A DNA stretch of 64,000 nt from Trileptium ribeirensis. Lineage: Eukaryota > Nematoda > Enoplea > Enoplida > Thoracostomopsidae. Location of the stretch: contig JASANE010028662.1 of assembly GCA_030248225.1 (NCBI GenBank), positions 45,641 to 109,640 of the forward strand, given 5' to 3'. Under the pieces are notes generated by a model. It worked only from the letters and a program-made list of their open reading frames with translations. It made no database searches and was not told the origin of the DNA. This document shows positions 1 through 64,000 of the stretch, in pieces. Position numbers and translations under genes: made by a program. Positions within the stretch are counted from its first letter, which is position 1. Every line of letters starts with the position of its first letter.

Positions 1-957
1 CACATTTTCTTGGACCAAAGCTGAAGCAAATACTTCAAACTACCCTACATTATTATAAAAATGTAGTTTAAGACTCCATTACTAAAAATGCACTCATATA
101 TACCTGGGTTCTCCATTCACAAAAAATTTTACCAGGAGGCATGAACCAGGGGGCCCCTAGTTACAAAACGGGGCGCCCGATCTAGCCAGGGGTCAAAAAT
201 CTAGTCAAAAATACTGCCCAAATGCTTAGATGGACAGAAAAAGCGATTCTGAAACAAATTATGACAAAATTTACGAGATTTTTGACCTCAACCAGAATTT
301 TTAACACAAAGTAAATTTCATTTCATGATCTTTGGGTGCTTTTTACGGAGTGGAAACAAAAAAGTTGCCAAGAGGCGATGAGCCGGACAAAAATTTTAGC
401 AGGAGGAGCAAACCGGTGCAGCTCGGTTTTTACCATGGGGTTATTGAAAAATCCAGAGGCTCCCACCCCCCCATTTTTGATTGTGCTCGAAATATTCGCT
501 ACGGCTCGGTAAATTAAAACATGCGGTATGGGTGCATCATATATTTAGGCTTACTCCTGACATTAATATGCTGCATTTTATCAGAATATTAAATACGAAA
601 ATGTGTTACAATACTATAAATGAAATATGTAGTAATAGTAATTACTAGTTCTTGTACGTAGCAGTATGTGTAAAGAGCCTACATACTATTACGGACGAGA
701 AATAAAAGGCCATATTTCACATACAGCTCTAATTAGTCATTCAACTTATGTTTATTCCCAATGATTTTTTGATTTTTGGTTCTGTCCGAAACTTCGTTAA
801 TACATTAAGCGCATTACATGTCTTGACGAACAACACCAAAATACTACACCTTGGACCTATATAACTCTCAAAAATATTTAGATTTTTGAGAAATGAATTT
901 AATAAACCCGTCTGACAAAATTATTATATATTAATTAAAATGAAACAAACAACTTAC
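1..957. other. Intron 9 of Groucho, no exon seen
   Basis: Mostly AT-rich intron sequence on the minus-strand gene. I searched by eye for the next TLE segment (S/P-rich, then WD40) and found none. A G/C-rich patch at about 135-195 and the Ser/Pro-like frame near 450 do not match the family. Confidence 0.5.
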
Positions 958-1023
958 ATCATCACCAACATTTCCACTAACGTCAACCACAAGCTCATCG
1001 CCAGATTTGTTATCGTCAGATTC
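958..1023 (-). CDS. gro/TLE: Groucho exon 9 (acidic VVDV motif)
   Basis: A 66-bp phase-0 exon follows acceptor GAGGTTTCAG and ends at donor GAT|GTAAGT. It encodes ESDDNKSGDELVVDVSG and then NVGDD, matching the highly conserved TLE segment DSDGDKSDDNLVVDVSNED just after the NLS, a region described as a CK2 target. It is the last exon visible; the next donor-side intron runs off the window. The 957 bases to its left hold no recognisable continuation. Confidence 0.94.
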
Positions 1024-4000
1024 CTGAAACCTCATTTTTAGTTGCTACAACCACTTATACAAACATAGTTACATACAGCACGCGTCAGAAATGAACGTTG
1101 GCTTCGTCAAGCTTACGACACGGCCCGGCTTACATTAACCATTACTTACAATCAAACAAAAACCAAAATAAGCTACGTTCTGTATGTGTTCAGCTAATCA
1201 CAATTTACATCACCAGTGAAATTACAGATTAAATTGCTGTCCGTTTAATTCCAGATTACTGCACCTGGGGTATACGTAGAAAATGTTCCGGCCCTATAAT
1301 AGCCCTGTGATATTCCCTAGCACATTAAAAATATGATTCTTGCATTAACAATGCGATAAATGTTGATTGGAGTAGTATTACACGGATACAATGAAACACA
1401 GCCAGTTCGTTAGCCATAGCGTGTCTAAGGGAGTGTTCCCACGCTCAAACTTTTTGCTCAAATTTTGGACCATTGTAATAATTATCCTTTAAGAATCGTC
1501 GTCGAATTTTAAACCCAAAATCCGAGAAAAAATTTGGAACATGTGAACCAGCCTAAGTTCCAGCTCGCTATGACGAATTTAACGCCTAATACGGATGAAC
1601 GGCCTCTCCGGTTACTGGTATACGATTGGTAAATAAACTTGTTTGCTGGTGTATTAGACTATTTAGGGATACATCATAAGTATCCTCATTGTAATATAAG
1701 TAAAAAATAATATCGACACTTTACAACTAAAATGAGGCGCAAGCAATAATCCTGTGCTGAACACTCTGTTATTAGTTCACTAATACTCAATGCAGCATAA
1801 CTCCAACTGTACAATGTACCTATAGTCCTCGTCAGAAATGACTGTCACGTTTCGAACGAACGAACATCGAACAGAAATCGAACAAAATTCGAACACATTT
1901 GGAACAAAATTTTGAAATTATCGAGCGAACATCGAACGAACTTCGAGCGAGCATCGAACGAACTTCGAGCGAGCATCGAACGAAGACCACTCATTTCTGG
2001 CGAGTACTGTATATACTCTACTTCCTGTTTCCAGCTCCTTACAAAAACCTCTACCGCGCTTCAACAAAACTTACTCTAAAAATCTTCCTGCAAAACCATG
2101 ACATTGATTTTAGGATGCATTAGGTTTTAATAAAATTAACTGTTCGTTATTTAAAAAACATGTCACGCAACTTAAGATTTAGCCTTTACATGACCTTATT
2201 TAGCTCCACGAATCTTCACATTAATATTGAAAAGTTACAGGCTGCTAGCTTTCTTCGGTTTCCTGTTGGCTTTGTTGACTGAGATCGACTCCGGCTTGGA
2301 CTACTTGTCGAATTCCGCGACTGGAATGCATGTCACGCAACTTAAGATTTAGCCTTCAAATGACCTTATTTAGCTCCACGAATCTTCACATTAATAGTTA
2401 AAGTGCTTACGTTTTCACACGCGGCTACCTTCCTCCGTTTTCCTGTTGGCTCTGTTGACTGAGATCGACTCAAACTTGGACTACTCATCGAATTCCGTGA
2501 CTGGAATAAATTATATATTATTATTATGTGTTAAGGTCAAACAATTACAACATACTACTGCTAAATCATTATAGGCAACTGATAAAATTGAATTGTGCAA
2601 TCTTGTCAAAATCTGGAATTCAGCGATAGCCTTATGAGATTGGTTCATAATAATATCCGAGAACCATTCCAGAACTTCATAAAAATTTAGATTTTGTCTG
2701 TAGCCAAACCTAGATCGGACGTCTATTATTATAAATGTACCATGACTGACATTTTGCTACATACCTTATTTATACCATATTGCTCCACTTAGTTTCAAAT
2801 TAAAATGACATTATCGTGGCAATAAGACAGAAAACAGTGAAAGATGATCAAGCTGCGATAGTCATGTTTCGTGCTATAAATGTTTTCAAATGCAACTTCA
2901 TTCATTTAAACTAGAATATCCATAAGTTACAAGATACATAATATGAATGCATCAAGGACAATTTTCAAGCACATGAAACCACACAAAATCACTAGTGTAT
3001 CATGTATCTCTGTTTTTAAAAAATAATGAAATTTTCGAAAGTTTTTAACAAATTTTATTAAAAATTATAATTTAAAACTTATTTTTACACTATTATGTAC
3101 GAGTGTCTAGCGACTGCACTATTAGATGATTTATAGAATGCAAACATTAAAACCTACATATAGATCCGTGGTAATAGTAGGTCCAAAATTGAAAAAATAC
3201 AAAAAATTATTGTTTGCTGTCAACGTTTCACACTTTAGCCTCTGAAGCGTGCCACACGGATAACAACATACGTACAGTACGCGCCATAAATGACCATCGC
3301 ATTTCGAATTAGTGGCTCGTTGGATATTTCGAAAATTTTTAAATCAGTAAATAAATTCTATTTTAAGAACAAATTTATTTCGAGCGAGTCGCGAGCGTGC
3401 GACAGTCATTTTTGACGGATACTCTACTCTCTATAGTAGATTTAATATAATTAAACTCACGTGTCCACTTACTGTGGCCACACACTCTTATATGCATGTC
3501 GTTAATCGCCAACAAACAAATTCACTTAGAATAGTTGAATCCTGAGTGATATTGAAGAGTTCTCATTGGTCAAGGCTGTGAAATTTGGCGGCGTCTGTAA
3601 TTTATGGTGTGATATACATAACTCAACTTCAGATAAGCAAATTAGCTCTCCAGATAGCTCTTTCAAAAGCTTAAATCTCTCTAGACGCAAAACCGATTCC
3701 AACTCCTTTTCCCTCAAAAGAGGGTCCGAATAGGGTTACTAGGGGTCCCATTAAAACACGATGACTCTGGATAACCACAGGCGTTATCTGACCAAGTTAT
3801 GGCTCATTTTGTTAGGAAAGTTTACCTTTATAATGCTATGTGGAGCACACTGTTTCCCAGGCAGGTCACTTACACTCCAGCGTTGGGTTAAAATCAGTGT
3901 GGGCACATGAGCCCTTGAGATCCCAGAAAATACCAAATTTGTCCTATCTCCTCAACCACTGGAACGATTCGACTGCGGCTGAATTCATTTTCTTAAGAAA

Positions 4001-7000
4001 CCAAAAATATTAATAGCTATGATCGGTGCGTTGCTATAGACCTAACCTGCCAGGCAGGGTTGTATCAGGATTGGGTTTTAAATTGGCCCTTGGGATCCCG
4101 TAGACACTAAATTGTTCATAATCTCCTTAAAAACCAGAGCGATCCGGCCGCGGTTGGACTCATTCTGTTCAGAAAGCAAATCTCTATTTATTTACACTCA
4201 GAATTCACTTTCCTTGGCAATGAGACAAGTCTCTTGTTGTAATGCTAATTGTGCAAAAGCTAAAACTTGCTCACACAACGACGAATATTATTAACCGTGC
4301 CCTCCCCTCGATATCACCAAAAGCTTGCTAAGCAAGTGTTGTTATTCCGCTTGTCACTACATATTTGAACATATGCCCAACTCGGCTACTATAGATTTTA
4401 AAGTGACGGGGCAAATTCTAGAGCGGTGTTGGCTACAAGAAATAAAGAGCACGATTATCATCACAAAAATGACAACATTCGTTGCTAGAAATAATAATTA
4501 CTACATTCGATCGGAATACATTCGTAAACCCTATTCAATTGTAGCACCAGGAGGACGTTATTTCACAGCGAAAAAAAGTAATTTCTTCCCACCAAAACCA
4601 ACATTCAAAGTATATATGCTATAAAATTAAATCTATTACCCAAGTCAACAATAATAATGCTTGGGAATCCTGAGCTAGTGTTCGCTGAATAATTACACAC
4701 AAATTATTACTGGTAATCGCTGTTCTTCCGAGCCAATACTGGACCCTGCCGAAAGATGATGATGCGGTTGATGAACATTTGCAAGTTGCTGCTGTTGTTG
4801 AGACTGTGCAGATATTGATGCTGCGTTCATCTGGTGATGTCCTGGGTGATGCGAAGTACTGGCTGAATGGCTAGACGACTGCTGAGAACTCACGTGGTGA
4901 CTGCCTGTCTGCCCAGGTTCGTCTTTAACTGCTGTTGATGCCGACAACGTTGTGACTGGTTGCTGCAGCCCTATTATATGTGGTGGTTGTGGGGGCATTA
5001 AGCCGGGTGGTAAAGCTCCCGGTGGAAAGAAACAGCCAGCAACGCCGCCGAATCCGCTACCCGGTGGAGCAAGCCCTGATAATGACTGTGGCAAAGCACC
5101 GGGAACCATTCCTGGCACCGAATGTCCACCACCACCGTGGCCGCCCGGCGTTGCCCCGCTCATTGTTGCCAAAAGTCCGACTGCAGCTGCTAGTGAGGTA
5201 GACGGCATCGACGTTGACGAAGAGGGCAGTGAAGGCATCATACCTCCGGGTACGGCTGTCTGAAAAGGTACCGGACCACCTGAGCCGGGTGGCGGACACG
5301 CCGTGCCCTGCCCCGAAGGCGGCCCAATGGGTCCATTGGCAGCCGAAATAGACGGTGTCGCAGATGCGGCATGAGGACTAGCCAGACCCGCAAGTTGTAT
5401 GCCCGCTATTCCGGCAGCTACAGGTCCAGCGCTGTTCACTGCTTGAGCTTGAGCGGCGGCTGCATGGGCGGCAAGTTGCTGGGCGTGCATTTGTTGCTAT
5501 AACAAAAACCGTAAAAATATATATAGAAATCATCAAATGTATTGGCAATGAATCTTATCGCATTGCCAGGGCGACGGGCTAACTCAACTTGGGTTTGACT
5601 CCCTCAACTGAAAGCTTGATGAAATCTCTGTTTGCGCCATTTTGCTAAGCTCGAAGTCCCATTCTTAGTTCGAAAAAAACGGGCTGATGAGGTTGGGTCT
5701 GGTCGCGAAGGCTTCGAGAAACCATATTATTTATTTCTCGAGAACCGGTACAGACATGAGTTTTTGGAACATAAAATTATTTTTTCCGCCTTATGCATAG
5801 ATTCCTTTCGTAACGATTATGCACATGGCACCAAAAAAATTTGAAATGGCCGATCACAAAATTTTAAAATGCAAAATTGAAATAGGAAGGCCAAATTTTT
5901 TGAACGTAAAAAAATTTATTTAGTACGACTTGCAACGCCATTAAGTAGGCCGGGCGCCGCAGAGCCTTGCTATGTTTGGATTGGTATCATTGACCTATTT
6001 TCTCAGGCGTGGCGAATGCTATCTCTGGGGGCATTGCCAAGGCACCCCCTTGACGGATTAACTATCGCACAGGGGAGCAGAGGTAGAAGGTAGGTAGGTA
6101 GGTAGAGGAATAGACGATATTAAGCGCCGCTTTGCACGTTTTAATGCAGAAAAACAAAGTTATTGCCCATTTTGAACCCACCAGAAATCCGAAAATAATA
6201 ACAAAACATCTGAGCTATATATAGCTGAAAAGGGGCGACCTGATTTCGAATCAATCAGTTTTGGGGGTGAGATATTATTGGGGGTGAGATATTATTGGGG
6301 GTCCAGAGATAATGGGGCAGGGGCGTCGCCAAGGAGGGCCATGCCCCCAGTTCGAATTTACAGCGCCCCTCCAGAAAGCCTTGGTGCCACCAGTTCGGAT
6401 TTTTTGCCCTTACAGAAACCTTGGTGCCCCCCGTTCGAATTTACAGTTAACTTGTGCCTCTCCAGAAAGCCTTGGTGCCCCCCAAGTCCGAATTTACAGC
6501 TAACTTGTGCCAATCCAGAAAGCCTTGGTGGCCCCAGTTCGAATTTACAGCTAACTTGTGCCAATCCAGAAAGACTTGGTGCCCCCCAGTTAGGATTTTC
6601 TCGCTACGCACCTGCAATGGGGTAATAGCTGAAAAGATGATGGGGCCCTTCCCTGAGTCTTTTTTCCTTCTGAGATACTATCATGTATCTTCGCACTTCC
6701 AAAATCAAATCTTCAAGTTTGTAACACCAAATTGTGTATCAAGCGACCATGAATATATCTGTTTATGTTAGTGTTTCCTAATATAAACATAAACAAGGAC
6801 TATTATATATATATACATATTTATATATCTTATTAGCCACCCCAACTCAAATTCTATCCTTAAATAAATACCGTGTTCAAACAATCCCATCTAAAGTAAG
6901 CCAAACCAAAATTTTCAATTATTGGTGTACATATTTAGTTACACACAAAAAAAATCATTCAATTATTAGAGATAATAATAATATACAAGCTAAGTAAATA

Positions 7001-10000
7001 AAAAATATATAAACGAATTAATAAATAATAAACAAACAAACATTTTTGAAAAATTTAAGCGCATAAATATTTGAACAACCCAACACAATCAACAAACATA
7101 AGCAGGATTTCAGAAGCGTTCAATAATATACATACCAATATGATATATACACATATAAATACAGACTAATAATATTACACACTTTACTGTAGAATATATA
7201 GATACAAGTGTGTGTATCTATGTATTTATCATGTATGTTTCGTACCAAAACATACACAATTGTATATTATATATACTTATCGTTCGGGGTTCAATCGGAG
7301 CCTTCATTTATCCTCCATTTTGAATGCGTTTCAAAAGCAGAACATTGCAGTAAATGTAGTCTCGTATGTTTATGTACCATAGGAACTGAATAAAATTTGA
7401 TTTGGTTTGATTTGATTTTCTGACCCAAAGAATTTTTAGCTGGTCAACAAAAAAATACGGAAGCTTACCCAAGGAAATTTCATGATAATAGGCAAAGTTA
7501 AACTCAAATTATATGTGTAGCATGCATGGCGACTATTCAACACTTGATCTCATTCATTAGCATTTCATTTCAATCAGTTTTCACACGTATGTAGATGGCC
7601 GTTTTTTACATTTGAATGAACCAATGAATGTGGCCAAAGGCGTTGGCATATTTAGAATTCTTTTTTGGGGCAAGGCAAGTTCGAGTCACCCTATTTAGTG
7701 GCGGTATATAAAAAATTTTTCATGTTACACATATATATACTATATTGCCAGATGGGTTAGACAGGTCTTTTCCTTTAGCCCTTGCCACCCTTTCGGAAAA
7801 AATTTTTTTCTCTATAAATGAAAAATTTTATATACCATTCGAACCGCGATGAAGGGCTGAGTCGAGTGGTCGCGATCAATTCATGGGGTAACGACTTAGG
7901 CAAAGCCTTCGGCCCAGGTAACTCTGAGGTGCAATACGCTATATCGCTAGAAAAAAGAACAGCTAAGAGCGGGGGTTCGGGGTAGTGTGTCTCATATAAG
8001 GACCTTCGGGGTAGTGTGTCTCATATAAGGACCTAAGCTTAGGATATCGAGAACGGCATAGCATTCATTACACGTTGGCCCTTCAAGGTTACCTTGGCCA
8101 CTAACTCTAATCGTTACCTCGTGAACCGATCATTCTCGGTACATTCGACTCAGCTCGTTTCGCGGTTCGGGCCGAAATAGACATTTTCTAAACCGAGTCG
8201 AATGATATCAAAGTCATCGCTTTTCCTTCAAAATTGACTAAATTCGGTCTGGGGCCTAAAGGAAAAGCCACCCCCCCACAATTTTTGCTGCCAAACAGGA
8301 AAAAAACTAGCCGTCATTAAAATTAATGTAAACACTACCTCCACTTTTTTACCGGGCCCCTCCACTGCTGAAGAGCTTGAGACACCCCTGGCAGTTAGTA
8401 TACAATTATACTACTTGCGATATTATGATTATTGTATATGCATTTTCACCAAAACTACCGACTACAAATATTTTCACCAAAACTACCGACTACAAATATT
8501 TTCAGAGTTACTTTGTACAAAAAAATGCTTCATCGGACACTGATGGTTGTTCTAGCCCAGGTTTACAGGGATCGACTCGCCAAATCAATCCGATGGTTAC
8601 ACACACATTTAACCGAAATAATGCATATGCAGTTGTAAACTGGCTGCAGTGGGACACAAGCCAAACCTCGTGACAGGGGTACAGCAAGCGAAAAACGGGC
8701 GGCCCCACTTCTCGACAAAAATAGCGCCCCTTTCCCTTATGGAGCGCGCCGTTTTCTTTTATCCTTCGTACAATGATCTGGGTGCCTGAGTCGTGGGGTA
8801 CCGCTCCCAACAGCCCCAAGTGGGACTAGGCACCTGAACCGCTCCCCGGACCCCAATTCGACAAATAATTAGCCAACCATCCATCAAGGACGCAATGTCG
8901 TGTTTTTGTGTTATTTGCTTTAGCATCAATATTTACACAAAAGAACTCGAGTGTATTATTATGCAGTGCGCAATATTTACACGCTTAGCTATGGTTATAT
9001 AAATAAACATACATTGTGTATTAAATTTTTCACATTAAATTATATCAAAATTGATAACATTACATTAAATACTTTTAATAAGCAAACAAACAATATTAGT
9101 CTAAGCCGCAACGCTCTCAATACTATTAGTCTTTGTAATAAGCTAAAATGCTTCAACTACCTTTGTGACAAGATTAAGCAAACAAATACAAAGCCGAACC
9201 GTACTGCAGCTCCCAATGTTTCTCTCTATCTCTCTCTTTGTTGTAGAAGAATACACTCTGACTCCATTTTCGTTTACAAAAGGCATAATAGCAAAAACAA
9301 ACAATCCGATCGAACCCTATTTAAACAAACACTCAATTACTGTTCATATTGAAGCGATGTTCGTTAGTTAAACAAACGACGGTTACAACATAGACATACG
9401 TAAGTGGAAGCAGCGGATGATGTTTTAAGAATATAATTTCCTTTTTTTATTTATTTAAATATTTCGATGATGGAGAGTTCATTCCGGATACAAAACCCCT
9501 TCCAAAAGCTGCAAAATCCGATCATCGCTAATAAAAACGACTTACAACGAAAAACAGGAACAATTATTATACAAATTATACTGCTCACTTACCATCAAAA
9601 TGCTATTCAACTGTCCAATTGTTATATTTTTAGCTTGATCAACTGCAGCGATCACTTGTTGTTGTTGCTGAAAAAATGACAAACGTAATCGAGGCCACGA
9701 ACAAATAATCACGTTCTGTTAGTGAATCGGCATTGCCTATAGTGGTCTGAGAGATGAAAATTAAGGCATGCCTACACCAAGAGAATCCTAAAATGTTCGA
9801 CAGTCTTGCACAAAGATGGATTCATAAACACAAGAGCCACGTCGTTAAATCTACGTGAGACATGCAATGTTTCTATGAATGTCGGTGCACGAAATCTCAC
9901 AAAAATTATATACTGTATATGCGACAAAAATAAAAAATAGAATTCATTATAATTTAAATAGTTTCGAAATCTTGAACGAGCCACTCGCTCGAAATGCGAC

Positions 10001-13000
10001 AGTCATTTCTAACGGGTATAATACTGTACCAGGTTAACTAACGCGTTAACTACTTACGTTTGAATAGAAATGTAATTTGACAGCCGGTCGGTGGCTTCAG
10101 TCATGTCAAGGTTTTTGCTAAAGGTTTACATACTTTTCCGCCCGGGGTAGTAGAAATTCTTGTCTCTATGTCTAAGCCCAAGCCCAGCCTCGATCACAAT
10201 TGGGCATTAAATTTTTCAGCAGCCTTCACTCGATACTATGTAGATACTCATATCCACCCCATGAAGTCTAAAGTACTCCGGTTATCCAACAATGTTATTT
10301 ATGGAAGTAGGAAGTTGTCATGTTAACTGCTGTAGTGACCACGTTGGAATAGAATACAATGACAATCTCAATTTTTAGTTCCTCACGAAGAATCCGAATA
10401 TTTTTATAGCGTCGTACCAAAGCATACCGAGTAAAAACAACTAAACTTACATCAGGAGGTAATCTTGGAATCACCATGTCAATTATAGACTGCAAATTTT
10501 TCGCCACTTGTGACTAAAAACAATTATGTAACTGCTAAACCAGTATATACAATCTGTCACAATGCAACCATCAAACTCTAACACTTCACTCAAGTTAGCG
10601 TAGAGACTAGACGATGTATCACTCATCTCTTGGCAGGTGCAGAGTCATGGATAGAGCTTAATGTTCCTTAACCACGAGGATGGCGTCAAGGGACATCCGT
10701 GTAGAGAAAGCCACTTGTGACTAAAAACAAAAACAATTATGTATATAACTGCTAAACCAGAATATACAATCTGTGAGAATGCAACCATCAAACTCTAACA
10801 CTTCAGTCAAGTTGGCGTAGAGACTAGACCATGAATCACTCATCTCCTAGCAGGTGCAGAGTCATGGATAGAGCTTAATGTTCCTTAACCACGAGGATGG
10901 CGTCAAGGGACATCCGGAAGCCTGGACTAAAAACAAAAACAATTATGTATATAACGCTAAACCAGAATATACAACGGAGAAGCAACCACAAACCACACCA
11001 GCAAGTAGCGAGAGACAGACGAAACCCCCCAGCAGGCAGAGCAAAGCAACGCCAACCCAGGCGTGTAGAGAAAGCCACTTGTGACTAAAAACAAAAACAA
11101 TTATGTATATAACTGCTAAACCAGAATATACAATCTGTGAGAATGCAACCATCAAACTCTAACACTTCAGTCAAGTTGGCGTAGAGACTAGACGATGAAT
11201 CACTCATCTCCTAGCAGGTGCAGAGTCATTGATAGAGCTTAATGTTCCTTAACCACGAGGATGGCGTCAAGGTACATCCGTGTAGAGAAAGCCACTTGTG
11301 ACTAAAAACAAAAACAATTATGTATATAACTGCTAAACCAGAATATACAATCTGTGAGAATGCAACCATCAAACTCTAACACTTCAGTCAAGTTGGCGTA
11401 GAGACTAGACCATGAATCACTCATCTCCTAGCAGGTGCAGAGTCATGGATAGAGCTTAATGTTCCTTAACCACGAGGATGGCGTCAAGGGACATCCGTGT
11501 AGAGAAAGCCACTTGTGACTAAAAACAAAAACAATTATGTATATAACTGCTAAACCAGAATATACAATCTGTGAGAATGCAACCATCAAACTCTAACACT
11601 TCAGTCAAGTTAGCGTAGAGACTAGACGATGAATCACTCATCTCCTAGCAGGTGCAGAGTCATTGATAGAGCTTAATGTTCCTTAACCACGAGGATGGCG
11701 TCAAGGTACATCCGTGTAGAGAAAGCCACTTGTGACTAAAAACAAAAACAATTATGTATATAACTGCTAAACCAGAATATACAATCTGTGAGAATGCAAC
11801 CATCAAACTCTAACACTTCACTCAAGTTAGCGTAGAGACTAGACGATGTATCACTCATCTCTTGGCAGGCGCAGAGTCATGGATAGAGCTTAATTTTCCT
11901 TAACCACGAGGATGGCGTCAAGGGACATCCGTGTAGAGAAAGCCACTTGTGACTAAAAACAAAAACAATTATGTATATAACTGCTAAACCAGAATATACA
12001 ATCTGTGAGAATGCAACCATCAAACTCTAACACTTCAGTCAAGTTAGGGTAGAGACTAGACGATGAATCACTCATCTCCTAGCAGGTGCAGAGTCATGGA
12101 TAGAGCTTAATGTTCCTTAACCATGAGGATGACGTCAAGGGACATCCGTGTAGAGAAAGCCACTTGTGACTAAAAACAAAAACAATTGTGTATATAACTG
12201 CTAAACCAGAATATACAATCTGTGAGAATGCAACCATCAAACTCTAACAGTTCAGTCAAGTTAGCGTAGAGACTAGACGATGAATCACTCATCTCCTAGC
12301 AGGTGCAGAGTCATGGATAGAGCTTAATGTTCCTTAACCACGAGGATGGCGTCAAGGGACATCCGTGTAGAGAAAGCCACTTGTGACTAAAAACGGAACA
12401 ATTATGTATATAACTGCTAAACCAGAATATACAATCTGTGAGAATGCAACCATCACTCTCACTTCGTCAAGTTAGCGTAGAGACTAGACGATGAATCACT
12501 CATCTCCTAGCAGGGCACAGTCATGATAGAGCTTAATGTTCCTTAACCACGAGGATGCGTCAAGGACATCCGTGTAGAGAAAGCCACTTGTGACTAAAAC
12601 AAAAACAATTATGTATATAACTGCTAAACCAATTACAATCTGTGAGAAACAACCATCAAACTCTAACACTTCAGTCAAGAGCGAGAGACTAGACGAGAAT
12701 CACTCATCTCCAGCAGGGCAGAGTCATAAGAGCAAGTTCCAACCACGAGGAGGCGTCAAGGACATCCGTGAGAGAAAGCCACTGTGACAAAAACAAAAAC
12801 AATATGTATATAACTGCAAACGAATATACAGACGTGAGGCAACTCTAACACTTCACTCAAGTTAGCGTAGAGACTAGACGATGTATCACTCATCTCTTGG
12901 CAGGCGCAGAGTCATGGATAGAGCTTAATTTTCCTTAACCACGAGGATGGCGTCAAGGGACATCCGTGTAGAGAAAGCCACTTGTGACTAAAAACAAAAA

Positions 13001-16000
13001 CAATTATGTATATAACTGCTAAACCAGAATATACAATCTGTGAGAATGCAACCATCAAACTCTAACACTTCAGTCAAGTTAGGGTAGAGACTAGACGATG
13101 AATCACTCATCTCCTAGCAGGTGCAAAGTCATGGATAGAGCTTAATGTTCCTTAACCATGAGGATGACGTCAAGGGACATCCGTGTAGAGAAAGCCACTT
13201 GTGACTAAAAACAAAAACAATTGTGTATATAACTGCTAAACCAGAATATACAATCTGTGAGAATGCAACCATCAAACTCTAACACTTCAGTCAAGTTAGC
13301 GTAGAGACTAGACGATGAATCACTCATCTCCTAGCAGGTGCAGAGTCATGGATAGAGCTTAATGTTCCTTAACCACGAGGATGGCGTCAAGGGACATCCG
13401 TGTAGAGAAAGCCACTTGTGACTAAAAACAAAAACAATTATGTATATAACTGCTAAACCAGAATATACAATCTGTGAGAATGCAACCATCAAACTCTAAC
13501 ACTTCAGTCAAGTTAGCGTAGAGACTAGACGATGAATCACTCATCTCCTAGCAGGTGCACAGTCATGGATAGAGCTTAATGTTCCTTAACCACGAGGATG
13601 GCGTCAAGGGACATCCGTGTAGAGAAAGCCACTTGTGACTAAAACAAAAACAATTATGTATATAACTGCTAAACCAGAATATACAATCTGTGAGAATACA
13701 ACCATCAAACTCTAACACTTCAGTCAAGTTAGCGTAGAGACTAGACGATGAATCACTCATCTCCTAGCAGGTGCAAAGTCATGGATAGAGCTCAATGTTC
13801 TGTAACAAGGAGGAGGATGGCGTCGGGGGACACTCCTGTAGAAAAAGCCTCTACAGTACATCAATAAGTGAAGTCCAAGATATACCGACATCGGTGAAAA
13901 GATCCACGAGTGATCATACATTGGACCAGCCGGGATTCGAACCCGGATCTCTAGCTTGCAAGACTAGCGCGCTACCATTACACCACAGGCCCCGATGGAG
14001 GATGGCGTCGGAGGACACTCCTGTAGAGAAAGCCTCTACAGTACATCAATAAGTGAAGTCCAAGATATACCGACATCGGTGAAAAGATCCACGAGTGATC
14101 ATACATTGGACCAGCCGGGATTCGAACCCGTATCTCTAGCTTGCAAGGCTAGCGCGCTACCATTATACCACAGGCCCCGATCACAGCGTGTTCAGCTACG
14201 CTATATATGCTAGCGTAGTGAGATGCTACGTCGGTACCATAAGCCTAAGTTCCACATTTTATATGTATAACACTTACTTTAAGCCCAAAACTAAATAGGG
14301 GTTACCGTCCCCGAATCCCCATTATAAGCTGTTTTTGTGTTTAAACGTATACATGATTTTTTGTGGATTACAGTAGAGGCTTTCTCTACACACGTCGAGC
14401 TCACGAAATGAAACGATCCACGAATGATCTTAGCGATAAAACCGCCGGGATTTTCGAACCTGGGCCTCTGTGTTACAAGACTAGCGCGCTATCGCTATTA
14501 CCACAGGCCCTGATCAACTCCCTTTATTGCTACATATTCTACTATACATACATAGGTATTATACTAACACCGTAGCTGCAAAGTGTGGATATTTTGTGAT
14601 ATTGGTAAACTTAGTCTTCTATGGTCCCTTCGGTTCCAAAATCTAAATAATTATCAATAATACTACATACATAGACGACAAAGCAAAAAAATTGGAAATT
14701 TTAATACTTCTCAGCGTTTATTTGGTGAATTATGAAACAAGACATTATTCAATATTGTACCAAATTGATATGAAGTTTACGTATTTACGCCTTGTTCGAC
14801 TTCAATAACCCCTAAAGATGTCGGACACTTGGCATTGCTGAAAACTGCAATGACAGAATATTTAATCTGCACTGCATAAATCTGGTTAGTTCACTAATCC
14901 CTCTCTTAATTGAGAATACAGTATATAAATGTGAAAATAATATGATTTTAAGTTAATGTTAATTTTATGAGCTCAGTTCTTTTAGATTATAGTACCGACA
15001 TCAAATATGCATCCGTAATACTATACAGACGGCAAAGCAAAGTATTTCTGTCAATTTGCTATACTTAGTAGTTTTCAGGTATAATAAGGGGCGTCGCTAA
15101 GGCGGAGCCACAGAGGGTCGTGCCCCCCCAGAGTTCGAATTTACAGCTAACTTGTGCCCCTCCAGGAAGTCTTGGTGCCCGCCCCCCCCAGGTCGAATTT
15201 ACAGGTAACTTGTGCCCCTCCAGAAAGTTTTGGTGCCTCCAGTTCGAATTTACAGCTAACTTGTGTCCCTCCAGAAAGTCTCGGTGCCTCAGTTCGGATG
15301 TTGTGCCCCTACAGAAAGTCTTGGTGCCGCCCCCCAACGGTTCGAATTTAAAGCTAAGTTGTGTCCTTCCAGAAAGACTTGGTGCCCCCAGTTCGGATTT
15401 TGTGCCCCTCCAGAAAGTCTTGGTGCCCTCCCAGTTCGAAATTAAAGCTAACGTGTGTCCGTGCCCCTACAGAAAGTCTTAGTGCGCCCAGTTCGGATGT
15501 TGTGCCCCTACAGAAAGTCTTGGTGCCGCCCCCCCACCGATTCGAATTTAAAGCTAAGTTGTGTCCCTCCAGAAAGACTTGGTGCCCCCAGTTCGGATTT
15601 TGTGCCCCTCCAGAAAGTCTTGGTGCCCTCCCAGTTCGAAATTAAAGCTAACGTGTGTCCGTGCCCCTACAGAAAGTCTTAGTGCCCCCAGTTCGGATGT
15701 TGTGCCCCTACAGACAGTCTTGGTGCCCCCCTCACCGATTCGTATTTAAAGCTAAGTTGTGTCCCTCCAGAAAGCCTTGGTGCCCTCCCAGTTCGAAATT
15801 AACGCTAACGTGTGTCCCTCCAGAGACTTGGTGCCCCCAGTTCGGATTTTGTGCCCCTCCAGAAAGTCTTGGTGCCCGCCACCCCCAGGTCGAATTTACA
15901 GGTAACTTGTGCCCCTCCAGAAAGCCTTGGTGCCCCCCAGTTCAGATTTTCTGGCTACGCCCCTGGGTATAATGTATATGTGAAAGCAATCTCCTCAGAC

Positions 16001-19000
16001 TAACCAAAACCTGAACGACTATTTGGCCCTTGAATATTCCTTGTTCGTTAGCTTTGTACTTTTTTAGCTACATCTGCGCACTGAATTTTTTAACTGAAAA
16101 GGTCACCCTATTGGCTAAGCGTTGAGGTAAGCTTTACTACATTTTTTTGGCAAAATCTGAAAATTATTACACTTTTCAAACCAATCACAAATTATTCAAC
16201 CCATAAAAATAATAATATATATCATAATATAATAATTCAATATAATATAATAACAATACTTAACAATATAACAATTCAAGTAATATACCAATCCACAATA
16301 AAATGTTACATACCTGTTTGTGCATTTCGGCGTTCAACGCATACGACATCTCGTAGTACTGAAACCAAATTGAAAAACTCGACCACTTATGTGGATCAAT
16401 TCATCACATTTTGAGACTCAGCTTGTCAATGCGATTCGAATGATATATCATACATGCTCAGAGGGGACAGGGGATTATCACGCAAAGGCTCAAACTCCTT
16501 TGACCTTGAGGCCTCACCGACCGCTCTCCGAAAGAGTTAGCCTGATCCCCTGAGGCACAATCAGGCAAAATTGGGTATAATTGTCAAACGCTACGAGAAC
16601 ATTGGCAAAATTAGTGCTAAAAAATTTACAATTTGAGTTAACCCCTTGACGACTCCCTGATCGCCTTTGGCCGCCGTACCCGCTATCATCCTGGGATTTC
16701 GGAACTCGCCCATGTATGATATATACAAAGCTATACATTTCTCGAGAAATATTTTTGAATATTAAAATTTTGGATTCCAAGGTGGGAGGCCACTAGTAAC
16801 AAAAAATATGGCCCCAATCGACATTTTCTGAACCGCTTCGCCGAGCACCAAAATTTCAGCTGTATCTTTACGACCAAATATGGTATGAAAATGTTTTACA
16901 ATTCCGCCCGCATACCCAGCGATTGTTAAAACAAATGTCCTCGAATTGGCCATTCTGCTTAATTATTATAGAAAGGTACATAATCAAATGTACCCCGTTT
17001 GAAAATTAATAGCTTGGGATTCTGGCGGGCTCTCGTAGTCAAGTCTGACCCCGTGTTCAGGGTGGGGGTCCCAAAAATTATATATCTATATTATATATAC
17101 ACTTATATATATTATATATTAATATGGTACATATCTGGGTCAGTATCACTGCATCTTACGATTGAGATGGGCAAAAATGCCAGAATCCGCAGAAATTTCA
17201 GATTACGTACGTTGGTTGCAGATAAAACTTCTCTGGTCAAACTTTCGGTGGTGTGGGGATGGCCAAAAGGGGTCAGCAGCCGGACATTATGGCTAAGTCA
17301 CCTCCCCTACAACGGTAACGAGACAACGTTTGCTTTTTAACCCAAATCTACTGCACGTTACCTTTGTAATCTTGAAACTATGAAACTGGGTACAGTACTC
17401 GCCAAAAATGACCGTCGCATTTCGAGGGAGTCGCGAGCGAGTGACTCACTCGAGATTTCGAAGCTATTTTAATTAATAGTATATACATAAATTCTATTTT
17501 AAAACTAATTTATTTCGAGCGAGTCGCGAGCGAGCGACAATCATTTTTGGCGGGTACTGTATTTCGTTGTTTGCGTAGTTAGTACTATAATCGCAGATCC
17601 CGCGGGGGATGATGGGTGTACGTTCCCCAATCTCGGACAAAAACCCCTTGGTATAGGTATAAACCCTAATGTAAAAATTCTAGTTTAAATCAGCTCGTAT
17701 CCCGCACCCAAACTTCAAAAAGAATCTCCGCCACTGGATATTAATTGGATAAACTCATAACCCGCAACTTGATAAACAAAATCTGCTCACAGCTAGATTC
17801 CATTCTACGTATATATCACTAAATTACACTTATTCGTGAAACAACTTAGATATTTAATGTGTTATATATAAACTATAGCCTCGTAATCACGCAGAGCATC
17901 TTTTAAGAGTACTATAAAGCAATGGCGTCGCAACTGCTTCGCAAGTGGAGCCCCCGGCAAAAAGTTGAAGAGGTCGGTTGTTTACATTCTATTTGTGGCC
18001 CATGTCAACTTTAGGGGTCGAACGTTATAACGTTTGAAAAAAGAACAACTTAGAGCGGGGGGTTCGGGGGGGCAGTAGCCCCCCCCCCGACTTGGGCTTA
18101 GTACATAGTTCATATAGGGACCTTAGCTTAGGCTAAGACTAAGGCTTAGTATATATCGAGAACGGGATGGTATGCACTATTCTTTGGCCCCTAAAGTGGA
18201 CACGGTGCCTATTTGTCATAACCCAATCAGTTAAATCTTTTTCACGCTTGTTAGTGAAAGGTGGAAAGGGTCTCTCCCCTGCCCACCTCTCTTGCGACGC
18301 TTCTGTTATAAAGTACAAGAATACGCGAAATGAGAAAGCATCTGTCATGAAAACGTATCTAATCGAAAAGTTCCGGTAGCCTCGCAGATTCGTAGACAAA
18401 CAGGGTTTGGGACCCTCGACTATATACCTGTATTGGCAGTAAGTGTCAACACAGGACATTCCTAACCGATTACTGCTGCGACACCGCTTCTCTTAAGAAG
18501 AAAAATATTTCCAACTATTTAAAAACAAAATTCGATCATTTGACATACTTTCAGGCAAGGCAGCATATTTTTGAAACTAGATGCTTCGCTGAGTCCGCTG
18601 GGTTTACACTATTTAAGACACTAGTGTCCTACACTACATTAAGACAACAAAGCATTATGTATTTTATTTACAAAGTTTAATGTATATATACAAACAATCC
18701 ACAAATTTATGCATTAATGCATTGATTGTCCAGTGTGATCGATGTTGTTTAAAGTCGGATATTCCATAAAGTCACAAAAAAATCATTTTATTGCGTACGT
18801 TTCGAAATTGGAGATGTGGAATATGGCATTTTTTATCATTTTCGGTGGACAAAGAAAGGTACTCATCCAATAATTCTGGATTTTGGTTTATGGACCTTAG
18901 AGAAGCTTTTAGCTTCCCTGACATAAATGATCCTGTTGTTATAAACGCCCTTGCTGATACAGAAAAATTGACAATATGTTTTGCTAAAGTTCCACGGTCT

Positions 19001-22000
19001 GACTAAAAATTTAGAAAATAACGCGGAATTTACACTCCTCATTAGCATCGCCTCGAGTCAAACCTCCTAAATGTATTGTTTCGTGTCCCTTGTTTAAAGA
19101 AACAAGCGACTCCTCGGCTAATCGACTCTAGGAGGGTAGCAGTAGGGTACAGGGCAACATGAATTTTCTTAGACAGTTACATGAGACACTTAGACAGTTA
19201 TATGAGACAGTTAGATGTAGACAGTTACATGTGTCGTCAGTGGCGCAGATATCTTCTCAAGTTTGGGGCGATATGAGAACTTTAAGGCGGAATACGAGAT
19301 GTTTGGGGGAATATTTAAGCCGAGATTTTGGGCATAGAAATAATATACCGAGGGGTTATGGTCTTAGAGTTGGAGATGTTTGGAAAGGAGCAGGCGTATC
19401 CCCACGCGTCAAGCATTGAAATTGAACATATTTCTGTTTACTACAAATTATTTTTGGAGCAAAACGCTGTATTGTTTTTGAGTCCTGCTATTACTTCCAC
19501 ATATTTATGTTTCCTTCATGTTGAAAGTTTTACCAGCAATGTATGGCCTTCAATATGTGTAAATTCCCGTCTTACATACGCAACATCATCTTCAAACCTG
19601 CGAAATTAATCGTTATTAACTAACTCTATTTCATAGTCATCCACAAACACAACATATATCTATCATTCTTTAGTAAAACCAAGATTTGATGGCATTAGAA
19701 AACATTTCGATACTTTGCAAAAATTTAAAAAACAGACACACGCACTCAACCAGGAACCTTCGAGTTTTCCTGATGAATTCCTAGACCGTACCATCACGAC
19801 TTGAACGCCGAGAGAAGATAATCATTAACAACTACATATGCATTTCGCAAAACCCGTTATTTACTAATATTAAACGTATTTCACCTGTTCCGAAACGAAA
19901 AATAATGACCACACAACCAATATCTTACGGATGCATTGCATCCAGTCTAAGTCCTTATGAATACTTGTGGATGCATTGCATCCAGTCTTGTACCAACTAA
20001 CCATTGTGCTGCTGTCGTATGATATTTACGGTGATGGGTATTTTTTATACCTAATCATCCGATGGAAGATTTCCATCAATTTTCTTAGTACCATGTTAGT
20101 CCCATAATGATTTTATATTTGTTAAGGCACATCATTTATTTGTTTGGAACAAAAGCTTAAAAATGTAAAAATTCAGATGCAGATTAAACACGCACCTTTA
20201 AAACTGGTAGGACGGGGCAGCGACCTAGACCACTGGGTCACGTTTTAGTAAACGTGTGCTGCACTACAATGCGGGTCATTATTTTATTTATTATACAACC
20301 CCACAAGTTAATATTTCCACGTTTGTGAGTAAAAAGTTGGAGGGGTCCATATCATTTATTTATTATAACGTCCCCTCGTGCTAGCCCAGCCACCTCTTAC
20401 CATCACATAATTTCTTTGCATCTCTGTCTTCTCCTGGGCAAGTTTATCGCATTCCATCTTCAAACTAAAATTATACATAATTTTATTCGTTGGTTGATAC
20501 TTGACACCACATACAAACAATATAAAAACATATATATAAAACCATACATTCATAGTTTACATATATATACATAACATACATTTTGTTATTAAATGTGTAT
20601 AGGAGCAACAAACATATATGTATTGTATTCTGTATTGTTTCCTATATATACATATATGTATTGTGTGTGTTCAATCAATAACGTTTAAAATATATATATA
20701 TTGGTATATGGAATAACGAACGACAACGTTTATTCGATTGGACGTCTACAACTGGCTTTATCATTTAAAAGCGATAAAGGGTTCTTCCCACTATTAGAAA
20801 CAAAGGCGCAAGCAGGAAAATCCGGTAGGGGTGGGAAAAGAGCTCCGTACGTACGATGTGGAGTATGGAACAACCAGGGGGCGCGGTGTAGCAAGACGGG
20901 GGCCACTTTACGAAAAATAGGATGTATTCCTAATGGCGCAAAAAGCAATAAAGGGTTCTTCCTACCATTACAACCAAAGGCGCAAGCAGGAAAATCCGTT
21001 AGGGGTGGGAAAAGAGCTCCGTACGTACGATGTGGAGTATGGAACAACCAGGGGGCGCGGTGTAGCAAGACGGGGGCCACTTTACGAAAAATAGGATGTA
21101 TTAATTATGGCGCAAAAAGCGATAAAGGGTTCTTCCCATCATTAGAACCAAAGGTGCAAGCAGGAAAATCCGGGAGGGGGTGGGAAAGGGGCGCCGTACG
21201 TACGATGCGGAGTATGTAACAACCAGGGGGGCGCTGTGTAGCAAGACGGGGGTCCACTTTACGGAAAAAGTGGATGTATTCCTTACCGCGCAAGCAATTT
21301 TCCCTTATGCGCCCCCCACCTTTGGATAGCGTCCTGCGCCCATGCGGAAGTGGGGCACAGCGCGACCGAAAAAATCGTGGAGACGCATCGGAGTACCATC
21401 TTCACAACCCTTCAAACGGATATGTGGAGGGCGTGTACAATATTTGCGGAAGATACGTCGGGATAACACCGAACCTGGTCGAGATGTGCTCCAGAAAGAT
21501 TTTAAAGTGTGTTGAAAAGTGGGCACACGATCGGTAACTTATTAGTGTTTCAAACTCAAAATGCACGATTTTACACCTGTCTCAAATAAAAATGACTATG
21601 CTCACCAGTAATAGTATATCTTTTCTGGTCATCAAATTACCAAAATGTGTATAAGCGCAAACGTCTCAGTGTCACACTGTAAATTGCCGTTTAAAATTAA
21701 AGTCATGACTGCGAGATAATAGTTACAAAAGCGTACCGTGCTATTAATCTCCCAGTTCAACTGGGCTGTTCAACTGACTGAGTAGATGAAATCCATAATT
21801 CAACTGAGCTGTCGAGTTATCTCTATAGACGCTGTTTATATGGATTGTGCCAAAGCCTTGGGCACCATTTCATACTCGAGTCTGGTTTAAAAAGACTCCT
21901 GTCGTAGGCATTTCTGGTTTTCTGGGGGGAGGGTGTTTGTGAGGGGGTTGATGAAAAATGTTTTAACGGAACAAATTTTTTGACACCATAACTGCCAACC

Positions 22001-25000
22001 ATGAGGTCCTGAACAAGGGGGGTATGGTCGAATTGGACTGCGGAATGCCTCACTTGGAACAATCTACTTGGAAGAACTCCAACCGTCGAGGTGCGAAGTG
22101 ATTGAAACGGTGTCACCTTGGAAACAAGAAAAAAATTTAATAATAATAATAACAAAACACCACAACTCACTTTTGACACTGTGCTTGAAGAACCGAAAAC
22201 TCTTCCTTGATCTTGTCACAAAATTCAGCAATATTGGCGGATTTGTTGAATGGCGGTGGTTGGCCGAGATGAGATGGTCCCTGCAAAACAGAATTTAGTT
22301 TACAAATATATATCAATAAATATATAAATATATATATATATTATACATTATATAAATAAATATATAACAACAAATAGGTTTATTAACCAAACGCATACTG
22401 GTAACCATACTCAAAATACATTCTGTGAAATTTAAAAGAAATATTTTTGAATTTTGCACAACCAGATATTCTTTTAAAATTCAAAGATATATCCCTTGAA
22501 TTTTCAAAGAATTATCTTTGAAATTTCAAAGATGTGTATATAATTCTTAAATATATAAATAATTCTTAAGGAATGTTTCTTTGAAGTTTAAAAGAATATC
22601 TGGTGGTGCAAAATTCAAAAAAAATTTCTTTTAAATTTCACAGAAACTTATTTTCAGTGCAGAAAGTCAGCGTAACGAGATTTTGATCAGAGATCTTGGT
22701 TGGATAACGTGGCTGGCGTCATTATTATTGAGAAAAATTGTGTTTTATATACAAACTGCGTTCTTCTTTTAATAACTGGGACTTTTGGCCGTCAGTGTTT
22801 ATAATAACCCACACTTTAGCACTGAATATGCTGCAACACTGAGTTCCCAACAATAACTAGATGCTGCGTTAGGATCGTTGGATTTAGCACGATTGCTTGT
22901 AATTATTTGCTAACCAAAGCAAGCCATAATTAGTATTTAAATCAAGCGAAATGGATAGGTAATACATTCAATCAATAGATATCAATTTATTCATTGAACA
23001 CTTAACTTTGAGCAAATCGGAGTATTCTTGGCAGAGTTACAGACGATAACAGGACCATTTGGGTGTGTTGGTCCGGAAGCTGTATGCCCGTATTTCATAG
23101 CTATACATATATTGGGATGAATTCAATAGTATCCATACATCGATATACATGGCAAAACGACGACCTTCAATAGAACCAACAAATTCCAAAACCATATATT
23201 ATGACAACGAAATATACGTAAATGTTGATCGACAATATTGATTTTAGCAATCGATGCAGTAGTTTGGACGAGGTTACGAAAATATCGACCATATATATAT
23301 GCAGCTTATAGGTACACATACAGTCCAAATTAAACTGAATACCACCCATCATGCTAAAGCCATAACAACAGCAATATCTACGTGATTTTGACGCAAAATT
23401 GGTTGTTTTTGCTTTCTTATTCAATCGCTAAAAAAGTTATTAGAAAGATTCAGGCCTGCAGTTACAGTAGCACTGGGCACCTGGACTGTGCAATTTTTTG
23501 CAATATCACTTTACCGAATACCATGTTATAGGTGGAAACAGTGGAAATAACAATATTCGACGTGATTTGGGTTTAAAAGTGAACTTTGTTTTTTCCGAGG
23601 TCTTAGAAAGCATACATACAGAGAAATGCTTCTAGCACAATGTACCGATGGTTAAATGCAATCAATAGTAACAGAATTACATATACTAGGCTGTGCGTTC
23701 CCGAGCCATACTGATGTAACAAAAACTCTGTTTTAGCGCGGTAACCTAGCAACAAGATAATCTATCTGTAGCACAAAACCTTGTTATTACTAGTAACTCT
23801 GTCGAGATTGCAGAACGTACTGAAGCATAGATACACATAAGCATTTTGCGTGCACAGCCAATCAGCTCTCGATAACTTCGTCGATATGCTACATATATGT
23901 GGATATCACACAATACCGCACACGTTAGAACAAAACTAATACTATCAATAAGTTTCGCAAACCACAAAACCCCCAAGTGCAAGCTATCAGCCTGCCAAGA
24001 CGTAACAGCAAAATTAGGAATTTTAGGTGGATGAACCATGGCGGAACCATACCCCCGTAGCCATAGAACCATGGATCGCAGAGCAAAATCAACACCAGCA
24101 ATGAGTTTGCCATGCTCGAAAACCCCCAAGTATATTACTTTTCAGCTGCCCAGGACGTCAGATAAATTTTCGAATACCATACCTCAAACCCCATGACCGG
24201 AGGCTTAATCAAAAAAAAAAGAGGCATCGGCATTTATCATTTTACTGTGAAATAAAACCAATCAGAGCAAAAATTCGAAAGTTAAGATAAAAATAACCTT
24301 GTTTCCGTGAAGGGTACTAATATGGGGTAAAAAACCACATTTTAACCACTGCCCCCGGAAACCTTGGGGGCGCCATACCTGCGTACCCATGGAACAATGA
24401 GTCACAGAGCAAAACCAACACCTACAATGAGTTTTCCACGCCCGAAAAACCCCAACTGAAAATTTTCAGCCGCCCAGGACGTCAGAACAAATTTTCGAAT
24501 TTTGGGTCGAGAAGCCATTGGGGCACCATACCGCAAACCACATAACTTTAGAACCGGACCCTCAATCGAAAAACAAAAAAGAGGCATCGGCATTTATCAT
24601 TTTACTATGAAATAAAACCAACCAGATAAAAAATTCGAAAGCTGAGATAAAAATAACCTTGCTTCCGTGAAGGATACTAAAATGGGGTAAAAAACCGCAT
24701 TTTGACCTATGATCCCGAACCTTTAGGGCGCCATACCCTCGCACCCATGGTACCATGGGTCACACAGCAAAACCAGCACCGTCAGTGAGTTTCCCATGCC
24801 CGAAAACCCCGTGGTGAAAATTATAAGCCGCCCAATACGTCAGAACAAATTTTCAAATTTTGGGTCGAGGAACCATTGGGGAGCCATACTGCCGTACCTC
24901 AAACTCCATAAATCCAGAATCGGAGCCTTAATCAAAAAAACAAAAAAGAGGCATCGGCATTTATCATTTTGCTATGACATAAAACCAACCACAGAAAAAA

Positions 25001-25602
25001 ATTCGAAAGTTTAGATACAAATAACTTGGCTTCCGTGAAGGGTACTAAAATGAAGTAAAACGGGGCAAAAAACCACATTTTTAACCCTGACCCCGAAACC
25101 AGACCCCAAATCGAAAAACACTCGGGGACGTACACGGTATGTCGACTATGCCGGTTCGAATAAGGCCAAGATCATGAAAATCCGTTGAGTCATTCCAGAG
25201 TTATGGCCGATCACACACACATATTTCATCTTAAGCCATTCTTACACACATCGCTATTTACGCTAGCGTATTAAGATGTGACCCTACACATGTACCCTCA
25301 CTACCGTTGGCCGCCGATAACATTATAAAGCCATCGTTCACCTGCCTCAACAAAACCAAAATCAAACCCACACCTTGTCAACGTTTCAAAAACACAACAC
25401 ATATCCTCGGACAATTGGACATTGCGTATACGTATAAACGGACAAAGAACGTTGTAATTATCGGTTCTCAATTTGTTATTATGTGATCCATCGCATTCTA
25501 AGTCTTCGGCAATTCCAAAGCTTCCCGACTACAAAAATCAAGCTCAACTAAAACAACCAACCACACCAAGTTGTGACTAACCTGATGTCGAGCGTTATAC
25601 AT
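958..25602 (-). CDS. gro/TLE: Groucho/TLE co-repressor gene, 5' nine coding exons (partial, continues past base 1)
   Basis: Groucho/TLE proteins are nuclear co-repressors recruited by DNA-binding factors; an N-terminal Q domain tetramerises and a C-terminal WD40 propeller binds partner peptides. Nine minus-strand exons with GT-AG borders join to 1,320 nt without a stop: 25602-25582, 22280-22171, 20464-20401, 16358-16314, 10513-10451, 9667-9593, 5496-4711, 2500-2411, 1023-958. Residues about 8-126 match the TLE Q domain (IKEEF, LQAQ, LKMECDKLAQEKTEMQ, YYEMSY, EMHKQ, QQQQV). Residues 127-388 form a low-complexity GP-like linker, 389-418 carry an NLS (KRRKV) and 419-440 the acidic VVDV motif. 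The remaining SP and WD40 parts are not in the window, so the gene is cut by the left edge. The Q domain is more divergent than fly versus human, suggesting a fast-evolving lineage or a paralogue. Family assignment is firm; the exon model is by eye, without transcript evidence. Confidence 0.93.
1823..2009. mobile_element. Tc1/mariner-type MITE (copy 1)
   Basis: Terminal sequences TAGTCCTCGTCAGAAATGAC and (reverse complement of the right end) CAGTACTCGCCAGAAATGAG form imperfect inverted repeats, flanked by TA on both sides (1821-1822, 2010-2011). The interior contains repeats of a TCGAACGAAC-like word. It lies in Groucho intron 8 and carries no transposase. Confidence 0.65.
2239..2320 (-). pseudogene. 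Duplicated Groucho exon 8 (copy B), donor altered
   Basis: The acceptor ATTCCAG and the coding stretch SRNSTSSPSRSRSQSTKP are shared with copy A, with NRRKL in place of KRRKV. The GAAAACGTAAGC donor of copy A is missing because of a small deletion; the nearest GT is in CCT|GTAACT. Using it gives an 82-nt exon in the wrong phase: its last T joined to the GA of exon 9 makes TGA. It is therefore either a dead duplicate or a poison exon. Substitutions relative to copy A include several amino-acid changes, suggesting relaxed constraint. Confidence 0.7.
2411..2500 (-). CDS. gro/TLE: Groucho exon 8 (NLS/SP-like exon, copy A)
   Basis: A 90-bp phase-0 exon follows acceptor TTTATTCCAG and ends at donor AAC|GTAAGC. 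It encodes SRNSMSSPSLSRSQSTEP, then TGKRRKVAACEN. KRRKV fits the nuclear localisation signal of the TLE CcN region (KKRKV), and the preceding Ser-Pro and Arg-Ser residues fit its phosphorylation sites. A tandem duplicate lies just downstream in transcription (2239-2320). Only this copy keeps the consensus donor. The assignment rests on NLS, phase and position, not on long identity. Confidence 0.85.
3275..3424. mobile_element. Tc1/mariner-type MITE (copy 2)
   Basis: Starts CAGTACGCGCCATAAATGAC after TA and ends in the reverse-complement form GACAGTCATTTTTGAC...TACTC before TA. The interior shares the AAATTCTATTTTAA and TTTATTTCGAGCGAGTCGCG words with the copy at 17,393. It lies in Groucho intron 7. 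Confidence 0.65.
4711..5496 (-). CDS. gro/TLE: Groucho exon 7 (long GP-like linker)
   Basis: This 786-bp exon (262 codons) starts after acceptor TTGTTATAG with QQMHAQQLAAHAAAAQAQ, equivalent to the QQQLQAQ start of the TLE GP-domain exon. It ends at donor CCA|GTAATA; the open frame runs 18 nt further to a stop, but the in-frame donor keeps phase 0 into exon 8. Composition is Ala, Gly, Pro, Ser, His and Gln: alanine-rich N-terminus, Gly/Pro middle, Ser/His/Gln C-terminus, with a KDEPGQ patch. The family's GP domain is poorly conserved and recruits histone deacetylase; here it is unusually long and more GC-rich than its flanks. A 103-codon open frame on the plus strand here is a composition shadow. 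Confidence 0.9.
6318..6614. mobile_element. hAT-like MITE with internal VNTR (297 bp)
   Basis: It begins CAGGGGCGTCGCCAAGG and ends CTCGCTACGCACCTG, imperfect terminal inverted repeats. Flanks TAATGGGG (6310-6317) and CAATGGGG (6615-6622) look like an 8-bp target duplication with one change, as expected for hAT elements. The interior is about five units of a 50-bp word containing GTTCGAATTTACAGCTAAC and CCAGAAAGCCTTGGTGCC. It lies in Groucho intron 6. Open frames on both strands here are products of the repeat. Confidence 0.8.
7960..8040. repeat. 30-bp direct duplication
   Basis: TTCGGGGTAGTGTGTCTCAT with ATAAGGACC following occurs twice back to back (about 7,975 and 8,005). The surrounding sequence (AAAAAGAACA..AGAGCGGGGG, later ATCGAGAACGG and TTGGCCC) recurs at 18,030-18,190, so both are copies of a dispersed repeat. 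Confidence 0.6.
9593..9667 (-). CDS. gro/TLE: Groucho exon 6 (end of Q domain)
   Basis: A 75-bp phase-0 exon lies between acceptor CATTTTTTCAG and donor ATG|GTAAGT. It encodes QQQQVIAAVDQAKNITIGQL and then NSILM, matching the TLE segment that begins HQQQVAQAVERAKQVTMAEL; both have 25 codons. The glutamine run that names the Q domain is present. Intron 5 (9,668-10,450) is short and contains the end of a mariner-type MITE. Confidence 0.94.
9905..10026. mobile_element. Tc1/mariner-type MITE (copy 4, left end decayed)
   Basis: The right end GCGACAGTCATTTCTAACGG...TACTG followed by TA matches the family end, and the interior AAATAGAATT...AGTTTCGAAATC matches the reverse complement of the 17,393 copy. 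The left end is only loosely recognisable. It lies in Groucho intron 5. Confidence 0.5.
10451..10513 (-). CDS. gro/TLE: Groucho exon 5 (diverged Q-domain helix)
   Basis: A 63-bp phase-0 exon runs from acceptor GTTTTTAG|TCACAAG to donor GAT|GTAAGT. It begins SQVAKNLQ and continues SIIDMVIPRLPPD, aligning over 21 residues with TLE TEIAKRLN...QVIPFLSQE; both have 21 codons. Identity is low apart from the A-K, V-I-P and hydrophobic positions. The first 10-11 nt of this exon and its acceptor have been copied into the adjacent satellite (10,514-13,800), which lies upstream in transcription, so many near-identical acceptors precede the true one. The native polypyrimidine tract is shorter than in the copies. 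Confidence 0.88.
10504..13800. repeat. About 217-bp satellite built from the Groucho exon 5 acceptor and a SINE tail
   Basis: The word GCCACTTGTGAC recurs at about 10710, 11074, 11291, 11508, 11725, 11942, 12159, 12376, 12585, 12777, 12976, 13193, 13410 and 13627; the clean spacing is 217 bp, about 15 units. Each unit is: first 10-11 nt of exon 5 plus its acceptor, about 150 bp of intron, then about 38 bp matching the SINE tail at 13,809 (GAGGATGGCGTC...GTAGAGAAAGCC). The native copy beside exon 5 is the first unit. On the transcribed strand every unit carries TTTTTGTTTTTAG|TCACAAG. Units at 10,915-11,070 and 12,390-12,840 are degenerate. Confidence 0.93.
13809..13993 (-). mobile_element. tRNA-headed SINE (copy 1)
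   Basis: On the minus strand the unit starts with a tRNA-like head (13923-13992), followed by a 110-bp body and a tail ending in the palindromic hairpin CTGTAGAGGC...CTCTACAGG and GACGCCATCCTC. A second near-identical copy follows directly (13,998-14,177), and a third, decayed one lies at about 14,370-14,510. The tail is also part of the 217-bp satellite. Confidence 0.75.
13923..13992 (-). tRNA. tRNA-like SINE head, anticodon-position TGC
   Basis: Read on the minus strand: acceptor arm GGGCCTG/CTGGTCC (one U-U mismatch, one G-U), D-arm TGGTGTAATGGTAGC, anticodon stem CTAGT/GCTAG around loop CTTGCAA (TGC, Ala-like), and T-arm CCGGGTTCGAATCCCGG with a perfect stem. It folds well enough to be a real tRNA, but sharing its flanks with a tandem copy favours a SINE head. 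Confidence 0.55.
13998..14177 (-). mobile_element. tRNA-headed SINE (copy 2)
   Basis: Nearly identical to copy 1 from the GGATGGCGTCGGAGGACACT tail through the tRNA head. The tRNA part (14108-14177) again has loop CTTGCAA; one T-stem base is changed (CGGGT against ACGGGT context). The two copies are in direct tandem, separated by a few bases. Confidence 0.75.
14108..14177 (-). tRNA. tRNA-like SINE head, copy 2
   Basis: Same arms as copy 1, with TATAATGGTAGC in the D region and AGCCTTGCAAGCT around the anticodon (TGC). The A-box and B-box-like (GGTTCGAATCC) promoter words are intact, so RNA polymerase III transcription toward lower coordinates is possible. Confidence 0.5.
14370..14511 (-). 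repeat. Decayed third SINE copy
   Basis: It keeps GATCCACGAATGATC, CCGGGATTTTCGAACC (one inserted T in the T-arm) and ACTAGCGCGCTATCGC, with several changes and a TGTTACAAGA anticodon region. It is older than the tandem pair. Confidence 0.6.
15086..15965. mobile_element. hAT-like MITE with expanded VNTR (880 bp)
   Basis: The element starts AAGGGGCGTCGCTAAGG and ends GGCTACGCCCCTG. It is bounded by a perfect 8-bp direct repeat GGTATAAT (15078-15085 and 15966-15973). The interior is about 16 alternating units of about 40 and 50 bp: GTTCGGATTTTGTGCCCC and GTTCGAATTTACAGCTAAC, each followed by CCAGAAAGTCTTGGTGCC. Overlapping open frames here come from the repeat. It lies in Groucho intron 4. Confidence 0.88.
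16314..16358 (-). CDS. gro/TLE: Groucho exon 4 (YYEMSY exon)
   Basis: A 45-bp phase-0 exon sits between acceptor TTTGGTTTCAG and donor CAG|GTATGT. It encodes YYEMSYALNAEMHKQ, differing from the vertebrate TLE stretch YYEMSYGLNIEMHKQ at two positions. From memory of the family, vertebrate TLE genes have an exon of the same content and size here, so the intron positions look ancient. It is far too short for ORF-length gene finding and would be missed without homology. Confidence 0.96.
17393..17559. mobile_element. Tc1/mariner-type MITE (copy 3, best preserved)
   Basis: The ends CAGTACTCGCCAAAAATGAC and (reverse complement of right end) CAGTACCCGCCAAAAATGAT are 20-bp inverted repeats. TA lies at 17391-17392 and 17560-17561. 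Subterminal GCGAGCGAGTGACTC-like words form a longer hairpin. It lies in Groucho intron 3. Confidence 0.8.
18028..18200. repeat. Dispersed repeat related to 7,930-8,090
   Basis: Shares AAAAAAGAACA, TTAGAGCGGGGG, CATATAGGGACCT, TATATCGAGAACGG and TTTGGCCC in the same order with the region at 7,930. This copy has C and G runs (GGGGGGTTCGGGGGGGC, CCCCCCCCCG) that could pair. Confidence 0.5.
19928..19984. repeat. Two copies of a 15-bp palindrome
   Basis: GGATGCATTGCATCC occurs at 19928-19942 and again at 19970-19984, each followed by AGTCT. The word is a perfect palindrome around the central T. It lies in Groucho intron 3. Confidence 0.7.
20401..20464 (-). CDS. gro/TLE: Groucho exon 3 (Q domain coiled-coil)
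   Basis: This 64-bp exon follows acceptor ATAATTTTAG and ends at donor ATG|GTAAGA. It encodes LKMECDKLAQEKTEMQRNYVM after the split Asn codon, almost identical to the TLE coiled-coil [21 protein letters not shown]. The 1-base/63-base phase pattern exactly complements exon 2. Leucine and methionine heptad positions are kept, so tetramerisation is probably retained. The His-to-Asn change before Tyr-Val-Met is the main substitution. Confidence 0.95.
20770..21290. repeat. Three tandem 174-bp units
   Basis: AAAGGGTTCTTCC recurs at 20776, 20950 and 21124 (period 174). Each unit contains GCGCAAGCAGGAAAATCCG, CCGTACGTACGATG and GCAAGACGGGGGCCACTTTA. As 174 is divisible by three, long open frames appear on both strands (20701-21219 plus; 20730-21080 minus); neither has a recognisable product. 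It lies in Groucho intron 2. Confidence 0.9.
22171..22280 (-). CDS. gro/TLE: Groucho exon 2 (start of Q domain)
   Basis: The acceptor TTTTGCAG precedes GPSHLGQPPPF; the donor AA|GTGAGT follows. It encodes IAEFCDKIKEEFSVLQAQCQ, which aligns with the TLE stretch containing RIKEEFQFLQAQYH, the first amphipathic helix of the tetramerisation domain. The exon is 110 bp and ends with two bases of a split codon, completed by the first base of exon 3 (Asn). The split-codon match is strong support for the junction. Compared with TLE, the F-K-F-T segment is replaced by F-N-K-S, so the N-terminal tail is diverged. Confidence 0.93.
22421..22645. mobile_element. AT-rich foldback element
   Basis: The left arm TTCTGTGAAATTTAAAAGAA is repeated in reverse complement at the right end, and pairing continues inward through TTTTTGAATTTTGCAC, CCAGATATTCTTTTAAA and TTCAAAG for about 75-100 bases. 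The whole 225-bp segment could form one hairpin. It lies in Groucho intron 1, about 140 bp upstream of the exon 2 acceptor in transcription order. Confidence 0.8.
24010..25130. repeat. Three tandem units of about 360 bp
   Basis: GAGGCATCGGCATTTATCAT recurs at 24221, 24581 and 24948 (spacing 360 and 367). Neighbouring shared words are CCCATGCCCGAAAACCCC, CCCAGGACGTCAGA and CTTCCGTGAAGG. Copies are about 80-90 percent alike by eye. It lies in Groucho intron 1 with no coding signal. Confidence 0.85.
25582..25602 (-). CDS. gro/TLE: Groucho exon 1 (start codon, 7 codons)
   Basis: The minus strand reads ATG then MYNARHQ, followed directly by a donor of the form CAG|GTTAGT. Family members begin with a very short first coding exon encoding M-F/Y-P-x-R-H-P-like sequence, as in fly Groucho MYPSPVRHP, so both the length and the M-Y...R-H pattern fit. 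The exon ends in phase 0, matching the phase-0 start of exon 2. Upstream sequence (above 25602) would be 5' UTR; no transcription start could be fixed. This is the least certain exon because it is so short. Confidence 0.75.
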
Positions 25603-26475
25603 TTTCCGTCACCGTTGTCGACTTTTCCTAATTTGAAATTGTTACAATTATCTCTTTGGTTCGTCTTCCGTCAATTATTATTACTGCTATTATATATATA
25701 TGTTGTTGTTATTGGATATCGTTCTCCACCACAGTCCCGACGAGAACAAGAGATCAAACCTCCTGTGAAATCCCGAGTAAACCCAGCGGGGTGCATATAT
25801 ATGGATCTGTAGATTGAATGACACGAGAAACGATTATTTATCTATTCATTAAAACATAATTTAAAAACATATATTTATAAATGTAACCACTACATATATA
25901 TCTATAATTAAAATTATATATATAGTAATTATTATTATATACCTCGAACTAGTGTCGTTAGATGATTGACGAAACGCGTCAAGGGAAATTTTACTAGTCA
26001 CTGAGTGAGTGGTCGAGTAGTGTGAGCTTTAATTACATATTGTACAGCCAACCAATATCAATTTACACACACCAAACTAGTTATTTCGTCATGACACACA
26101 TTGCAGTGCTTTGGTGACGCTGAGGTGGCAAATAGCGCTCCATCATCGGATCTTGAATCCGAGGTATTGCACCGCTACTCAATCGGGGATCCGACCGCTG
26201 ATAAAGGGGTCTCCATTGGGCCGTGGCCCCTCTCCTCAGCTTTGAATGGTGCCAAAATTTACAACTGCAATAAAAATTTTTTGTCAACGTGTTAACCATC
26301 ATATCATTTGCTAAGTTGAGCACCCAAAATGCTGCTATGTTGAACCCTCTCCAGCTAAAATTTTTTGGCGCCGCACCTAGCGAGTCTAAGCCCAGCACAG
26401 CAAGATCGCTCCAACCTGGAAATATTTTGCGTGTATGGCCTAAATCTGAATGAAAATATGAATTCACATATATAC
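25603..26475. other. Upstream region of Groucho, no promoter element proven
   Basis: The sequence 5' of the start codon on the minus strand is AT-rich; a TATATATATA run lies about 90 bp upstream (near 25,690). No CpG-rich promoter or initiator could be identified. Whether a non-coding 5' exon exists cannot be told. Confidence 0.35.
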
Positions 26476-27599
26476 CAGGGAGTAACCGGAATTTCGGTTC
26501 CGACGAAAATCGTGTTCCGGTTGCGGTTCCGGCAAAAGGCAAAAACCTTACCGGAATTCCGGTTTAGAATTTTTTGTTTGAAATTTTCCGTATTTTTGCT
26601 TCATCTGTGGTCCAAACATACGTATATATAATGTAATATACACAATACAACCAAACAAAAGAAAAGATTAAGTCAGCAAATTGCCGTGTGAAATGTTAGT
26701 AGGACAAGTAATTTCAGTACGAATTTTTCACCTTGACCCTGAAGGAGTTTGTTAACAAAACAAAGCCACTTCGAAGCTTGTAGCACCTATTTTAAGCATT
26801 CAGAAGTCAGCGGGATATGTTAAAATTGAACTGGTTCAACTCGGTAACAGAGTATGGATTATTTAGAAGTATTTAGCTGTAAGCTTGGCTAAAATAAATT
26901 GCGTCAGGGACCAGCCAGTGTGCTTGGAAACTGTGTCAGTCTACATTGAAGTAAAGTAACATGTCGGAAACTGCATTCTTGGCAATGAGCTGTATTTATT
27001 GAAACCGTGCGAGCAGTATAACAGTTTGCCTCATTTATAACACTTTGTTCAGAAAGTTATCATTATCATCTAGCTGAAGGGGACTGGTTGTCAAACGGCA
27101 GCCAAAACAATGTCTCTGTCCACTGATCAGAAAATTATAGCATACCTTCCTTTATTTTCATTTAAAATATACCAATGATTTTAAGTTGCATACAGAATAA
27201 CATGTAACAAAATGTATGTGTGTAATGGGAGGCGATTGGAGACAAAGCGAAAGTGTTTAGTCTACGCTACATCCAGGCATGTTTAGTTACAAGCACATTC
27301 AGTTTGACGCTAATTACGCAATGCTGTATAGTGGAAGGCATTTTTTGCACTGGGTTCCAAAAACCAATATAATGATCCATAAATATACATTATTAGCTGC
27401 CTCAGTCTCTTCAAAGTTCCAGAGAGGCAATAATGCCATCGCAATACGTACATTAAATTTAATTTAAAAGTTATTTTTAATACATTTTAAATCCACTGTA
27501 CCTGTATTTCTTCCTTCATCTGTTTTATATATATACTATATATAAGTTTCGAAGACCAGGTCCCGGTTCCGGTTTAAATGGACGGTTCCGGTTATTCCG
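26476..27599 (+). mobile_element. hAT-like non-autonomous element (copy 1, 1.1 kb)
   Basis: It starts CAGGGAGTAACCGGAA and ends TTCCGGTTATTCC, the last three bases of the expected CCCTG end being changed. Clusters of TTCCGG/CCGGAA words lie just inside both ends. The interior has no transposase. It aligns along its whole length, in inverted orientation, with 37,498-38,687. No clear target duplication remains. Confidence 0.8.
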
Positions 27600-27776
27600 A
27601 TACATACACATTCACATATATGTGTAAATTCATATATATATATGTGTATTTAATCAGAAACAAGTCAAAATTTGTCCTAAATATATTCAATAAATTCAAA
27701 ACAGAAATTAGGAAAGTCATGCCCAAAAATCAATCTGTTTCAATCTTTATTCCCACCTGTTGGAGAAGTTAACTTA

Positions 27777-29053
27777 AGCCATGTTCATACACAGTTGCGT
27801 GCGAACAGATCCATCTGATATTGCAACCCAATTACAACGGATCCGAATTATACTGCGTAAAAACACATACATGCGAGTACGGTGTACTTTAGAATGTGTG
27901 CGGTATCGGATTGGAATGCAATGTGAACAAAATTCGGATTATAACGAATCGAGGATCGCATAGGACGCTATGTGAAACCGTTTTAATAAAAGCGCAACCT
28001 CCGAGGGTTTCTATATCAATAATGTTTTGAATTCACCGAGCCCAACAATTAAAGCGACAATATGCAGAGACAATAGAAAAGGGCACTACAACACAGTAAA
28101 GGAGTGTTCACACGCTCAAATATTTTGCTCAAATTTTGATAATTCGAAAGCATCTTTTTTGCATTTTTGATAATTTTGAAAATTGTTCAAACTTTTCAAC
28201 GTTAGCCAATGATCGATGAGATGATTTACCTAAAAAAGTTTGAGCACAAATTTTGAAACGTCGCTATTTTCCTTCAAGTCTTCTTCAAATGAGACGCTTG
28301 CATAATTTAGTAGTTGTTTTCAAGTCAGTAAGAAATTTTTATGATGGATATAAGGACCTGTTTGAACTGTTTTGTGTAACTTTCACATGAGGTCATTATC
28401 TTAAAATTAAGAAACCACAACACAAAACTAACGCTTTGAAAATTTTCCGACTGCTCGAATTGTAAATGCATGAAACCAACTACCAGTTATGGTAATGAAT
28501 CAACCATTAATTAATGCGTCTAGTCCACGTAATTTCCAGAAACTACTTGGTAAAGTTGGTTTAACCAGAATTTTAAAATTTGATCGAAATATGTAATCAG
28601 AAATATAAGTGGATTTACCGCCTTTTTCTGATTTAGTTAATTTATTGACCGGTCTCGTAAGTCATGTTTATTTAAGTTTGCCCGATATGTTGTGTTATAT
28701 TTGCATAAGGCTGGCAGAGGATGTTGCAGTCAGGCTATTTCTTAATGGTTGGGCTCGCGATGATGGACTTATCTCCAAATGCAAAACCCTTCGAACTGCA
28801 ACATCCAATGACCGGTAATAAACGATATATTACTACAAAATTTTCATGAAAATTTGAACAAATTTTGAGTTCAAAATTTGAGCAAAAAGTTTGAGCGTGT
28901 GTTCACGCCTTATCGCATCCGATTTAACTATATATCTACTTGTTCGCGTGTATGTAGTTGTATTTATTCTTCATACTACTTCATCCGATTCGGTCCGAAA
29001 ACAATGCACCTGCTGTTTCAGATCGGAGCGCACGTAACCTGAACACGGCCTCC
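27777..29053. mobile_element. Probable Harbinger-like element split by another MITE
   Basis: The left end AGCCATGTTCATACACAG and the reverse complement of the right end GGAGGCCGTGTTCAGG align, continuing through GTGCG and GATC words; TTA flanks both sides (27774-27776, 29054-29056). An inner inverted-repeat element (28,100-28,910) sits inside. No transposase is visible. Confidence 0.45.
28100..28910. mobile_element. Inner MITE with 35-bp inverted ends
   Basis: The left end AGGAGTGTTCACACGCTCAA and the reverse complement of the right end AGGCGTGAACACACGCTCAA continue pairing through TTTTGCTCAAATTTTG. A related single end occurs at 1,430-1,466. A 125-bp internal part (28,715-28,840) is shared with 55,145-55,270. 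Confidence 0.75.
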
Positions 29054-29056
29054 TTA

Positions 29057-31700
29057 TCCTGCAGCATGCATATACCCGTCCAGAAAATGACCTGTTACTT
29101 GCGTAACGCCTGCCTTTATTATGCACGCATATAACTATTAAAATCAGAAAACCGCCTATAGTTACGCACGTAAACGTCAGCAGGATTTATCCTATAGTTC
29201 GATGAAGAGCCTTGTCAACAAACAACAAAGCTTTAGAAGAATTACCATTTAATCTCCAAAACAACTATGGCGTCCACACACTATGACCAGTTAGCAAGAG
29301 AAGAGCCGACAAACCAAATGGCTTAACGGTGTGTTCCTAATCTGATTTCAACCACTACCACGCACCACAATCCTTATCCTCAGACTTTGATGGATTATTA
29401 CAACTATTAGTACCGATTATACGTATATATAAATAAAAGAAAATGACGACAGTCGACCAATTCTAATGGAGCAATACCCTCGATCGAGACCCGGGCACTC
29501 CGTCGAACATTAGCTACACATCAATCGGATTTGGAAAACATTGCTGAGTGCAAAGAGCGAGACCAGCCCGTAGCCTTTTTTGGACCAAACCCGTAAGCTT
29601 TCTACAGACATAGCATATATATATTGTATTATATATATATGTATATATATAATATATATCAGGGCTTTCAAAACAGTCACAAATTCAGGTATATATACCA
29701 GTTTTAAACATTGTAGGCCATGTTATTAGATGACAATTGGTTGCATTGTTATTTAGCAACCCCGAAAAACTGTACCTAAAATGAAAAAATACCTGACCAA
29801 AACCGACTACAGGGTCTCACTCGACACACCCAATCTAGGCTTAAAACAACGAAGCTAATGTTTTTATCGGGTTAAATAAACCTATAAGCCCTGCATTTAT
29901 ACCAGCAAGCAAGATATTCATTCAATGAATATTTTATAAATTATAATTTTTGAATATATTGCTAATGCTTGGCTCATACTTAGACCAAAAACGGTTGCTC
30001 TGACAAAAATGCAACAAAGTTGTAGCGACCACAAAGTTAGGTGCTCAATTATATATATATTTATTTATATTTTATTACGCGCCGAACAAACAAAATTTGC
30101 AAAAATCTCTCAATATAGTGATAAAACAACTTATGATTAACACAAAGACGAAAAATTACGACAGCGCTCTGTATCCAGGATCACACAGGATCCATAGCAA
30201 GCCAGATAGGTCAAATCAAAATCTTCTTAATTCTAGACATTCCAATTTAAAAATTTCGGAAATTAAGCAAGCAATGTCAATGTCACAGGCACTAGAACAA
30301 AAATATGTTGTGAAAAATCAAACGTTTTCCGGCGCTTGTTTGGCTCATCAAGATCAACCTAAAAACATTCGCCCTATGCTTGTACACACGGGGGTATGGT
30401 GTTTACAACACGTTATTGTTACTTACATCGCCTCAGGACTAGTTTAATTTGCTCAAAATAATTACTTTTACTGAATTTACAGATGAAATCGGTCAGGATA
30501 TAAGCGGCTTTACGTTTCCCGGCCGTTCTTTTTATTCTGTTGTATTATAAAACTAGTACACGTCATAAATTACAAAGTGAGCGGAGCAATAGGCAAAGTA
30601 TTTGGTATCTTATTTGTGTGTATATGTGATTCAACTATTTAATCAATTTATAATAAGTATCACGTTTTAGGCAATTGATGTCAAACCCACCATACAAAAA
30701 GTTCGCTAGCTAAAAGAAATTACCTAATTAGGTACATCAACTAATTAGCTAATTAATTAGCAACCATGATAAAATCATAGAGCTTTAAAAGCCACATATT
30801 CATAATCAGTAACATCGAAAACCGCCGAGCGCAACAAATTAGCAATTTTTAAGTGATTTGGAAATTTGCATAAAATTACCTAATGAGCTAGTTAATTAAC
30901 TAAATAATTAGCATATACAGCCAGGTTTTAGAGCTTCAGAAATGTCATATTCGTGATCAGCGGCATAGAACACCCCCGTTTGCAATTTATTTTTAGTTTA
31001 TGAGCACTTTGAAAATTTTCAAAAAATTAGCTAATTAACAATTAATTAGTAATTAGCTAATTAACTAAGTAATTATCAGTTTTAACTTCCCCGAATAGCA
31101 AATAAGCACCAGATTCACAATAACCACGGCAAGATATAGTAAATGCACCAAAATAATAGCTTTACACTAATTATTTATTGAAAAATATACAATTTTTGTT
31201 TGAAATTGCGAAAAATAGGCTAACACGCTTAACTAATTAGGTAATTACTACTTAACTAACGCAAATTTTGACAAAATCTATGTCTTGCACCTGTCCAATA
31301 TTAGGCCTTTCAAACAAGTCCAATATTAGGCCTTTCAAACAAAAAAGTTTTTTAAAATCGGACCAGTAGTTATTGAGGAGTACAAAGGACGGACAGACAG
31401 TGCCGAATCTTCCCCCTCTGACAAAACAAAAACGCTTCGCTCCGCTTAATTAAACGATATAGATTGAGACCTTGCCGGGGGCAGTACGTCACTTAAAAGT
31501 GGAGGCCGCTACCCGGAAAATTGAGGAGTTTGCCTTATGGCGGTGTTTTTTGTCGAAATGAGAGGATGCTGCCAACCCCCGCATGGTGCTCCCTTGGTTC
31601 TTCTGATATTCGATGACACTTTCAGCTTGAGTTATGTGAGGAGCATAAAGAATGGCCTGTACTACCATCCCTATAGTATATCCCATGACACACCATATAC
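29057..31700. other. Intergenic, AT-rich, no gene recognised
   Basis: Contains TA microsatellite at about 29,610-29,660 and a stretch at 30,710-31,260 full of AATTAGCTAATTA-like words. A 116-codon plus-strand open frame at 30097-30447 has no recognisable domain and lies in repeat-like sequence. A short direct duplication (TCCAATATTAGGCCTTTCAA) is at 31,297-31,338. Confidence 0.5.
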
Positions 31701-31724
31701 ATATAGAAAATTATCTGATAAGGC

Positions 31725-32480
31725 CGTATTCACATCGCATCCGATCCGATCTGAATTGTGTTCACATTGTATCCTATCCGATCGGAATTGTCTTCACATT
31801 GCATTCGATCCGATCTGAATTATGTTCACATTGCATTCGATCCAATCTGAATTGTGTTCACATTGCATTCGAGGCGATCTGAATTGTGTTCACATTGCAT
31901 CCGATCCGACCTTAATTGTGTTCACATTGCATCCGAACCGATCTGAATTGTGTTCACATCGCATCCGATCCGATCTGAATTGTGTTTACATTGCATCCGA
32001 TCCGATCTGAATTGTGTTCACATTGCATCCGATCCGATCTGAATTGTGTTCACATTGCATTCGATCCGATCTGAATTATGTTCACATTGCATCCGATCCG
32101 ATCTGAATTGTGTTCACATTGCATCCGATCCGATCTGAATTGTGTTCACATTGCATCCGATCCGATCTGAATTGTGTTCACATTGCATCCGATGAGATCC
32201 GAATTCTGTTCATCGGTTTGTACTCCGATCCGATCTGAATGTGTTCACATTGCATCCGATGCGAGGAGGTCTGGTAATTGTGTTCACATTGTATTTGATG
32301 CTGATTTCTGAATTGTGTTCACATTGCATCCGATTCGATCAGAAGTTGGTTTGTACATTGCATTCGCTCCGATCTGAATTCTGTTCACATTGCATCCGAT
32401 GAGATCCGAATTGGTTTTTACATTGCATTCGATGCATATGAATTGTTCACATTGCATCCGATGCGATGAGATCAAATCTG
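31725..32480. repeat. Satellite, 32-bp units
   Basis: Units of the form GATCTGAATTGTG plus TTCACATTGCATCCGATCC repeat every 32 bp, with growing divergence rightward. The array begins with AAGGCCGTATTCACATCGCA, resembling the ends of the MITE at 27,777. Open frames in it are products of the repeat. Confidence 0.9.
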
Positions 32481-34770
32481 GTTTGTACTTGTGCTGCATA
32501 TGAATTGTTCACATTGCATCCGATGCGATGAGATCAAATCTGGTTTGTACTTGTGCTGCATATGAATTGTTCACATTGCATCCAATACGGTGAGATCAAA
32601 TCTGGTTTGTACTTGTGCTGCATATGAATTGTTCACATTGCATCCGATGCGATGAGATCAAATCTGGTTTGTACTTGTGCTGCATATGAATTGTTCACAT
32701 TGCATCCGATGCGATGAGATCAAATCTGGTTTGTACTTGTCCATAATTTCACACTATCGAGTCAATCGTTTCCTGCTGCATATGAATTGTTCACATTGCA
32801 TCCGATGCGATGAGATCAAATCTGGTTTGTACTTGTGCTGCATATGAATTGTTCACATTGCATCCGATGCGATGAGATCAAATCTGGTTTGTACTTGTGC
32901 TGCATATGAATTGTTCACATTACATGTGATGCAATGAGATCAAATCTGGTTTGTACTTGTGCTGCATATGAATTGTTCACATTGCATCCGATGCGAGGAG
33001 GTCAAATCTGGTTTGTACTTGTGCTGCATATGAATTGTTCACATTGCATCCGATGCGAGGAGGTCAAATCTGGTTTGTACTTGTGCTGCATATGAATTGT
33101 TCACATTAAATGTGATGCGGAACTCAAAATTAGGAAAATCGCTCAAAAATTACCTTGCTTATTTGCCGCAGAAGCTCGCTTGTGCTGTATCGATGCCCCC
33201 TCCCCCCCCCATCTCAGTCTCGACTCGAATAATAACTCCACACAACCCTACACCTTATATACGAACGAACCTCCGTTCACCCACTTCCCCCCATCACCCC
33301 CCCGCACGATCAAATCTGGTTTGTACTTGTGCTGCATATGAATTGTTCACATTGCATCCGATGACGATGGGTGGCATCGTCAAATCTGGTTTGTACTTGT
33401 GCTGCATATGAATTGTTCATCATCTGCATCCGATGCGATGAGATCAAATCTTGTTTTTCTTGTTCTGCATATTTTGTTCTTCCCTCCTCAATCAATCTTT
33501 CCTTCCCCCCATCACCCCCCCATTTGTTCAACATTGCATCGCGATACGAGGAGGTCAAATCTGGTTTGTACTTGTGCTGCAGATGAATTGTTCACATTGC
33601 ATCCGATGCGAGGAGGTCAAATCTGGTTTGTACTTGTGCTGCATATGAATTGTTCACATTGCATCCGATGCGATGAGATCAAATCTGGTTTGTACTTGTG
33701 CTGCATATGAATTGTTCACATTGCATCCGATGCGATGAGATCAAATCTGGGTTGTACTTGTGCTGCATATGAATTGTTCACATTACATGTGATGCAATGA
33801 GATCAAATCTGGTTTGTACTTGTGCTGCATATGAATTGTTCACATTGCATCCGATGCGATGAGATCAAATCTGGTTTGTACTTGTGCTGCATATGAATTG
33901 TTCACATTGCATCCAATACGGTGAGATCAAATCTGGTTTGTACTTGTGCTGCATATGAATTGTTCACATTGCATCCGATGCGATGAGATCAAATCTGGTT
34001 TGTACTTGTGCTGCATATGAATTGTTCACATTGCATCCGATGCGAGGAGGTCAAATCTGGTTTGTACTTGTGCTGCATATGAATTGTTCACATTGCATCC
34101 GATGCGAGGAGGTCAAATCTGGTTTGTACTTGTGCTGCATATGAATTGTTCACATTGCATCCGATGCGATGAGATCAAATCTGGTTTGTACTTGTGCTGC
34201 ATATGAATTGTTCACATTGCATCCGATGCGATGAGATCAAATCTGGTTTGTACTTGTGCTGCATATGAATTGTTCACATTGCATCCGATGCGATGAGATC
34301 AAATCTGGTTTGTACTTGTGCTGCATATGAATTGTTCACATTGCATCCGATGCGAGGAGGTCAAATCTGGTTTGTACTTGTGCTGCATATGAATTGTTCA
34401 CTTTTCATCCGTTGCGTGGTGGTAAAATCTGGTTTGTACTTGTGCTGCATATGAATTGTTCACATTGCATCCAATACGGTGAGATCAAATCTGGTTTGTA
34501 CTTGTGCTGCATATGAATTGTTCACATTGCATCCGATGCGATGAGATCAAATCTGGTTTGTACTTGTGCTGCATATGAATTGTTCACATTGCATCCAATA
34601 CGGTGAGATCAAATCTGGTTTGTACTTGCGCTGCATATGAATTGTTCACATTACATGTGATGCAATGAGATCAAATCTGGTTTGTACTTGTGCTGCATAT
34701 GAATTGTTCACATTGCATCCAATGCGAGGAAGTCAAATCGGATTGTACTCTGTGCCATATGAATTGTTCA
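32440..34770. repeat. Satellite, 62-bp units derived from the 32-bp units
   Basis: The 62-bp unit joins GATGCGATGAGATCAAATCT and GGTTTGTACTTGTGCTGCAT to ATGAATTGTTCACATTGCAT, the latter matching the 32-bp unit. About 35 units are seen, with variants GAGGAGGTC and CAATACGGTG distributed among them. It is interrupted by unrelated blocks at 32,738-32,775, 33,108-33,308 and 33,465-33,540; the last two are C-rich. Confidence 0.92.
33195..33306. other. C-rich island within the satellite
   Basis: CCCCCTCCCCCCCCC and CTTCCCCCCATCACCCCCCC lie inside otherwise AT-rich satellite; a second island at 33,500-33,530 carries the near-identical CTTCCCCCCATCACCCCCC. Potential G-quadruplex on the minus strand. 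Confidence 0.6.
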
Positions 34771-35270
34771 TATGTATTCATTTTTGCACTACTTCACATG
34801 ATTGGGGTCTGAAAAAATGTGCATTCTATTTCAGATCAAATGAAGCGAGAATACGCCATAACAAGCTGCACCATAAAATACTCCATTAAACAGAAAGCAT
34901 ATATCAAAATAATAATTAATAAATCTTAAAAACCGAATAAGTCCTTATGCATGCATTAAGGACTTATCAAAAGATCTAGACGACACAACGATACCAATAC
35001 CAACGTTCATCGAGAGTGCATCGTGCATCCAGAGTGCACTACTAACGTGCATCGAGGGTGCATTCGTGTGGTTGCTCTAATTTGCACCTGAATTTTTATG
35101 GGTGGGGGTGCAAGAAGCCATTTCATTTTCCTACTTATATACTATTAAATCTATTTTTTATTTCGTGTCATCGTAAAAGAGATACCGCTTAAGATACCAA
35201 ATTATGTATATATAGCGGCTCTGCATCTCCCATTGTCCCCCCAACCCGAGATCTCAGCCTATGCCAGTGG

Positions 35271-35880
35271 TGCAGATTTCTGTTCTTTTCCATTATCCCC
35301 CAGCCGGCATTTGCCCAAAAATGATCAGATTCTGGAAATTTTGGTATTTTTGTGCTCCTCGATTGCAAATTTTGTGCCCTGATCATTTAGACCAAAAAAT
35401 TGAATTTTTAAAATTTTAGATTTTTTGGGTCCCAAGGCCTTGGGAACCTAAAAAATTCTTAAAAATTGGATTTTTACCTACTTTCGACGTGGATTGGCGA
35501 GCTGAGCTTAATGTAATCTAATAAGCTGAGTTATTTATAACGGAATTCGATAAAAGTATACTAAGTTATGGCCAAAAACTATGCAAAAGCTGAGCCTCTC
35601 AGCCTCCGATATTTTTGGCCATAACTTAGGATCCGGTTACTGGATCCCGTTGAAGATATACCATTCGATTCAGCTCGTCAAGCTGCGTCGAATGGTGGGT
35701 AAAAATGCAATTTTTATGAAAAATTTTTTGCCAAAAAATCTAAAATTTTAAAAATTCAATTTTTTGTCGAAATGATCAGGGGAGGTCTCGAGGATCACAA
35801 AGATAACAAAATTTCCAGAATCTGACCATTTTTGGGCAAATGCGGGCTGGGGATAATGGAAAAGAACCCAGATTTTTTCG
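35271..35880. repeat. Long imperfect inverted repeat
   Basis: The left arm has TTCTTTTCCATTATCCCCCA, TTTGCCCAAAAATG and TCAGATTCTGGAAATTTT, then CTGATCATTT and GAATTTTTAAAATTTTAG. All recur in reverse complement and reverse order in the right arm (35,705-35,880). Arms are about 170-300 bases. It looks like a foldback element or two repeats head to head. Confidence 0.8.
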
Positions 35881-35999
35881 GAAGTTTGGGGGGATGCCAG
35901 TTTGAGCTGGCATTTTGACCTTAGGGTATGTAGGTTTTGGTCCCAAATTTTCAGATGTTTGGGGGATCGATCTGCGGCTATGCATCCTTCTATATATAT

Positions 36000-36980
36000 A
36001 TTTATATAAACAAATAACGCAAATTAAATATAATTGTTTGGTGCTAACAACGCGTTAAGTGGCTTATTATTTGAAATGCAATTGCAATGCGCAAATTTCC
36101 GAACACCCAAATTAACCCGTTGTTATAGTCCAAAATTCAACGATATTATTAGCACATTCATTATTTTTATTTCCTTTTCATCAATATAATAAATAATAAT
36201 AAACAAATAATAAGGCTAATAAAATGTGTGGAGTATATATGTAATAAAAAATATATATACACATAAACAAACGTATTATTTGCACATTTATAGTAAGTGC
36301 AACGGTCTTTCTTACACCACAGATATTAGTGCCCACAATAGAAGAAACTTGTATATAATTTATTTTAGCATCAACAAACCAAACATCCAGGGGCCTAAAT
36401 CTGTCCCAAACATTGGGAGTGCAGGGGTGGGTCCAACCAGAGCATTATACCCTTTAGTGAGTTCATTTATGGGGGTTGGGTAAACCGGTCATGGACACGG
36501 AATAGCAAAAGTGGGAGTCCGGACACCGCCGCCTCCAGGATTAAGGCCAGTGAAAACAGCCACGCCATCAAAAAAATACAATAAATATAATAGTATATAT
36601 ATAATACGTAAATAAGGAACCGAATACAATTCAAGCTAACAAAAGGCAGCGATTTTTGACCACACCGATAATATATCGAATTTTGCTCAATCCCATTCAA
36701 TGCTAATCTACAGCACGAACCACATTTTTGGCATTTTGACAAAAGTAGGGCATTTCCAGGCTCAGATAGGCCCCGGGATCGGATGGCAATAAAGGCTCAG
36801 CCCATCTGCTCCACCTTGATTGAGCCTTCTCCACAGATCGGAAACTGTCCTTCTTCATACGGGGTTCTGTTTTGACGAGCAGTGTCAACAACGTAGCGAA
36901 TCATTGAGTTGTACAACGGCTTGTGGTGAAGTTTCGTCTGAGATACTGCAGTGCGGACGGTACCCAGGAATCGACGATAT
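36000..36980. other. Intergenic, no gene recognised
   Basis: AT-rich sequence with short open frames on both strands (for example 36703-36891 minus, 62 codons) that match nothing I know. It leads into the LINE fragment at 36,989. Confidence 0.4.
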
Positions 36981-36988
36981 TACATATA

Positions 36989-37268
36989 GGACAAGCTAAT
37001 AAGATGTACGGTTTAATTAAGCCTCATGTTAAACATCTGGCTATGAAGACTTCATTGTTAGAGCTTCATTGAACCCTGGTGCGGCCACAGTTAGAATATT
37101 CGACCCAAGTATGGAACCCATATTAAAAAAAGACATTATGGCTCATCGAGGGTTTCCAGAGAAGGGTTACGAAAAACAAAATCCCAACTATTCCCTAAAG
37201 TGCCAAACTGGCCAATGATACACCTGTATCACCTGTATCGTTGTTAGGCATTGTAGAGGTGAGAAGTT
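36989..37268 (+). pseudogene. LINE reverse transcriptase thumb fragment
   Basis: One plus-strand frame with three stops keeps ANKMYGLIKPHV, LVRPQLEYSTQVWNP and FQRRVTK, the conserved region after the polymerase of CR1/jockey-type LINEs. Catalytic motifs are absent. It is a short, old, 5'- and 3'-truncated copy. Confidence 0.75.
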
Positions 37269-37497
37269 AGCCACGTGGGCACCCAACGGCGTACAGGAGG
37301 CACGTCTTTCCGTGCCCCTCCCCCTTGGCTCACGTCAACCGAATCAAACGTTAATGCATTATAATAGAATGTGTATAAGTACAAATTCATAGCAGTGCCC
37401 ACAAAAACATCGGGTATTACTATCTCAAGGTAGCCAAATGCCTCGTCATTTAATTAGTAACACGCATGAATGGAATAACGAGATTCCACCTGTCCGT

Positions 37498-38687
37498 CAG
37501 GGAATAACCGGAACGGAAATTTACCGGAACCGGAACCAGCAACCGGAACCGTCCATTTAAACCGGTTCCTGAACCGGAACCTGGTCTTCGAAATTTATAT
37601 ATAGTAAAACAGATGATGGAAGAAATGAAGGTATAGTGGATTTAAAATGCATTAAAAACAACTTTTACATTAAACTTAATGTATTGCGATGGTATTATTG
37701 CCTTTCTGAAACTTTAAAGAGACTGAGGAAGCTAATAATGTTTATTTATCGATCAGATATGTCGATTTTTGAACATTCAGAGCAAAAACGTCTTCCACTA
37801 TACACCATTGCGTATACTGCGTCAAATCGAATGTGCTTACAAAGCTTGGAGCGTAGAATATGTACATACTTTCGCTCTGTCTCCACTCGCCTCCCTTTAC
37901 TACACATACGTTTGTTACATGTTCTTCTGTAGGAAACTTAAAATTATTGGTTTATATGATTCTAAGAGAAAATAATACATAGAAGGTAATTTTCTGATCA
38001 GTGGTCAGAGACACTGTTTAAGCTAGCGTTGGACAAACAGTGCCCGTTAGTTAGATTATAATGAAGATAACCTTCTAATCAGAATGCTATAGATGAGACA
38101 CACTGTGATGCTGCTAGCACAGTGTCAATAAATACAGTTCATTGCCAAGAAAGCAGTTTCTAGCAGCGTTGCAGATAACGTTAGTTTACTTCAATTTAGA
38201 CTGATTTACCAAGTTAACAAGCGCACTGGCGGCTGTTTGATGCAATTTATGTTAGCCAAGCATACTTTAAGTATTTCTGCGTAAGCCATGCTCTGTTACC
38301 GAGTTGGACCGGTTTAATGCAAACGTATCCCACAGACTTCTGGATGTGTAAAATAGCTGCTACAGGCATCCACCTGGCTTTGATTTAACAAACTCCTGCA
38401 GGTTATTATGAAAAATTCCTGCTCAAATTATGCGTCGTACTTACATACGTTTCACACGGCTAATTGGTTAGTTAATCTTTTCTTTTAGTATAGCTTGTAT
38501 AGCTTGATCATTGTATAATATATACGTATTACATAATAATATGTTTGGATTACAGGATGAAGAAAAAACGTGGAAAATTTCAAAGAAAATTTTTAAACCG
38601 TTCCGGTATGATTTTTGCCCTTTGCCGGAACCGGAACCGGAACACGATTTTCGCCGGAACCAGAACCGGAATTCCGGTTACTCCCTG
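37498..38687 (-). mobile_element. hAT-like non-autonomous element (copy 2, 1.19 kb)
   Basis: The ends CAGGGAATAACCGGAA and GGTTACTCCCTG are inverted repeats with 11 of 12 end bases matching. The flanks are a perfect 8-bp direct repeat CTGTCCGT (37490-37497, 38688-38695), diagnostic of hAT-type insertion. GGAACCGGAACC-like words cluster at both ends and could be transposase binding sites. It is the reverse-orientation partner of 26,476-27,599. No transposase frame. Confidence 0.9.
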
Positions 38688-39410
38688 CTGTCCGTATCTC
38701 TCGGGTAAAGAAGACATTTGAGCTTGAAACTAAGCCTCGGCTTCCCGAAATGCGGAGATGACATCGTTGATGAACGCCGCGTGTTCACACTGCGTCAGAT
38801 GCAATCCCATTTTTGCATATATATCTATATACATTATAGAGTGTTCATTAGGCTCTACATGGACTACGTCAGGTCGCAGTTGCACATTCCTCAATTAATC
38901 GCTAAATTCGGCTAGCACAATTGAGGGCTTTCGAGTTGGTCCTACTAGCCCAAAATTAGTCAATTTTGAAGATACAGCAGCCAATCTTAACGCCATTCGA
39001 CTCAGCTCCAAGAGCAAGTTCGAAAAATAACCAACTTCGCCATTTTTATAAATTTGCCCGATTTTTTGATGGGAAAATTGTTTATGCGACTTCTTGACCA
39101 GTTTGTAACATATATATCCTCCAACAGCAAATGACGCAAGCAGATACTGTGAAATTGAATTGAGAATCAAAAAATGTCGTAAAATGACCAAAATTAGTAT
39201 ATTCTGAGCGACCTGAGTTGAAAAGTACTAAACTTGCCGCTGTATCGTAAAAACTGACCCCAATTTCGGGCTAGGGCCTGGGGCAAATTGAAAAGGCCCC
39301 AAGTTAAAGATATACTACACCAATAGACCCCATATTTTTCTAAACATTTTCCATGAGTGTATTCGAAGATTTGTCAAAACAATCCCGGCTTCCCTCCGTC
39401 GTAAGCCAGT

Positions 39411-41314
39411 ATGGGCCGTGGTCAAGCTTGGCGTGCCCTTAAGCAAAAACAAAATGCATATCGTAAATTTAAACGTTGCAATTCAGCAGCAGCATGGTCG
39501 AACTACTGTCGCAAGTCACAGATTGCTTCCTTCCATGCCGAAGAGTCAATTCGTAGATATGAAGCAAAATTAGCGGAAAACATTGATTCTGACCGTAAAT
39601 CTTTCTTTAAATACGCTTTGTATAAACAGTCCGTTCCTTCCTCCATAGGCCCTATGCGTCGTGATGACGGTTCATTATGCAATTCTGCTGCCGAGGACTG
39701 TGAACGCTTTAATTCTTATTTTGCATCAGTATTTAATTCTGATGTTTTTACTGCTCCGTTAACTTATCCTAAAACAGACCAACGCATATACAACATGTAT
39801 TTTTCGACTTCCGAAGTAGCAAAGGCAGTACGCTCTGCCAAGCCGAATGCTTCTCCTGGCATTGACGGTATTAGTAACCTTTTCCTTGTCAACACTTTAC
39901 CAGTTACTATTGAAACAATAACCAAAATTTTCAATATGTCATTAACTACCGGAGTTTTCCCGGCGCAGTGGAAAGACGCTAAAGTGATTCCTATATATAA
40001 AAGTAAAGGTGATCGAGCATGGTGCAATAATTACCGGCCTATCAGTTTAACTCCCTCGATTAGTAAAATTTTTGAAACATTGGTACGGGACAAGTTGATG
40101 GTATTTCTTACTGCTAATAATTTGATTCGATCATCTCAGCATGGATTCTGTCGCAACCGATCTACCACAACACAGTTGTTACAATTCCTAGATTTCACAA
40201 CGCGGTCACTAGATGTTGGTGACTGGCTTGACGTAGTCTATGTGGACTTCTGCAAAGCTTTCGACAAGGTGCATCACGAGGCTTTATTAACGAAACTTCA
40301 CAGCTATGGTATAAACGGTACGCTCCTGGATTGGTTCCGCAGCTACTTAACAGAGCGTCGCCAGTTTGTCTCTTTGAACGGGTCATCTTCTTCATGGTCT
40401 CCTGTTAGTAGTGGCGTGCCCCAGGGCTCAGTTTTAGGACCGCTACTTTTCGTCATCTTCATCAACGACATCGACGAATATGTGTCATGCGGAATTTTCA
40501 AGTACGCCGATGATCTAAAACTTGCTCGTAGAATTACTAGACTTAACGCTGATTGGTGTTTTGACGCTCTTCAAGCGGACCTGGACGGTCTAATAAAATT
40601 TTGTCGTGAGTGGTAAATTTCGATCAACAGTAGTAAATGCCATGCTATGCATCTAGGTTATGATAATCCGCGCGTTGCTTACTCATTAGCTAACGATCTG
40701 CTATCCTATGTTGATCAGGAAAAAGATCTAGGTGTACTCTTCTGCAGCAGTTTAAAATTCTCGGAACATTGCTGTCGAATAGCCAAGCGAGCTTTTCAAG
40801 TCATTTATCTCTTACGTCGCACCATTCAGCGATGGACAAGAAAAGTCTGGCTCAGTTTATACCGCTCCCTCATCAGGCCTCACGTCGAGTACGCCGCTTG
40901 CGTCTGGTCCCCATGTTTGGAGAGAGATATTATTGTCATAGAACGAGTTCAAAGACACGCGACTAAGCTTATGCCATCTGTATCTCATCTACCGTACCAC
41001 GATCGCCTAAATTATTTTGGTCTCCAAACTCTCTATGCCCGTCGCATTCGCAGTGACTTGATTTTGGTGTACAAAATGTTTCACGGAGATATCGACTTGA
41101 ACATTGCGTCCTTTTTCGAAACTGGTTATCATGTCACCCGCGGTCATAATTTTAAATTGAAAACAATTGATGTCGCCCGACTTGATTTGAGGCACTACTT
41201 TTTCTATCATCGTGTGGTGGCTTTATGGAATCGTCTTCCTTGGGAGGTGGTTAACGCTCCCTCCCTGTCATCGTTCAAACAAAGGTTGCATGCTTCAAAC
41301 TATCTACCATTGTA
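39411..41314 (+). pseudogene. LINE (CR1/jockey-like) ORF2, reverse transcriptase, near intact
   Basis: A non-LTR retrotransposon polymerase. The frame from 39411 holds NNYRPISLTPSISKIFE (motif 2a region), YVDFCKAFDKVHH (motif A), SSGVPQGSVLGPLLF (motif B) and KYADDLKLAR (catalytic YADD). A TAA at 40614-40616 interrupts it; the same frame reopens at once with SSKCHAMHLG and runs through LYRSLIRPHVEYAACVWSP to a TAA at 41315. Just upstream, another frame (about 39,365-39,430) gives SLRRKPVWAV, typical of the linker after the endonuclease, so there is also a frameshift there. The endonuclease domain is missing: the copy is 5' truncated. Related by sequence to the copy at 46,048. Probably inactive, but young compared with the others. 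Confidence 0.92.
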
Positions 41315-41319
41315 ATTGA

Positions 41320-42734
41320 TCGTTTGTTTTCTTTTCACAAAATCTGGCCTCGAATTTACGAGGCTGAATCATCCTCCAATTCGATCCGTCTGATCGCTAC
41401 ACGAACTTCAACGATCTGTATCGTTTATCATATCTATTCAAACGGTGTGGAGGACGAATGTGACTATAAGGTGACTATATTACACATCACAGCTGTCCCC
41501 GGTCTACCCGCTTACAGGGGGAGAGCTGACGAATTCCAGCGGCGGGGTGCGAGGCCTCATATAAGTGGAAATATGGCTTAATGATTTCCAATCCTTGTGG
41601 GAATGACTGGCAAACGACTGGCAAACGTAAAAAAACAATGTTTCACAGCATGAAAAATGCCACAATAACGACCCTGGATCGGCAATATTGACAATCACGC
41701 AACCAAAATTATTACATCGATGTTGTACAAGAAACGAAAAAACGGGGCAATGGTGGAAATTTGAGATCTGGTAGAACCCGCTTTCGATCCACACAACAAA
41801 ACGCGACAGAAAAATCGCACATACGACAATACACACAGACACAACGATTTAGAAAACAAAAAAAAAACAATGGTTGGTCGTAAAAAAAAAAATATAAACA
41901 TCCGCCACAGCACACATAATATAAAAAAAATATATATAAAAACAGAAACAAACAAAATACAACACAACACAAGTACACTCAAAAAGCACAATCCTCGGTC
42001 CCCAACTACAATACAAATTAAAAAAAAAGAACTTGGGACCGTGCGATGATTATGTTGTGGCAACCCCCCCCACAATACATGGATTACACAGGCTGAAATT
42101 TTCTGGCTACGTTCCTACGTTACATCATGATATTCATCAAAAAATATGTACAAATTCACATCGAATCAAGAGTATGGTTGCCGGATGGTCCCAACTTGGT
42201 GAAGAAGGTATGGTCACCACAATCCGGCCCCCCGATTTTCCGCAGAAAATAGCGAGGGCCGTATTGCCAGCGGCGGAGCAGTAAAACTATCCTAGCACCC
42301 CAAACCAAACTTTTCATTGCTGCGTGACTACACATACGTAAATGTTTATAAATCAGCTTATATATATATATATATAGACAGAAAACAGCTCAGTGTATCT
42401 AAATAATAATAGCAAAACGCAAATAAGCTGTCTATCGAAATACAGACAAGCAGCTATATATTGCTGCAACAACAGCACACCACTTGTCAAATACACACGT
42501 ATGTTTTGTCTTTTGTTCCTGACTATGGTTGACTGACTGACATTCGACCAAAATTAGCCAATTTTCCATTGTTCACAGAGCCGAAGAGCAGCTATGTATA
42601 TAAACCAAATCGAGCCAGCAAAATCGTCTTCGGCGATTCTCAGCTACTGTTAATCGAATGTCGCGGAGATACGTCCCGAAGGAGCAATCCGGCAAAAACA
42701 ACACATATATTTCTTAAATTCATTGTGTATGTTC
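41320..42734. other. LINE 3' flank and intergenic sequence
   Basis: The first 150 bp are probably the LINE 3' UTR. From 41,850 to 42,020 the plus strand is A-rich (runs such as AAAAAAAAAATATAAAC), which creates long hydrophobic frames on the minus strand that I do not accept as genes. A TA microsatellite lies at 42,360-42,376. Confidence 0.45.
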
Positions 42735-42917
42735 CAGGGGCGTCGCCACAAAATTTCAACTGGGGGGCACCCAGTCTTGTGGGAGTCAACTCAAAATAGT
42801 GATCGAACGATATGTTGAAAAAAATTTTGTTACAGTTCCAAACTGAGGGGGGCATCGATATCAAACTCGGGGGGGGGGGGCATGGCACCACATTGCAACC
42901 CCGTGACGACGCCCCTG
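42735..42917. mobile_element. hAT-like MITE (183 bp)
   Basis: CAGGGGCGTCGCCAC at the left and GTGACGACGCCCCTG at the right are near-perfect 15-bp inverted repeats. Flanks GTATGTTC and CTACGTTC agree in six of eight bases. A run of 11 or 12 G lies inside at about 42,870. Confidence 0.75.
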
Positions 42918-43759
42918 CTACGTTCGCGCCATCGATGTTCAATGGCACTACCACCCCCATTTCACAATATTCAGGGGCGCCGAACGCTATTCAGAAGTGA
43001 CGGCGCACTCAGCAGCGAGGCGACGCTATGGGAAATTTAAAGGTGTGTCTTAAAGCGACCAAGCTTTGGTCGAAACGCGAAAGGACACCTCCGCTCTTCC
43101 CCACCGCCCCTCCCACCGTTGTTGTCTGCGCCCCTGGATACAAAATTAACATATAACCCAACAAAAGTAGTACCCCCGCGTCTGTTTGTGTTGCCAGTCG
43201 CACAGTCGCGCTAATTTTCACACAATAAATTTGAAACAACTATTACACAACGCGCGAGCGAATGTTCACGGGCCGAACGGTCTTGTCTCCAAGTCGGTTG
43301 ATGTCAAACCAAAAACAAGATTGCTGTTCGTTCCGATACCCATGGGATCCCCATTACCAAATCGTTCCCAAATCCCATACAAACATTTCATGCAACGTCA
43401 CGTGTGAAGTTGTTCTGTTCACACGCAATGTCCTGAATCAGCATTATATAAGCTACGTGAATTTAGATTTCAAATTTTCAGCTGAGACAAGATAATCTCG
43501 TACTCGGAGGCTTTTCCTTCTCACGTTTTAGCTTTCTTGTTTCTGTTTTTTTTTTAATTATGTGTCGCTAACAATAATTAATGTCTAATTAGTAGTATGG
43601 TAGTATAATTCGGCTGTTGAATGAATCAATCATCTCTGGATCAAACTAAGATATATATTCTCTCAAAATTTTTATGGCTGTCATTTGCCAGACCCCTTAA
43701 TTTTTCCACCCCACGCTCTACGTCGCCGTCATGCGCAGATTTCGTTATAGTAGTAGTAG

Positions 43760-43933
43760 CAGGGGCGTAGCCAGAGGGGCAAGGCGATCCCAAGTGACCG
43801 GTGAAAAATTTGGCAAGGTCCCCCTATAATGTTTGGATTTTTGCAGAGTTGATGAGATTTGAAGGCGCAAAAACAACATTGCAAAAAATTTTGTGCGCCC
43901 CTCACCCAATCAAAAAATCTGGCTACGCCACCT
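43760..43933. mobile_element. hAT-like MITE (174 bp)
   Basis: It starts CAGGGGCGTAGCCAGA and ends TCTGGCTACGCCACCT, inverted repeats of 16 bp. AGTAGTAG lies on both sides, either an 8-bp target duplication or a consequence of landing in a TAG microsatellite. Confidence 0.75.
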
Positions 43934-46047
43934 AGTAGTAGTAGCAGCGACATAGTAGTTACCAAAGGCCAATCCCCCAAGCGACACTAAGCTAAGCAAC
44001 CCGGTTGGCTGACGACGATCGCCGTAGTTTCGTTTCGCTGCGCTTGACTACTCCAACAACAGCAATCATTACAACGCTTAACAACAACAACAGCAGCAGC
44101 TCTGATAAAAGCAGTTTAACTTTCGATTCGCTTCAATGCTTCATCGAACATCGGCCAACATAATAAGCTGCTGCTGCTGTTGTTGTTGTTGTAGCAGCAA
44201 ACGATAGTATACAATAGTGACGAGCGACAACACACAATATAAACTAATCACTATATATATTATTATTATGTAGTTTGTGAGTTATATATAGCTAGAGAAA
44301 TATATAATTGAGCACTAACTCGATCGCTAACTGAACTACTAACTCCACTTGAACACGCACTACTAGATAAGTACAATGACTCGGATCCAATGCATTGTCG
44401 CTTGCTGCTACTGCCTTGCTGACCACTGTTCAATATCATACGTCCTCAAAAGGGGATAGGAGGTTAGCTTCCTAAGCAGAACCGTCTCACCCCTCCCCCG
44501 GGACCCGAAGGCGCCACTGCTTCCACACACGTGCCCCGCCGACCAGCTAATTCCCCGCTATTTCATATATATACCACGTTAACATTTTATATATGTGACA
44601 CACATGATACTAAAGGAAGGTTTGATTGGCCATAATATAAAAACGGATTGCAGATTCGGAATCCTCGCCCGATAATACACCTGATCAATGAGTTTCGTCA
44701 AAATCGAAGATATATATAAGTGTTTTCGACATTCAATACCGTTCGCCTCATATTGATCTGCATCTACATATTGATATTTGTCAAATCGATCTCAACAGCA
44801 GCAGAGCAGCATTTGACATGAAAAGTACCGCAAAAAACTAAAAAAACAACCTAATATTGCAGTGCTGTGGTTAAATTTTAATGATAAAAAGTTATTTATA
44901 TACTAATCGCCACTAAGCTTAAAACATACATCCGCAACCATGCAAGCAGTATACGTATACATTCTGCAGTTATTATATATAGTCTCAAAATTATTTTGCG
45001 CCAAGATTTCAATATAACGAAGCCCCTCAATATGGGTTTAATACAATGAAACAAACGTGTTTAATGGATTAAAACTGGATGCTTCGCTAAGGCCGTTGGA
45101 TCTACAGCTTTACATCTGCCATTATATAATGCATCAGAAACCAGTGCCAAGAATTTAACATACCACCGGGGCGAAATAAGTAGCTCAGATATACACATAA
45201 GCATGCATTATACAATTGTGGATAAATCAAAGCAAGCAATCCACTCTAACAGCTGATAGCAGAACTTTGAATACAAATAATGAGTTCTTCCCCATTATAC
45301 CCTACTATTGTAGGGATACAAGAATTGTGGATGTCATTATTTGCGTGCTGAACTGGAAAAGGGCTATGAATACATAGTCCAATTAATGCTGTGTTCACGG
45401 TATAATGTCCCTACGTTTAATACCTATATATATACACCACACAGTGTGAGGCACACTGGCGACAACATGGTGTCTTAGACACCAACATGTTTTTTATATA
45501 TATTTTTTCAAAGGTAGTTAGTTAGCTAGGGGTATTGCCACTGCGGGACAGTGTCAAGCATACTGGGTCTTCTTGCAGCTTTGTTGACAGTGTGCGGCAT
45601 TATTTCATCAAAGTTCATATGGCCTGGATACAAATATCGAGAGAATTTAGAAAAAACTACACGGTATTGTTGATTAATAAACCGTATTAGCTACAGACAA
45701 TGTCCGTTATAGTTAATTCGCGCCAAATTGGTAGCTAAGGGTGTATACGACACTGTGCAAAACTGTAGTAGCTAGGGGTGTGCCGTGCACCCTCAGCAAT
45801 TGATTTATAGTATGTGTGTCACCCTGACTGCCTATACAGTAGGGTCGCCACTACAACGGGACAAAAGTTCCAAACAGCGGGGACATTATAACGAGAACGC
45901 GGCATAAAATAGGCATTACACGATTATAGATGGCAAACGCAATTTTTTCGTCAAGTTCGTTAGCATTGTTTGATCGAGTTTAAAGTTTGAACCATTATTA
46001 CCCAGTTAGCCGTGATACAGGAAAAACCTAAAGCAATGTGTAATCCG
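43934..46047. other. Intergenic, hairpin and AT-rich sequence
   Basis: AACAACAACAACAGCAGCAG at 44,080 and its reverse complement CTGCTGCTGCTGTTGTTGTT at 44,168 form an inverted pair. The rest contains TATATA-rich patches and no recognisable gene. Confidence 0.5.
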
Positions 46048-47094
46048 TAGGTTCACATTCTGGTGCGCAAGCTTGAGATGTATGGAATTGTTGATCCATT
46101 ATTATCGTGGCTATCGTCCTTCCTAACGGGCAGGCGTCAATCGGTGGTTGTAAACGGTTCTCGTAGTAGATGGGTCAACGTTCCAAGCGGGGTCCCACAA
46201 GGATCCGTCCTGGGCCCGATACTTTTTCTATACTACATAAACGATATCGACTCATACGTCTCGTCTAAAATCTACAAGTTTGCAGACGACACAAAAATCT
46301 GTCGGCGTATAAGCAAGCACCGTCCAGACTTGGATATCCAAAGCGTCGAAAACGATCTGTTAGGTGTAAAGGCATGGTCAAACGATTCTCTAGTCGATTT
46401 CAACGTTGCCAAATGTTGTTGCCTCCATTTCGGTCGATCAAACCTCCATCACAATTATTCGCTGAACAATGCCGCCACCCCAAATCGTTGTACTGAGCGC
46501 GATTTAGGAGTCTGGATCAGTGACGATCTAAAACCATCGAAACACTGCAGTGAAGTTGTTAGCCGATGCTCCCGAGTGATTCAAATCTTTCGACGCACTT
46601 TCGTTTACCCATCACGCAATATATTTTTGCCTATCTATAAAGCGTTGATACGGCCCCGCTTGGAGTACGCTTCAACCTGTTGGTCGCCACATTACCACCG
46701 GGACAGCAAACTATTGGAGAACGTGCAGCGTAGAGCAACCAAGCTTGTTCCCGACATCGCCCATCTTCCATATGAACAGAGATTACAAAGTCTTCAACTA
46801 CAAACACTCGAAGTCCGCAGGGTACGTTCCGACCTAATAATGGTGTATAAAATGGCACACGGACTAGCTGATGTACCTCTCTGCCGGTTCTTCATCGCCA
46901 ATAACAATGACCTCAGAGGACATATGCTGAAACTTCGCGCTCGTGTTCATCCGCGTCTCAACTGCTCTCGTTATTGCTTCGCATACCGCGTAGTCGATCA
47001 CTGGAACGCATTGCCAGCTACAGTCGTATTTGCGCCCAATCTGCGAAAGTTCAAAGAGATGTTGCACTCGTCTCGCACACTCCCAAATCCGTGA
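46048..47094 (+). pseudogene. LINE (CR1/jockey-like) reverse transcriptase, 5'-truncated
   Basis: Coding similarity begins near VHILVRKLEMYGI, just after motif A, and stays open for 343 codons from 46063 to the TGA. It keeps VPSGVPQGSVLGPILFLY (motif B), KFADDTKICRR (FADD variant of the catalytic motif) and YKALIRPRLEYASTCWSP with VRSDLIMVYKMAHG in the thumb. It is clearly related to 39411-41314 but a different lineage. Motif A's aspartate region is missing, so it cannot be active. Truncation at the 5' end is typical of LINE insertion. Confidence 0.92.
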
Positions 47095-49114
47095 ACCGCC
47101 CGCGCTGCTTTGTGGTTTTTCACTTTCAGGATACGATACTCTCGAAACCAATACGCGCAGCTGATCTCCATCGGCTAGCCATTTGCCCGATGTCACTTCT
47201 CAAACGACACATTTGGAGCAACACATGCGGGCGGTGGCGGATCAGGTGCGATATCAGGTGCGATTCCTCCTGAAAACAATGGAAAGATCGGCTCACCTAC
47301 TTACTACGAAAGTACTTATAACAGGAGTGAAATTTCACAGGCTTTATTCCACAGTCTTTACTTTTAGCCCGTAAAGCCTTTGCAGTAAGTTATGTGGAGC
47401 TATATAAATTTTATATAATATGTATATATATACCTAAAGTTCAGTCAAACCAAAATTGTGCAGAGTCTAGCATAAAATACCAGATTTATATCCATTGCTC
47501 ACCAAAACACACTATTGAAGCTATAATTGCAGCATATTTACATCAGATAAAGTCATAACCTCTCTGAAAGTTTCAGCTGAATCGATCCATCCAATTCTCA
47601 AGTTACAAATGATCACATCCCAAGGTGAATTGAATTTGGCTTGGAAAAGTGGATTATTCAACACTAGCTCCTCAACCAGTGGGGTTACAGGCAAACACGT
47701 ATGCATGAATATGCTAACTTTAAAGCACATCTAATAGAAAAATAATTGCTCAAATTTGTTTACCCGTTTCTGAATTAAAGTTGCTTAAATAAAATGTTGT
47801 TCTCTTATCAGCAAGCAAAATCTAGCTATGTAATTACTTCAGATAAAAATTGGCAATAAAATTTAACCATTTTAGTAAAAATAATTTCCTCAATTTGTCC
47901 ATTCATAAAAACAGATTGTGTACAGTTAGGGGTCCAGGACCCTGTGGAGCTCATACACGGCACCTCGCATTTTTCAATATTTCGAGCAGACTCAAGTTTG
48001 AGTTTGTTTGCAAAAACACGCACTGACAGTTCTTGAAATGTTTGACACAGCAGAGAGCCGCGTCTTACTTATGTTGCCTCATCTGATGTTTTGTGGCACA
48101 ACAAAGCGTCACTTCTTTCAGCTTTTTCGATCAATCAAAGACATAAACACAAAACGCTTACGGCAATATTGAAATGATGCCTCAAAGCGCAAAAGTCACA
48201 GAAAGGATAAAATGGGCACAGTTTGGGAGGCCCCTCACATACTACCGCCGGTTATAATTACGTATGTGTGCAATTTTCAGCAATAGGGGTGCGCAGAATG
48301 GGAGGGGGACCGGCCCTCCCACTTTTTACAAACAAATCTGAAATAAAAACTTAACTGATGGGGTTATAATAAAACGAATGCAAATGATCGGCCCCTCCAC
48401 ATTTTGCCTGCCCTTCACTTTGCGACAGCTGGCGATGTCCTGACAACGTTGTTCTGTACAAGGTTTATTCCAGTTAGTCCAAGAACAACATTGCCAGGAG
48501 CGTCGCCCAGTTATTCCGCAAGCTGCTGGTCAAACGAAGATGACCGATGTCAAACCAAGTGCGGTAGTTGCTCTACCGGTAGTTAAATGTCATGACGAAC
48601 AGACTGATAAAATATATCCAACTTAGCCCACTGACGAGCGACGCTGGATGGCGCCTTAGGTCCACCTATCGAAGGGGCCCGCCACATTTTTTGAGTTCGC
48701 CCAACCCCCCTCCCCCGAGCGGAATAAAACGTCCCAACGCCGCTATCATAGATAATAAATAAAACCATGCTTACTACAAACCAACAATAGAAAAATAAAG
48801 CAAAAACCGCACCAAACTCGCGTGTATGTTAAATTCAATTATCATAACAGAGCGCAGTAGTTCTCAGTTGTCTGTATAAAAATAAATATACATATATCTA
48901 ACGCAAACACACAGTACAGCACTGTGACAAATGCTCGAAAAGCTAAATATATGTATAGTTAAAAACATAACTATATAAATAAAATGACTTAATATGTTCA
49001 GCAAACATTTTTATTAGTACGTATACAAGACTAAAACAGCTACGAAAAATAAATATGTTCCCGTTCGATACATTATTATCTATTAGATTAAGGCAAGTAG
49101 AGTCGGATCCAAAC
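47095..49114. other. LINE 3' flank and intergenic sequence
   Basis: Sequence directly after the LINE stop is probably its 3' UTR (to about 47,300). No gene is recognised in the rest. Confidence 0.4.
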
Positions 49115-49259
49115 CAGGGGCGTCGCCAAGGGAGGCGACGGAAGGCCGTGCTCCCCCAGTTCGAATTTTGAAAATAAGAAATTATGGACACAGCTAGCTT
49201 GTGCATCTATAGAAATCCTTGGTACCCTCCCCAGATAGGACTTTCTGGCTACGCCGGTG
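49115..49259. mobile_element. hAT-like MITE (145 bp, one VNTR unit)
   Basis: It starts CAGGGGCGTCGCCAAGG and ends TTCTGGCTACGCCGGTG. A perfect 8-bp direct repeat ATCCAAAC flanks it (49107-49114, 49260-49267). It contains a single AGTTCGAATTTTG...CCTTGGTACCC unit, the same unit that is expanded at 6,318 and 15,086. Confidence 0.88.
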
Positions 49260-49798
49260 ATCCAAACCAATACATTCAACAATCAATCAACTCCTGCTCC
49301 TACCACGAACCGCGTTTGTTGTTATATACTATTTTTGCTACATGACATCACCCGGACGCGGATCAGACAAAAACCATTCTAGGCACTATCGGATCATTTC
49401 CTGATCCAGGTGAGCACCAAAGGGAGGAATCAGTCGGGCCGGACATATGTTCCATTTTGAGCCTATAAATTGCACCATATTTTGGCGAACTTCCTAGGCT
49501 TCAGATTACAACATTTCTGACGTGATTCTTTGGATGACGTGACAAAATAAAAAAATGAGACATCAAAAAGAGGTTTAGGTCCCCTGGCTACGCCGCCGCG
49601 ATTCGCGATGACGGGTCTAAATGTTGGCGCTAAAGCGTTTTAGTTTTAATTGCCAGTCTACGGGATACACGTTGAATTACGAGCTCACCGAGGAATTTCA
49701 ATTTAAAATCCAAGTCATTTCATCAGGCTATGGTCATGCATATGTTTGCGTGACCATGCTAAAGTATAATCATGAGTTCGCATTGTTAGTTGCATGTT

Positions 49799-50192
49799 AG
49801 TATGATACTTCCCTGTTCTCTAATGTAAATCCGTACTGGATGACATCGGCGTTTGCGGCCTGACCTCCCCCCCCCTCATTTTTGGTGATAGGGGTAGTCA
49901 TGCATAGAACGCCCCACGTTTTGTGGGGGAGTAGCTCGGACACCCCATCATGTTGTTGGGGGGTAGGTCGGACACCACAGCCCCCAATTTTGAAGGCGGG
50001 ACGGTTGAACCGGTAGCTGCTTATAAACCAACCCTCTCAAAACTGAGGGGTACGGCCTACCAACCCACAATCTCACATCACAGTTCTCTGCATGACCACC
50101 CTTCCCCCCAAAAAATGTGTGGGGGGGTCAGGCCGAAAACGCCGGTGCCACCCCGGATGGATTTGCATTAGAGTGCAGGGAAGTGTCATACT
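49799..50192. mobile_element. Foldback element, arms about 80 bp
   Basis: AGTATGATACTTCCCTG at the left matches AGTATGACACTTCCCTG (reverse complement of the right end). Pairing continues through TCTAATGTAAATCC, CGGCGTTTGCGGCCTGACC and a run of C/G. The middle also contains GGGG...TCGGACACC words in inverted arrangement. No clear target duplication. Confidence 0.7.
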
Positions 50193-50199
50193 CTTCACT

Positions 50200-52330
50200 A
50201 ATGCACTCTTGGTTGTACGAAAACACAACTTTACCAATCGTAACACCTACAATTAGGTACCACCGATAACCGTAGACGATGGTTCACTCTCGCCAGTACA
50301 TGCATCCAGTTCTAAGAATTTTAAGAAACTTCTAGATTTCAGTTCAATTCTAACGGTTATCTGAAGTAATGCGAGGCATACTGAATCAAGTGTAAGAGTC
50401 GCGTCTGCTGCCTTTATGATCACGTTGTTTATTCAAATCAATCTTATTCTGTTTAACAAGTCCAAAGCCATTGAACTGCATCATAGGAGAGGTAATAAAT
50501 ATATTTTGATTTAATATTACGACTTTACTTGATTCGGCAATTTTCGGTTACTAATTAATATGGGTTTGCGGAAGGCGCCGCGTTTCACACACATCGTGTA
50601 TCAGTCGGTCCCTCATACGAAAACGCGAAAAAATTCAGGGAGACGGGGCGCAGTAAGATCGAAAATGTCTGGGGGTGGCAGGACATAAACAACTTGCAAA
50701 CGCTGCACAGTTATGTGCATTCTGGTTACTATGACTCTCAATATATACACATGAATGACCACTTGCAAGATTTCTAGGGGATGGGAGCCCTACGTATCCG
50801 TCCCCTAGGCATATATCTTTTCTCTATATATACATAATTAATAAACCCCGCAAATTTTTGAGGAAGACGCCAGACATAGTTTTAAATATACATTCATGAT
50901 TGACCAACATGCTGTATGTGGCCTTCCACAGGCATATTTCTGCCCTCGCCACCCGCGCTATTTGCGCCCATGCCCTCGTACACTTAACTCGTAGCGGTGC
51001 CCCTGATCACATATAGCGACATACGATAGTTTTTGCCTCAACCTCCCAAAGTCCGAAGGATCTATATGTAGTCCAAATTTCTTTTTGATTAAATTGACAA
51101 AGGCAGATTCGTCGGCGATTTTTATTAACACAAATTACCATTACTCTTACCGGCGACGAGATAACATGATATAGGCAGGGGCGGCGATCCCTAAAAAATA
51201 GTGAGCATAATTTTTTTCAGTTCTTATCGCCGGATCTTTGTATCTGGAGGATGCAACCTCTTTATTCCCCCCGGAATCGGCACCCATGGAAATACGATAC
51301 GCGTGGTTCGTCCAAGGACGAATCCAAAGCAATCCTTGGATCGGGTACGGCCCACCAGAAGATACAGCACATAAGCCTATGGGCTGGGGGAAGTAGATGT
51401 GGGCTGAAACTTTGTTTGAAGCACATGGTTATTAAAAAAATTCAAGAATATTTTTGTTCGGGTTCGCTGAGCAAGTATTGAGCTGAGACTACAAATTGTG
51501 TAACTTCTGTAGCAAAAGAACTTCAAAACAAATTCCGAGAGCGAAACATAAGTGTCAAAACGCCGCCCATTGCTGTCACCTACCCGAATATCTATATATA
51601 CATACGGCTGCCCCTATGGGTATTAATACAGTAAGTTGTACAACAAACCCATAAAACATAGCTTCGTCGCCGTCACAAAATATTAAAATCCTGTGCTCCC
51701 AATGTAATGTATATCTCTAGCATAATATGAGGCTTAAATAAAATATAATGCTAACTTATAACAAACAACAACCAACAATTCTCGTTTCTCGCAAAAACGC
51801 TGAAGGCCCGTGTAAACGAGAAGACACTGTCAATAATAATAGACGTTCTTATAGAGCTAAGGCACCGCCCACGTAATTGGGAGGGGCGGACAGACGGAAT
51901 GCTAAAAATTGGGTTCTCTAAAATCGTGAAACTAAACTATTGCTCCAGTTGACCAGACAGCCTCGGAGCTCTACGCACCAGAGCAGCCTGAAAAAAGCTA
52001 CTGCACCTAGCGGCACTGAATGTGCTAGGCGGCACAGCTTAAACGAACTTTTGAAATATTAACAAACAAAAGATTTTATTGGTTGATCACTGCATACATT
52101 TCATACGTATATGCCAAAATTAAAACTACATAACTCTTGCTACAACAAATCAACACCATTGTGTCAACCAATAAAAACTAATCGGTTAGGGTTGCCATCG
52201 TTGAGAAACGTAGTCACATTTCTGTTGCATGACAGGGGGCGAGGCCCTCCCCCATGCTGCCCTGGGCTACGCTTCCGTGTCTGTGACCGGAAAATTAGGC
52301 AAAACTGAAGAAGCCTCACGCGCCTAGGTT
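50200..52330. other. Intergenic, no gene recognised
   Basis: Scattered short open frames only. A CAGGGGCGGCGATCC fragment at 51,177 resembles a MITE end without a partner. Confidence 0.4.
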
Positions 52331-54556
52331 TACAACAACAACAACAACAACAACAAAAATTTATTAAAAAATACACCCCTAACAGTATGCAGAAGTGTCT
52401 GTTATGTAGAACAAATGGTATAATAATTCACAGTGAATACATTATAGGAAAAGGGTATACAATTGAATAAAAAGAAAATCAGCAAGGGGGTTATTCCTCT
52501 TACAGCTGATTATAGGTTTCTATCATAATGTAAGAACGATGTTAGATTAACTTTTTTCAAACCGTTTTTAAACGCTTTAGTGCTAGGGGCGTCTATAAGA
52601 GGTTTGCTCCCAATAAACTGCGGTAATGAATTCCACGCCTCTATAGCACGAACTGAAAACGCGTGCCGTAAAGTATTTGTTTTAAATTTCTTTTTCACCA
52701 CTTTTTTTGAGTGACCTCTAGTATGGCAAACCTCGGATAATACAAATAAATCTTGGCAGGCATCAACTTTATAATTTAAAATTTTATACATCATAACAAG
52801 GTCGGAATGTAACCGACGTAATTCAAGCGACTCCAAATTTAATTTTGTAAGCCGATCATTGTAAGACGCCTCTGCCCAACCCAGTCGGCTGTACAGGCGG
52901 CGTGTGAAATAACGTTGTACTCGTTCAAGCAAATCAATATCACCATAATAGCATGGGGACCAGATTTGCGACGCATATTCTAATTGTGGTCGGACGTAGG
53001 TTTCGTAAGCCCGAAGCAGAATTGAACAATTAGAAGTAAGAAAACACCGGAATAAGATATTAATCGTCCTATATGCCTTTTTAGACACGATATACAAAGG
53101 TAACCTCAGAGTCTAGAAGCCTAATTGTGAGTATGAGTTTAACCGTTCCGTGGTTCAAAGTTAGAGTTTTTACTGGGCGCCTGTTAATATTAAATTTTGA
53201 TATATGAAATATGTGTTCGTGAAATGAGTCAACGGATATTCGAAAGTGGTGCTTCAAAGCGCAAACGTACAAAGGAGCAGGCTATAAGGATGCTTTTAAA
53301 ATATTGCAAAGACTGTTTATAAAATTATGACCATGCATACTATCTTAATTTAAGGAACAGCTCTCAAATTTAGGGGTACACGGTCTTTGCAAATTTTTAG
53401 AGTATAATGTCTTAAGGTAAGTGTATTGGAAAACGATTACATTAGTTAAGAAATGTGATAGGGGCCTCGCACCCTGCTGGGGGGGGCTCGCAGCCTGCTG
53501 GGGGGGCCTCGCAGCCTGCCGGGGGGGCCTCGGACATCCTAGCGGCGGCCCTGGGAAAGGTGACAAGTTGCTGCAAACCCGCTTCGTTCACACAGTTCAT
53601 AAAGTCATCATAGGTAGGACTTTGCGGCCATGACTGAGAGCCCCAGACAATATATGGAAAGTTAAAGTCACCTACAATCGTTACCGGCCACGGGACATCG
53701 CATACTTTCTTAATAAAATTAGTCATATTTGTTGTGTACATTAGATTAACAACTGGGGGCCGGTATATGCAGATCAATCTATGTTTTGTCGGGATGAACA
53801 TATCTACAGCAACGCACTCTAACCCTTCAGTTAGGGTACTGGCATTAGTATATTTAATACCAGATTTAATAAGCAAGCAAACACCACCTCCTTTAGAGTA
53901 TTCTCTATCTTTCTCCGGACTACATGATAGCTACTGTCGGGCACTAGCATAGAATCCGGGATAGTATAATTGAGCCATGTTTCTGTTATGGCTAAAACAT
54001 CATACTTAGCTGATAGCAAAAGTGCTTCAATGTCAATGAGTTTGTTGCAAATACTTCGCGCATTAAAGCATACGCACTGAATAATGTTGTTACTTTGACG
54101 ACTGTTCGTAATTAGAAATGGCATTGTCCGGAATAACCCCATTGTTCAGTTTAAATGCACAATGTGCCGCCCGTTCACTGCTTTTACGGTATAGTCCAAC
54201 GCATTATGTTTACCCTTAACCAAACGTCCGTTTTCGAGGGTACATTCCTTGAATAGAACAAGTTTCTCGTTCACTACGACGTAGCGATCACGATTTCCGG
54301 CATGTAACTTTAATTCACTGTTAAGTTCGTTCGCTTTAAAATGCAATGCGGCAATACGCCGTCGGTCTTCGTCGGACATTGAGCGTCGTAGAAAGATGCG
54401 GTTATACTGTGGATGGTTGCGTAAGTACTCTCGCCTACTCTCGCGTACTACTCTCGCCGTAGTTGCAGGTTTAAGGCTACTTGCAAACAAGTAGTCAAGG
54501 AGAAGTGTAGGGGCATAGATAGGTGTCCGTAGTAGTAATATGGGGCACACTGCCAA
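52331..54556 (-). pseudogene. LINE with ORF1 tail, endonuclease and thumb; polymerase core deleted
   Basis: In order on the minus strand: an ORF1-like tail (54556-54146) ending VHLN and TGA; three bases later an ATG (54142) opening an APE-type endonuclease with FNARSICNK and ITETWL; a frameshift near 53,915; then IYRPP, GDFNFPYIVWGS and VNEAGLQQLVTFP (to about 53,560). A 21-bp VNTR encoding EAPPAGC repeats follows (53,460-53,540), and the polymerase motifs are gone. The thumb (53097-52510) keeps YVRPQLEYASQIWSP and LHSDLVMMYKIL. The 3' end has a (TTG)n tail (about 52,331-52,357), as in CR1/L2-type elements. Confidence 0.9.
53455..53545. repeat. 21-bp GC-rich minisatellite inside a LINE
   Basis: CCTGCTGGGGGGGGCTCGCAG-like units, three to four copies, with G runs of 7-8 on the plus strand. 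It sits exactly where the LINE endonuclease similarity stops and could form G-quadruplexes. Confidence 0.75.
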
Positions 54557-54599
54557 TGGATCGGAGCCCCTAAGATAGTTTTAGCGCTCTACGGCGCCG

Positions 54600-56560
54600 T
54601 CCGAACGCCTTCCCGCCGAATTTAAGCAAAATATTTTAGCAGTTATGAGCAAAGAATCATTTTAGAAAATGGGAAAAATCAGTGAAATTGCAGCTCCCAC
54701 GCACGTATCCGCACCCCGCCGACACTATTTACTCGCCAAAGCAAACGGACCTGGGACACCTATATAATGTACTATAACGAACAGCGCTTACTAACAAAAA
54801 CTGGGCAGCCTTCTAATTAACAATCACTGGCGTACTTAAAGGGGCATTTTGTCACGCCCCGCGACCCTCCGAATTTTTTTCAAAAGGTACCAAAGGTCCC
54901 CCTTTGGCATCGACAGATCCACCTGACTATATAGCATGCATATTATAAAATGTTTCATGCCACTACTAAATAGTATAACTCGGTCATGCCTTGCCCCTCT
55001 CCCCAAATGAAAATTATAAATATATACGCGCAATGCCAACAATTATGCCTCACTGGGAAATCCTTGCTACGTTGCTGAAATCCCCATGATTCCATGAAAG
55101 CAGAAGCTTACAAAACCCTAAATAAAATCATCATTATGCTGCACAGGATATTGCAGTCAGCCTATTTCTTAATGGTTGAGGTCGCGATGATGGACTTATC
55201 TCCGAATGCAAAACCATTTGAGCCGCAACATCCAATGACCAATAATCAACGATATACTATTACTACAAAAATGTGTTTGTTTTCTAATGGGAAGGCAAAA
55301 CGAAGGGCCTATATAGCACCCAGCTAGAATTTTTAGGGTTGCGACCGACTTTCCATTCTTGTTCTCGGGTCAATCAACTAACTGCTGGCGAAAAAACAAC
55401 CTAAGCATCCACTTTTGAAGAAGACCTTGCGACGCCTCTCAGCTAAGTTAATGCTAGCGTTCAGTCAATCCAGTTGCTCCGACAACAAAAAATAACCAGC
55501 AACAACCAATAACATCAAAATCCAATCGTCAGTCAGTGTGAAAAGTGAAACGAGAGTATCTCCTCATAATACACTGACAAGACGGACAGGGATATAATTC
55601 AGGTGGCCCTCAGCACAGGAGGCGTGCCCTCCCGTGCAACATTTGTAACCCCATACCCGTAGCCAAGGGGTGGGCACAGGTGATAGTGCCTACACGCAAG
55701 GTAGCGTGCCCTCCGCCCGTGCAACGCATTGGCCGCTAATTAGGGCCAGAAAGGCACGATAATGAGTATCCCCCGAAGGTGAGCCGCAAGCTACGAACCT
55801 GTACCCTCCTAAAATATCACATAAGAAGTTCAGAGTTAAAAGGTTGGTCCTAAACTGAGCACACCCGGCCCCGATACATGCATAAGTTTATAGCTACACC
55901 CGTGGTCCAAACTATGGATTAAACCAAAACCACGCAAGAAAACCAAACGAAAGAAAACCCAAACTATAAATAATAATATAAAATGCGTAAAACAACTTGG
56001 CGTTGTAATGCCAAATAGAAATATTAGGATTGTGATACACAGACATAGACAACACATCATTGACTGACTGACTGACTACTACACTTATGTTTTATTATAC
56101 GAACGTCTGTTACGATAAATAATCCAATACAACTGTGTAAAGGGAGCCTTGTCGACGATAACATACAAGAGTAATGTTGTTGTGTTGTTGTATTTATTAT
56201 TTTTTGCTTGTGCATAGCGTATACAGAGTGGCAACCGAACTGGTTATAGTCATCATGAAGCAGCAGCCGGGCTCATAGGAACACAAGTGAGTGGTTAGGC
56301 CTTGTTCTTGTCGAAGTAAGTGATGGCAGGTCAGGGCAGGCCCGTAGTCCATGAAGGGCGTGCCGCCAGTGCAAAATACCCGCGTAGGTGAGCCACTGGC
56401 TACGGGCCTGGTATAGGGGTTTAGCTAAACGGGGCATGGGGAGCGTGCTTCCCTGTCCAGCATCTGTGCCCAGCCTAAGGTATAACAAAGTGAATTTCAT
56501 TGTTGTGTGGGAATGAGGCGTTCAGGCAATGCCACCACACCTTAGCAGCCTCCGGACAAA
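54600..56560. other. Intergenic with small repeats
   Basis: The segment 55,145-55,270 is shared with 28,715-28,840. A GACT microsatellite lies at about 56,062-56,076 and TTGTTGTG-rich sequence at 56,176-56,190. CAGGCCCGTAGTCC and GGCTACGGGCCTG at 56,337 and 56,398 could be ends of a small MITE. Confidence 0.45.
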
Positions 56561-57240
56561 ATCGGGAAACGGCAAACGCGAGATTTCGAAAATTAAAAAT
56601 GTCGGGGAAACTACGGAGCTCGGAACATAATAGAAATCCACTCGGGAAATCCGAAAATTGGGAATGTTGGAATACGGTAAACTTGGGAAATAGCTAAATA
56701 TGGGGGAAGGTAGGGAAACTTGAGAAACTCGGAAAACGGAAGTTGGAAAACGGTAAACGCAAGACATGGGAAAATCATGGAAACTTGGTAAAAAGAAAAT
56801 CGGAAAATGGGAAATATAGGAAAATAGAATTATGGGGTAAAGTTAAATTTGGAAAACCGGAAACTTTTGAAACGGGAAAATGTTAGATCGTTGAGAACTA
56901 GAAATGTCTTAAACAGAAGTCCCGTGAAATTAGGGAAACACGAAACTCAGAAACCCGGAAAATGATAGGAATCGGGAAAATCTGGCAAATGTGTTAAACG
57001 TGAAACTCGAAAACGTTGGGAAACTAGATAATGTTGGGAAACACGAAAATGTAGTACACCCGGGAAAATATGAAAAACGGGAAACTTAAGAGCGGAAAAG
57101 TCGGAAAACAAGAAAATGCAAGAAAATCGAAGCTCGGGGAGAAGGGGAAATTGTATGAAACTAGAATTATTGGAAACGGGATAGTCCGGATATTTCTGAG
57201 ACAGGAAACTCGGAAATGTTAGGAATCTGGTAATTCTCGA
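56560..57240. repeat. Degenerate purine-rich GGGAAA repeat field
   Basis: Words such as CGGGAAA, GGAAACTCGGAAA and CGGAAAATG recur every 8-20 bases for nearly 700 bp with no exact period. The pyrimidine-strand version appears at 57,535-57,715 (TTTCCCAAATTC, TTCCAGATTCC). No coding signal is accepted here. Confidence 0.65.
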
Positions 57241-57843
57241 AACATAAGGCTTCAGGCTGATTATTATACAAACAAAGCCTGCTATGCGGGGAATTCCTCG
57301 GATCCAAAATTATGGTGTCGAATAACTTCTGTTCTTTGCGGTGGAAGCTACTGCTCAGCAATCATTGACAATAATGGTAAGCAAATTTCAAAGTTTCTGA
57401 ATGTTACAGAAAATTCCGGGTGAATTTTTGCAGAACGAGGTATCACATTTAATCCTAGCATAACTAGTACAGATAGGGTATCTAATGGTTGAATGCTGTC
57501 TGTTTATTTACTGCTAACGGCCCAAGTGATCCTGAGGGGCTTCCCAGATTCCTGCGGGAATATAAATCTTTTCCGTTTCCCAAATTCGGACGGGAATTTA
57601 TTAATTTCCAGATTCCACAGGAATATAAAACGTATCAGTTTTCCAAACCCCGCGAGAATGCAGAGCCATTTAAATTCCCAAATTCTCGCGGAATTTGAAA
57701 CATTTCTGTTTGCCAGTTTCTCAATTTCAGCATGAACTAGTTAAAACTAGAATATTTATAGTTCACACAATTTGAAAGTTTAAATAGTTGGAAGTTGTGT
57801 GGTGCTGCGCCATGTGTATTTATGTTAGTTTCAGTTGTATACA

Positions 57844-58109
57844 TGTACTAGGACCAGTTCTGGCCCTAAGGGATCCCAGCTGCACCACCATTTTTCTTGG
57901 TGTGGTGCCCGAAAACCCCGGCTTCCACGACTCCCAGTGAACTGCAGGTTGACCTAAGGGAATCGCTTAGCAGCCTGCAGGCGGATTAACCAGGGTGTTC
58001 GGCCTGGCCCCTATAACCGCCCACGCATCTAGTGGTATGGAGGTCCCCTGAGGGAGGGTCAGCCCCTAAGCCTGCTCACAGGCAATAAGGCCGACCCGCC
58101 GTTCGCTCA
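57844..58109 (+). mobile_element. LTR-like direct repeat, left copy
   Basis: Begins TGTACTAGGACCAGTTCTGG and ends GCTCA, thus TG...CA. Matches 60,572-60,846 over its whole length with scattered differences. Upstream sequence does not match the extended right copy, so the left LTR may be truncated. Confidence 0.75.
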
Positions 58110-58134
58110 TTTCATTTAAATTCTTAATAATAGT

Positions 58135-58731
58135 AAGCGTACCACAAGAGGATCACAACTCCTGGGATGTATCATTACCATTTTGCATAATGGCTTATAA
58201 TTCTTCGGTACACACAACAACAAAGTACCACCGTTTTTGCTAATGCACGGGTTTTATCCTAGGTTGCCCGGAGAATACGACACGCATAGTGCAGCCACTG
58301 GGTACACTGGAACCCACTCATATAGGGCCAACGCGCAGCGCTGGATGGCTTCTATTAGGGAGAGTGCATACCATTCAATGAGAGCCGCCCAGGAAGTAAA
58401 TCGGCTAAGCTACGATAGGCGAGCTCGCGAACCACGCTATCAAACAGGTGAATTAGTTTGGGTTTATAGGCACGACACCATGCCAGGAACATCTAGAAAA
58501 CTCACGCCTTGTTGGTGCGGACCATATGAAATACTAGGAATCACCCCGCCGCGCATGCGCGTAAGAAAGCATCCTAATCCGGAGAGGCATGGCACATGTC
58601 GTGCACATCAATAGAACTAAGCCGTGTTTTAGGGCATTAGATCCAGTACCTAATGTAGGGGACTGGCTAGGTCAAGTACACGCTTCCGTATTAGAAAGCG
58701 GTTTGAATGAAACAACAACGAATTTTCGCTG
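58135..58731 (+). pseudogene. Ty3/gypsy-like integrase C-terminal part
   Basis: The retrotransposon integrase inserts cDNA. Shortly after the left LTR, a frame gives AYNSSVHTTT, then after a 1-base shift LMHGFYPRLPGEY, the end of the catalytic core. AQEVNRLSYDRRA, LVWVYRHD and KLTPCWCGPYEIL follow, as in the C-terminal GPY/F region. A second shift near 58,590 leads to VVHINRTKPCF. All of gag, protease, reverse transcriptase and most of integrase are missing, so the element has a large internal deletion. Confidence 0.88.
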
Positions 58732-60376
58732 ATCGAGATTTTGTTACTGAAATAGAACCCGTAGACGAGGTGGCAGTACGCACTGTAAGAACAGCAGTCA
58801 GTGATAGTTCCGATACTGAGAGTGTAGAAATGGGTGACCCCAATGACCCCAACTTATATCGCCGAACATACGTTGAGATTGAAGCGAAGCAAGGAGCAAT
58901 GGAACACATTGAATATCGGACAGACGACTATGATCCTCAGAATACAAGGACGGTCAGGAATCGGATTCCTCTAACTGATCCGGATAGAGAAATGGAATCA
59001 TCCTGGCCACCAATAGCGCAGGAACAGGTCACCAGTCAAGAGGCCTTCTCATACATACCAGAACCTGGCAGCCGAGATACGCAAGTACAATACGGACAAC
59101 ATACCGTGCCAGTAACCACGATAGGAAGAATAGTGGCCACAAGTGAGGAAGTTCCATTCGGCGTACCGACCGTAGGTGTTGGAATACTCGAAGGACACCA
59201 TTTCTACCCAGCGGATATTACGTTGTCCACAACACCACGAGGAGCTTCCGGAGGACTAGTCGTACCGGGACCATACACCTCATGGATCTACGTTACGCAA
59301 TTATGCTCCGATTATACCGATGGAAATGTCAACTCAAACTGTAGGAGACTATACGACGATGCGTCCTTATAGCGCTCCACCACCAGCTGCCGACAGACCT
59401 ATATCTCCCCACCAATGGGTCTTTCGTGAGGCGGCCTTCACTCACCCACCCCCAGGGTCACCAATGTCTAGTTATTTGTCGTAGACCTCTGGAGAAGTTA
59501 CCACGGTGGACGTGAGAGCAGCTGAAGCAGACGATGAGCTAACTAGCCAAACTTCGTAGGAACCATATTCAGCTGAGCGGCTCGGTCAAGCAGGACAGGA
59601 GACATCAAGCAGTGGCTCTAGAACACCTAGCACGCAACCGGGAACCTCTGGCTCACTACGCGAATTCACACTTGCGGAATCAAGCAGTGAACCACCAGCA
59701 CCCCGGAGAGGAACTGGCCGTCCAGTGACCTTAAGTACTCCTCTTCGCACACGGGCATCTACAGAAGAGCGAGGAAAGGCACTTGTCGGACGGACCACTC
59801 AACGGAAACAAGCCGTATCGGCACGAGGAGGTTCAACTATCCAGTTCGTTACTACGGACCAGCCAGGAACGTCCACGGTAACCATCACTGAACTGGTACA
59901 CCCCACCACTGCTACTACTACCTCCTACGGAATAATGCGACCTAGTACCGCCCATGCAACAGTCCCAACCAGACATCTCTTACATCGCCAGGCCAGAGAT
60001 CGGGTCTTTACGCCATACGGCGGTAGCTTCAGACGAAGAAGTAGGAGACGCCCTACGCAGACATAGACGTGTAACCTTCCAGGAACCAGAGGCAACTATT
60101 AGTGAAACTACAGGAACATCAACTAGGCTAGCATCTACTACGCGCACTCAATCCACCAGTGTCTCCACCTCGATGATCAGTGCACCCGTATCGACACCAC
60201 GACAACTTTCGACAGGAGAACGCTCTCCAGGCGGGACCCTACCATCGACTTCGTTCCCACGATATCATTCTAGCCAGGAATTACACCCCGCAGCCTGGCG
60301 ACCACAAACACCTCGACCACCACCTTACGAAGAGGCTGATTCAGACGATCCAGACCTACGAGACCATCCATCCTAA
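58707..60376 (+). pseudogene. Post-integrase reading frame, Ser/Thr-rich, unknown function
   Basis: The stretch is open in three successive frames (58707-59372, about 59,540-60,066, 59954-60376), which suggests one ancestral frame broken by shifts. The first part is acidic (VRTVRTAVSDSSDTESVEMG); the later part is Ser/Thr/Pro/Arg-rich (ESSSEPPAPRRGTG). No transmembrane segment, chromodomain or envelope motif is seen. It lies between integrase and the polypurine tract, where extra genes of gypsy elements sit. Confidence 0.55.
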
Positions 60377-60418
60377 CCCATACTAGTACGTACCTCAACG
60401 TAAGTACTCAAATAGACC

Positions 60419-60438
60419 AAAAGGGGGAAGAGAGGGGT
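60419..60438 (+). other. Polypurine tract of the gypsy element
   Basis: AAAAGGGGGAAGAGAGGGG is a 19-base purine run just after the last open frame. It would prime plus-strand synthesis, which places the start of the 3' LTR at about 60,440, about 130 bp before the segment matched by the left copy. Confidence 0.65.
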
Positions 60439-60439
60439 T

Positions 60440-60848
60440 TAAGAATATATTTACAGTGAGACCAAATTATCTTTACACTCAGACTTATTCCCGATATACA
60501 CATTATAGATGCGACGAAGCTACAGTGCCACCGATATCCGGATGCCATTGTTGCCAAAGGGCGTGCAGCACGTGTACTAGGACCAGTTCTGGCCCTAAGG
60601 GATCCCAGCTGCACCACTATTTTTCTTAGAGTGTGGTGCCCGGACAACCCCGGCTTCCACGACTCCCCGGTGATCTATGTGATGACCTAAGGGAACCGCT
60701 TAGCTTAGCAGGCTGCCGGCGGGTTTACCAGGGTGTTCGGCCTGGCCCCTATATGGGCCCACGTATCTAGTGGCATGAGGTCCCCCGAGGGAGAGTCAAC
60801 CCTTAAGCCTGCTCACAGGTAATAAGGCTGACTCGTCTTTCCCTCATT
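60440..60848 (+). mobile_element. 3' LTR (matched core 60,572-60,846)
   Basis: The core TGTACTAGGACCAG...CCCTCA repeats the left copy, including GGCCCTAAGGGATCCCAG, GTGTTCGGCCTGGCCCC and AAGCCTGCTCACAGG. The extent beyond 60,848 is uncertain, since the left copy stops there; the true LTR may run to about 60,970. Confidence 0.65.
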
Positions 60849-61039
60849 ATCCACTTGATCCCCTAAGAGGGGTCCTCTGATCCTGGTACGACCTAGCAAG
60901 ATTCCCCGTTGGGTTGTCTCTGTACGCTATCTCCCCCGTTCTAATCCTAAAATATTGCACGCCTGGCCTTACAACTTAGATGGTGGCAAAATTTGATTAC
61001 CTATTTTAACGTTGGGCACTGAGGCGGAGGCCCCAGTCC

Positions 61040-61230
61040 CTTGAGTACCTAGGCTTGGGATTGAATGATCATTGGAAGTTCACGTACCGAGCTGCGAAGG
61101 GTGTCGGACCTGGGTGCTAGAGCGGGCGGTACCAGGTAGCAAGCGATGCAACGCGGTTGTTAGTGGCAAGGGTTGCGGCAAAAAGAGGTTCCTGCTTGTT
61201 CAGGTTTACGTGGATACTAGGCGATGCGCA
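61040..61230 (+). pseudogene. Possible decayed LINE reverse transcriptase fragment
   Basis: A frame at about 61,040 reads EYLGLGLNDHWKFTYRAAK, like the YLG...F..H segment downstream of the polymerase in R1/I-type LINEs. A shifted frame continues KKRFLLVQVYV, like the RRLL..V segment that follows. Short and low confidence. Confidence 0.35.
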
Positions 61231-61239
61231 CCGTGTTAA

Positions 61240-64000
61240 TAGGTCGAATAACCTAAACGGGGAAGGCGAGGGTGCTCGCGCCAGCAAGGCAAAGGGGGGC
61301 AATCCTGATTGATATCGATTTAGGTTCACGGCTGTACTGAATTTGTCTTCGAGCCCGTTATCTAATTTCCATTGAGCGTAAGATTTTCCGGGGAACTTGA
61401 CCTATTAACAGAATGTTTCGAGCTGCTTCAGAAAGTGCACACGGTTCAACGATTTTACTGTCGATGCCCTCTCTCGTATTCAGCACATTGTAATAATATC
61501 GCTCAATTGGGGCGCACTGCATTCATATTCAATTCTTATATTACAACACTGTTAAATTCGGGTACCCTGCAAGATACCCTGTGGTATATTTTGCAACCCT
61601 TTCCGACACGATACTATAAAGACTTTTGATTGAGCTTTCTCGAACGCGGTATCCTAAAAATTTTGACTAGGCTAGACCAGACGAAATGTATCCGAAACCG
61701 ATGAGTTTCCCAAAAATTTTCCGATGGCGATGTCCCGTCAATTTAAGGTTGGTTGCCCACTAACCGAAGAGGATTCATTTCATTGAGCGATTAGAAGTCT
61801 TCGAATAAAACGGGACCACTATCCAAAACTTTACATAATTTCGACAGCGACTGGAGCGGCCCGCGAAAGACTCGACTAATTTCAAACTCGCTCCCAGAGG
61901 GCTCCGGGAGAGGATGGCGACCTGAATTTTCCCCGTAGTTGCACGGTTAGAAAACCCACGTTCCACCAAGGCTCAGTATATTTTAGTTCACCGCCGGCTC
62001 CAGTCCCTGTTTCGTTCTCTGCTCAGCGAGTGACTCTCTTAAAATTTTGTCACGTTCGGGCCCGCAGTCGTTTGCATCGTACTCTAACCGGAAACAAAAG
62101 AAACAGCGAACGAATGGGGATTCGATGCTGCTGTTCGATGTCAGACAAACGGGGACAACTCGTGTCACCCGGAGATGCAAACGGCTACGTCCTTAGTATC
62201 ACTCCTATTATCACCTAGGAAATTTTGTTGAACTTTTCGAAACAGCCCACCATCGGTTGCCTTAGGATAACAAATTTGCTTACTAAATTTTGCCTTAAAC
62301 TAGAGATTTTGCTCAACATTATTTGTCCTAGAATAAAAATTTTTGATCACTCCTCGGACCTGTAAACGAAAAGAAAACGTCCGAGGAGCGGGGAACCAGT
62401 CGAAACAGGAGCAAGCAGAGTTTTAAACAAATTTTTTGTACGATTTGCGAATTTCGGCGGTGTCCGAACTTTACGGGCTCGCGGAGCATCCTTCCGACGC
62501 TCCAACGTCCGCAAAGGGCGGCCCTTGCGTGGTCGTTAAAATCCTAAATCCAGGGAAGGCTCTCCACCGTAGGAGTACGGCGAGAAACCAACCCTGGCAA
62601 GTCCCGTAACAAAATAAGACCAAAACCTATTAAACGTATCACTTAAATGGCGACAACTGCCAAAGCTAAAACCCCAAGTCTCGACTGGCTCCGATCGGGG
62701 AATCGGGCAGTTTCTTTCATACCTGAAATTCTGCCCCTTTTTGTCTAGCCTCTCGTAGTGCCACTGGCTCACCTCCAACATTTGAAAATTTGAAAATTCA
62801 AACAACTTGGCAACGTGCAAGAAAACGAACCATATATATACAGCCAATAATGGATCTAACCGAATCGCCGACATACGTACGCACATTAAGAGTCGATTAG
62901 ACATAACAGCGATGCGGCCCTACCAAACTAACAATGATAATATTTTGTGTCCTGGTCAACAAAGCTATATTTGCTTGGTAAGCATAGAGAAGGCCAGCGT
63001 AAACAATCAAAACCTCGCGCTGGTCGGCGCGAGGTCTGCAGTAATGGCGAAATATATCAGCGCTTCAGGCGCTTTGAATACGTGGGTTTTTATATCATTT
63101 TTGATTATATTTCAGGAACGGCAAGAAGTAGGCTGCCGGGGGCGGGATCATATCCATGCCCTGGCTGGTCGCCTACTTAAGAGAACCCCAAATTTAGTTT
63201 AATCCCTATAGGAGGCCCGTTAGAGGCAGATGAATGCGTGCACGATAGGGCAATTTTGGGTCCCGAGTGGATTATGGGGTCCCGTGAAGATCCGTTGGGG
63301 CGGTTGGCCCCGGTTTTCAGTGAAATGGTTAGTATAGGGCCCAGTTGAGGTACAGGGCTTGAAAAATCGGGAACTTTTCGTTTAGGATGTGGTGATTTAG
63401 GGCCCTCAAATTTGAGAGCTTAAACGCTAGATTGGGGGTCCATATGTACTTACAGTTTGGGGTTATATTGACCCGAATAAGTGATTTTGAATCCTTATAG
63501 AGTCCTGATGATAGTTTAATGTCCCCCTTTCTGTTGAAAATCTGTAAAAACCCCCTAAATTTTAAAATTCGTGTACCCCTTTAAAATGAAATTCTTTTCA
63601 CGTTAAGTCAATTTATCTCTTATTCCATGTATTCACAATATCCCACATAATGCTAGATAGGTCGTTCTAATCTGCCGGCGCGTCAGGATAAGTTTCCAAA
63701 CCCCAGGCCATTGTGAAAATCCCAATTGCATTTTGTCGCGGGATTTTGCATGATGCTCCGTCCCATCCTGACACCCGGAAACAACCACAATACATGTATA
63801 TACATCATTTTGGCGAAGAACAAACACATATATAAACTATCGTCCACGGATGCGCACTGGAACCGACCATGGGGTAACTAGTTAGCGAAACAGTTAAGTC
63901 AGATTGTAATGAAATACGAAGTCTTTGACCTTGTCTTTGACCCGGCCGATCCGACTACGCCTCCGTCCCACATTCCACTACAAAATAATTACACAATTGT
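61240..64000. other. Right-end region, no gene recognised
   Basis: Higher GC than most of the window, with scattered short open frames and no domain I recognise. No repeat with an internal partner was found. Confidence 0.4.

Follow-up and report, generated by a model that had tools for sequence, protein, structure and literature searches.

Minisatellite-like tandem duplications of an exon/intron boundary, known as mirages, have been described in the amphioxus globin genes BflGb6 and BflGb9 and in Adh3; the passages devoted to them report RT-PCR results that suggest normal splicing, and BflGb6 haplotypes with 6 and 3 units (PMC3087553). Boundary repeats in lancelet PGBD5 are likewise reported, together with the Adh and troponin C mirages, to be spliced accurately (PMC3902484). 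In humans, a retained unit of the ABCA7 intron 18 VNTR introduces a premature stop, and the effect measured for VNTR length is that exon 19 is skipped; splice-factor sites are the authors' suggested explanation (PMC5954066). Boundary repeats in the genes of human segmental duplications are stated to be potential activators of cryptic splice sites and sources of introns (PMC2812944).

The minus strand of the window (the whole stretch of 64,000 nucleotides analysed) carries a Groucho/TLE gene. Exons 2-9, once spliced, give an open Groucho reading frame, and the Q-domain part of the translation matches Pfam TLE_N (1.6e-46). Trichuris suis was the top of the 8 Groucho matches listed in one search, and the lowest E-values among the 15 matches listed in another belonged to Trichuris suis, T. 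trichiura, and Trichinella pseudospiralis; whitefly Groucho likewise showed 63% identity. A nematode source within or close to that group is likely; a LINE reverse-transcriptase search pointed to no organism. Exon 4 (16314-16358, minus strand; YYEMSYALNAEMHKQ; donor CAG|GTATGT) is supported by tblastn matches of Groucho orthologues. The 63-nt exon 5 (10451-10513, minus strand; SQVAKNLQSIIDMVIPRLPPD) has the donor GAT|GTAAGT and the native acceptor TTGTTTTTAG|TCA, and its opening residues, S-Q-V-A-K, were matched on visual comparison with T-E-I-A-K in the Groucho of Trichuris suis.

Intron 4 contains an array with a TRF period of 217 (10503-13846), composed of a native unit (10503-10709, minus strand), which holds 11 nt of exon 5, the acceptor, and the end of intron 4, and 15 further tandem units of approximately 217 bp (10710-13846, minus strand), each repeating the exon 5 acceptor. 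The initial annotation had described the repeats as decoy acceptors, and they are indeed true duplicates of the exon 5 acceptor, all 15 lying upstream of it on the transcribed strand. Its span and count stand in part: the array is present, while the far end is tRNA-repeat-derived sequence and the number 15 may be inflated. Similarly, of the 10-11 exon bases attributed to every unit, the full 11 (TCACAAGTGGC) were found in 13/15 decoys, and the exact sequence TTGTTTTTGTTTTTAG in 11/15; the acceptor AG is kept in 14/15, having been lost in the decoy at 12786. We consider this array to be probably a boundary-spanning minisatellite of the amphioxus mirage kind, produced by duplication and unequal exchange, selectively near-neutral, and with decoys that are mostly skipped.

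The composition of the unit points to its source. The unit fuses 11 exon 5 nt and the end of intron 4 with approximately 35-40 bp of edge sequence from a tRNA-Ala (TGC) gene repeat, which is present as two 185-bp tandem copies at 13812-14181 (minus strand); this edge matches the unit end over 40 bp, of which 34 bp are the unit end itself. Eleven such 40-bp stretches in the array, each crossing a unit joint, match the tRNA repeat (80-82.5% identity, E down to 5e-6). The terminal unit (13628-13846, minus strand) starts like a decoy, ends in the tRNA-repeat edge, and continues directly into the tRNA-Ala repeat; the array is still flanked by exon 5 on one side and the tRNA repeats on the other. 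The unit junction shows a 3-bp microhomology (GCC) inside a hairpin of the tRNA-Ala repeat (CTGTAGA..TCTACAG, 13836-13856; in copy 2, at 14021-14041, an 8-bp perfect stem), the satellite junction GTAGAGAAAGCC|ACTTGTGAC falling within the hairpin loop or at the start of the second arm. The final three of the 11 exon bases (GGC) are the microhomology common to the tRNA-repeat edge. The exon bases belong to coding sequence that Groucho relatives share, and exon 5 is therefore the source of this part of the unit. The first extra copy may have arisen by one microhomology-mediated tandem duplication, and unequal exchange could then have amplified it to an array.

Homogenisation of the inner units is evident: the nine clean inner units share 95.4-99.5% pairwise identity, above the 91.2% and 91.8% identity to the reference unit of the two edge units, namely the native unit, which is also 10 bp shorter than the reference, and the terminal unit. 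Units in low-quality patches were omitted from this comparison as probably erroneous, their identity to the reference unit being 82-94%. TRF arrays with a period of at least 20 (selected rows summed) cover approximately 14% of the window, which suggests that array birth is common here. The same Groucho gene also contains a second boundary-spanning duplication (2159-2507, minus strand), in which exon 8 with its acceptor CAG and the 5' part of intron 8 are present in two copies approximately 180 bp apart.

There is about an even chance, in our estimation, that the array is real and its copy number wrong, with alleles or overlapping reads concatenated and gaps filled by low-quality reads, a view compatible with any of the other explanations. 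Scattered deletions are confined to two bounded stretches. In the first (10910-11063), unit 10920 has 63 deletions and the end of unit 10710 has 7; the second (12383-12840) comprises three units with 10, 22, and 18 deletions (1, 15, and 7 of T) and surrounds the point at which the two copies of a 5-unit block meet. T is the base most often deleted across the two patches (33/63 in unit 10920), and the losses are strand-asymmetric in two units (33/50 T vs 11/78 A in unit 10920; 15/50 T vs 3/78 A). However, T enrichment is absent in 2/4 patch units (7/18, P=0.10; 1/10, P=0.93). At the variable columns, agreement is highest for a lag of 5 (165/188 vs 0.74-0.76 at seven other lags), and this 5-unit higher-order block hints at either turnover or misassembly; such blocks arise naturally through unequal exchange, and the two blocks differ at no fewer than two clean sites (columns 92 and 150). 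The authors of the BflGb6 study likewise describe the draft assembly of their repeats as aberrant (PMC3087553). Taken together, the patches and the 5-unit block repeated around one of them suggest consensus or assembly error and make the copy number of 15 suspect; it is the count of the assembly and may be too high.

A second explanation, which we regard as unlikely, is that splicing into the decoys occurs at a low, measurable rate, that the resulting nonsense transcripts decay, and that array length slightly lowers Groucho output with no regulated switch. A small and crude splice model, trained on seven of the Groucho gene's own acceptors, scored 11 of the 14 AG-retaining decoys above the native acceptor and 3 below it, and all are transcribed ahead of the native site. 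Most decoys also have a T tract longer than that of the native site, in agreement with the initial annotation, which had proposed scoring of this type. The in-frame stop that it predicted within about 20 codons was found for 13/14 AG-retaining decoys, and by this frame reading the use of most decoys would truncate Groucho in the Q domain; the exception, decoy 11084, reads 69 codons before a stop because its frame crosses a probably erroneous patch.

The combined acceptor and donor scores bear on this explanation from both sides. Native exon 5 reached 19.98, compared with 14.89 for the top pseudo-exon with both sites in the clean array, and none of the 6645 acceptor-donor pairs that were compared within intron 4 scored as high. 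The maximum among these, 19.13, belonged to a pseudo-exon (12593-12463) whose donor sits in a patch judged erroneous, and a control pair from the same intron outside the array scored 15.37. However, real exons 2, 3, 4, and 7 scored 10.71, 2.93, 9.91, and 3.80 (leave-one-out), so that the best clean pseudo-exons beat four of eight real exons; donor weakness is therefore no bar to decoy use. Among single donors, the recurrent ATT|GTATAT of the clean units scored 1.9 and one clean-unit donor (12249) 3.64, with 8.79 for exon 5 and -1.37 for exon 7. With these four exons below the pseudo-exons and a seven-site model, we rejected exon definition as clean proof that the decoys are ignored. Recursive splicing was also considered. 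In a recursive splice (ratchet) site, a donor comes immediately after the acceptor (AG|GT); all 14 AG-retaining decoys read AG|TC, and we rejected this candidate.

That the decoys are mostly skipped remains our preferred reading. Exon 5 would be defined as a 63-nt exon by its good acceptor and GTAAGT donor, whereas the decoy acceptors, having no comparably good donor downstream, would mostly be skipped by the spliceosome, and for this reason the array is probably near-neutral. The regular mRNA reported for amphioxus mirages of similar anatomy also argues against leaky decoy use (PMC3087553, PMC3902484). Between the two options of the initial annotation, splicing control dependent on copy number and a tolerated burden, we find more in favour of a tolerated burden, or none.

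It is very improbable that the array exerts copy-number-dependent control of splicing, as a tuned throttle or switch for functional Groucho. The anatomy permits it, with AG intact in nearly every unit, and in ABCA7 exon 19 skipping changes with the length of an intronic VNTR, each unit of which opens with bases of a donor site; retention of the unit, which uses its own splice site, is described there as unchanged by length (PMC5954066). The distribution of variable columns over the nine clean units gave no significant sign of extra conservation in the acceptor segment that would mark selection on the decoys (1/16 variable columns in columns 1-35, P=0.23; 0/16 in columns 1-27, P=0.11), and recent amplification accounts for the high identity of the units. 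Acceptor strength and nothing further backs such control here. We find it equally hard to credit that some 15 acceptors, most of them above the real one, form a trap, tunable by length, through which some of the Groucho pre-mRNA ends up as nonsense transcripts, with array length setting the dose of the co-repressor and varying between individuals or even somatically. Finally, that a dispersed satellite or transposon family inserted beside exon 5 and donated its acceptor is scarcely credible and was rejected as the primary reading: the window is repeat-rich and the unit contains a piece of tRNA repeat, but the 11 bases of exon sequence code for part of the Groucho Q domain, and at E 1e-3 the only match of the 217-bp unit within the window and outside the array was 34 bp in the tRNA repeat.

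Our literature search, covering titles, abstract openings, and selected passages with limited access to subscription papers, found no comparable array in Groucho and recognised none of this anatomy outside amphioxus. The Groucho array, lying outside the amphioxus cases found in that search, is a clear case of a splice boundary turned minisatellite in which both source edges and the junction can be read. With 11 higher-scoring and 3 lower-scoring copies preceding the real site, it offers a natural test of splice-site choice and of whether, as has been proposed, new introns are seeded by arrays of this type. Like the internal tandem repeats of human segmental-duplication genes, it lies at an exon-intron boundary; those repeats are given as 30-bp units on average, present four times, with about half in coding sequence, unlike the Groucho array (PMC2812944). 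The ABCA7 VNTR is also an intronic tandem array beside an exon with a splice-site motif in each unit, although its 25-bp units are described as beginning with a donor, whereas the Groucho units repeat an acceptor (PMC5954066). The PGBD5 repeats are described as imperfect, the 108-bp one being a triplication, and in this they differ (PMC3902484). The amphioxus mirages are closest: in both, the unit spans an exon/intron boundary and the splice signal is retained, and BflGb6 is reported to show the same pattern of homogenised inner and diverged edge units (PMC3087553). The Groucho array has about 15 units of 217 bp compared with the few of the BflGb6 haplotypes, its unit contains only 11 exon nt and a tRNA-repeat edge, and its Groucho relatives indicate a probable nematode and not a cephalochordate.

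Groucho/TLE lies on the minus strand, where eight exons (numbered 2-9) were placed by conserved reading frame and GT/AG borders: exon 2 at 22280-22171, exon 3 at 20464-20401, exon 4 at 16358-16314, exon 5 at 10513-10451, exon 6 at 9667-9593, exon 7 at 5496-4711, exon 8 at 2500-2411 and exon 9 at 1023-958. Spliced together, they give an open frame throughout, and exons 2, 3, 4 and 6 were found directly by tblastn with three Groucho relatives as queries. The Q-domain part matched Pfam TLE_N at 1.6e-46; the best three of its 15 protein matches by E-value were from Trichuris suis (67% identity), T. trichiura (67%) and Trichinella pseudospiralis (63%); next came the whitefly Bemisia tabaci (63%) and other insects. 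By this ranking, the source is probably a nematode from the Trichuris and Trichinella clade or one related to it.

The intron 4/exon 5 acceptor lies within the native unit of a tandem array (10503-10709), and 15 further units of approximately 217 bp (10710-13846), here called decoys, repeat it. The initial annotation had described this array correctly, including the position of every decoy upstream of the native acceptor on the transcribed strand; its statements about individual units held for most of them. The acceptor AG was kept in 14 of the 15 decoys. All 11 exon bases were present in 13 and incomplete in two, and the longer pyrimidine tract ascribed to the decoys occurred as the exact TTGTTTTTGTTTTTAG in 11 and not in the other four. 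Of the 14 AG-keeping decoys, 13 bore out the stop said to come within about 20 codons in the Groucho frame, with at most 20 codons read; from the remaining one, at 11084, the stop came only after 69 codons, the frame crossing a damaged-looking patch of the array.

To the unit, exon 5 contributes 11 nt (coding strand TCACAAGTGGC) and intron 4 its 3' end; a third piece, of approximately 35-40 bp, matches the edge of a tRNA-Ala repeat. Two copies of this 185-bp repeat lie on the Groucho strand inside intron 4, directly beyond the array (13812-14181); Rfam tRNA scores were 65.2 and 54.3 bits, and ARAGORN assigned both as Ala-TGC. A degenerate third copy was seen at 14409-14514 (76% over 106 bp). 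The repeat edge matched 11 places in the array over 40 bp at 80-82.5% identity, 34 of the 40 bp being the end of the unit, and the terminal unit runs unbroken into the first tRNA repeat. At the unit junction, between GTAGAGAAAGCC and ACTTGTGAC, GCC is common to both parent sequences. The corresponding point of the tRNA repeat lies in a hairpin, CTGTAGAG..CTCTACAG, whose stem is a perfect 8 bp at 14021-14041 and 7 bp at 13836-13856. The start of exon 5 encodes SQVAK where, by eye, T. suis Groucho has TEIAK; because this sequence is coding, the exon is the source of the exon piece. In the simplest history, the array would have started with one tandem duplication, mediated by microhomology of exon 5 with the tRNA repeat, and unequal exchange would then have amplified the duplicated unit.

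When 16 Groucho splice borders were searched against the window, long adjoining second copies were found for the exon 5 acceptor and for both exon 8 borders. The other secondary matches (exon 2, 7 and 8 acceptors) were short and distant among the matches listed, which for the exon 2 acceptor were five of 18. At 2159-2507 there is a tandem duplication of exon 8 together with the first part of intron 8; the second copy of exon 8 (2327-2159) keeps its acceptor CAG and, by eye, an open frame, and has lost the GTAAGC donor.

Other repeats were also observed. Tandem repeats of the CAGAAAG..TTGGTGCC type look alike by eye at 6342-6598 and 15122-15943, in two different Groucho introns, and are perhaps a dispersed family. 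Upstream of the placed exons, a 62-bp unit is repeated approximately 32 times at 32774-34770. A LINE-like reverse transcriptase frame with one in-frame stop occupies 39405-41315; its first part had 6463 relatives among 7976 scored, the top-scoring match being 41% identical. At 58201-58614 lies an open frame, probably a retroelement, that matched an integrase C-terminal domain weakly and below the cutoff.

Splice-site scoring bears on the proposal that the decoys could compete. An acceptor weight matrix built from the gene's other seven acceptors was applied to the 354 AGs of intron 4, and 11 decoys ranked above the native acceptor (12.99 to 11.35 versus 11.20); of the remaining AG-keeping decoys, two scored 10.1 and one 2.82. 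Most decoys are thus not poor acceptors. The donor recurrent in clean units, those outside the patches, is ATT/GTATAT, which scored 1.9 versus 8.79 for the exon 5 donor; a better donor, at 12249 in one clean unit, scored 3.64. Two donors in the array exceeded 6, and both of them (12463 and 12637) lie within the second patch. Among acceptor-donor pairs 30-300 nt apart, pseudo-exons whose two sites both fall in clean array sequence scored at most 14.89, versus 19.98 for exon 5. Speaking against a clear advantage of exon 5, four real Groucho exons fell below 14.89 by leave-one-out (10.71, 2.93, 9.91 and 3.80). A pseudo-exon with a patch donor reached 19.13, and a pair outside the array 15.37. Exon definition, as modelled by these matrices, would favour native exon 5, but on its own it leaves room for decoy use.

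Nine clean units showed 95.4-99.5% pairwise identity, a comparison made without the patch units (82-94% to the reference unit); against the reference unit, identity was 91.2% for the native unit and 91.8% for the terminal one. At 20 variable columns, with the native unit left out, agreement between units peaked at lag five (165 of 188, versus 0.74-0.76 at seven other lags), and therefore the five-unit block 11725-12777 recurs as 12778-13846. Scattered deletions affect four units, together with the end of unit 10710, and form patches at 10910-11063 and 12383-12840; one patch surrounds the point where the two blocks meet. Of the four main units, two had a significant bias towards T: unit 10920 lost 63 bases, 33 of them T (33 of its 50 T versus 11 of its 78 A), and in unit 12583 T made up 15 of 22. 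The T excess was not significant in units 12778 (7 of 18) and 12376 (1 of 10). Such bounded, strand-asymmetric loss resembles an unpolished long-read consensus, and the patches are probably assembly consensus errors. Because of this loss and the patch around the block joint, the copy number of 15 needs spanning reads before it is trusted.

Judged from its sequence, the Groucho array is a genuine minisatellite across an exon-intron boundary whose origin can be read, and it is most likely near-neutral. Low-level use of the decoys is quite possible. The copy-number-dependent splicing control envisaged in the initial annotation, a tuned switch on Groucho splicing, is unsupported and seems a remote possibility.

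Among known systems, a functional counter-example is ABCA7, in which the length of an intronic VNTR is reported to change exon 19 skipping; its units bear donors, and retention of a unit via its own donor did not vary with length. In Caenorhabditis elegans, the minisatellite CeRep25B is described as over-represented near alternative splicing regions (PMC4039745). Tandem arrays across exon-intron boundaries in amphioxus have been named mirages; in one account, the BflGb6 repeats join a 3' intron end to a 5' exon part in units of 150-160 bp, number six and three in two haplotypes, and have edge units that escape homogenisation, and the draft assembly seemed aberrant (PMC3087553). The same account states that many mirage units could act as cryptic sites and that RT-PCR data for Adh3 and globin suggest undisturbed regular splicing (PMC3087553), and undisturbed splicing is likewise reported for Adh, troponin C and PGBD5 (PMC3902484). 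The Groucho array shares with the amphioxus mirages all three structural features that were compared, and it is therefore classed by its structure as a mirage.
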